Assembly: GCF_022458985.1 (NCBI RefSeq)
Contig: NC_061779.1
Location: forward strand, 22,241,001-22,305,000
Length of the DNA stretch: 64,000 nucleotides
Direction: 5' to 3'
DNA from: Mugil cephalus
Taxonomy: Eukaryota; Chordata; Actinopteri; Mugiliformes; Mugilidae
Below the pieces are notes generated by a model. That model was not told where the DNA came from, did not search any database, and saw nothing but the letters and a program-made list of their open reading frames with translations. Of this stretch, positions 1 to 64,000 are shown in pieces; position 1 is the stretch's first letter, and the number at the start of each line of letters is the position of its first letter. The position numbers and the translations under genes were made by a program.

Positions 1-836
1 AACTGATAACTAATGGAGCTCTGATCCCACCAGTCAAGGGGTTTTAGAACTAGTTTCATCTGAACACATTTGATATTCACCAAATAAATTAAAATAACGC
101 TCAATTCTGATCAGACGCTACAACTTAAAACTGCCAACTGAAAAGTTACAGCTTTCGAACACTGACCCAGAATTTTTGTGTTTACAGAGCAAAGATAAGA
201 AGGATGCAGGCAGCTGATAAAACTGAAATGACGCACGTCACACACGTTCAGTCAATATTTACTCTCCCTGCTAGATTCATAAAGCATTAAACACTTTCAA
301 ATGATTAAGAAAATGGATATTTATTTACAAGACTTTGGCAACATAGAATATTTATAAAAATCAACCATTAGGTTTTTCCATTAAAAACAAATTCATGACA
401 AGAACAAACTAATAAATACACACCAATAATATTTACATCAACAAGTTAAGGCTCAGACTTGATTGTAAAATAGCTGATTTGACTCACATTACCATTTTCT
501 AAGGTTTTAGCTGCATAAAGAGCCAAAGCAGGAAATACGGCACATTTTAAATGATAAAACAATTAACAGTAACTGTAGATAATTCTTAATATCTGGCCAG
601 AACTGCATTAATGTCAGTTCAGGTTTTAACCAAGCGATAATCTTAAAATGTCCAGATGAAAACAAAGGCACCAGTTGGAGTAGAAAATGTCAAGGTCAGC
701 TGCATTGTCAGAGCAGTGAAAGGGACATTTATTCATCTACAAAACCTTTCAAGGGGCTGAAAGACGTCTTTCAGATATACCATCAAAAGGCTGACAACTT
801 CAGAGTAAAACACATGAAGGGCAGTGTTTTTGCTGC
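1..836 (-). other. ticrr 3' UTR and downstream flank
   Basis: No further coding sequence is visible left of the ticrr stop codon. On the minus strand an AATAAA signal lies at 728-733, about 105 nt after the stop, and another at 320-325, about 510 nt after it. Either could end the transcript; the sequence alone does not decide. Confidence 0.5.
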
Positions 837-3800
837 TCATTGAATTAGTCTCTTCCTGCTGTAGGTCCTTCCAGTGTTCTGGCGTTTGATTGGCTGGCTG
901 TAGGGAGACGGCTCAACTCCATCCACTTCCTCCGTCCTCCTCCCTGATGCCGATTCATCTACAACATGGAGTAAATAGTATGAAAGGCAAGTTAGCTTTC
1001 ATTAAGAGCATTGATAAGTTTGTTGTATTTATCTGTGTCATACTTTACTTTATTTACATAGCACTTTCACACAGTTCCAAAGTACTTTACATAAAATTCC
1101 CAGACAATTGATAAAATGCAATAAATGAGAATCAAAGTACAAATAAAAGATAGAAGGAATGAGTTCAAACTATAAAACGTGTCATAAACTCTCAACCCAG
1201 GGCAAGGTAACATAATGAACCAGATATGATCCGGACATGAGCGTGTTAGAAAAGGCTTTTATAAATGAGGGAATCTTTAAAGGGGCTTTAAAACACATGG
1301 TTCCACATGTTAAGGGCAAATGTCGGCTTTATAGTTTGTGGAGGGAAGGTGTGAAGACCAAGATTAGAAGAGTGGAATGGATGAGTGGTTGAGTATGGAG
1401 CTAAAAGTCTGGTGACGGTCAAGGTCGTGTACTGTATTGACTAATTAATAATCTGGATGATTAGTGGCTGAAAAAGAGACTTGGAAATGTGCTGGGATCT
1501 AACTGTAGCCTTAAAGGACAATAAAATAAGTAAACAATTGAGCACTTAAGATCCAGCATTTCACATTTCAGGTTTAAACATGTAGCTCACAGACAGCTCC
1601 ATTAATAAAAGGACAACTTATAAATGAACAACAAACAACTTACCTTGGAAATGTTGTTTTCTTTTACTAGCAGAACCTGTTTTGCCCTTGAACAGCAGTG
1701 GAGACTGAGTGAGGGCCAAAATACCACTGGCTGTGACCGGCTTTCTTTTCTTTGTGCTGGGAGGAGTTGCTACTGACAAAATATACAAAACAGACGAGAA
1801 TAACCGACTTAAAATCACCCCTATTTTTTTGTGTCTTTATCAAACCTGTATTGAAAAACATCTGAGCTATATTCAGTTTTAAAATATCTTTTAAAAAATT
1901 CAATGACAAATTATTTACTTGCTCCCCCCCAAAACATCCTCTCAACATAATATTAAAATATCATTCAATTCAAGTTTATTTTTTGAACTAGTTTTTAAAC
2001 TTGCTATACTGCATCACATAATGTGTAAACTATAACTTACCTGAATGGACGTCTCCACTTTCAGGAGCCCAGATCACTTCGTCCTCAGCTCTGGGAGGAT
2101 CTGTGTCAGTGTTTTGAGGCAGTTTTTCCATCCAGTAAAAATCTTCTTCTCTCAGTGGAGAGAGAGGCGATGCTTGGGTTCCAGCTGCAAATGATGGTTT
2201 GGAAGTCAAAGCTAATATTTCAGCTTTGCTATCTGAAGGTATATCAGTATCCTCAGTGTCTTGTAACCTGCTAACTCCAAGTTCTGCTTCCTCCAGCAAG
2301 TCTTCCAGCTGAGGCTCCCCCTTCAGGACACGATCTTTGCCTGCAAGCACTCCAATGTGAGCTCTCTTCCTGCGAGGCCAGCTGTTGAGGTTGTCTGGGG
2401 TCACTTTCCCTACACTCTGAGGGGAAGGAGTCAGGGGAATGATGTCCGCAATTGCCACTGGAGACATTGTTTCCGCAGGATGACGTGTAGGGGTGTAGGA
2501 CTGGCAAATGTAAGTCTGGACACTTCCACCCTTCCCAGGGGTGGCATGAGCACAGATAGATGGTGAAATGCAACCAGGCTCTCTGAGTTTAGAGAGCAAA
2601 GCCACGGGACTTTCCAGATGAGCTTTCATACCTACTAAAGGGCTTTGAGCACCTGATTGAGGACCATCTGAAGCAAAGTCACTTGAATTCATAGAATCAG
2701 TGCGTTTTATTTTGAGTCTGGGAAGACCAGATGTCTGCATTTCCATTTCTACTTGGTAGGTGAGAGATTTTGGAGTACCTGAGCCTTTTTGTCGGCCACG
2801 TCTCGCTGGGTCTCTTGGCGTTGAAAATTGAGGGGAACCATTTCCGTACCCTAGACGAGCAGCGGCCTCCCGTTGTTGGCGGTCAGGCGTCTTCCGGAAG
2901 CCATACGTTCGGCTGGTTGAGCCTTGGGATGGTACGGATGGTTTAGGAGAGACTGTGTTGGACAGAAAGTCTTCACTAGACACTGAAGGCTTCCTTGAAA
3001 AGCTAATGTTCATCTTAAGGCCTCCACTAAACTGGGCCTTCACAACTGCTGCCTCGACAATGTCAATGCTATCATCATCTGTGCTTTCTAAGTTGACACG
3101 AGAAGAGTCAAACTGTTGTGAATCCGCGTTGCAACTAGAGTCAGTTTCAGAGGAATGAGATGTTTCAGTCTGCTCCTCTTCTTTTTTATCTGAGCGCATG
3201 TTCTTTTCCACAAGTTCCCTGTTGTGAACAGATGCCGTGTTTAGTTTAGAGGCAAAACTCTCACTAGAATGGGATCTTAAGTTATGTCTGGTGGTCCTAC
3301 CAGCTTGACCAGACACTGATCTTAACACTGGCTTTGCTGGAGACGTTCCCATAGTATCTAAACCTTCTGAAACAGTAGTGTCTCGTCGTGGTGTAAATAC
3401 TGGCTTACATGGAGTTCTTCCAGAGCGAGTGGTCATTTGGTGGGAGGGACTTGGGATCTTAATTTGACTTTTAGTGTTACATTCAGTTGAGTTGTGGGGG
3501 TCTAGAGGTGGTGTGGACTGTGAAGGAGGTGTTTCTTGAGGGCACTCAGTGTCAGTTTTTCCAGATGTTTTCATCCAGACGTGAAGTTTTTCTGAGGACC
3601 TATTTACCTGTTCAGGCATCCTCACTAGGTTCACTTGACAAGTCTTTTCTGGAGTCTTGAAAATATGTCTTATAGTGTTTGTGCTTGTGGCAGGGCTGTT
3701 GGGGCTTTTCTGCAGTCTCAAAGAACTGCGAGTTGCCATAGAGGGTGATTCTGGTACTTTAAAAGTAGCAGCGCTCTCCACCACTCTGCGTTTCTGAGGA

Positions 3801-6800
3801 GAAGGAGACCAAGTGACACTTTTCTTGGGAGTCCTGGGAGTTGGGCTACTCAGTTGTAATTCAGAGGTGGAGCTGCACTCAATCAAAGCTTTGACTGGTG
3901 TCCTGAGAATGCCTTTCAGAGGGCTCATCACAAGGCTTTGCTTAGTAGGTGTCTCAACAACAAGAGACTTGCAGGCTGGAGATCTGAAAGGACTGCCCCT
4001 GAGAGCCATACCACGTCCACATGAGCCGCCTGCTACAGGGCTCTCTGCAACAGAGGAAACATGCCTGGATGAAGGTGGCGTTTGGGGAAGTTTAGGAGTT
4101 TGAGGCGTCCTGGGCGTCCTAGGAGTCCTGTTCCCAGTAGGAGCCCTCCCACGTTTCCCAGGTGACTTTGTTGGTGTCTTGTTTGGACTCTAAGAACGAT
4201 AAAAGAAGGTATATGTATCTCATTATACAGCATATTAGGAGGACAAAAATAATTTGATAAATGCATGGCAATATATGCCATGCCATTTGCATTTTCCAGC
4301 AATTTCCAGAACTGTCATTTGAAAATATTGTGACAGATGTGTGTAGATTGCAAGTAAAAAGTTACCTCAAATACGCTGGAGTCTGTGAACAGCCGTGACC
4401 TGGTGGCCCTGTTTGCACGAGATTGGTCAGAAGGACGACTGGGGGAATCGGCAGCCCCGAAAAGAAGACGCATGGGAGACCGAACGGATTTCAGCTTCAA
4501 TTCAGAGATACTGAGATTAAGTTGGGACGCAGAGAGAGCCTTGTCCAGGTTACGGGAACGAGGTTGAGAGCTTGAGTAGAAGGTGTTTGAATTTCTTCGA
4601 GCAAACTTCTTTGTTCGTGGGCTCCTTCTTAGGTCTGAAAAAAACCCAAAGCACAAACTCATGTAGTGGTGAAAATTGCACGTGCATATTCACTACGTCC
4701 AAAGAAAACAGGACTATTTGCATAATATAAATGGCAATAGGTTGTGATGTTTGTTGTCATAAGCTATATTCAACACTATTTATCACTAATTATCCTAGAT
4801 TCCTGTTGCTTCAGAATCTTTTCTCCGTTCCAAAACCACCTTTATTGTGTACATACAAACAGTGATGCAGATCATAAATTGTTCATGCTCGTGAACTTCA
4901 TGTGAAAATGGTTATAAGTAAAATACCTTCTCCAGGTTTTACGGGCGATTCTTCCACAATGCAATCTTCATTAAAGACCGATCTCCTACAAAAACATGTC
5001 AAAGTAACGTAAATCTTTAATTCACTAAATCATCAATAAGGAACGTTAACACAATGATGGTCACATACCGTCCCATTTTCTGCCTGTACAGGAGGCGACT
5101 GGACACTTGCTTGTGGGCAGGTGTCTCACAGACCTTATTTGTGAGAAGCCTGTGCCTCTCTGAAAGGAAGAGAATTTCCAAGTCACTACAACAGCCTTTT
5201 TTCAGTCAAGCATGTTTGTTTTTCCAATAAGCTGCTGAAAAACGAAATCTGATTACTCCGGTAGATTAAAGGTACCACATAAATAAATTCTTTTAGAAAA
5301 CTGTATTCCTTCACCTTCAGATTCATGAGATCGCTTACGCTTGAGTCCCTCCACTGCAGACACAGACTGGCTCCTTGGCAGTTTGGCTTTCTTTGAGGGT
5401 GAAATAATCTCTTGGTTGAACAAGTTTCTTCTCACCTTGGTCACTTCTGTGGATCAATACAAGGTATTAGAGATCAGCCGGTATACCGGGACAATATCTG
5501 GCTTTGGCATTAGCCGATACATTCATTTTTTTTCCTAGCAAGATTTACAGAGGCATCCACAGGCAGCCCTATGCTACTGGAGATGCTGTGGACCCGTGTG
5601 GCACATACATTACCTTTCCCCCACTAGCAGAGGGCATGCAGCTGGAAAGAGGAAATGCTTGTGATTTAGCTTTTTTAACTGTTTATTTTGTATGCATAAG
5701 AGCATTGAATATTCTCTTGAATAAATGGTTATGTTTTCGGTTAAATTCAGACTCATAACATTTGATATCCTTGTGTCATTTTTATAATGTAAATGGAGAG
5801 AGAAAAAGCACAGAGAAAAACAGCTCAGAAAAATCAGCAGCACTTATCGGCCATTGTCCAAGGATGATGATAATAAAAAAAAACTAAGCAATCTTTAGTG
5901 CAATCTTTTCTCCCATGTCAGCGATGAAGCAACCTCTAACATGTCAGCGATGAAACAACCTCTAACATGTCAGCGATGAAGCAACCTCTAACATGTCAGC
6001 GATGAAACAACCTCTAACATGTCAGCGATGAAGCAACCTCTAACATGTCAGCGATGAAGCAACCTCTAACATGTCAGCGATGAAGCAACCTCTAACATGT
6101 CAGCGATGAAGCAACCTCTAACATGTCAGCGATGAAACAACCTCTAACATGTCAGCGATGAAACAACCTCTAACATGTCAGCGATGAAACAACCTCTAAC
6201 ATGTCAGCGATGAAGCAACCTCTAACATGTCAGCGATGAAGCAACCTCTAACATGTCAGCGATGAAGCAACCTCTAACATGTCAGCGATGAAGCAACCTC
6301 TAACATGTCAGCGATGAAACAACCTCTAACATGTCAGCGATGAAGCAACCTCTAACATGTCAGCGATGAAGCAACCTCTAACATGTCAGCGATGAAGCAA
6401 CCTCTAACATGTCAGCGATGAAGCAACCTCTAACATGTCAGCGATGAAACAACTTTCCCATGTGAGCTTGAAGGGAAGATATAAGTGTATAGTTTTGCTT
6501 TTATATTAACAAAAGTATAGTGGCTTGACCTCTGAAAGAGTGTCCCTCTTATGATTAGCCACAAAGCTGCAAGTGATACAATGCATTAAGGGTCACCATT
6601 TTAATGGAAGGGTTTGAGGATGTTTTGGTCATAAACTGTGTAAAACTGTTAACAGCTGTTAACAGTCACTCTTTATATTTAAGGAGCATTTTTTTCCAGA
6701 GACAAAGCAAAGCTGCACATGTTAACTTTAATCTAAAGAAGCCAAGTGGTGATACGTGTGACCAGGTAAGGTGTAAATCAGGACATACCTTGTGTTTCTT

Positions 6801-9800
6801 GTTTCTGTGGTTGTGGTTCTGCAACAGTTTTCTCCACAGCAACACAGACTTTTGATCTAGACTAATGTAAATAAATGGGTATTTGAATTAGACAGCTAAA
6901 ATAAACATTAATTGTATGTGTGACTTAAAACATTTTACAATAAACACATCTCAGGGTAATTTAAGCAGGATAATAATAAAACGATGAATCATCTTACAGC
7001 TCTTGCAGACTTTTTGGTTATCTCTATTTGGCGAAGACTCTGTGAGGATTCAGTCATACTGCGATGACGAGTCAACATCCCGCTCCTAAGGGAAAGAAAA
7101 TTTAATTATGGATCTCAATATCAACGAGTATGAGTCAATAATTATGAATCCATTACAAAGACATTAAAACAGTATCAAATGTTTCTTTCATCTGCAGTAC
7201 TACTTGTCTGGTAAGATTCAATTGAATATACATAGGACACAGATTCGATTGTTTTGTCGTGTGGCCAACTGAGTTATTGTTATGTGTCTTGATAATAGTA
7301 GGTATATAAAGTCAACCCATCAATCTCAAACCATGTCTTTCCAGTAAATGTACAGCCTTGCCTCACCTCCTTTTGTTGGCTGAGCGATTTCGCAGGTCCT
7401 GCAAGCAATCTTTGCCACCTGAAACCAAGCTGTGTACGGAGACGGAAGGTGACGAGGCTGACGGGGAAATGCTGTCCTTGGCAATTGACTCGTCGCTGAA
7501 GAAGTCAATGGGCAGAACAGCCACTAAAGCCTCAGGGAGCTGTGTGCCCAGGCTGTGGTAGATGTCTGCAAGCACTTTGGGGACAGAGGTCATGAACCTG
7601 CCATGTTGCAAGAAAGGTTGTTTTAAGATTCTTATAATTACAGATACAGTATATTTGGCTCCTTTACAATCCGCATTTCATCTTAACATTCAGCATAATT
7701 GCTATGATGCCCTAAGCTAGTACCAACTAATACCAAACCTGGCATTAGTTGTTTTCAGTCCACAAAAATTCAGGAAACAAATTGAACACTCTACATTCTT
7801 ACAACTTAAACTCCACATGTGGCCTTTTCATTGACGCCTACAAATTAAATAATAAATAAATATTGCTTAGTCTTTTATATTTATTCTCATATCAGCAAAT
7901 AAATATAATTTAGTGTATACAGTTGGGTTTCAATCTGACTTTGCTTGCTATCCCTTATAAAGTTTGGCTAGTTCAAAATATGTCTGCAGTCGATTCCTTT
8001 AGGTTTTGATCTACTCTCTTTAAATAATTGTAAATCTTTAAATCAAGAGCACAAACATCAGGTAATTTTTTTAATAGCGAACAACACAAATAGCTTCTTG
8101 TGCTATTTGAGTTGACTGTGCCATTTTCTTCATCAGGTTAGATTCAGAACAGAACAGGTGAGCAATTGGTATATGTGGAGGTTTCATGGACAAAACAGCG
8201 CAACCACGACATTGTTTGAAATCAGCAACATTATTTCAGATTTGTTATGAGACCATTGTGGAGCAAATTAGACCCTGACAGGCCACCACAGTGTTAACAA
8301 TTGTATGAGAACCCCTGGAAGGTGTATCCCCCTATAACTTTTGCTATGATTGAAGAAGATCATCCATAATGAGTTATTAGACATTAACCGAAGTATGGGA
8401 ACCATGGATTCCTCTTCATTTGTATGATGCTCAGGGGTAATACAAAATAAAGATAGAGTTTTTGCTGCACTTACCCTGGAAGGACATCATCTTGGAGGAA
8501 CCTTGCAAGACAAACTGGGTCTTTTGTCAGGGAGATTATCCTGAGCATTTCAGCCGCCTAAAGAATACAGAAGGAAAAATTCAATAAGAAAAACAAAACA
8601 AACACAACACACAGATATTCTGTAGCTCATAAGTTGCACGTGAAAATGAAACAAACAAAGTAGAACCATAGAAAAAAGGACAAGTAACATGGCTCTTACC
8701 TCCTCTGCTACCTGATCGACATCAAGTGAGTCAGACATCTCCAAGGAAATTCTGCACAACTCGAGCCTCAACACCACCTGCAGCTGGCACCTAGATCAGA
8801 CAGCCTGCGTTACCGACACTGACAAGTATTATAAATCTGACTTTATACCAGATTGCGTTACTGTTTTCAAGCAGAGGGGGAACATATGCATTCGTTTCTC
8901 ATCAATGAAGGATTTGAATTCGCTCACTCTCTGACTTTGCTATCAGAATCATCAGCCATGCCATAGAGTTGTCTGATTGATTTGCTCGTCTTGAGGAGGT
9001 GCTGCTGGATAAACATCGAAGTCTTTACCTAAAAAACAAAAAACAAGACAGAAATGCAGTCACATGCAAATTATTTACTGTCAAATTGCTGCATTTGACT
9101 TTCATAATACAAACATTATCCATGATATTATTTCAATCCTATAACAAATGTGACATATAGTTCCGATCAAGCAATAAGCTATCAAGCTTTAACAATTTAT
9201 CAAGTAATAACTTTTTTTTTTATGGACAACTGAAATCATAATGTACTGTGTGTAAGCAAAATGCATGTCCTGAACGGAAGTGATTATGAGTGGACAAGTA
9301 TCTCACCTCAGGATCTGATTCAGCAGAAAAGAAAGTTTTCACAGCAGACAGAAGCTGCTGAACACCTGTCAGGACAGTCAAGTCTCTCTCTGCCAGAGCC
9401 TTTTCATAACTGGACTTCAAATGGGAGAGCAACTCTGCCTCACTAGTAAAACCTTGGCAAAGAGAGGGGGTGCATTACTTGATTTCGTAGCATATAAAAT
9501 ATGATATAATATAAAAAGAACAGTTTAATGTGCATTTAAAAAAAAAAGATATATATATATATATTTTTTTTTTGCTGTCTTGCTGAATTGATTATATTAT
9601 ACACAGTGAATATTTGAGCAGCTGTATTGTATGTCTTAATGGACACTAACTGATGGTGCTGGTCCTTCCAGATTTGTTCCTGTCACTTGACCGTCTCTTT
9701 CCTGGTTTGTCTGGCGGCCTCCCATCAGTCCCAAGCTGCTCAGCTTCAGCCTGGTTCTTTTGGGCTTTGACATTAAGGCGTGCCACATTCAGCATCTGCA

Positions 9801-12800
9801 GTGAACGGCTCATAGTCTTCATCTTCTGTTTCACAGGTGTTCGATGAGCGCCACCTATTGATCAAGGCAGTAAATGACAAAGAAAAAAAAGTCTACTGTT
9901 AAGTAAATGGCAACACAGGCAAAACAAATAAGTAGAAAAGAATAGTTGTGATTTCCAGAGATTTAAAATGTGACTTTTTATGGAGTTTGCTTACGTTTCT
10001 TGCCCCTCTTCTTGTCTGAGTCCTGGGATGTCTGGTACAGCTCAGCCAAACCACTGATCAGTTCCTGCTGCAAGACAGACAACTCCTCCTCTTCTCTCTG
10101 CTCTGGCACTGCCTGCAGCAACCTGTTCAACAATGTAATAATGACATAATGTGGTCTTTAATTATTTGTACTACACTTTCATTATTTGTACTACACTTTA
10201 AAACAAAACAGTGATTTCATTTAATAATATTAAACCTTTATATACACCTACTTTCAATAATGATATTTTTTATAGGAATAGAAAAATAGTGAAATTTGAA
10301 CTAGCCGTACCTCATTGACTCCATTAGATGAGAGCTGACCCCTGACTGGTCAGACTGAGGGAACCAAGTCTCCAGTGTGCTTGTTGTCAGTGGACTATGG
10401 CTGAATTCCTGTAGAGCCCACTCAGGAACTGGATGATCATTAAGCTTTTCTGAGGAATAAACAAATGTAAACAAAAACACAGATGATGAAAATAAAAAGG
10501 GGGTGCCACTATTAAACAATATCCACTGCTTCAAGTAATAAATAAACCATAGTTTTGCTTTTTTAAAAACTCCACATGTTACTGTCATTTTTAAAACTAC
10601 AATCAGCAGGTCACATCAAAAAGAAAAGAGAAGAGAAAGAATTATGGACCCTAAAAACAAGCAGCAGTGGACTACTGAGGAGACCCAGCTATCTGGTACT
10701 GTGGGCTTCATCCTAAGTCTAAGACAAGCCTATCGCACAAGCCAGAGTTTGAAAAAATACAAAAAAAGATGGCTGCTGCCAGCTACGACCGGACCCTGGA
10801 CCAGCTTCTGAACAAACTTTTCTTCACTTTTGTTAACATTTTTACAGCATTTTTTAAATTTTGCCAATTTATTTATTTATTTATTTTTTTTTTTACTTCT
10901 GTGTGAATAAACACATTTGAAATGCAAAAAGCTCATTTTGGCTGTGTTTTCTTATGCCTCACTTAAACTTAGACTAAACTTTTTCAGCAACACTGACACA
11001 CCTACACATAGTCAGGTAACCACCGAAAAGCAAACCGACTCTTTGGAGGTACCAGGTACCAGCACTGAACTAGCACTTGGTTCTTTTTGGTAGAAAAGGC
11101 ATGCCCACTGGAGAGCTCGGAGAACCAGCATGAGGAATGAAAGGCACATAACTGCTTACTTGGAGATAAACAAATTTAATTTAAATGACTCAGTTCAGCA
11201 TCTCAGCTAAGAGATCATTTCCTTAACTCTCTATTTAGACTCACCCATAAGGAATATATCTAGTACTTATTGGGTAATCACTTCTTTAACACCATCCTTA
11301 AGGTAAAGCTTGCTGATGCTGTACTGGACTTCACAATAGGAACTGGTCAGAACTGAGGGAAGGATCAATGCAGTCAGAGACCATGCACCAGAGTGAAGCA
11401 ACATGAGGCCTGTTTTTTTTTTTCAGTATGACCATGACTTTAACAATACATTAAAGACTACACTGACTGACTTTTAGACAGCCTCTGATGCCTCTTATAG
11501 GCCACATAGTTCAGAGGGTTGTAACTCATTTCTAATTTCATTGTGTTTCAACAGCCACTTGGCCAAGAAAACTGGTTTCAAAGTGGCACCAACACTTTGC
11601 CGGACAGGAACCAAATACCACATATGCCAGGGGGATGACTCTGTTTGTCATGATCAATAAGCCCGCTATTATTTTGTGACTGCCCTTCTTCAAGTGAAGA
11701 ACCATGTGCCTGCACTGTCCTTGACAGAAATTTAGAATATAGTAGAGAGAGCTTCAAAGACAATTCGAAGACAAGTGGAGATGTATGAATTGACATAATT
11801 GCATGGCTGTATGGTGGCTCTTTGGCCTGTGGAAAATTAAACTGGTTCTTAGAGGATTTGCAGGTTCATCCAAATCTAAACCTGCATGACCATCATCACA
11901 GAACTGATCGACTGAAGGGAGGACTAACTATTCACTTCAGTTTTCGTCTACAGATCTGTGAAGAAACCTTAACCTAAAACACAACAAGAAGCAATTTAAC
12001 ACATTTACCGTATTTTCCGCACTATAAGGCGCACCTAAAAACCTCCAATTTTCTCAAAAGCTGACAGCGCGCCTTATATATGGACCAATATTGAGCCACA
12101 ACAGGTCTCGCAACTACGGTAAGCAGCCGCCGACTTCATTTTCCCCCGTAGAAGAAGAAGCACGCGGTGCATGCTGGGATATATGACTGCGCGAGGCGTG
12201 CCGTTTCATTTCCATTTGTGTGCTTATGTAAAGACCCCAAAATGGCTCCTATTAAGAGACACGCTTACGACGCAGAGTTTAAACTCAAGGCGATCAGTCA
12301 CGTAGTAAAATACGGGAATAGAGCAGCAGCGAGAGAATTTAACATTAACGAATCAATGGTGCGGAAGTGGAGGAAGCAACAAGATGACCTGCGCCAAGTA
12401 AAGAGGACTAAACAGAGTTTCCGAGGGAACAAAGCGAGATGAGTGAACGGAGTTGTCAGAACGCTGGTTTGTAATCTATTAATAAAGTTTGACTGGCCTA
12501 TCTGACTGTTTTTTTGACATTCCCTTTAGCGCAGTTCCATCTAATGGATGCATAACGTAACCCCAGCCTCTACTGTAGCGTCTATTCTATGCGCCGTATA
12601 ATGCGGTGCAGCTTATATATGAACAAAGTTTTAAAATAGGCCATTCATTGAAGGTGCGCCTTATAATCCGGTGCGCTTTATAGTGTGGAAAATACGGTAA
12701 TCTGAAAGAATTTGAGAGGATCTTCCACAGAGAATAGGATAAACTGTCTGAATCCAGGTGTGGAAAGTCTTACCTAAGACAAGTTTCTAATAACAATTCT

Positions 12801-15511
12801 ATGGGGAAGACGGTGAAATATCACGTAATGCTCTAGATGACAATTTTTCTAATTTAACTCTATATATAGTGATACCACTTTGTGTGCCGAAATAGCATCC
12901 GGCTTTAATTCATACCGTTCACACTGTCACCATCATCCTCCATGATGTCGTACACAACTCCCAGAACACTGCTCACTACATCTGGCAGGTCAGCAGAGGT
13001 TTCAGTGGTTGCAGGGGCAATGATTTCTGTACTCAAGATCTGGTCAGGCTGAATGATAACAGGCTGGAGAATGGTGAGCAGAGCTGTACAATGTGACAGA
13101 GGGGTGAGGACTGCTGAGGACACCAGCCCATTGATATTAACCTCAGCTAGCTGGAAAACAAGCAAAAGATGAAACAGGGGCAAAATTAATGAATGCATAC
13201 AGAAAACATGGAAAACGAAGATTAGTATCTCACATATCTTTGACTTGAAAATGACGCAGCTTTTTGAAAACTAGTTCATATTCCAACCAGCTTTCTTTTC
13301 CACAGCGAAAAATCTGTACAGCCCTTTCACCGCTCTATAATCCCTACAAACTGTTAAAAGTTTCACCCCTACAAACATGCATTAAATTAAAAACACTTCA
13401 AAATGAATTAACTTCAAGGTATTTCAAATGTATTATTATGGGATGATGGATTGACATTAGATTTGTTTGTCTGTCCTTCAAATTGCCTTCTTGTATTCTA
13501 TGTTAGATGATTTTTATGCTTTTGATAAGCTGATGGTGGCATCTGAAAAATTTGGATTACCAAAATATGTATAATACACACATTTATCTTTACTATGTCA
13601 AACATTTGTTGAAACAGAAAGCACATTGTCACATGTTCTCCTTATGTGTACAAAAGAAATTGACACTGCAAGAGAGTATTTACTGTACTGTGTGAAAAAT
13701 AAATACCCACATATGCATATGTGGGTATCTCTTGAATACAATAAAACTGCTGTGTTGGATGTCTCACCATGTGCAGAGCATGAGAAGACAGTTCCATTAA
13801 GAGATGCTGGAAAACTGCAGCTCCTTGTTCACCGCTATTAGAGCCCTGAAGCACCCATGACTCTGATGAGGTTTGTGCCAGTGATGAGGCATCCAAGTCC
13901 TGCAGCACTCCTTTGAGACACACTACAATAGACTCCGGGAGAAGCCGCTGGTTTCGAGAGACCGGCTCCATCGTGACACCACAGCTCTGCATCTCATGAC
14001 CTGATTTGGTGACAAATAATACAACACAAATTAATATGGCATGACTTTTTCAGCTTTCATCTTTTAATGTGCTTAAAATTTCGCTTGACTGACATCCATG
14101 AATCATTTTCTCTATTGTGTTCAGTTCATATACATGAATTTGTAAAACACATAATGGTTAGTGGCACAGCTAAACATGGACTTAATTATTGCTTGGAAAC
14201 AAAAAAGCATCATTAAAAGTTAACCTAGTTTTGAGTATGTATATTTTAGATTTTAGAAGTGTTGTAAAGCCTGCTACAGAGGTAGTTGTGATCAGCCTCA
14301 GTAAAAATGGAACATGACTATTAAGTCCAACTTTAGGGAAAAGGCTTGATTGAGTGGCATGACATCTCAAAGTCATTCCACAAATGTGAGAAATAGATTG
14401 ACAAAAGAAGACTCTGAGATTATCTGTGCATACCAACCTTGCTCCCACTGCAGAACACCACCTACGACAGGAAAAACCAGGCGGTAGAGCCTTTCAGAAG
14501 ACAGCATGTATCCAATACTGGACTTTACTGCAAAGGCCTCTCTCATGACTCCTGAGTCTTTCTTGTGATGGCAGGAGAGGTTCAACAGCGTGACCACAGG
14601 GATTACTCTGCCACCGACCTGAGCTAGGACCTCAGACAGCTTGTCAGAGCCAAGGTTGTCCTCATACCTCATAACCTGCAATAAAACAAAGGCAAAGCTT
14701 ACAAGGGACTCGGTAGATGTTTATAGCTATTCCAAAATTCATACAACTGGTTAGTGTTTGTAGTAAAAGACTTAAGTTTGGGTTCATTTCTTAATTGTGC
14801 AACCTTTGAGGAGGTATCTTGTTGATTTTTGCTCACCTGGATATGAGATCTACTGTCGATCCAGTGGAGGACCACTTGTTGCTGGACCAGCATATCATGA
14901 AGTCCCTTGGATAAGATGTGATCTGTTACATCTGCTGGGAGGTCCTTGGCTCTGCTACATATGTAGTCCATAAGTTGAGTCCCAGAATGAGGACACTGTG
15001 ACACAATAAACACCACATTCCTCCCTTTGCTTGAAATGTCATCTTCCTGTGACAAACTAGCCTTTACCCCACGGGTCACGTTCCTGGGCCTCAGGGACAG
15101 TTTGGTGGGAGAGGTGATGTCTGGTCTGTCCCACTGAAAGTCCAGCAGGGTTTCCTTTAGTGCGTTTTGAACTGAAGCAGACGGGTTGGATTGTTGCTTC
15201 GGTTGAGAAGCACACGTTTTATCCTTCACGTCAAATTTCGCTTCAAACTCTTGCTCAAAGTCCTCAAATGTTTTATGCCGCAGCTCCTTGAAGTCGGACA
15301 CTCTTGATATGAGACTGGCATTACGACCAGTCTTGGACTGAAAGAATTTATGACCCCACCGCACTTTATCAAATCCATATTTGTAGCCGAAATGCAGAAG
15401 AATGTGTAATATTCCCCGTTTGACGAAATGATTCCTGACATCCAGTGGGTCGTCTGAATCGTAATCTCCACAATCCACATCGATAACAAAAACCAAGTTG
15501 TGTAAAGCCAT
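837..15511 (-). CDS. ticrr: ticrr (Treslin), TopBP1-interacting replication initiation regulator, 21 coding exons
   Basis: Treslin works with TopBP1 and MTBP to load CDC45 at replication origins in response to S-phase CDK; it is a nuclear protein. Exons in gene order: 14837-15511, 14438-14675, 13768-14000, 12916-13150, 10311-10449, 9995-10122, 9651-9854, 9307-9452, 8928-9028, 8700-8790, 8475-8557, 7367-7597, 6998-7085, 6789-6861, 5315-5446, 5069-5159, 4927-4985, 4366-4634, 2041-4189, 1644-1772, 837-958. Every junction has GT/AG and the phases chain without a break, giving 5,616 nt or 1,871 aa, close to the roughly 1,900 aa human protein. Recognised blocks: the N-terminus with WGHKFF and RVSDF, the QKMKTMSRS block, [10 protein letters not shown], and YQVEMEMQ in the long exon. 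The small exon 6789-6861 is the least certain: it was picked because only the TCTAG-start acceptor restores frame between its neighbours. Confidence 0.95.
1040..1130 (-). repeat. Interspersed repeat 3' tail (LINE/SINE type)
   Basis: Read on the minus strand this intronic piece has the AAGTACTTTGGAACTG and GTGCTATGTAAATAAAG wording seen at the 3' ends of many teleost non-LTR elements. It is short and diverged; the family was recalled, not searched. Confidence 0.4.
2041..4189 (-). CDS. ticrr: ticrr exon 19, large disordered S/T-P-rich C-terminal exon
   Basis: One 2,149-nt exon encodes about 716 residues (1073-1788). It starts [17 protein letters not shown] and runs through [17 protein letters not shown], then many further SP and TP sites, as expected for a heavily CDK-phosphorylated disordered tail. 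A conserved landmark, [20 protein letters not shown], lies past the middle (near 2705-2770). A KSVTW motif sits at 3809-3823. The exon ends with an acidic stretch and a clean GTAAGT donor at 2040. Confidence 0.93.
5315..5446 (-). CDS. ticrr: ticrr exon 15, TopBP1-binding region with SPSK site
   Basis: Encodes [19 protein letters not shown] then [12 protein letters not shown], nearly identical in plan to the matching human block. The ISPSK serine is a proline-directed (CDK-type) site; in the human protein CDK sites in this region create the TopBP1 BRCT docking surface. That the site has this role here is inference. The exon starts in phase 1, which rules out joining it directly to exon 13 and requires the short exon 14 at 6789-6861. 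Confidence 0.9.
5460..5875. mobile_element. Degenerate interspersed repeat in ticrr intron 14
   Basis: The sequence around 5475-5520 (CAGCCGGTATACC, ATTAGCCGATAC) and around 5845-5860 (TTATCGGCC) resembles the ATATCGGCC-rich ends of hAT-like elements common in fish. No clean inverted repeats or target duplication could be drawn, and no coding remnant is visible. Confidence 0.3.
5914..6452. repeat. 26-bp minisatellite, 21 head-to-tail copies
   Basis: The unit contains CATGTCAGCGATGAA, then R (A or G), then CAACCTCTAA. Twenty-one units follow without a spacer. All copies I read are identical except for one site that is G or A; in order the copies read GAGAGGGGAAAGGGGAGGGGA. The array lies inside ticrr intron 14 (5447-6788). 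Uniform units without unique spacers rule out a CRISPR-like array. Confidence 0.97.
9651..9854 (-). CDS. ticrr: ticrr exon 7, highly conserved basic block
   Basis: The exon encodes roughly residues 550-617. It begins with [18 protein letters not shown] and continues with [17 protein letters not shown], a stretch I recognise as strongly conserved among vertebrate Treslins. It is rich in Lys and Arg and becomes disordered and Ser/Arg-rich at its end ([15 protein letters not shown]). Acceptor and donor are clear, and the phase joins its neighbours. Confidence 0.9.
12008..12697 (+). mobile_element. Pogo/Tigger-like DNA transposon, internally deleted (690 bp)
   Basis: The element is bounded by imperfect inverted repeats: CCGTATTTTCCGCACTATAA at the left and its near-complement at the right, extending through GGCGCACC. 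The flanks are TA on both sides (12006-12007 and 12698-12699), as expected for the Tc1/mariner/pogo group. Extra GCGCCTTATA-like motifs lie inside at about 12068-12080, 12590 and 12650. It holds one short ORF (separate entry) and an AATAAA near 12480, but no DDE catalytic domain. It sits in ticrr intron 4, antisense to ticrr. Confidence 0.85.
12242..12442 (+). CDS. Truncated pogo-like transposase, N-terminal DNA-binding domain only (66 aa)
   Basis: The ORF begins [19 protein letters not shown] and continues with [20 protein letters not shown], ending SFRGNKAR. This is the helix-turn-helix region found at the N-terminus of pogo-type transposases and of domesticated relatives such as POGK. An in-frame upstream ATG at 12167 exists, but the internal Met gives the normal transposase start. 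The ORF ends at TGA before any second DNA-binding or catalytic domain, so the product could bind element ends but not move them. There are no stops or frameshifts within it, and a polyadenylation signal follows. Whether it is expressed is unknown. Confidence 0.6.
   Translation: MAPIKRHAYDAEFKLKAISHVVKYGNRAAAREFNINESMVRKWRKQQDDLRQVKRTKQSFRGNKAR
13703..13728. other. Perfect 26-bp palindrome in ticrr intron 3
   Basis: The sequence ATACCCACATATG followed by its exact reverse complement forms a perfect palindrome with no spacer. It lies 40 bp downstream (in gene direction) of the exon 3 donor, in the intron. Confidence 0.95.
14837..15511 (-). CDS. ticrr: ticrr exon 1, N-terminal domain (residues 1-225)
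   Basis: The start ATG opens [13 protein letters not shown]; no longer in-frame start matches the family better. The region holds the family signatures [34 protein letters not shown] and [16 protein letters not shown]. In the human protein this part is the folded N-terminal region used for partner binding (MTBP). The exon ends at CAG followed by GTGAGC. About 180-400 bp upstream lie the promoter signals described separately. Confidence 0.95.
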
Positions 15512-16125
15512 ACCGTTAACTGCAAGTCCTCGGTGACAGTCGGTGGCTCCGGAGCCCTTAACTCAGCGATATGCCATTTAAACGGGTCTGTCTCGGTCAA
15601 ATGTAACCAAGCCCACAGCCACCAGCTTGGAGTGGTCCAGATGACTGTTCACTGTGTGTGGGCACGCAGACGCCATTTACAGTGAACGTTAGCCAACTTC
15701 ATGTTTCTGCTAACAGCAGCTAACTATCATAACGAACGCTAGTTAACACAAGTTACAGGTTAGCTTCAGAAATACAACTGAGTAGCCTCCGGTAAGAAAC
15801 AGCGTAAATAATTAACGAAATATGCACGCTTAAACGTACTTACGTACAAATAAAAGTACTTAAAGCGTCCATATAATGTCAGTCAAACACCTCAACTCAA
15901 CATTTCGCCATTTTCTTGTCGCCGTCTCCTTAACCGTTGGCGCTCCTTGGCTGAGAGCCCTCCCCTTTCCTCTGATTGGTTACATCCTTCAACAACAGTA
16001 ATCTCATTGGTCCAAATGTTGGATCAAGAGACCCTGACGTTATTTGTTTATTGGACAACAGTTCAATCAATCAAATCTGGACAAAACAAAACACAACAGG
16101 AGAGTGGCTAGGACTGATGATTGGC
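15512..16125 (-). promoter_or_regulatory. ticrr promoter with E2F site and CCAAT boxes
   Basis: On the minus strand this upstream region has an E2F-type TTGGCGC (15937-15943, plus strand reading) and inverted CCAAT boxes at 15975-15979 and 16006-16010, exactly 31 bp apart, with more ATTGG motifs at 16050-16054 and near 16115. No TATA box is seen. Paired CCAAT boxes about three helical turns apart next to an E2F site are typical of NF-Y/E2F-controlled cell-cycle genes, which fits an S-phase factor. Function is inferred from motifs only. Confidence 0.6.
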
Positions 16126-16173
16126 AGGCGCCGCTTCCTTTAAAAGTTAAAGCAAGTTGAACCATCACATACA

Positions 16174-16226
16174 TAGGTTTTTACTACTACCGTTTAATAC
16201 TATTGTTCAGAAGTAGTAAAAACCTA
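16174..16226. other. 15-bp inverted repeat with 23-nt loop
   Basis: TAGGTTTTTACTACT at 16174-16188 is matched by its exact complement at 16212-16226. It lies upstream of the ticrr promoter. It may be a tiny MITE remnant or a hairpin; no gene is associated. Confidence 0.8.
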
Positions 16227-16326
16227 CATGGTTAAATTCAAAATAATTTTTCAAGTATTGGTCATCTCTTCTAAGAAAGCCACCTGAACAAATAAATAAT
16301 CCCATCCACTACAGCAAACACTAGAG

Positions 16327-16520
16327 GGGCAGAGGAGCTCATTCTCCAGCAGATTGATTAAACTCCGCTCCCACAGCGAATGCTACATCATTTATTTTAT
16401 TCCTTACTCTATGCAGCTGTATAACAGCTTATGTTTTTGTAACAACTAAGCTACTATGACCAGGTAATATCCCTTGTGGATCTTTAAAGTCTGTCTAAGT
16501 CTTAGTCTAATTATGTAAAT
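16327..16520 (+). mobile_element. Non-LTR retrotransposon (CR1/Rex1-like) 3' fragment
   Basis: The fragment starts with GGGGCAGAGGAGCTCATTCT, which would encode the C-terminus of a LINE reverse-transcriptase ORF (a SSFSxRL-like motif), and ends in a CTTGTGGATCTTTAAAGTCT-type tail. A reverse-oriented, longer copy of the same family is at 49070-49500. Both are truncated. Confidence 0.65.
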
Positions 16521-16899
16521 AAAGCCTCTGTGGAAGACTTGGTAATGGTTATTATCAGTAACTGGCTTGGTGAAGGGTGGTTGAGGAGAAGGCTGTGAAA
16601 TGGATCAAATCTGCTATAAATTAAATATTGCACAAATCTTAATCTGCGTCTCAAACTGCTAGTGCAGTCTACTGCTGATAAAATCCAGATTTGCCAAGAA
16701 CTGAATCAGTTGCTATATGTTTTGAATTGCTCTCTATGTGTTACTTGTATTTGATTCCCAAGAAAGGGTCTTATCGCCATCATTTTGTAAACAAGCAGGT
16801 GTAAAGTTCTGGAACCAACATGTGTGATGTCACACTGAGAACAGAACACACATTCTAAGAACTTTGCTCGGATATCACACACTACAAACAAGACAAGAC

Positions 16900-16983
16900 A
16901 TTGCATCTATCTACTTCTGATACAGAAACAACTCTGCAGATATCTGTGAGAGACAAGCCAAACTTTCTTTAGTTTAAACTCAG
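16900..16983 (+). other. Probable non-coding first exon of the acidic duplicated-module gene
   Basis: The sequence ends in CAG followed by a consensus GTAAGTC donor at 16984. The next exon at 17591 begins right after a CTTTTTAG acceptor and five bases before the ATG, so at least one upstream 5' UTR exon is required. This is the best donor in range; the 5' limit is not defined. Confidence 0.5.
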
Positions 16984-17390
16984 GTAAGTCTAGAGGCAGA
17001 TACCGACTGAACACTGTCCACTCACAAATGACTTTCATGAAGGGAGATTACTGAATCACTGGTTCACTGTTAAATTAACACTCCTGTTTGCTTTTAACAA
17101 AGCTACACAACTACAATGACATTTTGCTATTTTATTAGATGTTAAGTGTGTTCAATAACGAAGCTGATACTGTTATGCTGTGAATTGTTTATTTACTGGT
17201 TTGACTTGAAACAATACCAGTTGTGGTACAGGTGATGTTACTGTTTTGCATTTTTCTTTTGCTCTGGCCCAGTAGCATCATCAGATTCTTACAACTCTAC
17301 AGTAAATTTAAAAGTATTACCTATTACAAATTATACCAGTAAACCCTGAGGCTGCACATATATACTGCATTTATTTCGGATATTTTCAAG

Positions 17391-17495
17391 TTGGAGTCTG
17401 AGAAAGAGACCGAGGGTTTAAGAAGTCATCTTAGAAAAGCTGAGCAGCAGATCAAACAGCAGTTATACTATGAGAACTATGAGAGTGTGAATTAA
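17391..17495 (+). other. Coding-like segment, glutamate/lysine-rich helix ending in a stop
   Basis: Read from 17391 the frame gives LESEKETEGLRSHLRK then AEQQIKQQLYYENYESVN and TAA. The composition looks like real protein (a coiled-coil-like helix) and not random sequence. A possible acceptor TTTTCAAG precedes it, but there is no start codon and the frame closes at a TAA about 50 nt upstream. It could be a terminal exon of an alternative transcript of the neighbouring gene, or a relic. Confidence 0.35.
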
Positions 17496-17595
17496 GCATT
17501 CATGATGAAGACAGCCTGACTCTGACTGACACTTAAATAAGTTGTAGACAATACAATAATGTTTAAGAAGTTTATGTTTTGTCTTTTTAGTTCAA

Positions 17596-18914
17596 ATGGA
17601 CAGAGACGGATCCCGCATGAACTCCCTTGATGGTAAAAAACAGACTCATCATTTCACACGTACCTTTTTGATAAAAATCTAATCATTTATCACAACAAGT
17701 CACAATAAAGTCTTGGAACAATAGGTCACAACATGTGAACTTAGGAGACTCATCCAATCTATGGAATATTAATTTATTGATTAGTTTTTAATGAAAAGAA
17801 CCATGTATAGGCTACTGAACAGTGTATGGATGATTTTTTTATCGTGTCAGAGGTAACACAACTATGTGAATGATCTTGCAGGAGACGAACACCTCCACCA
17901 GCTTGATTTGGTGGAGGCTGTTGCACAGAGCGGTAGGTTCCATGAAGAAGAGATCGCATGGCTGCGGTTCTTCATCAGTAATGGACAGGAGCATGAAGCC
18001 ATCGCTTATATGAGGCATATTGTTGCTGAACGTGACTATGCCAACTATGACAGCGCTGTCTTTCTTGGAGACAATCTTGACAGTGAGGGTGAAGATCAAG
18101 AGACTGACGATGAAAGTTACACTGACAGCGAGGATGAAGCTCCAGTGTTTGCTCCTTTCTCAAGACCAGTGCCTGGTGGATACTATGAAGGGTCTGACAT
18201 CTCTGACTGGGAAAGTGACACTGAAGAAGACCCAGAGTCAGGAGAAGGTAGCAAACACACACACACTGACAGTTAACAAAAAAGAACATTTTGTGTTTTT
18301 TTTTTTTGTTTTTTTTTTTGTTGTTTTTGTTTTTTTTATGAGAACGCAATTGTGTGAATGATCTTGCAGGAGAGGAACACCTCCATCGGCTTGACTTCGT
18401 GGAGGAAATTGCACGAAGTGGTCGGTTCAATGAAGGAGCGATGACATGGCTGCAGTTAGTTATGAGTCATGGACTGGAGTATGAAGCCGTGGCTTATTTG
18501 AGGAATTATATTGCTCAGCGTGACAACCTTGTCATTGTTGAGGAAGATCTTGACAGTGATGATGAAGATCAAGAGTCTGACGAGGAACTTCAGGGTTACA
18601 TGTCTGACTGGGGAAGTGACAGCGACAACAGCACTGAACATGAAGCTCCAGCATTAGCTCCTTCCTCAAGCCGAGGGCCTGTAGGATCCCGGAGGAGGTT
18701 GAGAGAAGAGGAGAGTGATGACTGGACAAGCAGCAAGCAGTTCAGGTGCTGTAATGCAGTTCCTCAGGCTGTCTCCAGCAGTGACCCTGAAGAGAAAGAC
18801 CCAGAGTCAGCGCCTTCCTCCAGACCAGTGGCCGAAAGCTCCAAAAAAAGAGCGAGAGATGAGGATGAAGAAGAAGAAGAAGATGGGAGCGATAGCAAAC
18901 GGTTCAGACCCTGA
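17596..18914 (+). CDS. Unrecognised gene: two tandem copies of a helical-acidic module, 315 aa
   Basis: Coding exons 17596-17632, 17882-18247 and 18370-18914 join in phase 1 throughout with GT/AG junctions, giving 948 nt. After a short leader (MDRDGSRMNSLDG), each large exon encodes one module: a helical-looking core of about 51 residues (HLHxLDxVExxAxSGRFxE, a WL pair, then ExEAxAYxRxxxAxRD), followed by a strongly acidic Ser/Asp/Glu tail. The two cores match at 27 of 51 positions. The second copy ends in KKRARDEDEEEEE and SKRFRP, which could be a nuclear localisation signal. No signal peptide or membrane segment. I do not recognise the family and give no function. A polyadenylation signal follows the stop by 93 nt. 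The gene faces away from ticrr. Confidence 0.75.
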
Positions 18915-19006
18915 CAGAAGTCTGCTGCCAAACTTTACACCCCGTCTTCACAGAGACTTTCATTTCACTGTCTTTTAGTTCTTTTCCTTCTTGTGCAATT
19001 CTTCAT

Positions 19007-19012
19007 AATAAA
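19007..19012 (+). terminator. Polyadenylation signal of the acidic gene
   Basis: AATAAA 93 nt after the TGA at 18912-18914, followed by a second overlapping AAATAAA a few bases on. No competing downstream signal is needed. Confidence 0.7.
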
Positions 19013-19124
19013 GAAATAAAAACCGCACATTTTTCTCATTTGGTTTTAGTGTCATTTCATATTTGGAAAAATATGTTGAATAAAGTGTTTGGGTTTCTGA
19101 GTGTTTAAGCAACACTGAAGAAGA

Positions 19125-19196
19125 TCATCTCATCTCATCTCATCTCATCTCATCTCATCTCATCTCATCTCATCTCATCTCATCTCATCTCATCTC
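19125..19196. repeat. (ATCTC)n pentanucleotide microsatellite
   Basis: About 14 uninterrupted pentanucleotide copies. It directly abuts the repeat at 19197, and on the minus strand it forms that element's 3' tail. Confidence 0.95.
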
Positions 19197-19462
19197 ACAT
19201 ACCGCTTAATCCTCACTAGGGTCGTGCTGTCGGTTGCTGGAGCCTATCCCAGCTGGCATCAGGCGAGAGCCGGGGTACACCCTGGTAAGGTCGCCAGCCT
19301 ATCCTATCACAGGGCTAACACAGAGACACACAAACATACGCAATCTCACCTACACCTAGGGTCAATTTAGAGTCACCAATCAGCCTAACGAGCATGTCTT
19401 TGGAGGTGGGAGGAAGCCAGAGTACCCAAAGAAAACCCACGCAGACACAGGGATGGGAGATC
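19197..19462 (-). mobile_element. LINE 3'-end repeat (L2-clade type) with microsatellite tail
   Basis: The text contains the widespread teleost repeat wording GGAGCCTATCCCAGCTGG, GGGGTACACCCTGG, TTTAGAGTCACCAATCAGCC and AACCCACGCAGACACAGGG. On the minus strand it ends AGCGGTATGTG followed by (GAGAT)n, the usual arrangement for L2-like tails. The clade is recalled from memory, not from a search. Confidence 0.7.
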
Positions 19463-19979
19463 ATCTGCTGAGAATTTCTGAGGCCAAACGATGAAATGTT
19501 TTGTGGGTGTAACTAAACCTGTCATCCAAAATTTTTTATATAAGAACTGTAGTACCCACAGCATCACAACTTCCCATAGTACATCTGTGTGTAAGTTTGA
19601 TGAACTTGAGGCAGAAGTTAAAAGTTCCAGTTAAATCTCCAGTCATCACTCCCCTCTTCTTTCAACCTCCAGCTAGATAATTTTTCAGACTAACTGTGTG
19701 TAAAAGTACCATCTCTCACTAGGGCTGGTGGACAAACCAGAAAGTGAGCACTGGGAGGGGAGATCCAGCATCAGATTCTACAGCACCAGGGGGCGATGAA
19801 GAGCTAAGCAATACAGCTTTGATAGACACAGGCAGAGAGAGAGAGAGACCCATATGTGAGAGACCCATAGTGATATGAAAGACGCCTGCTGAACGTTCTG
19901 GACTTTGTTTTCTTTGACAGATTTTCTCTTCTCCAAGTCATGAGACCACGATTAGGTCGGTCAGGGTCATAGCCACCGC

Positions 19980-20051
19980 TCCTCGTTAGTATAGTGGACA
20001 GTATCTCCGCCTGTCACGCGGAAGACCGGGGTTCGATTCCCCGACGGGGAG
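19980..20051 (+). tRNA. tRNA-Asp (anticodon GTC)
   Basis: A 72-nt sequence with an acceptor stem from TCCTCG/CGGGGA pairing, box A (TAGTATAGTGG), anticodon loop CTGTCAC and box B (GGTTCGATTCC). The anticodon stem reads TCCGC/GCGGA, so it pairs fully. There is no intron and CCA is not encoded, as expected for a eukaryotic gene. A pol III terminator follows. It is the only tRNA gene I see in the window. Confidence 0.97.
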
Positions 20052-20059
20052 ACATCGCA

Positions 20060-20064
20060 TTTTT
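20060..20064 (+). terminator. RNA polymerase III terminator of tRNA-Asp
   Basis: A run of five T residues beginning 9 nt after the mature 3' end of the tRNA, the normal pol III stop signal. Confidence 0.85.
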
Positions 20065-22943
20065 ACCTAATTTCCCCTCGGGAATGAATATAGTAATCTA
20101 TCTATCTATAGTTTTGGTGTATGCAGCTGCCAAGATAACAGACAAAAATGCATACAAGTAATGGATGTACAAATATTGTGCGTACATGCATGATCTGTTA
20201 CCACTGTTGGTTGTCTATGGGTGGCTCAATAGTGACCTCTGATAGCGTTATAAGGATTCATACATGCATAAGCAGAATCAGGGATGGTCGTGGTAATAGG
20301 AATTCAATTTTCTGTCCTTGAGAGCAGGATTTTCTGTATTATTTTATTTTTTAATTATTATTTCTTATTATTAGAGCTCCATCTTTACATCTCCTTGTCT
20401 GTCTGTAGGCAAGCCCTGGCTGCAATAACACATCTGAACAACTAGTGAATGAAACACAATCACTATTGGTGCCAACATCCCCAGATGAAGTATCTTAACA
20501 AAACTGGAAGTAGCCTATAGAGGTTTTTGCAGGTACTATTTATTTATTATTTTCTTTTTATGAAAAAATGAATACACTTAACCTAGCACAGATGTCTGAT
20601 GCTCCACATCAGACCACTCAGGTTGAATCAGGGTGCTTGTGGATGTACATCAGATATCCATTGACATAAATGTCAGTAGATTCATAAAAATGCAATTAGG
20701 ATGAGACGGAAACAACACAATGCCATGAACATGTTGCTTACCATAATTCTCTCCAGGCTGGGGGCGGAATCAATGAGCAGATGCTTTCAACTTGGCAGGG
20801 AGGACTCTTGTTCCAGAGCAAATATTCTAGCAGATATTATTCATACTGACCCCTCCAAGAGTGCACCTCACGAGAATAGCCTTTCCAAGATGCAAATGAA
20901 GTCTCTTTTACGTCACTCAAGTGGGACAGTCTTCATTTGGTGCCAAACCTTTTTTGATCTTAGTGATCATAAAAATAAACCCTATGTCTGTACAGACCAG
21001 TTTCCTGGCTGCTGTTTGTACTACAAACAAGGCAATGAACAAGCTTGGGTACATTTTCTTCTTGTCATGGGAACGTTTTATAATAGTGTGGACTTCGAAA
21101 TTAATTTAATTTAATTTATTTAGGAAAACAGGTTGGACTCAGAATAAAATCACAATATAACAGACACATTCTATCATATAATATAAAATTGCATGCAGAA
21201 CCCACGGGGAGTAGAAAATATATGGTCCTAAGAAATTAAAATGAATACATTAATATTGATAAATAAACTGGTAGGATAAAGTTTTACGTAAAAGCAAGCA
21301 GCTTATATTTTTGGGGCATTTCTTACATTCATCAGCTGTTTCTCTCCCTGAATACCCTGATGATTCATTATGTAACACTGTTTTAAGTTTTAAAGTTAAT
21401 ATGAGATGGAAATTAGAACTGCCCTTTCACGAATTAGAAAACTCTTATTAAGACTAATATTTAGAATTATGTCAATTTTACCCCTTACACTTTAAGTGCT
21501 GACTGCCAGACAACTTAATCAGATTTAGTAAAGTTGGAAGGTAATGGAATGGATTAAAACTCCTCACAAAGCCGGACTTCAAAGATCTTACTTTGAAACA
21601 CTGACTACATAGTAGTCGGTATAGTTTTATTGGCTGTCTTGATGATATTGTTGGAAGCATATTTAAGCGTATTAATTTTTCTCCTGGGGTGTACCACATC
21701 CTTAATTGCACAATGTGCACTGCTCTCCAACATTCTTAAGTGGTCCATCCCAATCACTGAACAAGAAAAAATCTGTACTCTTACATTGGGATGAATAAAG
21801 GACAGTTCTGATTTCACTCTCATACGTCATTTAAAGTGAAAGCAGTGTTACACAATGAATCTTTAGGGCAACAAAACGAAACCAAAAAAAATTGTCTAAG
21901 GCAACATCATTACAAAAAGACAAGTAAAGAAAGTGGTTGAATTCTAATCAATCCTGTATCAGTGTTTCCTTTAAACAACTTAACTGCATCTGTTTTGCAG
22001 ACAGAGAGTGAAACCAATTAAACAGGGAGTCTCCTCATACATAAGATTTGGTGCACACTCATTTATCTCCTCTGCAGGATGAAAAGTAGGCTGCTGAAGA
22101 AAGAGGGCAGAAAGCGGAGGAAGGAACTGAATCGGTGTCACACCAGCACATTTTGACAAATATGATTCTCTTATCCCTCTTAGCTGCGTATTCACTCTGT
22201 GGACGTGCTCAAGTGTGACAGCGCTACAAGTACCAGAATAACAGTGACTGATGTGAAGCGTTTGTGTGAGGGATGAGAGGAAAGATATTTTTCCATTTCC
22301 ATTTGGCTGGACGACTGGAAGCAGTTGTGCTTTGTTGCTGCTGTTACATACACTAAAATATGAACGAGCAGAGGTGTGAGTGCATGTAAATGATGGAGAG
22401 GTGAACGTTACTCTGCGAGAAGTTATGGGATTTTCTGAACCTGTAAATGACCTCTTTGTGTCTCACAAATGCTGGTGTCACTCCGTGATTACATCTCCTC
22501 CCCACACACCCACCACAATCCAGCTCTTAAGTCATTATACACCAGAAGAGGACGTCTCTCTCTAATCTTGCAGATGTACTTCATTTTTAGTCAAACTGCA
22601 TGAAATCAGGTTTTTTTTTTAATATAACCCCCACAGCAAGTTCTCCATCCACACCACGCACAAGGACAGAAGTTAGGGATCATGCGTTACTTGTCACCAA
22701 GTGGATTATTAGAGGAGGGTCATTAGCAACATGGCTGCAGTGGCTCTGTGTGTGTCTCCAGAGAACCTTTTCTCAAAGAGCATGGGGTAGTTGACGACAT
22801 TACTAACGTTTATGTCACCAGCCAAGCAAGCACGCGGCACACACATGTCACGAATGTTGTGTGTGATCATGTGGTTCAGTACTCTTCAAGTACATTTGAA
22901 CATTTTGAAAAGAAAGAAAAAGACTTAAATGTACTTGAAAATA
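20065..22943. other. Intergenic, no gene seen
   Basis: AT-rich sequence with a short (TCTA)n near 20097 and several small open frames without splice context or family resemblance, the longest at 20701-21114. Nothing here is supported as a gene. Confidence 0.6.
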
Positions 22944-23769
22944 TTTATTAAAGTACATATGACAAACATAGATGTTTATATATAAAGTCAAATAAATTCA
23001 AAGTATAAAGGTTCTAATTTCTCTTTGAAAAAAGGTCTTTGAAAACCGAGGCGGCTTTAGAAGTCGACAAGAGTAGTACATCTACAACTCCACATGGTTA
23101 TGAACAAAATATGAGAATAAATAAAGACATTTCGAAAGGCAATTCGTTTTGCTCAGGAATAGAAGCAATAGAGCAGAGATTTAATTTTCTGTGAGGCTGG
23201 AAAACAAGAGCTCCAACCTTTGACAAAGCTTTGTAATGACACTCCACTACTTCAGTGACGGCCAGGTCACGTCTGACGCTTTGCTTGGTCAAAGTATTAA
23301 CAGTGTAGTAAGTCACAACACTAGCATTTTTAACCGTCCTTTCTATGAGGACTGGTCAAGTACAAAAATCTGGATTGAAAACAAAAATAACTATGCAGTT
23401 TCAAACTGGAAAAATATCAACTATTGTCCGTCTTTCAAGTTTTTCTTATAGACATCTACAGTAGAAAAGGAATACATTTGAAGAGTGGCGTGTTCAACAC
23501 TGTGTCATCTGCTACCTTTACGCGCATATATGTACAGCAATATGACCAGCTCGCGGTAGAGATCTTCACAGAGACTCAGGAAGTGCACCTTCAAGCGCTA
23601 TACTGTACGCTGACATGTTAGTACATGTATATTAAATGCACAGTCTCAGCAGCAGCTCACACACAGGCAGGCTGGCAGATGGGCCAGTTTGGTTCAGTTC
23701 AGTTGGCCTCCGTCTGAAGCGGCGCCAAGGTGAAGCGAAGAACATGGGCACCGGGAGAAGATGGGAACC
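22944..23769 (-). other. Probable 3' UTR of the C11orf96 homologue
   Basis: Minus-strand sequence from the stop codon down to an AATAAA (22944-22949), about 820 nt. A long 3' UTR is plausible for this small single-exon gene; the end is inferred from the signal only. Confidence 0.45.
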
Positions 23770-24150
23770 TCACTGGGTGGAGTCGGAGTCGCTGGAGTCC
23801 AGGCTGGCATGTGTGGTAGTTGGGGTGCAGCTGTGATGGGCAGCTGGCGGGCAGTGGAGGGTCTGCGTGCTCCGCCTCAGGTTCTCCAAGGACTGCAGGA
23901 AGGAGCGGCGTGCCCTCTCCTCTTCCAGAGGTGAGGAACCTTCCTCCTCTACTTCAGCGATCTCGGCGAAGGTGACGGGTTGAGTTTTGAAGCGAGCTTC
24001 CCGAGGTCGGCGGGAGCGGCTCTTGCCCCTTGCTGGGCCCTTAGGGACAGGCAGCTGCTGGGGGAACTCCTCCATGGCAGAGGCCATATAGTGAGCCGGG
24101 AGAACGTGGAAACCAGAGGTTTCCATAACCATCTGACGCACAGCAGCCAT
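23770..24150 (-). CDS. C11orf96: C11orf96 homologue, small uncharacterised vertebrate protein (126 aa)
   Basis: A single-exon ORF. The conserved C-terminal core is plain: RRPREARFKTQPVTFAEIAE, VEEEGSSPLEEERARRSFLQ, SLENLRRSTQ and the terminal LDSSDSDS, matching what I recall of mammalian C11orf96. I start at MAAVRQMVMETSG (24150); an ATG 12 codons upstream is in frame but lies outside the similarity. The protein is hydrophilic with a basic patch (GKSRSRRPR) and an acidic Ser-rich end, no signal peptide and no membrane segment. Function is unknown. A TATA box about 320 bp upstream suggests focused, inducible transcription. Its place next to alkbh3 and hsd17b12 repeats the human gene order. Confidence 0.9.
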   Translation of the reverse strand: MAAVRQMVMETSGFHVLPAHYMASAMEEFPQQLPVPKGPARGKSRSRRPREARFKTQPVTFAEIAEVEEEGSSPLEEERARRSFLQSLENLRRSTQTLHCPPAAHHSCTPTTTHASLDSSDSDSTQ

Positions 24151-24470
24151 GGTGGTAAAAGATGAAATTAAATGTGGTTGAAACAAACGTTAACACCAGG
24201 TGCAAAAAACGACTCAAACTTGGTGCCTTGTCCTGTTTCAGGAAAAATGTTTGTCTCAGGAGCAACAAGGCGAACGTCTGTCCAAAGTCAGGCCGAACGA
24301 GCACTCCACAAAGCCTTGAGCCACTTTCAAGCTTCACTGCTCAGCTTCTGCTCTTCACTCCGCAGTATGCTTCAACTCAGCTGCTGCCTGCTGTCTCTAT
24401 CCTGCCTCTCGCTTTGTGCCTGTGAATCTCAGCCTGCCGAAGCTATTGCCACAAACAGCCCCGGCGATCT

Positions 24471-24478
24471 CTTTTATA
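24471..24478 (-). promoter_or_regulatory. TATA box of the C11orf96 homologue
   Basis: TATAAAAG on the minus strand in CTGCTATAAAAGAGATCG. Initiation about 30 bp further would give a 5' UTR near 300 nt. An alternating CT-rich stretch lies just upstream in gene direction (24496-24530). Confidence 0.7.
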
Positions 24479-24559
24479 GCAGCTCACAACCCACTCTCTC
24501 TCTCTCTCTCGCTCTCTCCCTCCTCCCTCTGCATGCCAGGTCCCTCCCACTCCCCTCCG

Positions 24560-25484
24560 TCACAGTTCCGGCCTCTGTAGCAGTCAGCCCCTCAAAATAA
24601 AAATATGAGAAGACAACATCAGTGTGTACACTGTGTGGGGGCCTTGAATATTTTGTGGTGGAGACATGTGTAGACACAGGGGGAGAAAGGGAGGGGGAGA
24701 CAACTGAGACAGACAGAGACGATGGGGTAAAAAGACTTAAATGCCACGACGGTCCTTCAGGTTGTCGCTTGTTTATAACTGTATCTCTATTTCTAACTCC
24801 TGAAATGGCACCGTGTGTAAGTACACTGAGAGCCACTAGAAACCAGAGTCACACACTCTATTTAAACACACACCTGGTCAATAAAACCAGCTTCTCATAT
24901 TTCACCGGCCAGCGGCTTTACTTGCCAAAGTAACTGTGAACTGATCATGTAGACATAGTCTGTACGGAGACTCAAACGAAAATGTTTAAAGAGGACCATT
25001 TCCCCTGAACTCACCCTGACAAGTGCAAAGCGTGGCAGCTTATGCTTACCGTGTTCATATTGTGTATATGTAAACACGAAAACAGGAGAGACAAACAGCG
25101 AAAGATATCACAGGCCCTGTGTTGATACAACAATCCCATCTCTTACCTTGTGACAGCCACATGTGTGTACTTACGCACACAGACCGAGCTACGTGTACTG
25201 TGGATTCACTCCATCCATCTGTAAAGAGTCACATTAGTTATTAGTATCAGGCTGTACATTTTTAAAATTAAGGTACAAGATTCCTGATATCATTATCAAC
25301 TGAGGGTCATATGTTTCAATGCCACTGTTTTTAGTGGGGAAAAGTGGGGACGACCTAGATACACATTGCAAGAACTTGCAACATATTTTCTATATGTAAT
25401 GCAAGCCATTTATGTTTTGACACATCAGTGCGGACACAAGTTGACATCTAATAAGTATTTCCATTAACATGTACGCCCATCAGA
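24560..25484. other. Intergenic, no gene seen
   Basis: Upstream flank of the C11orf96 homologue. It has GA-rich stretches near 24680-24720 and no supported coding or RNA gene. Confidence 0.5.
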
Positions 25485-26043
25485 CATAACATTATGACCA
25501 CCTTCATAATATTGTGTAGGTCTCTCTTGTGTCTCAGTTGTGACTCACACTGAATGGACATGGACCTTCTGAGAGTGTCCTGTGATGACAACATAATGTT
25601 GCTAGTGGGGTCTTTGTGTCCTACGGGTTGAGGGGAGGGGCCTCTGTGGACTGGACTTGTTCTATGCATCCCATAGACAGCCAGTTGTAAGTCAGTTGTA
25701 AATTTTCCACACCTCGTGCTATATATATATACATATATATTTTTTTTTTATTTTATTATTATTTTTTTTTTGAGTTGTTCCTAAAGCATTTTTGTGTGTG
25801 TGTCTCTGTGTCAGGCTGCATCCTGCTGGGGATAGCTGCTGCCATCAAAGAGTGTCATTGCTATGAGGTGGGGGAGGTGGGGGAGGTGTGGGTGTCTGGT
25901 CTGGTCGGGTCTGGTCTGGTCTAGGTGGGTCTGTGTCTAAGTAACATTCACATGAATACTAGGTCCAAAAGTTTCCCAGCAGAACATTTAATTATCACAA
26001 CATGGTCAATGTTATTCACTTCTCCAGTGGTTATAATGTTGCG
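25485..26043. mobile_element. Non-autonomous DNA transposon remnant, copy 1
   Basis: The left end ATAACATTATGACCACCTTC and the right end CCAGTGGTTATAATGTTG are imperfect inverted repeats. The interior shares many blocks with the copy at 36430-36897, for example GACATGG[AG]CCTTCTGAG, GGGGAGGGGCC, CTGCATCCTGCTGGGGAT and TTTCCCAGCAGA. No intact ORF. A Tc1-like origin is possible but was not tested. Confidence 0.7.
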
Positions 26044-27770
26044 GCTGATAAGTAATGTAAACAACCAAATCTTTGTGGCAACAATTAAAAATAAAATGTT
26101 CTTCCAAATTAATCTACAAGCTTTCAGAGTTTACTGGAATAGCAGACAGTGTTAGACAACATTCCCATGAGACATTTGGCATCCACCACGTTCATGGACA
26201 ACCACAAAACACTGTTGTGCCACCAATGTTGAGTCCCACAGTGTGAGTTTCTGTTTCTCTTAAGGCTATTAATATATTATGTTTACTTCTTGATAACTGG
26301 GCTATGATCTCCCACACCAAATCCCTAATGAATACAAAAAGAAAAAAAAAAAGTCTTTCACAATAAACACAAGCAGTGATAGGGAGGTTTTGATTAGGGC
26401 TGTTGTCAAAGCAACATTCATCATTCTCAATATGGCTTGTTTCTGGTAGTCACCTTAATTAAGGATATTTAAAGTTACACAGTTCAAACTGAGTCCAGAG
26501 TTTTACAGAGACATCTCTAATAACACTAATCAGATCGACCATAGCACGCAATTTGTTAAAGAGCAGCAAACAAACACACTCTCGTACTGTAGGTCAACAC
26601 ACATGATAAAAGCCTGTCAGTGTCTGCAGGCAAGCTGAGAGTCTGTGAATTAATCTAATTGAGTATTGTGTTGAGCGTAAAAATGTGGAAGATAAATAAA
26701 AGCATTTGATACTGATTTTCTTCTTTTCTTCTTTCCTTCTTTTCTTCCTTTTTTAATTACTATCAACATATATTAGACATACATCAAACAACAGATAGAT
26801 AAACGACAGATAAAAGACTGGAATCAAAATTATGTGTGCTTGTGTGCGTAGTAGTGATAACAGTGATAATCATATTTACAATTAAAACAATGAAAATATA
26901 GTAATATAGTGGTAATGGGAATTATAATAAGGCTTGTGGAAGTAATAACGGTAACTTCAATGACTGCAAAAATAGTAACAATAAAAATGATTCTGATAAT
27001 AATAGTAAGAGGGAAGGAGGGAGGATGGATGAGGTGTGCGAGAAGTAGAGGATGCATAAAATGTAGCAGGCAAATTTAGATGCCTCAGGTCTCTACAACT
27101 GTCGGCCACCAACATTTATAACACTGCAATAATATTATCATCACCAACCTAACCTACACCGTTTCATCATGTGTAGGGAGAGTGGAATGATAATAGGTTC
27201 TCTGGCAAAACAAATGGATCAGTTGTTTTTTACCCCCTTGGATAGAAAATGAATGTTGACCAGATTTTTTTTACCTTTTTTTCTTTTTATTAATCCTGAG
27301 TGTGTGTGTGGGAGTGTGAGCATGTGTGTGGTAGGATATCTTTCTCTGTGAGGGGATGATGATGTTTCCAGTGAGATATAATCAGAGAGTAGGTTTTTCC
27401 AGTGAGCCAAGTGTAAGGTGATTTCCAGTTCATAAGCATGGTTTTCTTGGTGATGATTACGGCCACAAGGAGTCACAGTCTACTGTGTTCACTGTTGAAG
27501 TTGAATGATGAGAAGTTGCCTAGTAGGCAGAGTGATGGTAATATTGAGTGTTGATGATGATGCCATCCTCTCAAAACTGCTGTGAGTCGGTAGTATTATT
27601 ATTTACACTGCTAATATTCCACTTTAAAAGCAACCGTTTAAACTTTAAAAGGCTGCTTTTGGCCGTAGTTACGCTAGTGGATAAAAATTATGTGGCCAGA
27701 AAAAAAAAGTGAATATCCCTGTTTGCGAATCAGAAAACAAGATGAGAGGCCACAGACGGTCACAGTCACA

Positions 27771-27790
27771 GGAAGTGAAAGTGAAAGTCG
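27771..27790 (+). promoter_or_regulatory. IRF-type GAAANN hexamer cluster
   Basis: Two consecutive AAGTGA hexamers followed by AAGTCG, the pattern bound by interferon regulatory factors in interferon-responsive enhancers. It stands alone 3.3 kb upstream of the C11orf96 start. Function is inference. Confidence 0.3.
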
Positions 27791-28093
27791 CAGGAGACCA
27801 GTAAACGGACTCATCAGCAGCCCGAGCATCAAGTCACGTCATCCCAACTGTGACAGTAATGACTAAATTTATCAGTGGCACCGATGACGGGGGCATGTCA
27901 TTGTCATAGGTGGGATGGCTCGGTTATGTTCAGCCAGTAGATTGTTTGTTTTTACACACTTGACACAGGTCAAATGTTTAGTGATAAAAATCACTTCCCC
28001 CGTCATTCAGCTCATTTCTGAGTAATTCGAATGCTGTTGTCAGAAAAAGAAAGAAAAAAGAACAGCAGGAGAAATTTGTTATTTCACCATCTC

Positions 28094-28127
28094 TGTGAAA
28101 GTGCCTGTGCTTCGGGGCACTTTCACA
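28094..28127. other. Perfect 12-bp stem, 10-nt loop hairpin
   Basis: TGTGAAAGTGCC at 28094-28105 pairs exactly with GGCACTTTCACA at 28116-28127. The stem is too short for a microRNA precursor and the flanks do not extend the pairing. Each arm carries a GTGAAAGTG core. Confidence 0.85.
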
Positions 28128-29101
28128 TTAACTGCACGCAGCAAGAGAAAAGAAAGCCAGGCCAATGCACCTCCGGGAACAGTTCCAACCGGATTAATCT
28201 TGTAGTATAAGACCCAGTTTGATTTATGCAAAGTCACGCTGCAGGCTCGTCACAGACGTCTCTTCACGGGTTGCTGCAGGTCACAGCTAGTGCTGTCACA
28301 TACAGTAATGTCACAGGCAAAATCAAAGACTGATGCATGGTGAGGGGATAGTTCACTGCAAATTTCAACACTGTCTCAAAGACTGAAGACTAACAAATTA
28401 GTTTTATACATCATGTGTTTTGTTCCAGCACCAGTGTTTGAAATCCTCAAACTGCAGGATCATGTATGGTAAGTAAGTATGCCAATCAAAGCAATATTGT
28501 GTTTTCCCAATGTAAAATATTGACATTTTGCCGACTCTGGATGTTACACAACTGGAATCCGACTCCATAACTCCACACACAACCCTAACCCTCACCTAAC
28601 TGACTGCCACCCATGCTTACTAATATTAACTCGTAGTATCATCCACAGGCACGTACCCCATGCATGTACGATCAGTCGCAATGAGGTGACACCTTTTCTG
28701 CACTGCAGGCGTTGCCCTCATGGGGTTTCCTCTGCCCTGGTTGCAGTGGTTTTAGGAGTGACGTTACACCTCAAAACAGCTCCCCTGTTCTGTCATGCAT
28801 TCCACGGATGCCAACATAGGAGAGTAAGATGGAGGCCAGGTTTCTTGTCTCACACATAGAGCTTAGCAACACACACACACACACAGGCACGCACGCAGAT
28901 TATGACTCCGGGATGTGAACACGCAAATACACCCTTGCTCTATTTTGGGAAGATCTAAGGTCATCTGTCAAACCAGCAGTTGCCAGTCAACTGACATCAC
29001 AAGACACAACACTTTGTGTTCATGAGTGTGTGTGTGTGTAATGTGAAGGTGTCTTTGCATACAAACATGTTGCATGAGCAGGAATTGAGTAGGGCAAGAG
29101 C

Positions 29102-29122
29102 TGTGTGTGTGTGTGTGTGTGT
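29102..29122. repeat. (TG)n microsatellite
   Basis: About ten TG copies in a row. Confidence 0.9.
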
Positions 29123-32100
29123 CCTTGGGGATGACTTGTTTTCCTGAAAGACCCAGACAAGGCTGAATCATACGCGGTACACAAAGACACAGTTTGACAA
29201 AAACAACGGTCAGAAAACCTTTCGCCTCACATTTGTCCTCCAAGCCCTCAGTTTAATTTGAAACATGGCGGCTTCAAATGAGGTAAGGATGAAATGATGA
29301 CAGAGGTGACAGAAGTGAGTCACCCCTCCTTGTGGCATTCACATTCTCGAAAGTGGGAATTTTTCAGAAAGTTCACTTTTCACGGATAACGGAAGTAAAT
29401 TAATTTCTCTGAGGAAAGTAAGTTTGTGCGTTGCGATTTATTTGTGGGGTTTTTTTGTAACAGCATTGCATGCCTGAAGAAAATGTTGGTGTCCCTAATG
29501 GCTTCATCTTTTCACAACCGACAGTGTGTGCACACAACTTTGTGTCATAATAACTTGATAGTTGTATTTAAAGGCAGCATATATCTGATTTTTCACATTT
29601 TTCTTCCATGGGTTGAACTTTATGGTATATGTTAGAGAACTGATGTCAAACAGAGTTATCGAGACAAAATGTGAAGTGGTTTTGCTCAATTGACATGTGA
29701 TTGGTGAATAACCACTGCCTCTTATCCTCCTCATGCCCAAAAAGGAGATTAGAGGTTGGTCAATACAACACAAATGATTTGTGGGTCTTGAATATTCAGC
29801 TAGATGTTAGTACTAAAATATAGCCAGTGCAGTTAATCATACCACAATGGCATAACCTATTCTCTATTTAGACTTAAAACAACAACAACAACAGCAGCAC
29901 TGTTACACAAGTCATCCTGGGTGCTGCTTTTCTCTTTTCTTTTTCTGTATCCTGTATCCAACAGCTGATGGCATTTTGAGGAGAATACTTCCAGCAGAGA
30001 GCAAGGAGAGAGGACGCTGAGAAATAATCCTCTCCAATCCTCCTGTTAATCACCTACATCATCCTGGCTCCACCCCAAACACACACACTTGAAACAGTTT
30101 TCAATGGACTATTAACTGGGACACCTGAATTTTTTACTTTTTAACAGTGGATTTTTAAAACCAGATTTTGCAGTGATTCCAGACAAACGTACTATTACCG
30201 AGCACGGCAGTGTTTTATATAATTTGCCGCTTGATCCTGTTGTTTTACAGCACTTGCTTTATGGCTCGTTTATATGAGAGATTTATGAGAGATGCTAAAT
30301 CTGTGGTAGCTTTTTAAAGGTGCACGTTAACATCCATTTCTAAATAAGAACTAAAGGTGATACAATGTGTGTATTAATATCACAGAACTGGTTGGGACCC
30401 ACGGAAAGTCATGGATCGACTTTCATCAGGTCACACTTTATTGGTGTGTAAGTGCGCGTGTGTATGTGTGTAATGGTTATGTGGCAGGTAGAGTTACAAG
30501 GCTAAATACAATGGCTGCTAACTTTGTGATTTACATAGATGACACACCAGCAGAGACGTGAGCTACAACCACACGGTCTGTGTAAAGAGAAGTTATAACT
30601 CAAAGTGGACCTGAGAGAATCACTGCAACCAGAGATTTTATAGACTAATCACTCATAAATCTGCTAAACAAAAATCTATGGAGCGAGACCATAACTCTAA
30701 ACATGACAGTAGTATCACAGAATTCATACCCCTCATTCCAAAAACAGCACGACTCTCCAGTCATTTAGATAAAGGCCTGATATTGTTGCTCAGTGGCTTA
30801 GAGGACGTTGGATATGAAATAGTCCAACTTAGTCAGGCGTCATTCTATGCACCAAACATCTGTTTAGTTTATTTCTTGTTCATTAACTTGTTTACACTGT
30901 AAGATATATAATATTTAAGGATAGATCCCCTTTATAGGTTTTGCAACAAGGTCAAAGGAGGCAGACTCACTAACGTTTTTGTATGTGTACACTGCTGACA
31001 GTAAGAATGAGAGAGAAAATGAAAGAAGCAGAAAGCGAGGGAAAGGCACCAAAAAGAAACATCATTCTGAACAGCAATCAAAATTGTAATAAGTAACTTA
31101 TTAACTTATTTAAAATTTGGGAAGATCAGTGATTAGAGCATATTAGAATACATTTCTTTAGTTGGGTCTCCAGCACTTCCTGGATCAATTTACTAAATGA
31201 ATGTACAGCATATTAAATCTTTTTTGTGACTGTTGGTTACATTAGTAACCCAGGGTGCAATGTCAGATAAACTGTAAACGTGGTCATGGAGATACACAGT
31301 TCAACAGTTCACTATGTTTACAGTGCTACAGTGCTGAGAGAGGAACCACAGAGCCAAAACTCCACGATCCTATATACGACAATGAGACGTGCTCCTGACA
31401 CTGCGCTGTCCTTTGTCAATTCAACAATTGGCCACAACGCATAACAATAACCTTCTACAGAAATCATCAGAGTTTCATAAACACACATTAAACATGTGTG
31501 TAGTGTCATGGTAATTTATCCTTATAGCTTCAAGATGAGAGAAACTTTCTGGCATTATATCTGCAAAAGACGGAAAAAAAATCATTTCAAGTGACTTATA
31601 GCTACATATGTTGAAATTTAAGTTTAACATTAATAGTAGTCCACTGCACTTTTTGTATATATGCCAGTGCTTGTTTCTTTTTTATTCTATACCCTACACT
31701 TTTTACTCTTGCTATTTTTGCTGCTCTCTTATATGCCTTTGTAAACTGCAGTTTCTCCATTGTGAAACAAATCAAAATGTTCTTAAACCCATGTGTTGCC
31801 AATAAAATTTTAAACACTTACGCACGCAGACGCAGAAAGAAAGAAAGTTTATTATCCAGGTCCGCTGGGCCAAAAGGTGAGGTACACACCGCAGGCCACA
31901 TTCCCGGACTGGCAAATCACCCTGAGCCCACCGTGATGGGACGCCCTCGATGCCATAGCAACCCAAATGTCAGGAGACTGCTGAAAGAAGGGGAAATAAA
32001 GGCAAGTCCCACAGTTCACGCACTGTACGGTTCTTACCCGCAAAGAACAATGTGTGCACAATCATTCCAGTCCAAGAAACAAACTCAAACCTGTGAACGT

Positions 32101-32948
32101 CAACACTATTTGGCAGACTGTCCTGCAGCTGAAGATGTGAAACGGATATACAATATGGACTCAATCTTAGAGACATATAGCAGATCTAATGCATTAAAAT
32201 AATTGGCTCATCTAATATTAAGTGTTTATGTCAGGTTTACAGGTGCAGCCAGAGATTTATGAACTTTGGACAGTTGTTCTCTGCCTTCAGTCACTTCTTG
32301 GTTAAGCTAAACATCTGGGAAAGCAGCTATACTTTTAATAGTTGGCTGCCTCAAAAGGGGGTCATATTTATGGTGTTTTCAAGAAAAGTCCATATGAGCC
32401 CCGTTGTGGCATCCTCAATGCGTGGTCAGAAGTGAATGGTAAATCACTTTATTGTAATTTAGTAATGGAGTTTTCTTTGTAAGTTTATACGTCTAAGAAA
32501 AATGTGGATATCGAATGCCAAGCATTTTATGTACACAGCTCACTATGTCATAACCACAAGCTTGTGGGTTTCACTTAATGACAAAAAAACACGAGTGCGT
32601 TACATAGTATACTGATGACTGCATCGTGTCGTCTTGTTATTTTATTGTGGTTGTTTTATTGAACATGAACTCTGCATCAGGGAGCAGCGGAGGTAATGCT
32701 AAAAACAATAAACGGACATTTTCTGGGGACAGCCCGCTTCCTCTCCCCGCCATGTCTTGAGACTGAGTCAGTTAGACACTATAGGGACAACATGGTTATT
32801 TATAGACTGAGACTTGGAGACGCATTCCCATGCTGCAACAACACGGTGTCCGTTTATGTGCCCACGGTTAAACCATGTTTTAAGTCGGTCTCATATCCTC
32901 ACAAGAAAGATTTGTATCCAGTATGCTGTGGAAAGGGATCTGCTGGTT

Positions 32949-32971
32949 AAAAAAAAAAAAAAAAAAAAAAA
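32949..32971 (+). repeat. A23 homopolymer tract
   Basis: A run of 23 A residues. It could be the tail of a retrocopy, but the sequence to its left (32690-32940) shows no family I recognise and no target duplication. Confidence 0.8.
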
Positions 32972-35029
32972 GCCGCTGTCAGCGGATCTGCATCTGTGAA
33001 TTTCTGGTTACAAGGTTGCCACTTGAACCGCACACCTTGTATGGAGCACGTCAAAAGCACAGCAAAATGAATATGTATCTCTCAAAGTCCGTCTGTCATG
33101 TGTTAACACATTGGTGACGAATTACAATCAGTTGTAATGCTCTCAAGATGCCACTGATGACGTGTCTGTTAACATGAGATTAGCGCCAGCTGATAAAACT
33201 CACACAGGAAAGACGTGGCTGCTCAGAGCAGGGGGTGGATATTGAAAAACAGTGGGAGAGACACATAAAGACCAGCTGAGGTCATGTTTTCCATAATACC
33301 AAATTTAGAACAAACCACTGAAATGAAAATATGAAGAAATATTAAGAGACTTTTACCCCAAAACTAGGAAAGGCCGTTTCTTTTTGAGCATTATTGTGTG
33401 ATTATTGCGTGCTTGTTAGTTTTCATAGATTGTATGCTTCTAACACTTCTACCAAGTGCAGGTTTAAGTTCACCCACCCCTCATTTATCAGAATGTGTAA
33501 CTTTATCTACTGTTCTGGATGGCCCGGAAAAGTAAATTATATCAATAGAGATGCTTTTTTATTACAGGTGCTACCATTTGGTGAACACTGATCCAAAGTT
33601 ATGGCACAGCACCACAATAATACAGTCAACTCAATTCAAAGGTCACCCACCTCCCCTGTTGAGTCCCTGCTCCTCCCTGTGCTGTTTACACACTACATCA
33701 CGTAAAACAGCTACATGTTTGGAGAAGCGTGGACGCATGTTCACTGGGGCATACGTTTACACCTCAGTGGATGGAAGAAACATGGAATGAATATCCATCC
33801 CAAACCCTCACATTGAAGGAATAGCATTATGTAAGATGTGTTATGTTAAAAAGCAGAACTAATTTACAAAATAGACCTCGGTGTGTCTACTATATACATG
33901 ATTACGGGCAACTAAATAACAGGGAAAGACTGTGATCTTAACTGCAGCAGTCTAGCCGTCAGTCTGTCTAGCGAAGAGATATATGGGGGAGAGACTCTCT
34001 CAGAGGCTGAGGCTTAGTTGGATAAAAGACGCGACAGAAGACAAAAGTGAAAGGTGGAAGATGAACGGGCTCTTCAGTGAAGAGAGTGGAAGGAGGACAC
34101 ATATTACAGGACAACTAACTGAAGCCATGAAGCCCAGGGGAGAAGAGGAGGGAGGGGAGGAGAGTGGATCTGGGAGGGTGAAGTGAATCGGTCAGCTTGT
34201 TCCCAGAGCAGCTTCCCAGCAAATCACAGCATGACTTCAGACTGCACTTACGGCAAAGACACACACAAAATGAGAAAACAGATACACGTGAATGTGTATA
34301 TGGGTGCAGGTCTCTTTTGATTGCTTCAAATACAGCAATAGTTGCATAGTCTCTGGTGTTAAGATGTTACTGACCTACAAACTCACAGGCTGTTCTTCTC
34401 TTTATTGACGCTCTGCTATTGAACTTTATGGCAGTTTGTTTGACTTACGGTTTAGCATTACCAAGACTGACTTTGCTGCACCATCCAACCGGATCATACA
34501 ACTGTTCAAACATCTGCAGCTATCCCACAACACAAACACAACTGCTTGGTTAAGGCTAGCCCTCACAGTACAGTTAAGGACTTCATAAATAATTGCCAGT
34601 TTCTTATCTTATCAACTAGTGATATAATATCTTCAAAATTAATTTGGCTTTATAAGAGCAGAAAATTTGGTAACTGTGACAGTTAAGAGATGTTAAAATG
34701 TTATACCCAGAATTGCATGTTAAAATTTCAATACCAGTATTATAGGTGTTTATAGTGACTTTTCAACCAACAGAGGACTGGTTTGAATCTCACTGGCAAA
34801 TTCACTTCCGCTTATGTGACCAAAAAAAGGATTAGAACCTACAATACAGTTCCTACAGGACTGGAGTGTCACTGTAGTGGTGCAATCCAAATGCATTATT
34901 TTCAATGTTGTTTTCACCGTGTGCACTCAGCACACAGTCCAATAACTACACTGTAACATTGCTGATCATCCAGGAGAGAGGTGTAGTCAAGTCTGCGTGA
35001 ACTGCAAAATGAGTAGTGGATATCGATGG

Positions 35030-36058
35030 CAAGTGAAATACAATCATATGCTGGTAAAAATGAAATACAAAGCTTTTATGATGCAGTGAAAACCATCCAC
35101 GGCCCATGAAGCTGCTCAGTCTCCCCCCTGAAGTCTGACGACGGTACAACACTCATCAAGGACAAGAAGCTCATCACCAATAGATGGGCAGAACACTTTG
35201 AAGCCCTCTTGAAACAGCCCTGCCCAAACAGACCCGTCAGTCTTGGATGAGCTACCTATCCATCCCACCATCCAAGACCTCAATCTCCGCCAACCTTTGA
35301 AGAGGTTAAATATGCAGTAAGGTTTCTGAAGAACGACAAAAAACCCCTGGCCCTGATAGTGTCCCTGTGGAGATCTTCAAACAGAGAGGCTACCTCTGCA
35401 CTCCATCTGCGCCAACAGCTTGGGCATTTCAACACTGGCTTTTTGCTGGCAAAGTCCTGACCAAAGTCATGCTATACAGACTGGTGAACAACATCATGGA
35501 GGAACTGCTGCCTGAACCACAGTGCGGGTTCAGAAGGAGCAGGAGCATTGTGGACATGGTGTTCACAGAAGTGCGGAGAACAACACCAGGACGTCTTCAT
35601 AGCCTTCATTGACCTGTTGAAAGCCTTTGACACTGTCAACAGGGACAACAGGCTGCCCAAAAAAGTGTTTCAGTCTCCTCCAACAGTTCCACATGGGGAT
35701 GATGGCACGTGTCACTGCTGGAGGACAGTAACATGAGCCATTCAGGGTGAGCACTGGTGTACGTCAGGGATGCGTCCTAGCTCCAGTTCTTTTTAACATA
35801 TTCCTCCTGTGTGTGACAAGAAGGACAGTGGGTTTATTGTGGACTTTAGACTCGATGGAAATCTGTTCAACATCAGAAGTCTACAGGCGGTCACAAAAGT
35901 GACTTCCGAGCACATCATCGAGCTACAGTATGCACATGACTGTGCAGCACCGCAAGTTACCCTCACAGCTCCCGTAAGTGCCTATGGCAGGCTGGGTCTT
36001 TCTGTAAATGTAGAAAAGACTGAAGTACTGTATCATATAAAGACCAACTTAAAATCCT
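35030..36058 (+). mobile_element. Decayed non-LTR (LINE) reverse transcriptase fragment
   Basis: Pieces of a reverse-transcriptase ORF appear in different frames: FYDAVKTIHGP, TTLIKDKKLITNRWAEHFEAL, then LVNNIMEELLPEPQCGFRRS, IAFIDLLKAFDTVNRD, VDFRLDGNLFNIRSLQAVTK and LGLSVNVEKTEVLY. Frameshifts, stops (as in HGP-stop, SLG-stop) and a missing block between 35410 and 35440 show it is dead. The catalytic YxDD-type motif reads Y-A-H-D at 35929-35940, with the first aspartate lost. The clade was not assigned. Confidence 0.85.
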
Positions 36059-36429
36059 GATGAAAAAGTGCTGCTGGAGGACCCTGCCGTCAAATGCTCC
36101 ACCTGACGGACGCTCTGACAAACTGGAGGGGGACCGAGGTGATCAACGGACCAGGAAAGGAGACACGAAGCTAGTAACACATCTACACCCCCACTCTGTG
36201 GCGTCACCTGTTCTGTCTGTGACAGACAGTGCAGATCATGGACTGATCTCTACAGTCACAATAGCTGTGGCCACAATAGCAGAGGCAGGGCGGTCATCAT
36301 CAGACGCGATGGACAACCTAAGAGACAGGTAATTGTCTCTGTAGTTTCCATGCTAAACCCTTTTTTCTGCAGCATTATGTGACACCATTGTATCTATGTT
36401 TAGTATACATAGTTATACATCGATCATGT
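36059..36429. other. Flank between LINE remnant and transposon copy 2
   Basis: GC-richer sequence to about 36330, which could still be LINE-derived, then AT-rich sequence. No supported gene. Confidence 0.4.
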
Positions 36430-36897
36430 ATAACATTATGACCATCTTCCTCATAATATTTAGGTTTCCCTTGTGTCTCCAAAATAGTTGTGCTTGTCAC
36501 AGAATAGACATGGGCCTTCTGAGTGTGTCCTCTGTTGTCTGGTAACAGAATGTTGTTAGTGGGGGCCTTTGGGTCCTGTGGGATGAGGGGAGGGGCCATT
36601 GTGCATCATCCCACAGATACTTGATCAGAGTGGAATGTAGTGGATTTGGAGGTCAGGTCAACACCTTGCGCTGTTTTTCATGTTTTCTGAGTCGTTCCTA
36701 AACTGTTTTTGTGTGTGTGTCTGTATCAGACTGCATCCTGCTGGGGATGACTGTCATGTGCTACTGGGTGAGGGTGGCCTGGTCTGGGTGGGTGACACAT
36801 GTATAAGTAACGTCCACACAAATGCCAGGTCCAAACATTTCCCAGCAGAGCACTGGATTGTGTTTATGTCTCCTGTCAGTGGTCATAGTATTATGAC
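36430..36897. mobile_element. Non-autonomous DNA transposon remnant, copy 2
   Basis: Same family as 25485-26043 in the same orientation. Left end ATAACATTATGACCATCTTC, right end GTCAGTGGTCATAGTATTATG. It is about 90 bp shorter than copy 1, which has an AT-rich expansion near 25720-25775. Confidence 0.7.
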
Positions 36898-39449
36898 TCA
36901 CAGGTGTATATTCTCTATTGGATTTATTTCAAAGAACGTGTGGACCAGGACTGGAATATTCAAAACAAAATATTCAAAACACTGCAATCAAACAAGGTTT
37001 ATCACTTTACTCATTGTCTGCTCATGTGAGACTGGTGACTGGAAGTCAGGCGCCCACAGTAAAAACCCCAGGCAGGACTGGGAACGTCACTGGTCACATG
37101 GCTAACTGAGTCTGATTCACAGAGAGTCTCCAGTGGCTAAAGAGACAGATAAAATTAGTTAGCAGAAATCGCATCTCTGAGGGAGCTCCCGTAAATCCAC
37201 ATGTTTCCAGCTTTGCACAACAGGTGTTGGGATCTGGAAAGTGCAAACAGCGGCTTATACGGGAATGGCAGGCAGCTTGTCCGTTAGCTATCGTGTCACA
37301 TTCCAAGTTCCTTTCCGGGCAGCCTGAAAAACACCAACAATAACAAGACTGAACTGGGAACAGGGACTGGCTATGGTAGAAGGTTCTGCTGCAGGAAACG
37401 CACTGGTTCAGGAACATTAAGATACTCTCCCAAACCCAAATCAAGCGTTCAGCCCAAACATGATTTGTGTTTAATGATGTGATGTTCCCTTCTTGTACAA
37501 AATGTCCCAATCTGTGCCTCTGGACATCTCCTCAACATCAGGCAGCCGTTCAAATCAGGCACAGCGTGGTGCATTTCTAGCCCGTATAGTAGCAACAAAA
37601 GGCCTTGGACCTATTATACAACCTGTTGCATTCACTGTGGGTTCTTCTCATTAAGTCACTCAATTCACACATGTTCGCACACATGCACACTTACACACAG
37701 AGGTCCCTCCACAGAAAGTGGAACTGCACAATGTGCATAAGTCCACAACCTCACCTATATACACAAAAATCTACTATTAGGTATTTTCTCAATACTTATG
37801 GCAAAAGCGTGAGGGGTAAAGAAACAAGATGTCGATGTTTGTGAATGAGGCAGTTGCCGGTAAGGAGTTTAGGAAAAGGTTGTGCTTTCGTGTAATACTT
37901 AAAACCATTAGAGGCCCAGCTTAAGGCAGGAGCCATGTAAAGCGGTCATGGACGTTGTCATGGTTACTGCGAGTGATGTACTGGTGGAAAGGTACATGGA
38001 AAATTGAGTTAAGCAAGTGCTGCACTGAATTTACAGTGTTTTGTCATTGTTGAGTGGTATTATGTCTGAGCCGTCTGTGTCCGTGGCCACATTACAGAGC
38101 AAAAACAGAGACAAAAAAAAGTTACTAGTAGGTTTTTATCGCCAGCAAGTGGTTCATAGCTTTGGTCTTGTGGGACTTTCCTTCCACTCCTTCACAAATC
38201 TTGGTCATTGGTCTCTGATGTCACTCTTGACAGTGTTAGCCTAAAATGGTACTCGACGCAAGCTATTGAGTGCCTGGTGGAAAACAGGATAAAGACAAGA
38301 CTGAATGTACTTTTCAGAAAAGCAAAACAAAAAACATTTTGCTTTTTTCCAAAATCTATCCAAGCACTAAATTCAACTTGAAAAGATTTTTAACTCTTTG
38401 ACTCTCATCTAAGGCTTCCTCCATTTTGCTGACTGTTGGGGACTCACTCTGCTCTGTTTAGCAAGCTGATTACATAACCACGCAATGATTTTCAGTCTTT
38501 AATCCATTTCATTTTGTCAAGCTCGCTTAGCTCTGGTACGGCTCTTTGCACTAGTCTTGGCTGTTAGAGCTCATGTTTACAAAGACCTTGTTTGATCTGC
38601 CAGACAGTTTGTTCCTGACAGCTTTTCTCCTCTGCGAGAAAGTAACACAAAACAACTTTCTTCCATTTCCCACTTAAATCAGAGGTGTCTATGCATTTAC
38701 CAAGGACGTGTTTTGCTATATGAACTGTTTACTTAGAGCAATCCGTACCACATAAACAGCTATGTAGAGAGCAACTGTGATTGGACTTGCACCAGGAGGG
38801 TTGAGGTTACATATCCAGTGACCTGATGTCTAAATATACTCACATATAACATAACACCAGGAATCACCCCAGAGATGTAACATTAGTTTCTGCAACTCCA
38901 CATTTTTTCACTTTAAGGTTTATCCCCAACCTTTCTCTGCACAATTTATGACCAAGTCGCATGTCCAACACACTGAAATAATCTTGCAGATCATCTGACT
39001 GTTTAATTACACATCTGACAGTGAATTTATGCCAAGGTGAAAATAAAACGGGATGGAAGTGTAGCACTGGATTTAGAAACAACCACAGTATCATCTGATT
39101 AAAAATGTTCCTCTAAACAATTTTATCACCTCTTTTGGGTGCCATTACAACACTGATAACACATTTTTTTTGCTTGCTGTGTTTTGCAAACAATATGATC
39201 ACATTTCATTGGGTTTACATGACAAACTTGTTATTACATCTTGGTATGTGATACCTGACCCAAATAAAAGTGTGACCCTTCAGAGTCAACACTGGCAAAA
39301 ATGAATGTTTCAAATTCTGTGTTACTGCCTGTAACGTACTATATAAGGTACATGGTCTTTTTTTTGGAGGCCTGTGTCACGTTAAAAAGCGTTTTGACAT
39401 GTCGGGAACGAACAAGACAGACAGAACTGTTTCACACAAATTCTCTCCA
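36898..39449. other. Intergenic, one dispersed repeat
   Basis: Apart from the repeat at 37926-38406 nothing is supported as a gene. Confidence 0.5.
37926..38406. repeat. Dispersed repeat, copy A
   Basis: Shares long blocks with 44777-45183, including GAGCCATGTAAA, GTACATGGAAAATTGAGTTA, CTGCACTGAATTTACAGTG and AACAGGATAAAGACAAGACT. Same orientation. Copy A has about 70-90 extra bases near 38080-38170. No ORF and no clear terminal repeats. Confidence 0.8.
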
Positions 39450-39455
39450 TTTATT
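39450..39455 (-). terminator. Candidate polyadenylation signal of alkbh3
   Basis: AATAAA on the minus strand, about 1 kb after the alkbh3 stop. It is the first canonical AATAAA I found in that direction, so the 3' UTR may span 39430-40470. Confidence 0.4.
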
Positions 39456-40470
39456 TGTTTTCCAAAGAATAGTACTGATCAAAGTTTTAGATCTGGTGCT
39501 CATTTTGAAAGGGCAGCAGGCTCTGATATTATCAATAAACAGCCCAGAAACATGGAGAACTTGCATCCCAAACTACAACATACAATGTAATGTCCTACAT
39601 TCAGGTTCCATTTAGAGACTAAAGTGAACTCTTCAAGAGACGAGTAGAGCAGCCACTCTGCTCCTTCACTTTTTACAGTAACTGCATCCTCCTAAAATAC
39701 TTCCAAGTTAAACGAGACCAAATATCATTTCCATTTTACAACATTTTAACAAAAGACATTGTGGAACTGAGTTCAGTACTTTGTATCTCACTGATTTTAA
39801 TAAAGAAACTATTTAGTGTAATTAGTTATATGTGTATACTTCCTAAACAGTTAATCAAAATAAAAGAAACTCACCAAGGCAATATTCATAATAGGAACAT
39901 GCATGTTGTCTTGGATTTAATATCTAACAAACGGCCGTTATTATGGGAGCGTACCAATGCAAACAAAAAAGTATCACTGCTGATATCCCAACCAGGTTTC
40001 TGAAACTGGAGTTTGATTTAGCATCACTGAGAACTCTGAGCTCTCAGGCACAAACAGACTGACAGAAAACTTTTTCAAGTTGTGTTACTGTAGACTGAAT
40101 AAATAAATAAAATCAGCCTGACCACAGCCGGACCCATTCTTCTGCTTAGCCTCTCTGAGAACACGGTTATGATATAATCATTAGTGTACCATTATAGTGA
40201 AATAATGAGTCGACGAATTCCGGTGGAACGGCAAACGTTCCTGTTTCAGTGTGAGGCAGCTGTTATTCAGTTTGTCGTCCGTGACTTTAATGTGCTTCCT
40301 GTCTTGTTTCAACAGCTGATATTGGTTACAAGCTCAGTGCGAAGCACAATGTTGTCCGCTCTACTTAGCCATGCTTTTCACAGTATCACCATTCACACTG
40401 TCCACATCTCAGATTATGAAAAGAAAGTCCTTCATTTTCTCCACCTTAAGTTCCTCACTGTGAGAGGACT

Positions 40471-43400
40471 TTACAGGTTCTTGGCTGTAAATCGCATCTT
40501 GGTACCCGGCCTGTGGCCCTCTGGCTCTGGGTAGATTGTCCTGAAGGTCAAGTTGATGCGTGGGCCCCTGTCATGGTATTCTTTAGCCACTTGATGCTAG
40601 TGGGGACACACAGACAGACTGATTATTACACTCACATATTTTGAAATATTTGTTGTTGTTTTTTATTAAGTTGGGAGGTTTGGCCATTTCAAATGTTCAA
40701 TTCAGGATTAATGTCAGAAAATAGATATTTTATAGTTTATGTTCGTAACCAAGAACAAACTGCTGGAACGCTGCAAACTCTTGTTTAAGTTTCATCATTT
40801 GCTCTTTTTCAGCCTGGTCCGTGCATATTTTAGCCACAAACTACACCATTTCTTCACCTTCCACATACACGCTAAATCTGCCTTTGCAGCCTTTACTAAG
40901 CAGTGTTAAACAGTTATACAGTTTGTTGTGCAACAACATAGACAGTTGTTTTCTCCTCTGTCAACTTCAGCACATTCCCATGTCTGGACTTCGCACATAA
41001 AACTATGACTGCCTTGATTTACTTGAGTGTCTTGTGCCACACAAATACACACATCCCTCCTTCACCTACATCAGAAAAGGAGGGGAAGGGTTTTGCTTAT
41101 CCAAAGCAGTGTCAAAGGACAGACTCCGGAACAGGGGGAAATAACCCTGTATCCATTTTCGAAGAAATGGAGCAATGGAGTATTTCAGCAGGGCTGACAG
41201 CTTAAGTTAAATATTTAGCACTCGCCTCCAAACTTCTCGGCCTGAGTTGGCTGGTTTTGTTAGGCCGACATGATTGCAATGACAGAGAGAGGATTAATGG
41301 CTGCAGTGTTCTTCTCTCTCTGGAAAGGTCTTTAAGAAGCAATAAAGCCTTTGTTGAGATACTTAGGAAGGTGTCGCCATAAAACACCTGTGACCTTTTT
41401 TTCTTTTAAGCTTAAACCTCTTTTTCACCGTCTCCATAGTTCCTTCTTACTTCACCCCTCCACTCTTTTGTTTATCTCTCACTATGTTCACTTTCTTTTT
41501 AGTAGGAGGGTACTGTGGCGTGAAAAGGCTCTACACGACCATATGATGACATTGGCGGCGCCATGTATAACATTCTTATAGGAATTGTGTTACATACTAG
41601 TGAATAAAACAAAGAACACATGTACATTCATGCTAAGTCGGTATTTTACTATAGTCACTGATGCTTTCCACTTTAAGAATACTAGACACTAAGGTATATG
41701 TATTTCCACAAGGGTCAATTTACAGCTGGTGGTGTACATGGTATACCTGCAAATAAGGCAGACTTAAGTAGTACGTCCTATTTTAGCTGTAACTTATGCT
41801 TTTATCTGCTTGGTCATAATGAAATTCAACCTATTCTAATATGAATAACAGTCGCTGCCTATCATCAACAGAAACTAGCTACACACTTACACTTTCTATT
41901 AAATGGGCTTTCCATTCATATACACGCGGCTGCTGTCCCTTATTGTAAAACAGATGACTTTCATTAAGCTGAAGCTCAGCTCTTCTCTCTAGGTCACTCT
42001 ATATATCTTCCCCGTCTGTTAATCAGTGGAGGAAAACTGCCTTAAATGCCGGGTTGTGTGTGTTCAGCCAGAAGCACTCACAGGTAACAATGTTACGTCC
42101 AGTAGCAGTGTGCAGCAAGCTCTTAATGACACTGAGGATAAGCTGAGTGCATAGATTTTGACTAATAGGACTCAGATTTCACAAAAGGAGGCTAATGTAT
42201 TATATCGTTAATTGTGGCAGCGAATGCAGCTCAACATCGGACGTTTTCAACCACTCTCAACCTTGGTGACAAAATACAGAAGTGGTTTGACCACGTAAGA
42301 GGTGATGACCTGAGCCTGCGGTGTGACGTCTTTTCAAGGAAATCTCTTGCGATGGTGGTGTGTGATTTATATACAAAAGCCCTAAAAAGTAATACTGTAT
42401 TTTGTGTTGTGTAAAAACAGCAACCAACAACTAAAGAAGAAATTCTAAGAAAAAAAAAAAAAAAACTATTTCTGCCCATGTCTGTCCAGTGACTGATAGT
42501 TTTATGGATGTCTTTTTTGCCTTAACGGCCGGTCGCCTTTCTTTTGAGTGGTGGCGCCTACCTGCCAGTCGTCCTGTGTGGCTCCTTCCATCAGCAGGAG
42601 TGTGCCATGATTCAGAGGAACCCGAATGCGCTCCACGTAAGTGTAGTCACCAATTTCCTCCTAACACATAAACACAAGGAAAAGCACAATGTATCATCAC
42701 AGGTGTATACACATACAGCACAACTATAAAGCATGGGTTGACAAAGAAACAGAAACAAAAACCCACAAACTAGTTGGATGCTGATTCTGTTACTAGTTGA
42801 CTACTAAATCTTCATTCATCTCCTCTACATTGTGACTAATAAAGTCTGCTACCTAAGAACTGGATACTTTAACCACTAAAATAACCCACAGCTATGAAAC
42901 ACTGCTCTCTAAATCCTTAACTGAGACTAAACACAACAAGTGACTTTACCATCTATGTCAAGATTTCACTAGTGTTGACTGTAGTTCTGCACTACGCTGC
43001 ACTCATCGTCCTCTTTGTATTGTATATGTAAGATTTTCAAAGGAACTTTGTTTTTCTCAAGCAGAGTGCAGGAGAGGCAGGAGATCCTTGAGTGGGAGCC
43101 AAATCCTACCACGCATTTAACTCAACTGAAAAACAAAGGGTCAGAAAGAGCGCCTGCAGGTTTTAGATGGCCAGAGCAAATATTCCATGAGACCACTTTA
43201 ATGAACACTGGATTTATAGCAGCTTTTGTTTTATATATTATGTATTGTTCTATTTTTTGTTTCTTTAAAAGTGTCTTGTTTTCCACATCACGCTGCTCAC
43301 ATGTGCCTTTTAAATTGCCCCCCAGGGACAGATAAAGTTTTCTGAATTAGATTTTAAGGTCAAAATGAGAAAAACAACAAACTAGCCTCATTTCCTAAGA

Positions 43401-46400
43401 CAATATCTTTAAGACATTAGTGTTTATAAGAAGTATTCTGTCTGTACCGCACGATACGGAGTCTTAACTTAAAAATAGAGAGATATACACAGAGAACGGG
43501 TTTTCATGCCCAACCACAGTCTCACCGGTGGAGGCTGCTTTCGAAGGCTGAACACTCTGGTGTCACCCAGACTGATGGAGGCAATGGTGGGCTTGGTCCC
43601 GAGGGAGGCCTCGTCATCGCTGTGCCAGCCGATGCTGTCGTGGCCATCGCGATACAAGTTACACAGCAGCGAGTTGAAGCTGAGTCCGCTCGCTTGACTC
43701 ACTGTCTCCCGAAGGGTTGCCAGCAATGGATGCCACTATGAGGAAAAAGTGAGAAAAAGAAAAACTGCTCAGCAGATAATACTAGTAAGTATGAAAGACA
43801 AGCATACAGAGAAGAGACAAGTATAGACACAATCATTACATGAACAGAAGTTTCAGTATTTTTGCACTTACTAAGAAAATGATAAATTTTCTAATAAGCT
43901 GTTTATAGGCTTAGTGAATATGGCAATAATATTCCCCTTTACACGCAGAGGGAACAGATCCTCAAACACATTCTGGAGAAACAGGCCCCTTGTGATTTTT
44001 ACAAACAAAGACAAATACAATGATAAATGTGCTGGCGTTCAATTCTTTCATTAAGTTTAAGAGCATTTGTGTTTGTGGGTTTTTTTTCTTCTGAACACAC
44101 AGCTCGACCCACGGTTTGCATACTATTGGCTACTTGGTTTGAGTCTGACACCCAGAGTCTACCATACACAGGAAACATGTCTAAAGAGTGCTCCTCAAAT
44201 CTAAATAATGTTAGCATAACGCATGTATTAATCAGAAAATATTACTCTATAAACGGGCCTTATTCAAATAATGTTGTTTACATGATGATGCAAATTAGAT
44301 TTTTTTTATATAGTTGGAATAAAAATGGAAAATTACTGTACATGAGGTCTAACCTCAATTCATTCAAAATATATTTAAAAAAAAATCCATAGATACAACG
44401 CTGAAGGTAACTTCCTGTTAAAAGGGTTTTTCCTTGCCACCGTTGCCTTCAGGTTTGCTCTGGAAGTTTCAGGCTGGTTTTTGCATCTTGAGACAATTTG
44501 TATTGTTATTGATGCTATATAAATTAAATTGAATTGCACTGTACTCAACTGAATTGAAAAAGGTGTTTTACAGTACTATGTTCTCTTGAGTCTCAGTGCG
44601 GTTATCTGACCTGTGTGTTGGCAGCCATGGTGGAGCGAGCGTACGTATAGGGCAACTCTCCATACCAACAGGTGAGCCTGGGCTCCTGGTACGCCTCACC
44701 TGAACCACAACACACACAGACAAAATCAATACATCAGAAATAATAACATTTAGCTGAGAAACTCATGTCACAACATGGCAAGAGCCATGTAAATCAGTCA
44801 TAGAGGTTGTCATGGTTACTGTGAGTGAAGGTACATGGAAAATTGAGTTAAGCAAGTTCTGCACTGAATTTACAGTGTTTTGTCATTGTCGAGTGGTATT
44901 ATGTCTGCGCAGTCTGCGATCTTTGACACTGTGGGACTTCCCTTCCACTCCTTCACACGTGCTGGTCATCGCTCTCTGACGTCAGTCTTGACAGTGTTAG
45001 CCTAAAATGGTACTTGACGCAAGCTACTGAGTGCCTGGTAGAAAACAGGATAAAGACAAGACTGAATGTACTTTCCAGAAAAACAAAACAAAAAACAGTT
45101 TGTGTTTTTTGTCCACAAATCAAGTCCTCTGTCTATCCATGTACTTAATTCGACTTGATAAGATTTTTACTCTTTTTACTCTCCATACCAACAGGTGAGC
45201 CTGGGCTCCTGGTGTCCCTCACCTCAACCTAAACACACACACAGGGGGCTGGATATTGCTGAAAAATAATATTGAAAATCTATTCACGTAACAAAATGTG
45301 GGCAGCTGAGCGATACATCAGAATTAATAACATTTAGTTGAGAAACTCACGTCAGAATTAAACGCTCAAGATAAATGTTTATGAAGTCTGATTCCCTTAC
45401 CTAGAAACCAGTGGATGTGGACAATTAATTAAAGCAATGACTTAAAACCTTATACCGGTCTCTACAATGGAACCATAACAGCCCTTTCAAAGGGGGGCGA
45501 AAACTGACACAGATCTATTCCTACTGCAGCAGAAAGTAACACAAATGTCTAAATTCAATTTCTGCCTCCCTGTCTTTTCCTGAGAGTCTGGGAGCATCTC
45601 TCTTTCTTTGCAAACAGCTAGCCTGCTTCCAAGAACCAATTCTATGCCATTAGTGTATTTTGGCCAGCCATCTGGTACGGGAACACGGTGAAACCAAAAC
45701 AAACTGCCTGGGCAGCCATCACTTTTTATAGTACTGAATTATTTAGGGGCTCTTGAGCTAATATTTATAAATATGTGCAGTCATTTATCAACTTGCAAAA
45801 GCTTTGCACGCTCCATAAAAAGGCGCTTATCAGGGACCTTAACCCACCGGTCCTGAGACCAAATGGTCGGAAAAACTGAGTCACTGTATTAAAAGGTGGT
45901 TTTAAAGCAGGGGGGGATAAATCACGTGTGGAGGGACATATTGTCAAGTTAATGTTGATGCTCCACTTCTTCCTCAACTGTTCCCCAACCCAAACGTCAC
46001 ATGGACTTTGTTGACAAACTCTGGAGAGTGACCCACCGGGGATTACACAACCCGTCTCTGAGGTCAGTGTTTAGAAATCGAAGCCCCTTGTCTTCCTCAT
46101 GCTGTTTGTCTGCTCTGGAGCTGTCACAGATTAACACACGAGCTGGATCTGAGCCAGCCGAGAGAAAAGGCTGATTCTGAAGCTTGGCCTCGTGTCAACA
46201 TGCTCAAAGTGTACAGTCTGAGTACAATGTGTGGGTTTTCTTTCCTTTAAACAAACAATGCCAACTGTTTTTTGATCTTATGCACAAACTGCCATTGTGT
46301 GAAAAGAAGGAGCGGCTGCAGTCCCTTTTGGAGCAATTTGAACAATCTTCTGAAATTGTAGTGTACTGACTTGAAGAGAAAGTAATTAACAACATATTCT

Positions 46401-48154
46401 GCTGTAACATTTAATAATGTTTGGAGTCTTGTCATTATCTTGGTACTTTTTTTATCCGTTCCACAAAAATGACTCAGACATCATTACAATAAGAAGTAAA
46501 GCATGTACTGTGATAAAGGCAGAATTAAAATGAGCCCAACAGCAGCCCAGCTGCAGTGGGGAGATTTGTCACCTTCCTGTCTTTACGCCACGTGCTCACA
46601 TTTCACACTCCTGACAGTATTTACCCACCCTGTCTGTAGTTACTCTTCTGGGACCAGGGGAGCTCTGCTAGCAGTTTGCTGAACATCCAGTCAGCCTCTT
46701 CTGGTGGGAGAAAGCCAGGCAGAAGCCGCAGTCTGGACAAATGGACAAAACATGCACACATAACAATAAGGTAAACATACATAATATACACAGTATGTGG
46801 CTAATTTGTTGTTTGTTCCTGCATCAATAAAATCCCTGGTTCGAGTATGTAAATCAACCATCTCCTGACATTTCTATTATACGGCAAAAGGCCCCGTCAA
46901 AGTAAATAACACACGCAAACAAAACTGACGTTAAAATTTACAGAAGAAAATACTTCAAGACATTTCTTTTCATTTTATTCTTCTTTTACTTCTTTAAGTG
47001 CTTAAAGTAACTAAATGGTAATGTATATTTGTAGCTATAAAAAAGTGGCAAGTGAAGTTGGGTGCATGAAATCAATACTTGCTTTTGTGATGACTGCCAT
47101 CTAGTGGACTTAAAACTCAATCACAGATTCGTCTCAAATTCACTACAGACACCAGCCTGGTAATGTCCTCTCATTTCATCCTCTTTTCCATTTGATTTCA
47201 CTCTTATTTATCTACACTTCACACTGAAATAAGTTTCCTCTTCACTGTTCTTCAGATCATTATGACCAAGGTGAAGTCGGGTGTTTATTAGAAACATCTA
47301 TGGGTAGTAATCAACTGAAATTCAAAAGACAAGGATCTATTAACAGCCAGTTACTCACCTGTAATTGGAGGATTTTTTTATTATTCTGTTTTTGACTTTT
47401 TGGAAGAAATCCAAAATGTCATGTTGCCTTTGTTTCAGCTTTGTCTTTTGAATGCCCTCTTCTCCAAACTGCACTTACCTGGACACTCCTGATGGCCCAT
47501 GACTGATCTCATAATCACCCGCCTGCCTGTCCAAAATGTTGGTTTATTAGTCATCTTGTGTGTAGTATACTTGATATTTTGTCACATGAAAGAAAATCTG
47601 ATGACATCTAGTGAAGCCAGAAACTATGACTTACTCTATCACCTTCTCTGGTGGAACTTCTCTGGTCGGCTGTTACGAATGAAAGACAAATAGATAAGGA
47701 ATTACCAAACATCCTAAAATTCATTTTGTTAACATGTAATGGTGATTCTGTTTTCTCATGTCTACCTTGGTTGGTTGGTGAAATTCAAAAGTCTTAGTTG
47801 TTTTCTGGGGACCACATCCCCAAGAACCAGAGGCTGCGTTGGCATTGTTAGACGGGTTGTTGTTTGGGATAGCACCTTTTTACAAAGAACAAAATGGGAA
47901 CACATCACACAGGTTTGTAGCGATCAGTAAAATGTGTTTTACATGTTGATGTATTCAATTTAAAGACAAACAAATTGGCTATGGATATGTAAGTGTATTC
48001 AAACAACAATGCCTAATTCGGTGAGAGACATGCATAGGGAGCTGACCACTTCACAGTACAGATTACACCTTAAATCACCTGTTGTACCCGAGTGTTTTGG
48101 CAGCGGTTTGGCCCAGGAGCCCTGGACTCTGGCACGTTGGCGCTTATCCGACAT
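40471..48154 (-). CDS. alkbh3: alkbh3, Fe(II)/2-oxoglutarate DNA/RNA alkylation repair dioxygenase, 9 coding exons
   Basis: The enzyme removes 1-methyladenine and 3-methylcytosine from single-stranded DNA and RNA by oxidative demethylation. Exons: 48079-48154, 47766-47875, 47635-47669, 47479-47526, 46629-46732, 44611-44699, 43526-43735, 42562-42660, 40471-40596. Phases chain and give 897 nt, 298 aa; the human protein is 286. The start MSDKRQRARVQGSWAKP aligns with the human N-terminus. Core residues are all present: His192 and Asp194 of WHSDDE, His258 opening the last exon, and Arg270 and Arg276 in RINLTFR, each one position beyond the human set. The 35-nt exon at 47635-47669 is the smallest. 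A non-coding first exon (48937 to about 49030, donor GTAAGA) is likely. The stop is TAA at 40471-40473. Confidence 0.95.
43526..43735 (-). CDS. alkbh3: alkbh3 exon 7, catalytic core with HxD iron-binding motif
   Basis: Encodes residues 155-224, beginning WHPLLATLRETVSQ. FNSLLCNLYRDGHDSIGWHS leads into DDEASLG, holding the HxD metal ligands and the substrate-side NLYR signature shared by ALKBH2 and ALKBH3. It ends SLRKQPPP with a GTGAGA donor. The length, 210 nt, is a whole number of codons. Confidence 0.95.
44408..44560 (+). mobile_element. Teleost LINE 3' tail repeat
   Basis: Contains CTTCCTGTTAAAAGGG, TTTTTCCTTGCCACCGTTGC and GATGCTATATAAATTAAATT, ending in ATTGA-like units. This is the standard 3' end of a very common fish interspersed repeat. 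It lies in alkbh3 intron 6, only about 50 bp from the donor of exon 6. Confidence 0.7.
44777..45183. repeat. Dispersed repeat, copy B, in an alkbh3 intron
   Basis: Second copy of the repeat at 37926-38406, ending AGATTTTTACTCTTTTTACT as copy A ends AGATTTTTAACTCTTTGACT. It lies directly between the real exon 6 of alkbh3 and a broken copy of that exon. Confidence 0.8.
45178..45237 (-). pseudogene. Duplicated partial copy of alkbh3 exon 6
   Basis: Plus-strand sequence from ACTCTCCATACC to CTCACCTCAACC repeats 44655-44705 with few changes. It carries the exon's first 42 or so coding bases and a changed but still AG-ending acceptor. If spliced in, it would encode PRLTCWYGE and then meet TAA at once, and it has no donor. 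Similar intron sequence (AATAACATTTAG[CT]TGAGAAACTCA) follows both copies, so about 120-180 bp was duplicated. Confidence 0.85.
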
Positions 48155-48936
48155 CACATTACATCTTTCATGGGAGATAGAAAAGAAGCAGAACATTAAC
48201 ATGAGGAAAATTTCTCCACACAGAAAAAAAACAAAAACAAAACAAAGACAACTTTTTTTTTCCTAGATTTCTCTGTACACATTATAACATACAATCCAAA
48301 CAATTTAACTAAACATCTAAAGGTCAGAACACCACCTTAGGATGTGTCTGTCTTCCATCCACAGACCAAACTTAGTAGTGGAAAGAAAAACACCAAAGAA
48401 GAAACTAGCATCTCAAACTAGCATCCATTCAAACTAGCGTAGGCTACGTGTTCTATTTTTCCTTCCCATGTGAATGTATCTCTATGAACGTTTTAGCATT
48501 TGGTTTTAGTACTTTAGTTTTGCAACCCCTTGTGACATTTAACCAGCCCTAATGTTAGTTATAATTGCTTTAACTGTTCCATTTAATGTAGTTTTCCAGA
48601 TTTAGTGTTGCTTCTGTTTTCATCTTTAGTTAAATTTCTAGCTAGTAGCATTTCTGTAGTCGTAAACGTCTATTTGGTTTTAAGCTACAGTAAACTATGG
48701 AGTGGCTGAGTCTTCCTGAATTATTTCAGCACTGAGGTACTGTTTTCTGAAGCAATATCTAGCAAGTCTGACTGAATAGTCGGCTACCTACAGTATAAGT
48801 GACCACGTGAAGCAGCTAAACGTCTCAAAGTTAGCCTCCTCACATAAACACTTTGTAACTGCCGTCATCTATTTAAACAAACAAACAAACAAACAAAACG
48901 GTGACTAACACTAAATCAAAACTTCCAATGTCTTAC

Positions 48937-49030
48937 CTAAGTGACTGCTAAACACAGAAACCCACCGGTTTGACAGCCATATTAGAGTGTTACAGAAAAA
49001 TAAATCCTACCCGGAACTGAGATGCGAGTT
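48937..49030 (-). other. Probable non-coding first exon of alkbh3
   Basis: On the minus strand the sequence ends AGTGACTTAG... at a GTAAGA donor (CTTAG then GTAAGACA, exon left edge 48937). The coding exon's 5' side has an acceptor-like CATGAAAG just before the ATG. The transcription start is not defined. Confidence 0.45.
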
Positions 49031-49069
49031 CAGGGTTCCGGTCTATTGTTTTCCATGTGTCCCCATTTA

Positions 49070-49500
49070 GACTAAGACAGACTTTAATGATCCACAAGGG
49101 AAGTCGCCAGGTCATAGTAGCTTATTTGTTACAAAAAATGAGCTGTTGTACAGGTAGATAGAGTAAGGTGTAAAAAAAAGTTCTATAGTATTCAGTTTGG
49201 GAGCGGAGCTGAATCAGTCTGCTGGAGAATGAGCTCCTCTGCCGTTTATCCAGTGTCCTCCCGTCCTTCAGTTAGACAAACGTCTCCACTCCCTACGTCA
49301 ATTTGTCGATCCTACTGATTTCTTTTTTGCTGGTACTACTCCCCCAACAAACCCAAAGTTTGTACAGGGCACTACAACAAGGCCCTTCTTGTACACCCCT
49401 CCAGTCCAGTCTGTTGTTCATGTAGACTCCCAGATATTTGTTTCAGTCCACTACTTCCACCACCAGGCCTTGGATGGGTGTTGACCAAACAACATTTGAG
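49070..49500 (-). mobile_element. Non-LTR retrotransposon (CR1/Rex1-like) 3' fragment, minus strand
   Basis: On the minus strand it decodes in broken frames to KYLGVYMNNRLDWRG, SALYKL, DKLT and SSFSSRLIQL, the C-terminal region of a LINE reverse-transcriptase ORF, followed by the tail also seen at 16327-16520. It sits just upstream of the alkbh3 first exon. Confidence 0.7.
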
Positions 49501-49621
49501 TACATTTACTGTTTATTGCTCAAGCTAAGCTTTGATGCAAGTGTGCTTGTAATGATTTAGTTTGCATTCAAGATTTTTCATTGAAAACACATGATCCATC
49601 TATGACATTAACCAGTATATA

Positions 49622-49769
49622 CACTGCCTGGCCAAAAATAATCACCACCTGGATTTAACAAAGCAAATAGGTAGGAACCTCTGACTGGATAATCACTGCA
49701 TGGGTCCAATGAAATATTACAATGTATGATCTTTTTTTTTTTGGTGGAGACTTTTTTTGTCAAGGCAGT
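49622..49769. mobile_element. 148-bp MITE with TA target duplication
   Basis: The left end CACTGCCTGGCCAAAAATAA and the right end TTTTTTTGTCAAGGCAGT are inverted repeats, with TA on each side (49620-49621 and 49770-49771). The CTGCCTGGCCAAAAA end belongs to a Tc1/mariner-like family common in fish. No coding capacity. Confidence 0.75.
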
Positions 49770-50004
49770 TATTTGGAGTATAATGTTGTTGTCAGCTACA
49801 GATTGACTAGTAATGTGCTTCACAGACTTGACTTAACTTACTGAGAAGACACATGACTCATCTGCAGTGTATCCTTTACAAGACAAACGACAAACGCAAC
49901 ACATTCTATTTTTTTTTTTTTTTTATTAACAAAGAGTAGAAAACACAAGTTGTCAACAGCTGGATGAACACAAACTGTGTTTTTTTCCATGTAGCATTCA
50001 AATT

Positions 50005-50010
50005 TTTATT
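50005..50010 (-). terminator. Candidate polyadenylation signal of hsd17b12
   Basis: AATAAA on the minus strand about 1 kb after the stop at 51004; another at 49922-49927. The span 50011-51003 is then the 3' UTR, with no other feature seen. Confidence 0.5.
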
Positions 50011-51003
50011 TGCAAGCATATAAAAGCATTCACTAAACCGCGCAGTTGAGGTCAGACAGCACAGGTCAGATCTTGTCATACAGGAACTGATATGGGAAAC
50101 AACTAAAGAGGAGCACTTTCTCTTTCATACAACAAACAGCTGGTGGTTTGTGACCCAGTCAGCACATAATTCTTTAAACATAGCTGGTGATGTAAAATCT
50201 TTCTTTAAACGAGATTATTCGCCTTATCTGTGGAATCTTCTCAAAGAAAACGGAAAAAAATAGTACACCAAAAATATAACACCAATCACAGTAAATGAAA
50301 TCACCAAGTACCCTTTCACGGAAACCGATTATTTCCAGCATTGGTGCCAGGAGAAAAGTACTTTACGACTAAGGCTTAGGATTGGCTTAGAAGAAGTGAT
50401 ACATTGGTGCAACAGCAACCCACCCCAAGGTGTCATTTTAAACACATTGTAAACATGCAATATCATAGAAAAGACAGAGGAAATATCAAATGCATGACAA
50501 GCAAGTAAACTGGCATGTTAGAAAGCAGATATTGCTATTATTAAATGTCTGATTTGTAAACAGGACCGGCTTGGGCTCGTGTGATCATACAAATATAAAA
50601 TAAATAATTATATTATATATATGTAAAAAAAAAAAAAAAGATACCCGCCACCATTTTCCACTGCTTATAACAGCAGGGTTAACAAATCACTCTTTTTTTT
50701 TTGGTCATGTTATTGCTATCATCAGTGTCAGAGGCAAAAAAATATTAATGTCCTTTGCCAAGAGCAGCATTTTATTTTTGCATCACCTCCTGCCTTCTTT
50801 GGCCACTTCACAACCAAATAACCTTGGTTGTAATTTTAAACGCAAAGTCAGCACACATGATCTGACGTGTACTAAAAAGGCACAAAGGTGAAATCTAAGG
50901 CACGCCTGGAGGATCAATCCTACAAATACACGATCTCTTTCTTCCTTAAATGCTGCACTCAGTCAAAGCCGAGCAACCATGTGCATCACAGTTCACCATC
51001 CTC

Positions 51004-54000
51004 CTAGTCACTCTTCAAGTTGGTCCCATTCTTCTGCTCCCTCAGCCTCCTCCTGTGCAGGTATCCAGTACGCTGGAGACGGTTCATTCTGGCTCCAAAG
51101 AAGATGACAATTCTGCTCGGCACCAGCTTGGTGGTCAACCAACCCTATTATCAAAGACAATGGTGCATTCAATTAAATCTGTACCTTTCAGGGATCTATC
51201 TTTCAGTGGGAGCTGATAAGTAAAACGTTTGATGAAAACCACTTTTCATGTCAAGACAAACTGGTACTACAATAACTAATAGACAACAGATATTGACAAT
51301 GCAAATGATATTTTGGGGTTTACCGACAGAGGGAAGTATCCATGAGTTGCTTAAATCAACTAATGAGCAAGATTGTTTTGTTTCTCATAAGAGCAACAAG
51401 ATAATTGACAATGCAAATGATTATATTTGGGGTTTTACCATGACAGCATGGGGAAAGTAGCCATTGGTCTGGCTCTGCAGACCCACAGTGCTGAGCTCAG
51501 CTGCCACGTAGCGCTCTGGGGTGGGCTTGTCCAAGGTGGGCTTCCTGATGCGAGTCATTTTAGTGGCGACGAAGAAGGGAAGCACACTCTGCAGAAAGAC
51601 AAACAATGAACATTGGAGATGAAAAAAAAAAATCCTCAGCTTAGCATAAAGTTTAATAAACTTGAATTAAATCAGCTAAATTTAAATGACACCACTGCAA
51701 TGTCCACATAGTACATGAAGACATGCTACCAACTAGTTATGAAGTCACACTGATTTAAACTGAAACTCTCACACACTTTGACCACAAGGTGGCACATAGT
51801 AATTGTACTAGGTCACTAAAACAGAACACAATGTATCCATTTCACTGGCCTTCAAGGAAGGCTGGTTAAAATTTGATTTTGTAGTTTTCTTTAAATTAAA
51901 TTGGGAAGTGAGCCAAGAAGCATAAGGGGAAACACTGTCACAGAGTCATCAGCCAATGTTTTGATAAAACCACAAAGACATAGTTAAATTCCACCACACC
52001 ACACACTTACTGTAACTTAATTTGACTCTGATTTATGGTATCATCAAGTTAGGGTAGGGAAGCAATGCTGTAAAGTTGTTTGCTTCTTCTGGTTTCATTT
52101 ATCATCTACAGCAGCTGAAAAAAAAATAAAAATCCCCACCGGCCCCCAACTCACCTGGATGATGATGCCCTGACGCCTGTACTCCTCCTGAAGGCCACGG
52201 GAGAAGAAGTCTACAAAGGCCTGCACACAGAAAGATAAAAGATTTAACACGACATGCTTTCCAGAAGGACTTCTTGCTTGTTTTCAAATAAAACACATCC
52301 AGATATCACACATACCTTGGTTGCAGAGTAGACTGTGAGCAGAGGGACGGGGTACATGCCGCTGGCAGAGGAGATGTTGAGGATGACACCTTTGGACCTG
52401 AGAAACACACAAAACTTGGCTTTTAGTTGAATAAATCAAGTTTCATAAGTTAAACAATCATCACAATTACGTTACAGGCGTTTCAATTCTATTTGGAGTT
52501 TTTCCACTTCAGAAAAGCCTGGTGAAATCCTCAGTTTCAACGCTGCTGCCACACCACCACAACTCCGCATCACGAGGCTTTCTTTGAGCACTGATCTCAG
52601 AACAGCGCATAAGTGTTTTTAGGTCCTATTTGTATTTCCCATCACATCCACCAACTTTCAATGATTTTCCAGACCAGTGGGAACCCTGTGTCTACACACA
52701 TTTAGCACACTGACAAATACACACAAAGTGATACCGCACACACACACTAAAACAGTGTGATAGTGGCCGTGTGCGTTGCCATGGCAGCCTGTTGCTGCAG
52801 TGATGTAGTGGAGACGCTCCAGCCTCACACGGCACCAAATGTGCCTCGGCTGCTATTGGACGGCAGGAATCACATGGGAGCAGAGCAGCCAATCGGGTGG
52901 GAAGAACACTTTGTGTGAATTGAAAGCTTGTCAGCATTGCGAACAAAGGAGGAGAGGGGAAAAGATGCGGTGATGGAAAAGGCTCAGTGAGGATTTCTCG
53001 TCCCACTTCTCCATAACAGAGTCACCTTTCCCAAGTGTCGCCCCCCAAATACGGCTTTTGTTTGATTCTGAGATTCCCTGTTGGGCTCAGTGCCACCTTC
53101 TGCCGCTCACTACACTGATAATTGACTGCAGTCATGTCGCAAAACATGGAAGCCCATCATTTAACTCACCTGTCAGTCATTCTGGGCAGCACAAGACGGG
53201 TCATCTGAAAGAACAATAACACAGGCTCAGTAAACAACAATCACACAAACACAACTCATGGAGGGAAAACAAGGGGACAAGAGAACAGAGGAGGACTTTT
53301 ATTTAAAAAAATAAAATAAAATAAAACAAGACTAAAAGTAAGAGGGAGAGAGAGCCAGAGACCAGAGGAGAGAGAGTTGCGTGGGTGGCATGTACAGACA
53401 GCGTTGGTGTAGTCCACCGTTGCTTTGGGAACAACTGAGACACTGCAGGTACCATGGTAGGAACAGCAGAAGAAGAGAATGAAAAAGATGAGGAAAACAA
53501 CAGAAAGGGGGGGAAAGTGATAGACATGAACCAGCTTTAAACAAACAACTGGGGCCTAATAGAAATCAGAGTTAAATTATGAGGAGTCGTTTCAGAGATC
53601 AGCTCACCTGAAGCACTGAGGTCATGTTGACATTGATCATATTGGTGATGAACTGAAACACAGAAACATCAGTCAGATAAAAACTTAGGTACAAGATCAG
53701 ATGTCTACCACATAAAAGCATAATTAGAAGCACAGTGGTGGTATACTGATGCCATAAAGAGGACACTTGTGTTTTGATGGTATCTCTACTTCAGTAACAG
53801 AAAAACAAGCATTAACACAGATTTTCCATCTACAAGTTAAGATTGCTCACATTGTCCAGATCAGGAATGTGGAGGAAGTACTCAGGGTAGGGATAAGACA
53901 CGCCGACATTGTTGACTGTTGAAGACAAAAGGGAAGAAAAGAGCAATTACTCTACTGTTTTCATAAAGTAACACCGGGTTCTCTAACATATCTGCCACAA

Positions 54001-57000
54001 GGTGGCAGCAAAAGCAAACAAGCCAACATATCTTCCACACTAGACACAGCCACACCTTGCAACCAGTAGAGCATAACTGTTATCATAAAAAAAAAAAAAG
54101 AACAAAGAGTTCCTTAAATGCAGAACAGAAAAGTACATTGTGAACTCAAGTATGAAACATCTCCAAATGACATCAGCAGCTGACATTTTAGTGCATCTCC
54201 AAACACACGGCGTACATGGCGTACAAATAGTTTCAGGACAAAAACGGACAAGATGAGAGGAAGAGTGCCGATAGTTTGGTTAGACTGTCGTCACTGCCTC
54301 CACAAGGAACTTAAAAATGACCAGTCAGTAACAAGGCTAATGAATAACTTGGCAGTGGAAAAAAAAAAGAAAAAAAGATTGATATGTATCCAATTACACT
54401 ACTTTTTTAGAAGAATCAGGAGATGTCACGGCCCATTACATTTCAGGTCAAGCTGTTCATTTAGAACAACATACAGACATATTCCAGAAGAAGTCTGTCA
54501 GACCTGGGTCGGCAAAGTTTTACAGCTAAGGGCAACCCCTCAGCCCTGTGAATTATCTTTATATAATTATGTCTCTGCATTTCTACAATCCTCACATTTC
54601 TACCAACATCTCACCAAAAGCTGAAAACAGGTAGTATTTCATTCTGCTTGAATCCACACTGTACATGAGTGTCAAGTGTTTTTTGTTCAAGTGGAATGCA
54701 GTTTCTCTTGTAGTTTTGCTTGGCTCTTTGACACGTTTTAAAGAGGAATGGCAGCCAATAAGTTGACATGTAGACTCTGTCTGTAAGTTAGGCAGAAATC
54801 TAAAAACACTCCTGTAATCTACAGTCCAGCAAATAAAAATGTTGCAGAAACCAGCTCTTACCAAGAACACCGATCTCCAGACCAGCCAGCCCTGCCTCAA
54901 TCTTAGGATAGATGTCCGCCTTGCCAAAGTCAACAGCAATGGTCCTAGTCTCCACTTTATACTGCTCCTCTGTGAAGGACAAAGCAAGTATGTGTTAGTT
55001 GTAGTCACAATGACATGAAGGAATGTGCATTAGCAATAAGGGGTTTAAACTGCAGAAATAAAGTTACATTGTACAGTTCAAGTGCTGTCTGGATCAAAGC
55101 TAAGAAGGATCCATGGTTAAGGTCACTCTTCCTAGTGGCCGACGCTTTTACACCACACATTCTTATCATCCAGCACTGAGCTTATTACATGCCCCAACAG
55201 CAGAGCAATATTGCGTTTCAGAAACCTTGAATCCGTTCACTGTCACTGTCGCGCTCCAACTGAAGAGGGCACTGCGTACCAACGAACCAGCAGGACGGTC
55301 TTCTCCCACCTCCCTCCACTCCCTCGTCATGTTTGACGCGCCTGCTGCAATTAGAATTTATTGTCCAAAGACTCGTTTGGCTGATAGGTGGCCGAGGGAG
55401 TTATAAGAGGAAAATTCCTGGGATGTGCCTCGGCAGAGACCAGGACTGTGTCAGTGACCTCAGTCAGAGTTGAGACAAGATAGAAAAGAGGGGGACCCTA
55501 ACAGGGATGTGAGGTAGGGCGACTACAATAAATATAAAAATCAAAACGACTTAATGGTTGGAGCATCCTTGGAATTTGTCATGATAACTGCTGTTGAGTG
55601 GAAGAAAATGATAAAAGGGGAAAAATGTGGAAATATCAAGTCTGAGGTTACTAAACTGTGGCAGACATTTGGTGAAGACGGTCTGTGCGATCAAGACACA
55701 AAGAGACGTCTGCACAGAACGAGTAAAGAAACACTGAAATCATAGCTGGGACGGGGTGGGTTGCCTGTTACATGGCAAGCACGGTGGTTTTGCCAGACTA
55801 ATCGTGAGGGAGGAGTGCCAGATTTCGGCACGCCGCACCCTGCTCGTGACTACCCATCAGCCCCCTCTGTGGACTTGAAGCACGACAGGGGAAATTGCGC
55901 TGTGGGAGACGTCACAGACAGATGGAAAGAGAGTGAGCCGGGGAGAGGGCACTATTAACAGAAGGAGGGGGGACACTCGCCATTCAGTCTGTGTTAAAAA
56001 TCTGGAGAAAAGCCAGCATGGAGGAGGACAAAAGTTTCTCCTTTCATGTAGATGCTCATTTACCACTCGTAGTCTCGAATAAGAAAGCCCTGCTTTTTGT
56101 TCAATATCTCAGGATAAACAGGTTGAGCCACAATTTTTTTTTTTTTAAAAAAACAAGGCCAGAAATGTAATCTGTTTTTCTCCGTACCAACAGCGAGGAA
56201 GTAAAACACAGCCTGCTTTGTTGGCTGCATGCTTTCAACTACCATTTTAACTGAAGGAAGGATCAACTTAACAGGTGATCAGGTGATCCTGGAAATAAAC
56301 ACTAGCAGATATTCTATTTTCTACATGATGCAACACAATGCTAAACTCGTCCACATGGAAACTCCTTGTGTTAAATATATTCCCTTTAATCGAGAACTTG
56401 AAAACCAATGAGCCAAAGGCTGATGGGTGCCACGCCACTGCCTGCCCACACAGACACGTCATCATGAACCAACTCACTGCACTCTTAAGCCCAAACAGGT
56501 TTCCATGATGTTGTGGAGACGAACACGCGCACACACACATTTATAGACACTTACGGAATAGGTTGGCCACGTCATCAAGCTTGTCCTGGGAACGACTGAT
56601 CAACATTAAAGCAAATCCTCGACGAGCCAGCTGGAAAGAAAAAGAAAAAAATAAATAAGTTAACAGATGCACAGATTTAATCACAAATGAATGACACATA
56701 CAGTAAAGGAGCGGCTCCTCTGTGCCAATTTTCTGTTGATTGGTGAGGACATAAATCTTTTGTAAGGAAGCACTTTGCGGTCACACATGCATGACGCCCA
56801 CAGATTTGAACACATAGTTGGCAACCATGGGTCACAAAAGAGACATGTACATGCACATGTACAGTATAACCCACAAATGTTGACAGCAGAAACAGATTAA
56901 CTACTTAGACTATTTCACAACTTTGACTTAGGAAACAAGAGTAGGAAAGACTTCCTAAGGACTGTGGTGGCAGACATTTTGACTTCACAGTAGAGAAAGG

Positions 57001-57600
57001 GCATGTGTAACTACTACGGCTACGTCACAATTCCTCCAGTCCTACGTCTGTACATACTGGTCGAGTGCCATGGCTTGCTGGGTATTAATTCCATCCCTAC
57101 AGTGCCAAGACGAAATGCATTCCCACCAGGTCAGTTAACATGAGTTCAGCCAGGTCGTGTCTTGAGTGTGTGACCTATTCACGGTCACAGGGACCAAATC
57201 TGAACGTGCATAACAGATATTTGGAATGTTCTGAGTTTTCTCCAAGAACCGTAACACCCTCTTGAAATCCAGCACAGATACGCTTGATAAAATGGTGGCG
57301 TACCAGTGCGTGGCGAGCGGCTAACCCCGCTGTAGCACCAACAGCAACAACATGAGTCAATGGCCTTACATGACTATATTATACAGCTAGCACGCCCACA
57401 CTGGTACGGGCCAAACACGTGGCAGGGTAGCCCCTATTCAACGTGTGCTTGTTACCTCTGTATGAGTTCTTGTTGGTAAGCCTGCCCTGAAGTGTGTGTG
57501 TGTGTGTGTATACTGTATGTGTGTGTGTGAGTACTCTTGTACACGTTAATAGGCCTGTAAGAGCTCCCCTAACGTGGCCTTTGAGTGAACATGGGTGGGT

Positions 57601-57642
<42 letters not shown>

Positions 57643-57750
57643 ACACATGAGTCATATCTTTTCCCTGAAAGAAATGAAATAAATAAGGGTCCAGGAGCCT
57701 CACCTCCTCCGCATAGGATTTCCCAATTCCGTCAGTGGCTCCCGTCACAA
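51004..57750 (-). CDS. hsd17b12: hsd17b12, very-long-chain 3-oxoacyl-CoA reductase, coding exons 2-11 (5' end missing)
   Basis: An ER-membrane short-chain dehydrogenase/reductase that performs the second step of each fatty-acid elongation cycle, reducing 3-oxoacyl-CoA with NADPH. Exons: 57704-57750, 56555-56630, 54862-54969, 53851-53915, 53608-53652, 53170-53204, 52316-52397, 52155-52220, 51439-51588, 51004-51144. All phases chain; the 815 nt plus a missing first exon would give about 320 aa, as in the family. Motifs: cofactor glycines in [28 protein letters not shown], catalytic Ser in NISSASGM and Tyr/Lys in YSATK, then the family tail [15 protein letters not shown] and [16 protein letters not shown]. 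Exon 57704 begins in phase 1, so a first exon with the N-terminal anchor must lie upstream. Fish have a and b paralogues; which one is not settled. Confidence 0.95.
51284..51438. repeat. Local direct duplication around the hsd17b12 penultimate donor
   Basis: A block of about 40 bp occurs at 51284-51323 and again at 51394-51438, sharing ATTGACAATGCAAATGAT and TTTGGGGTTT. The second copy ends exactly at the functional donor (minus strand GTAAAACCCC); the first copy carries a matching GTAAACCCC. Confidence 0.85.
52316..52397 (-). CDS. hsd17b12: hsd17b12 catalytic exon (Ser and YxxxK)
   Basis: Encodes [20 protein letters not shown] then TVYSATK. It carries the catalytic Ser of the SSASGM motif and the Tyr and Lys of YSATK, so the active site of the reductase is intact. 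It starts in phase 2 after the short exon at 53170-53204 and ends on a full codon at a GTATGT donor. Confidence 0.93.
57603..57641. repeat. (GT)n microsatellite in hsd17b12 intron
   Basis: About 19 dinucleotide copies, preceded by GGGT units; shorter TG tracts lie at 57495 and 57518. Confidence 0.95.
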
Positions 57751-58559
57751 CTAGAGAGAAACAGAAAGAAGAAAGGTCAGTATAGGTGCTCTTGACACAC
57801 ACACTCACAGCAAAGGAGTGGTCAAATGAAACTCTGCTCAAATAATGAGGGACAAGGATTAACTAATCTGAATTTTACAAGATCTGATTGCAGTCTGAGA
57901 GATTGTAGATATTCTAGCCATTTACACCATCACTGAAGACTCACAAACACCATGTAATAGGCAATATTCCTGTTGTCTTTATTCCCGTTACAAAACGCAC
58001 AATGCTCATCAGTCAAATATAATTTCTTTTGTGTATGCGTTAATTTTGTGTATGGACACAGTGAGCCTCTTGTCCAAAAGTGAGGAGAGATGCAAATAAT
58101 ACAACACAGGAAAGTATAAATTATACTTTGAAAGACAATAGAGGGGATAGATTATATAGAGTTGGAGATAAAATGGAAATGATTAAAGCAGCACAAAATC
58201 TGAAGACAGTATAAGACTCACAAAGCCCTCAATGCCCACCGATACGTCAGTGAGAGCTCCTGTGATGTAAAACGATATCATGAACGCACGCGAAACGCAG
58301 CCCTGGATCACTTATCAGTTCAACATGTGGACAAAAATCTCAGTGGCAAGCTGGAATCGGACGCTGGCAAATCAGGAGAGCGGTTTGGTAAAAGCGAAGG
58401 GACCGTTTCTCAGGAGCACAACGTAAAGATGGTGGAGAGGCCGAGGCGTGAGGAGGAGACGGAGGCAGGGGAAGGAGCTGGTGTTCTTCTTGTGTTCAGA
58501 GTTCTCCTCACCTTGTCAAGCAAACAGGGCTATTTTTAAACCTTCACTGCCCATCAACC

Positions 58560-59110
58560 CCAGCCCCTTCTTTACTGACGGGGGATGGTGGGGAGAAAGG
58601 GTGGATGAAAGGAGGAAGGGATGAAAGACAGGAGGAGGGAGGTAGAGAAATAATAGCACACACACACACACACAAAAAAAAATGTGGTGATGAAGGGAGG
58701 ATTAAGGATGCCGGCGATTATTAACGCATATACACAGCTGTGAATCATGAATATATAAGCAAGGCTTGATGAAAGATTAATAGAGGTAGAGGACATTCTC
58801 TGGCAAAGAGCTGGAAAAAGAGACAAGATGAGAGAGGGGACGCAGAGGGGAGGGAGTGATGACGTACATGGAGCAGGAGAAAAGAGGAGGGAGAAGCGGG
58901 GTGGGGAGGGCGGGGTGGGGGAGAGACAGGGGGAGCGAGAAGGGATCCTAGGGGCGGCTAAAAATAGAACTGGAGCAAAGCAAGAGAACGAATGAGTGAA
59001 AGAGAAAGACGCGGAATGGAGATGGCGGTGGAGGAGAGAAGGGGAGAGGGGCGAGGGAGAAGAACAAGCGAGTGAATGAGAGCAGAGGAGTGAGCACGAG
59101 TAGCACAAAG
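58560..59110 (+). repeat. Purine-rich (GA/GGA) region
   Basis: The plus strand is strongly biased to G and A, with many GGAGGGAG-like runs, broken by a CA tract and AT-rich sequence near 58660-58800. The overlapping minus-strand open frame (Ser/Pro/Leu-rich) is a by-product of this composition. Confidence 0.7.
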
Positions 59111-62100
59111 TCAAAAGTGAAAAGAGAGCAGAATCCCTGGTTATTTTTAAACCTCCCCCATGTTAAGAATGAAACGCTCCGCTGCAGAAAAGCCTCAATG
59201 GGCGCGGGCTGTACCAAACCAGGCTCTTGGTGCAGATGCAGGTGGGGGCAAACGGCGGCGTGGAGAGGCTACCGTCGCTGCAAAGTAAAATGGCTGGGGG
59301 GTGGGTGGCAGCCCTGTCGGCACACAATTTGCTTTTCGTACTACGTCTTTCGTCTCACGATGTGAAATGGATAGGTTTTGTTTTATTAGCTTTTTTATTA
59401 ACACAAACGCATGTGATAAATATATTGTGCAAACACTTCATATTTACAAAAATGTTAGCTTATCAAGAACAATATAATCTGTATCTTCTCAGACAACTTC
59501 AAGAAATACAATGAACAGAATTGAGATGAGCATGAAACCATTTAAATCTGTCAGAGCTAGGGAGTTTGCTAATGGTAACAGCAACAAAGCTTTTTCTGAT
59601 AAACCTTGAAACGTCATGAGAAGAAACGCCCTGACCTGGAAGCTTGTATGACTTTTAACCTGTGAAAACCACTGAGGAAAAAAAAGACAAGCAGCTAAAA
59701 CCAAGAAGAAGTGCAACGGGCCACAAGTTCCCATCGCGTGGGACAGCAGATTTACCCCAAAGAAAGGCCAACGAGAAAACTGCACCTGCAGTGCGGTGCA
59801 TCAAGGCGGCACCAAAAAACAGGTAGAGCGTCACTGCCTGAACTTTAACCTGAAAGACGACGACGTGAAAGAATGCACCAGGTATGGCAAGCATTAGGCC
59901 ACCTTGAACATCTTATCTAATCTCATCTGTATGCTACATCTCAGACACACATGTTTAGTTTGCACATGTCATGCAATTGAGGAATGGGAAAGAACTCTTT
60001 TGGTTTCAGGTTTCGTTTATGAGCCAAAGGGAGAAGAGGAAAATTGTAGCTCTGCAGGTTTGAGCCATTTGAGTGAGTGGAGATGTTGCTGAAAACCGTA
60101 TTTGAAACTGTCTGTTGTTTTAAAACAGGGGACGTAACTGAAATATGCACTGCTGAGGTGATTTACGTCAGTTTTTATGAAGGAAGTGTGCAAAACTGAC
60201 GAACTGACGTAAGTAGAGAGAATGAAAAGGGTTGGGAGAAAAGAGCATACAAACTCACATATCACAACATACTTTTTTTTTTTTTTTAAGCACACCACTT
60301 TGATTTTTGACGTTTCTGCATTTTGTGCATTAAGCAACCAATCTCCCCCTCATCCCCAGGCGTAATACCCCTAAACGCACTCCCTGCATCCTCGTGCTGT
60401 ACTTATGAATGACTACACTCCTCCCACCCATTATATAATAGTAACATTTCCTCAATAAACGTTGTCTTGGGGGGTGAGTGAGAGTGTGTCTGTCTTCGGA
60501 CAATTCCTTTTGTGTATCTCGAGTTGGCTTCATGAGCACAACAGATAGAAGAAAGAAACTGTTCTCGGTTGAGACCGACCCGGTACAATTTATGGATTTT
60601 GCAGTACACAATGTCCACAAATCCTATTGTTCAGTTCAGTCACACACGCGCACGCATCCCAGTGCTCCCAGCACGGCATAATTCCCGTCACGTGAGCAGC
60701 ATTACATCAGTGACACACAGATACAATGTAACAAAGAAGAGCCTACGCAAGCAAGCACGTGAGTGACAACAGCACTGACGCTCTCGTATGTGTTGATGGG
60801 GCAATCATGTATGAAAGTGCTGTGTGCAAAAAAAAAAAAAAAAAGACTTTGCAGAGGCTTTTTAAAAGTAGTGCGTGAATCCATGAATGCATGTGCGTGT
60901 TTCCAGAGGGGAAGTGTGCGCTGCTGCCTCTCGTTCATCCTAGCAACGCCGCTCTGTACCCAGCTTCCCCCATTTCCAGCACCTCTGAGAAAACCGGTCC
61001 ACCGTGCCGACTCCGAGGCGCCCTGACGGGGGCGCATTTGCACTGCAGCTCCGCTGCGCTTAGTGCTGCACATCACGTCCAGAGGTATTGACATCCCCCA
61101 GCCTTTTCTGTCTCCCTCCCTCCCTCCTCAGCATTGGAGCAGCCCCTGCTGCTGCCTGCTCACTATTCCGAGGGTCTAAAAAAAGCAGCAGGAGGAGTAA
61201 AAATAGCAGCGCCTGCACTGCCTCGTCTGGGAGCTGCCTGCTTGCCTGCCTGCCGCAACACCTGAATACCAACAAGATCCCCCACCATCATCGCCATGAC
61301 AGCCAGGCTGCTGCTGCATCTTGAGCCCTCCATCTAAAACCCCGATGCATGCTAGAGAAAAAAAGAATACACGCCGGAGATATGATGGGCAGGACAACCG
61401 CGGATACTAGAATCTTTGAGTTTAACGCTCGCAGCAGGAGAATGAGTTAGAATGATCATATTATATTAGGGCACTGATCATTTACTCAGAAAATGAGGGT
61501 AAACTGGGTGAACTACAAATGTGTAGAAATCTGGCATGGTTGTGTAGATGGTGAATTCCCTTATTTTATTTAGTTTATGCAAAGATGGGGACGGGCGCCA
61601 GAACTAAAATTAGTGCAAAAACCTCCACCCACCCCACCACCAAACCCGAATTAAGATTCTCAGTGAGGAGAGACTGCGGTCCTTGTATGCCCCACACTTG
61701 TTACGTACCGTTATGTAATCTGTCGCACCCCAAACTCGCCTATCAACGAGCAGCCCCTTCTACCTCAGAGGGAGGGAAGTGATGGAGAAAGGGTTGCAGC
61801 AGAATAACCCCCCTCCCTCCCCCAATAAGACATCGTATTCTCCATCCACCCACCTTCCACATTCACACGCGCACACACGCTGCTTTAAATAGCTTGATCG
61901 GGCTGGGGAAGAGGGGAAGATGAGGAGAGGGAGGGAGGCTGAGTGAGACAGAGAGAGAAAAAGAGAACATGTACTTCAGAGGTGCCCAAGATAGAACCAG
62001 CATCTATATTTGGGTACAGAGCTAAAATAGTCCTGCCCCCCCATCCCTCTCTAGTCGCATGCCTCGTTTAAAAATCAATTTCCTTCACCACAACTGCTTG

Positions 62101-63964
62101 GTTAGAGACAAGGTGATTTTCTAGCACAGAACAAACTTTGCCATTTGACCGTGCGCTGTTGAGGACAGACTGTGCTGTGTGGAGGTTTTCATTTCAAGCA
62201 AAGCATGCGATTTCACTTATTAGCCCGTCCTTTGGCTGAAAGGGTGTTAATCAGTGAAATCACCTGTCTTTGGTGGTAGGCATGACAACCTGCATGCATT
62301 CAAACCACAATGGTGCATGACTGCAAAGACTTTGTTGCATTAGTGACATAACAAAGTGGTGGCTGAAAGCAGTGCGGAGTTCCTCTACAAATACAACCAA
62401 AGCGTGGATTTAAAAGACGTGTGGCCTTTTGGTTTCTATGTGAATTTTTTTTGCCAACCCCTACACTCCCAGAGTACGTCAGGTGAGAAGTATTTGTTTG
62501 CACAGATGTTAGGTAACGACAGTAAATCAGAACATTCTTCTGCTTGGGCTGATCCCAGAAAGACTGACGTCCAACACCTCGAGATACATGTCGACTGATA
62601 CTAACTACTGAACAAACTGCTTTCCTGGCATGTTGGACAGGAGCCAAAGCAATGTGATAATTGACGACACTTTATACAGGGTGATAAACGTTGAACTCCA
62701 AAAATGCTGATGGTCCGGTATCATATCTCGAAAGACATACTCAAATTGCAATGTTCAGTTAAGAATGTCTGGTCAAAGGTCAAGTAACTGGAAATTGGAA
62801 ATATTTCCAGGCCTGAATATTTGCTTCTTTTGTCTAAAGCAAGACCTGTTTCAAATCGAGAACGTCAGTTTGGGATATATTTTCACGTTTCGTAGACGAG
62901 CCAAATTATTATATATATTATATGCTATAAATTATACATCCTGAAAATAACCAACAAGTTAATCACTCGTGACTGCTCAATGAAAAATATCCCAGTGTTC
63001 GTGAAATTAAATGATGAACGGGAATTCTGTAATGAAACTGGGAGACGGCCTTGTGCGCAAAAAAATACACGAGACTGATGGACAGCGTAACAAAAATTAA
63101 ACCGCAGAACGGAAAAAAATGCTCAGAAGAATATGGTACTGTAGCTACAAAGAGAGTCCTAAAATATAGACACTGGCACCCACATGCTTGAAATGAGATA
63201 GATGCAGAGGATTTTTTCCTTTTTTTCTTTTTTTTTTTTTACCCAGCATCCTTGGCTCCAGCACGTGTCACAAAGCGTGCTCATCACATGAACAGCAGTG
63301 TTCACTTTCTCTCCACACACACGCACACATATGTATTCATACACACACTCGCACACAAAGCACTAGGGGGAAGCACATTCAGAAGGATGAAGTGGAGACC
63401 CTGCTTCAGTTGAAACACACACACATATACACACACACACAGGGATACATTTCATTCACATGTGTGCATTTTCCTTACCATGAATGAAGTCTAATGCCTA
63501 TTCATAAAAAAAGGTAGAAGATAAATGAATTAACAACGCCATGTAACTCCGATGTGACTGCAGCTTGTCTTGACAAACGTACACGCCCCAAATGCTCATT
63601 TCTGGAGCTGAATCAAACCTCGGCTAAATTCTTGCGTAAGTGTTGATGCTGCACTGATGAACGGCTGCATCCATCTTATATAATAGAACCATTTTCTCAA
63701 TAAACTCTAATGTCAAAGGGGGAGAGGGGTCCAAGGAACATGTCATACCGCTAGTGTGCCCCCACCCGTGCAAAAAGCTGCCTTTGGTCTCATTCCCCCC
63801 CCCCCATAATAGAGCTTTATATGCACGCAACAGGACAGACACTGGCTCCCTTATATAATACAGGATGCTGGGGGCTAAGACTGGAGGAGGGAATGGAGAA
63901 GAGGAAATCAAGGACAAACAGACTGAAAAGATGCTTCACTGGATATAAAAACACTGCATCATTT

Positions 63965-64000
63965 AAAAAATAAAATAAAATAAAATAAAATAAAATAAAA
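63965..64000. repeat. (AAAAT)n microsatellite at window edge
   Basis: About seven pentanucleotide copies, cut by the end of the window, so the full length is unknown. Confidence 0.9.

Follow-up and report, generated by a model that had tools for sequence, protein, structure and literature searches.

What kind of gene lies beside TICRR/Treslin in this part of the Mugil cephalus genome, how did it come to contain two related exons, and does its product belong to any known family? We analyzed the locus within the whole 64-kb stretch of DNA presented here (hereafter the window). It very probably holds a real, unstudied vertebrate (fish-like) gene that encodes two copies of a small three-helix unit, together with acidic tails.

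Gene model and tandem copies of one exon

The spliced frame consists of three exons (17596–17632, 17882–18247, and 18370–18914) that give 948 nt and encode 315 aa plus a stop codon; all introns of this frame have GT/AG ends and are of phase 1, and the exon ends, phases, and length in the preliminary description were correct. The donors are GTAAAA directly after 17632 and GTAGCA directly after 18247, and the acceptors both read CAG, with their last bases at 17881 and 18369. Splice consensus further suggests a noncoding 5′ exon that would end at 16983 and be spliced to 17591. The features are as follows.

16850–16983, + strand: candidate noncoding 5′ exon, with a nominal start; consensus donor CTCAG/GTAAGT, with GTAAGT from 16984
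17591–17632, + strand: start-codon exon; acceptor TTTTTAG to 17590; coding from the ATG at 17596 for 12 codons and a single further base (phase 1)
17855–17881, + strand: intron end common to both copies; 24/27 identical to 18343–18369
17882–18247, + strand: module-1 exon; 366 nt, symmetric phase 1-1
17884–18036, + strand: core 1; 51 residues, three predicted helices
18037–18246, + strand: module-1 acidic Ser/Asp/Glu tail, mostly predicted to be without structure; SDWES motif
18343–18369, + strand: intron end common to both copies; 24/27 identical to 17855–17881
18370–18914, + strand: module-2 terminal exon; stop codon TGA at 18912–18914
18372–18524, + strand: core 2; 51 residues, three predicted helices; 27 residues identical to core 1
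18525–18911, + strand: module-2 acidic tail; SIM-like LVIVEED, SDWGS, DDWTS, and basic clusters RRRLR and KKRAR
18915–19030, + strand: 3′ untranslated region, with a nominal end; AATAAA poly(A) signals at 19007 and 19015

Just 3′ of the gene, a TCATC pentamer array occupies 19125–19197 (14.6 copies, 100% matches), and a 33-nt segment of the exon-3 tail (18694–18726) has an inverted match downstream (19638–19670, 94% identical).

The cores encoded by exons 2 and 3 align without gaps, with 27 of 51 residues identical and 42 of 51 similar (blastp: 67 bits, E = 8e-20), so that the earlier claim of two related phase-1 exon modules stands and its hand count of identities was exact. Their local alignment score was 161, whereas none of 2000 shuffles scored above 57. 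At the DNA level the repeat reaches into the introns, its starts being found at 17855 and 18343; upstream of the 27 shared intron bases, identity is 14/30 in the next block and then 10/30. The repeat has a single gap between the module copies, which is in-frame (15 nt). The 64-kb window contains no third copy of the module, the next best tblastn hit being at E = 5.1. These observations support the origin of the gene by duplication, in tandem, of a symmetric exon along with the end of the intron before it. Genes are known to grow by this route, through copying of symmetric (1-1) exons, and we found no difference in kind between such genes and the present one, in which exon 2 (366 nt, 1-1) is repeated in exon 3 together with the intron end.

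A smaller internal repeat is present in the exon-3 tail, where residues 231–260 match residues 282–314 with a score of 57 (shuffle mean = 27; 0/1000 shuffles reach 57); its units read APSSSR...RRRLREEE...SKQFR and APSSRP...KKRARDEDE...SKRFR. The module-1 tail resembles the two units weakly, 125/1000 and 15/1000 shuffles scoring as high.

Coding constraint and predicted structure

We translated the aligned core DNA of both copies in six readings. The claimed frame was the only reading open in both copies, and its alignment score (161) was the highest of the six. It contains 24 residue changes, of which 15 were conservative; the other five readings had 3, 4, 8, 3, and 3 conservative changes. Three wrong frames retain more identities than the claimed one (33, 30, and 29 vs. 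27, of 51). As a control we placed the same 34 nucleotide changes (15 of them transitions) at random in 5000 trials from each copy, which yielded means of 6.2 and 6.1 conservative changes, with 15 or more in only 2/5000 and 1/5000 trials. Residue changes as such were not reduced (24 observed vs. random-substitution means of 22.3 and 21.8), and the total alignment score was reached in 297/5000 and 333/5000 trials. Since the changes are as numerous as under random substitution, yet conservative, the constraint lies on residue type. The core-core dN/dS is 0.81 (bootstrap 0.34–2.14), which alone does not exclude neutrality, and the synonymous distance is 0.31, with 24/51 residues different. The gene thus either evolves rapidly or is only loosely constrained. 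In 500 simulations, a first-order Markov model never produced a stop-to-stop ORF of more than 179 codons, whereas the longest in the 3.2-kb region has 190. The open frame, the frame-specific conservative change, and the ORF length bear out the earlier proposal of a coding gene with a duplicated exon, and we have little doubt that the locus is a true coding gene of the host.

AlphaFold2 was run on module 1 (121 aa) and on the module-2 core (56 aa, including the first five tail residues) with two-sequence alignments. Module 1 was predicted to form helices at residues 2–15, 21–32, and 36–55 and to be without structure thereafter, with pLDDT of 83, 79, and 77 for blocks across residues 21–50 and of 45–56 in the tail; in the prediction for the module-2 core these three helices recurred (mean pLDDT = 75.2, pTM = 0.51). 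Model confidence is moderate (mean pLDDT = 61 and 75, pTM = 0.34 and 0.51, with about 77–85 in residues 21–50), and the two predictions are not independent, since both were built from one pair of sequences. In five of six helices the hydrophobic moment was not above that of shuffles, which argues against clearly amphipathic helices. Both cores are predicted to be three-helix units and the module-1 tail to be disordered, in agreement with the helical-looking core and acidic tail of the preliminary description.

Searches for relatives and comparison with known folds

The modules had been described as showing no recognized family pattern, and the profile searches agree, no family in Pfam, NCBIfam, or PHROGs being matched with a meaningful score. 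Pfam gave no usable match at a limit of E = 10, above about 0.1 of which range the HMMER filters remove most matches: module 2 had none, and module 1 had only FTO_CTD (0.12), which is below the cut-off and is taken as chance. NCBIfam had no match for the modules, and two PHROG families found with module 2 (0.17 and 0.38) are likewise attributed to chance. A sequence search of the PDB with module 1 returned kinesin light chain (residues 27–49, E = 0.2) and another chain at 1.7, and kinesin light chain reappeared with the core profiles (E = 2.1 and 0.27); module 2 found no match in the PDB. Nanobody, dodecin, and antibody chains (0.2–1) were rejected as chance matches.

Beyond families and the PDB, our searches covered collections of prokaryote, plasmid, phage, and viral sequences. 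Among 266 candidate stretches in genome_contigs, the sole confirmed match was a Polaromonas locus (L001, E = 2e-6 relative to the candidates). We consider it a chance match because its frame differs from that of the covering 465-aa ORF, by eye a membrane transporter, and because it rests on the word DEHLHQLD used to find it. An exonuclease of Achromobacter phage Mano, matched by module 1 only (E = 10), is also ascribed to chance. In viral_contigs the core pair and each module found no relative among 22, 600, and 5 candidate stretches; the Treslin control was equally matchless there, so missing relatives in that collection say little. Plasmids, searched with module 2 only, contained no relative, and in a literature search of titles and abstract openings nothing among the matches listed pointed to this gene.

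The closest likeness among PDB sequences, a weak one, is to designed TPR proteins. With the two-core profile, 5fzr and 5fzq had whole-sequence E values of 1.2e-5 and 2.6e-5, which sum three near-identical repeats; a single stretch alone has E = 13–24 in 5fzr and 17–32 in 5fzq. Core helices 2–3 and each repeat of the designs have the pattern GxxxEAIxYMRxxV in common. These designs derive from the hairpin of ribosomal protein S20 (PMC5074805). The present modules differ from TPRs in having one hairpin with an extra first helix each instead of 34-residue tandem repeats, and the register of a TPR solenoid is absent, the core starts being 122 residues apart with a 71-residue tail between the cores. 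No TPR family profile was listed by Pfam within E = 10, a limit at which the filters pass few matches above about 0.1. What is shared is a hairpin pattern spanning some 20 residues, which does not make this a TPR protein.

UBA/CUE-like domains consist of three short helices with a Gly turn before helix 3. The core is likewise predicted to have three helices, with a Gly before helix 3, but its helices are probably longer than those of UBA/CUE-like domains; Pfam listed no UBA or CUE model under the same limit and filters. Acidic nuclear histone-binding or activator proteins of the NASP type have in common with this protein long Asp/Glu/Ser tails, CK2-type sites, and NLS-like basic clusters; no sequence relation to NASP-type chaperones was found, and the resemblance is one of composition only.

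Tail motifs, proposed function, and rival explanations

The whole protein has a pI of 4.16 and a net charge of -56.6, with 27% Asp + Glu and 12% Ser. Motif counts were compared with those in 1000 shuffles of the whole protein, a control that exaggerates enrichment since charged residues occur in blocks. There are 12 strict CK2-type sites (shuffle mean = 3.2; 0/1000 as many), and the loose CK2 pattern shows no enrichment (14 vs. a mean of 11.7). There are two [KR][KR][KR]x[KR] clusters (mean = 0.01; 0/1000) and two K[KR]x[KR] clusters (mean = 0.03; 1/1000), the basic clusters of the module-2 tail being RRRLR at residues 242–246 and KKRAR at residues 293–297. The motif [SD]DWxS, a pattern picked after viewing the sequence, occurs three times (mean = 0.01; 0/1000), and its copies may be owed to the duplication. 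A SIM-like LVIVEED at residue 188 precedes an acidic Ser-containing run, although 62/1000 shuffles also contain one, and the matching position in module 1 does not fit the SIM pattern. RVxF, LxCxE, and SUMO-site patterns are absent from the 315-aa protein.

The explanation that we favor, with a probability of roughly 0.4 for the whole, combines a coding gene, an exon duplication, and a nuclear acidic adaptor. A symmetric phase-1 exon encoding a three-helix core and an acidic tail would have been duplicated in tandem with the last ~27 bases of the preceding intron. The C-terminal basic clusters may carry the protein into the nucleus; given a coding gene, composition makes a nuclear location reasonably likely. 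There CK2 could phosphorylate the acidic adaptor, the pair of helical cores might gain avidity by engaging a partner protein together, and the acidic tails, disordered and bearing [SD]DW motifs, might contact basic surfaces, e.g., those of histones, or transcription co-regulators. Taken together, the mechanism of a nuclear, CK2-phosphorylatable adaptor is tentative, with location, partner, and activity deduced from sequence features; the duplication, the open frame, the frame-specific conservative change, and the motif counts on which it builds are observations. The gene is most likely a new but ordinary fast-evolving orphan that has been exon-duplicated. We see a lesser, though appreciable, prospect that the 51-residue core represents a lineage-restricted family of vertebrate domains not yet described, of which a nuclear acidic adaptor uses two in tandem, with module number varying between species by symmetric-exon duplication. 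If the domain is new, the gene would offer a small system, open to testing, in which a vertebrate orphan acquired a module through exon duplication, and its clear signature could be used to search proteomes; if it is just another fish orphan gene, the gain is one correct gene model next to TICRR and not much besides.

The core could instead be a divergent version of a known small helical fold, either a TPR-like hairpin plus one helix or a three-helix bundle of the UBA/CUE type, within an adaptor of, e.g., ubiquitin or chaperone pathways. Kinesin light chain, the best PDB match of module 1 (E = 0.2), is a TPR protein, and the core profile finds 5fzr and 5fzq through a pattern present in each of their three repeats, while the three helices and the Gly before helix 3 would suit a UBA-like domain. 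The E values of 13–32 for single designed-TPR stretches, the lack of any listed Pfam model for TPR, UBA, or CUE within the filtered E = 10 limit, and cores that are out of TPR register, with one hairpin per exon and 71 tail residues between them, make this unlikely. We think it less likely again that the modules belong to a lineage-specific, copy-number-variable defense or conflict gene and diversify against pathogen proteins. Tandem exon copies are common in fast-evolving genes of that kind, and 24/51 residues differ here at a synonymous distance of only 0.31, but dN/dS (0.81) is not above 1 and the changes are mostly conservative. The upstream stretch 16001–17600 contains no more than two ISRE-like words with one mismatch and two GAS-like words that match TTCTAAGAA exactly, which a hand estimate puts close to chance.

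The frame might also be the ORF of a repeated, transposon-like family, a multi-copy element that is domesticated or still mobile. Fragments of other mobile elements do occur in the window (an HTH ORF at 12155–12439 and a weak RT-like match at 35313–35609); the spliced multi-exon structure with poly(A) signals, the single pair of copies in 64 kb (next tblastn match at E = 5.1), and a Pfam result without transposase or integrase matches render this origin improbable. A decaying or spurious ORF would account for a dN/dS near 1 between the copies, for residue changes as numerous as under random substitution, and for the low overall model confidence, yet conservative change is confined to the claimed frame, the indel is in-frame, the ORF exceeds the simulated lengths, and the splice sites and poly(A) signals are intact; we regard it as the least probable of these alternatives, and as very improbable.

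The position of the gene beside TICRR/Treslin was confirmed by Pfam (Treslin_N, 1.1e-41; Treslin_M, 1.2e-29): TICRR/Treslin lies upstream on the minus strand, with its first coding exon ~2 kb from the gene. Downstream come a tRNA-Asp and, at the far side, a minus-strand DUF4695 gene (Pfam, 1.7e-40), which we take to be C11orf96; an exon near 57.8 kb, which has no Pfam match, presumably belongs to HSD17B12. The label of a synteny junction derives from these gene names, some of them tentative, and not from genome comparison. The TICRR gene region contains a minisatellite at 5914–6453 (26-nt units, 20.8 copies, 98% matches), presumably intronic because its period is not divisible by three, and, on the opposite strand to TICRR, an ORF with a Brinker-type/transposase HTH (12155–12439, + strand; BrkDBD, 7.9e-8; HTH_Tnp_1, 4.3e-5), which is likely a mobile-element remnant. 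The weak reverse-transcriptase match at 35313–35609 (+ strand; RVT_1, 0.0097, below the cut-off) is probably a LINE fragment. Two ORFs on the + strand, at 38160–38378 and 44927–45145, are 74% identical over 66 residues and represent a dispersed repeat, and a weaker pair, at 25925–26152 and 36641–37102, is 56% identical over 32.
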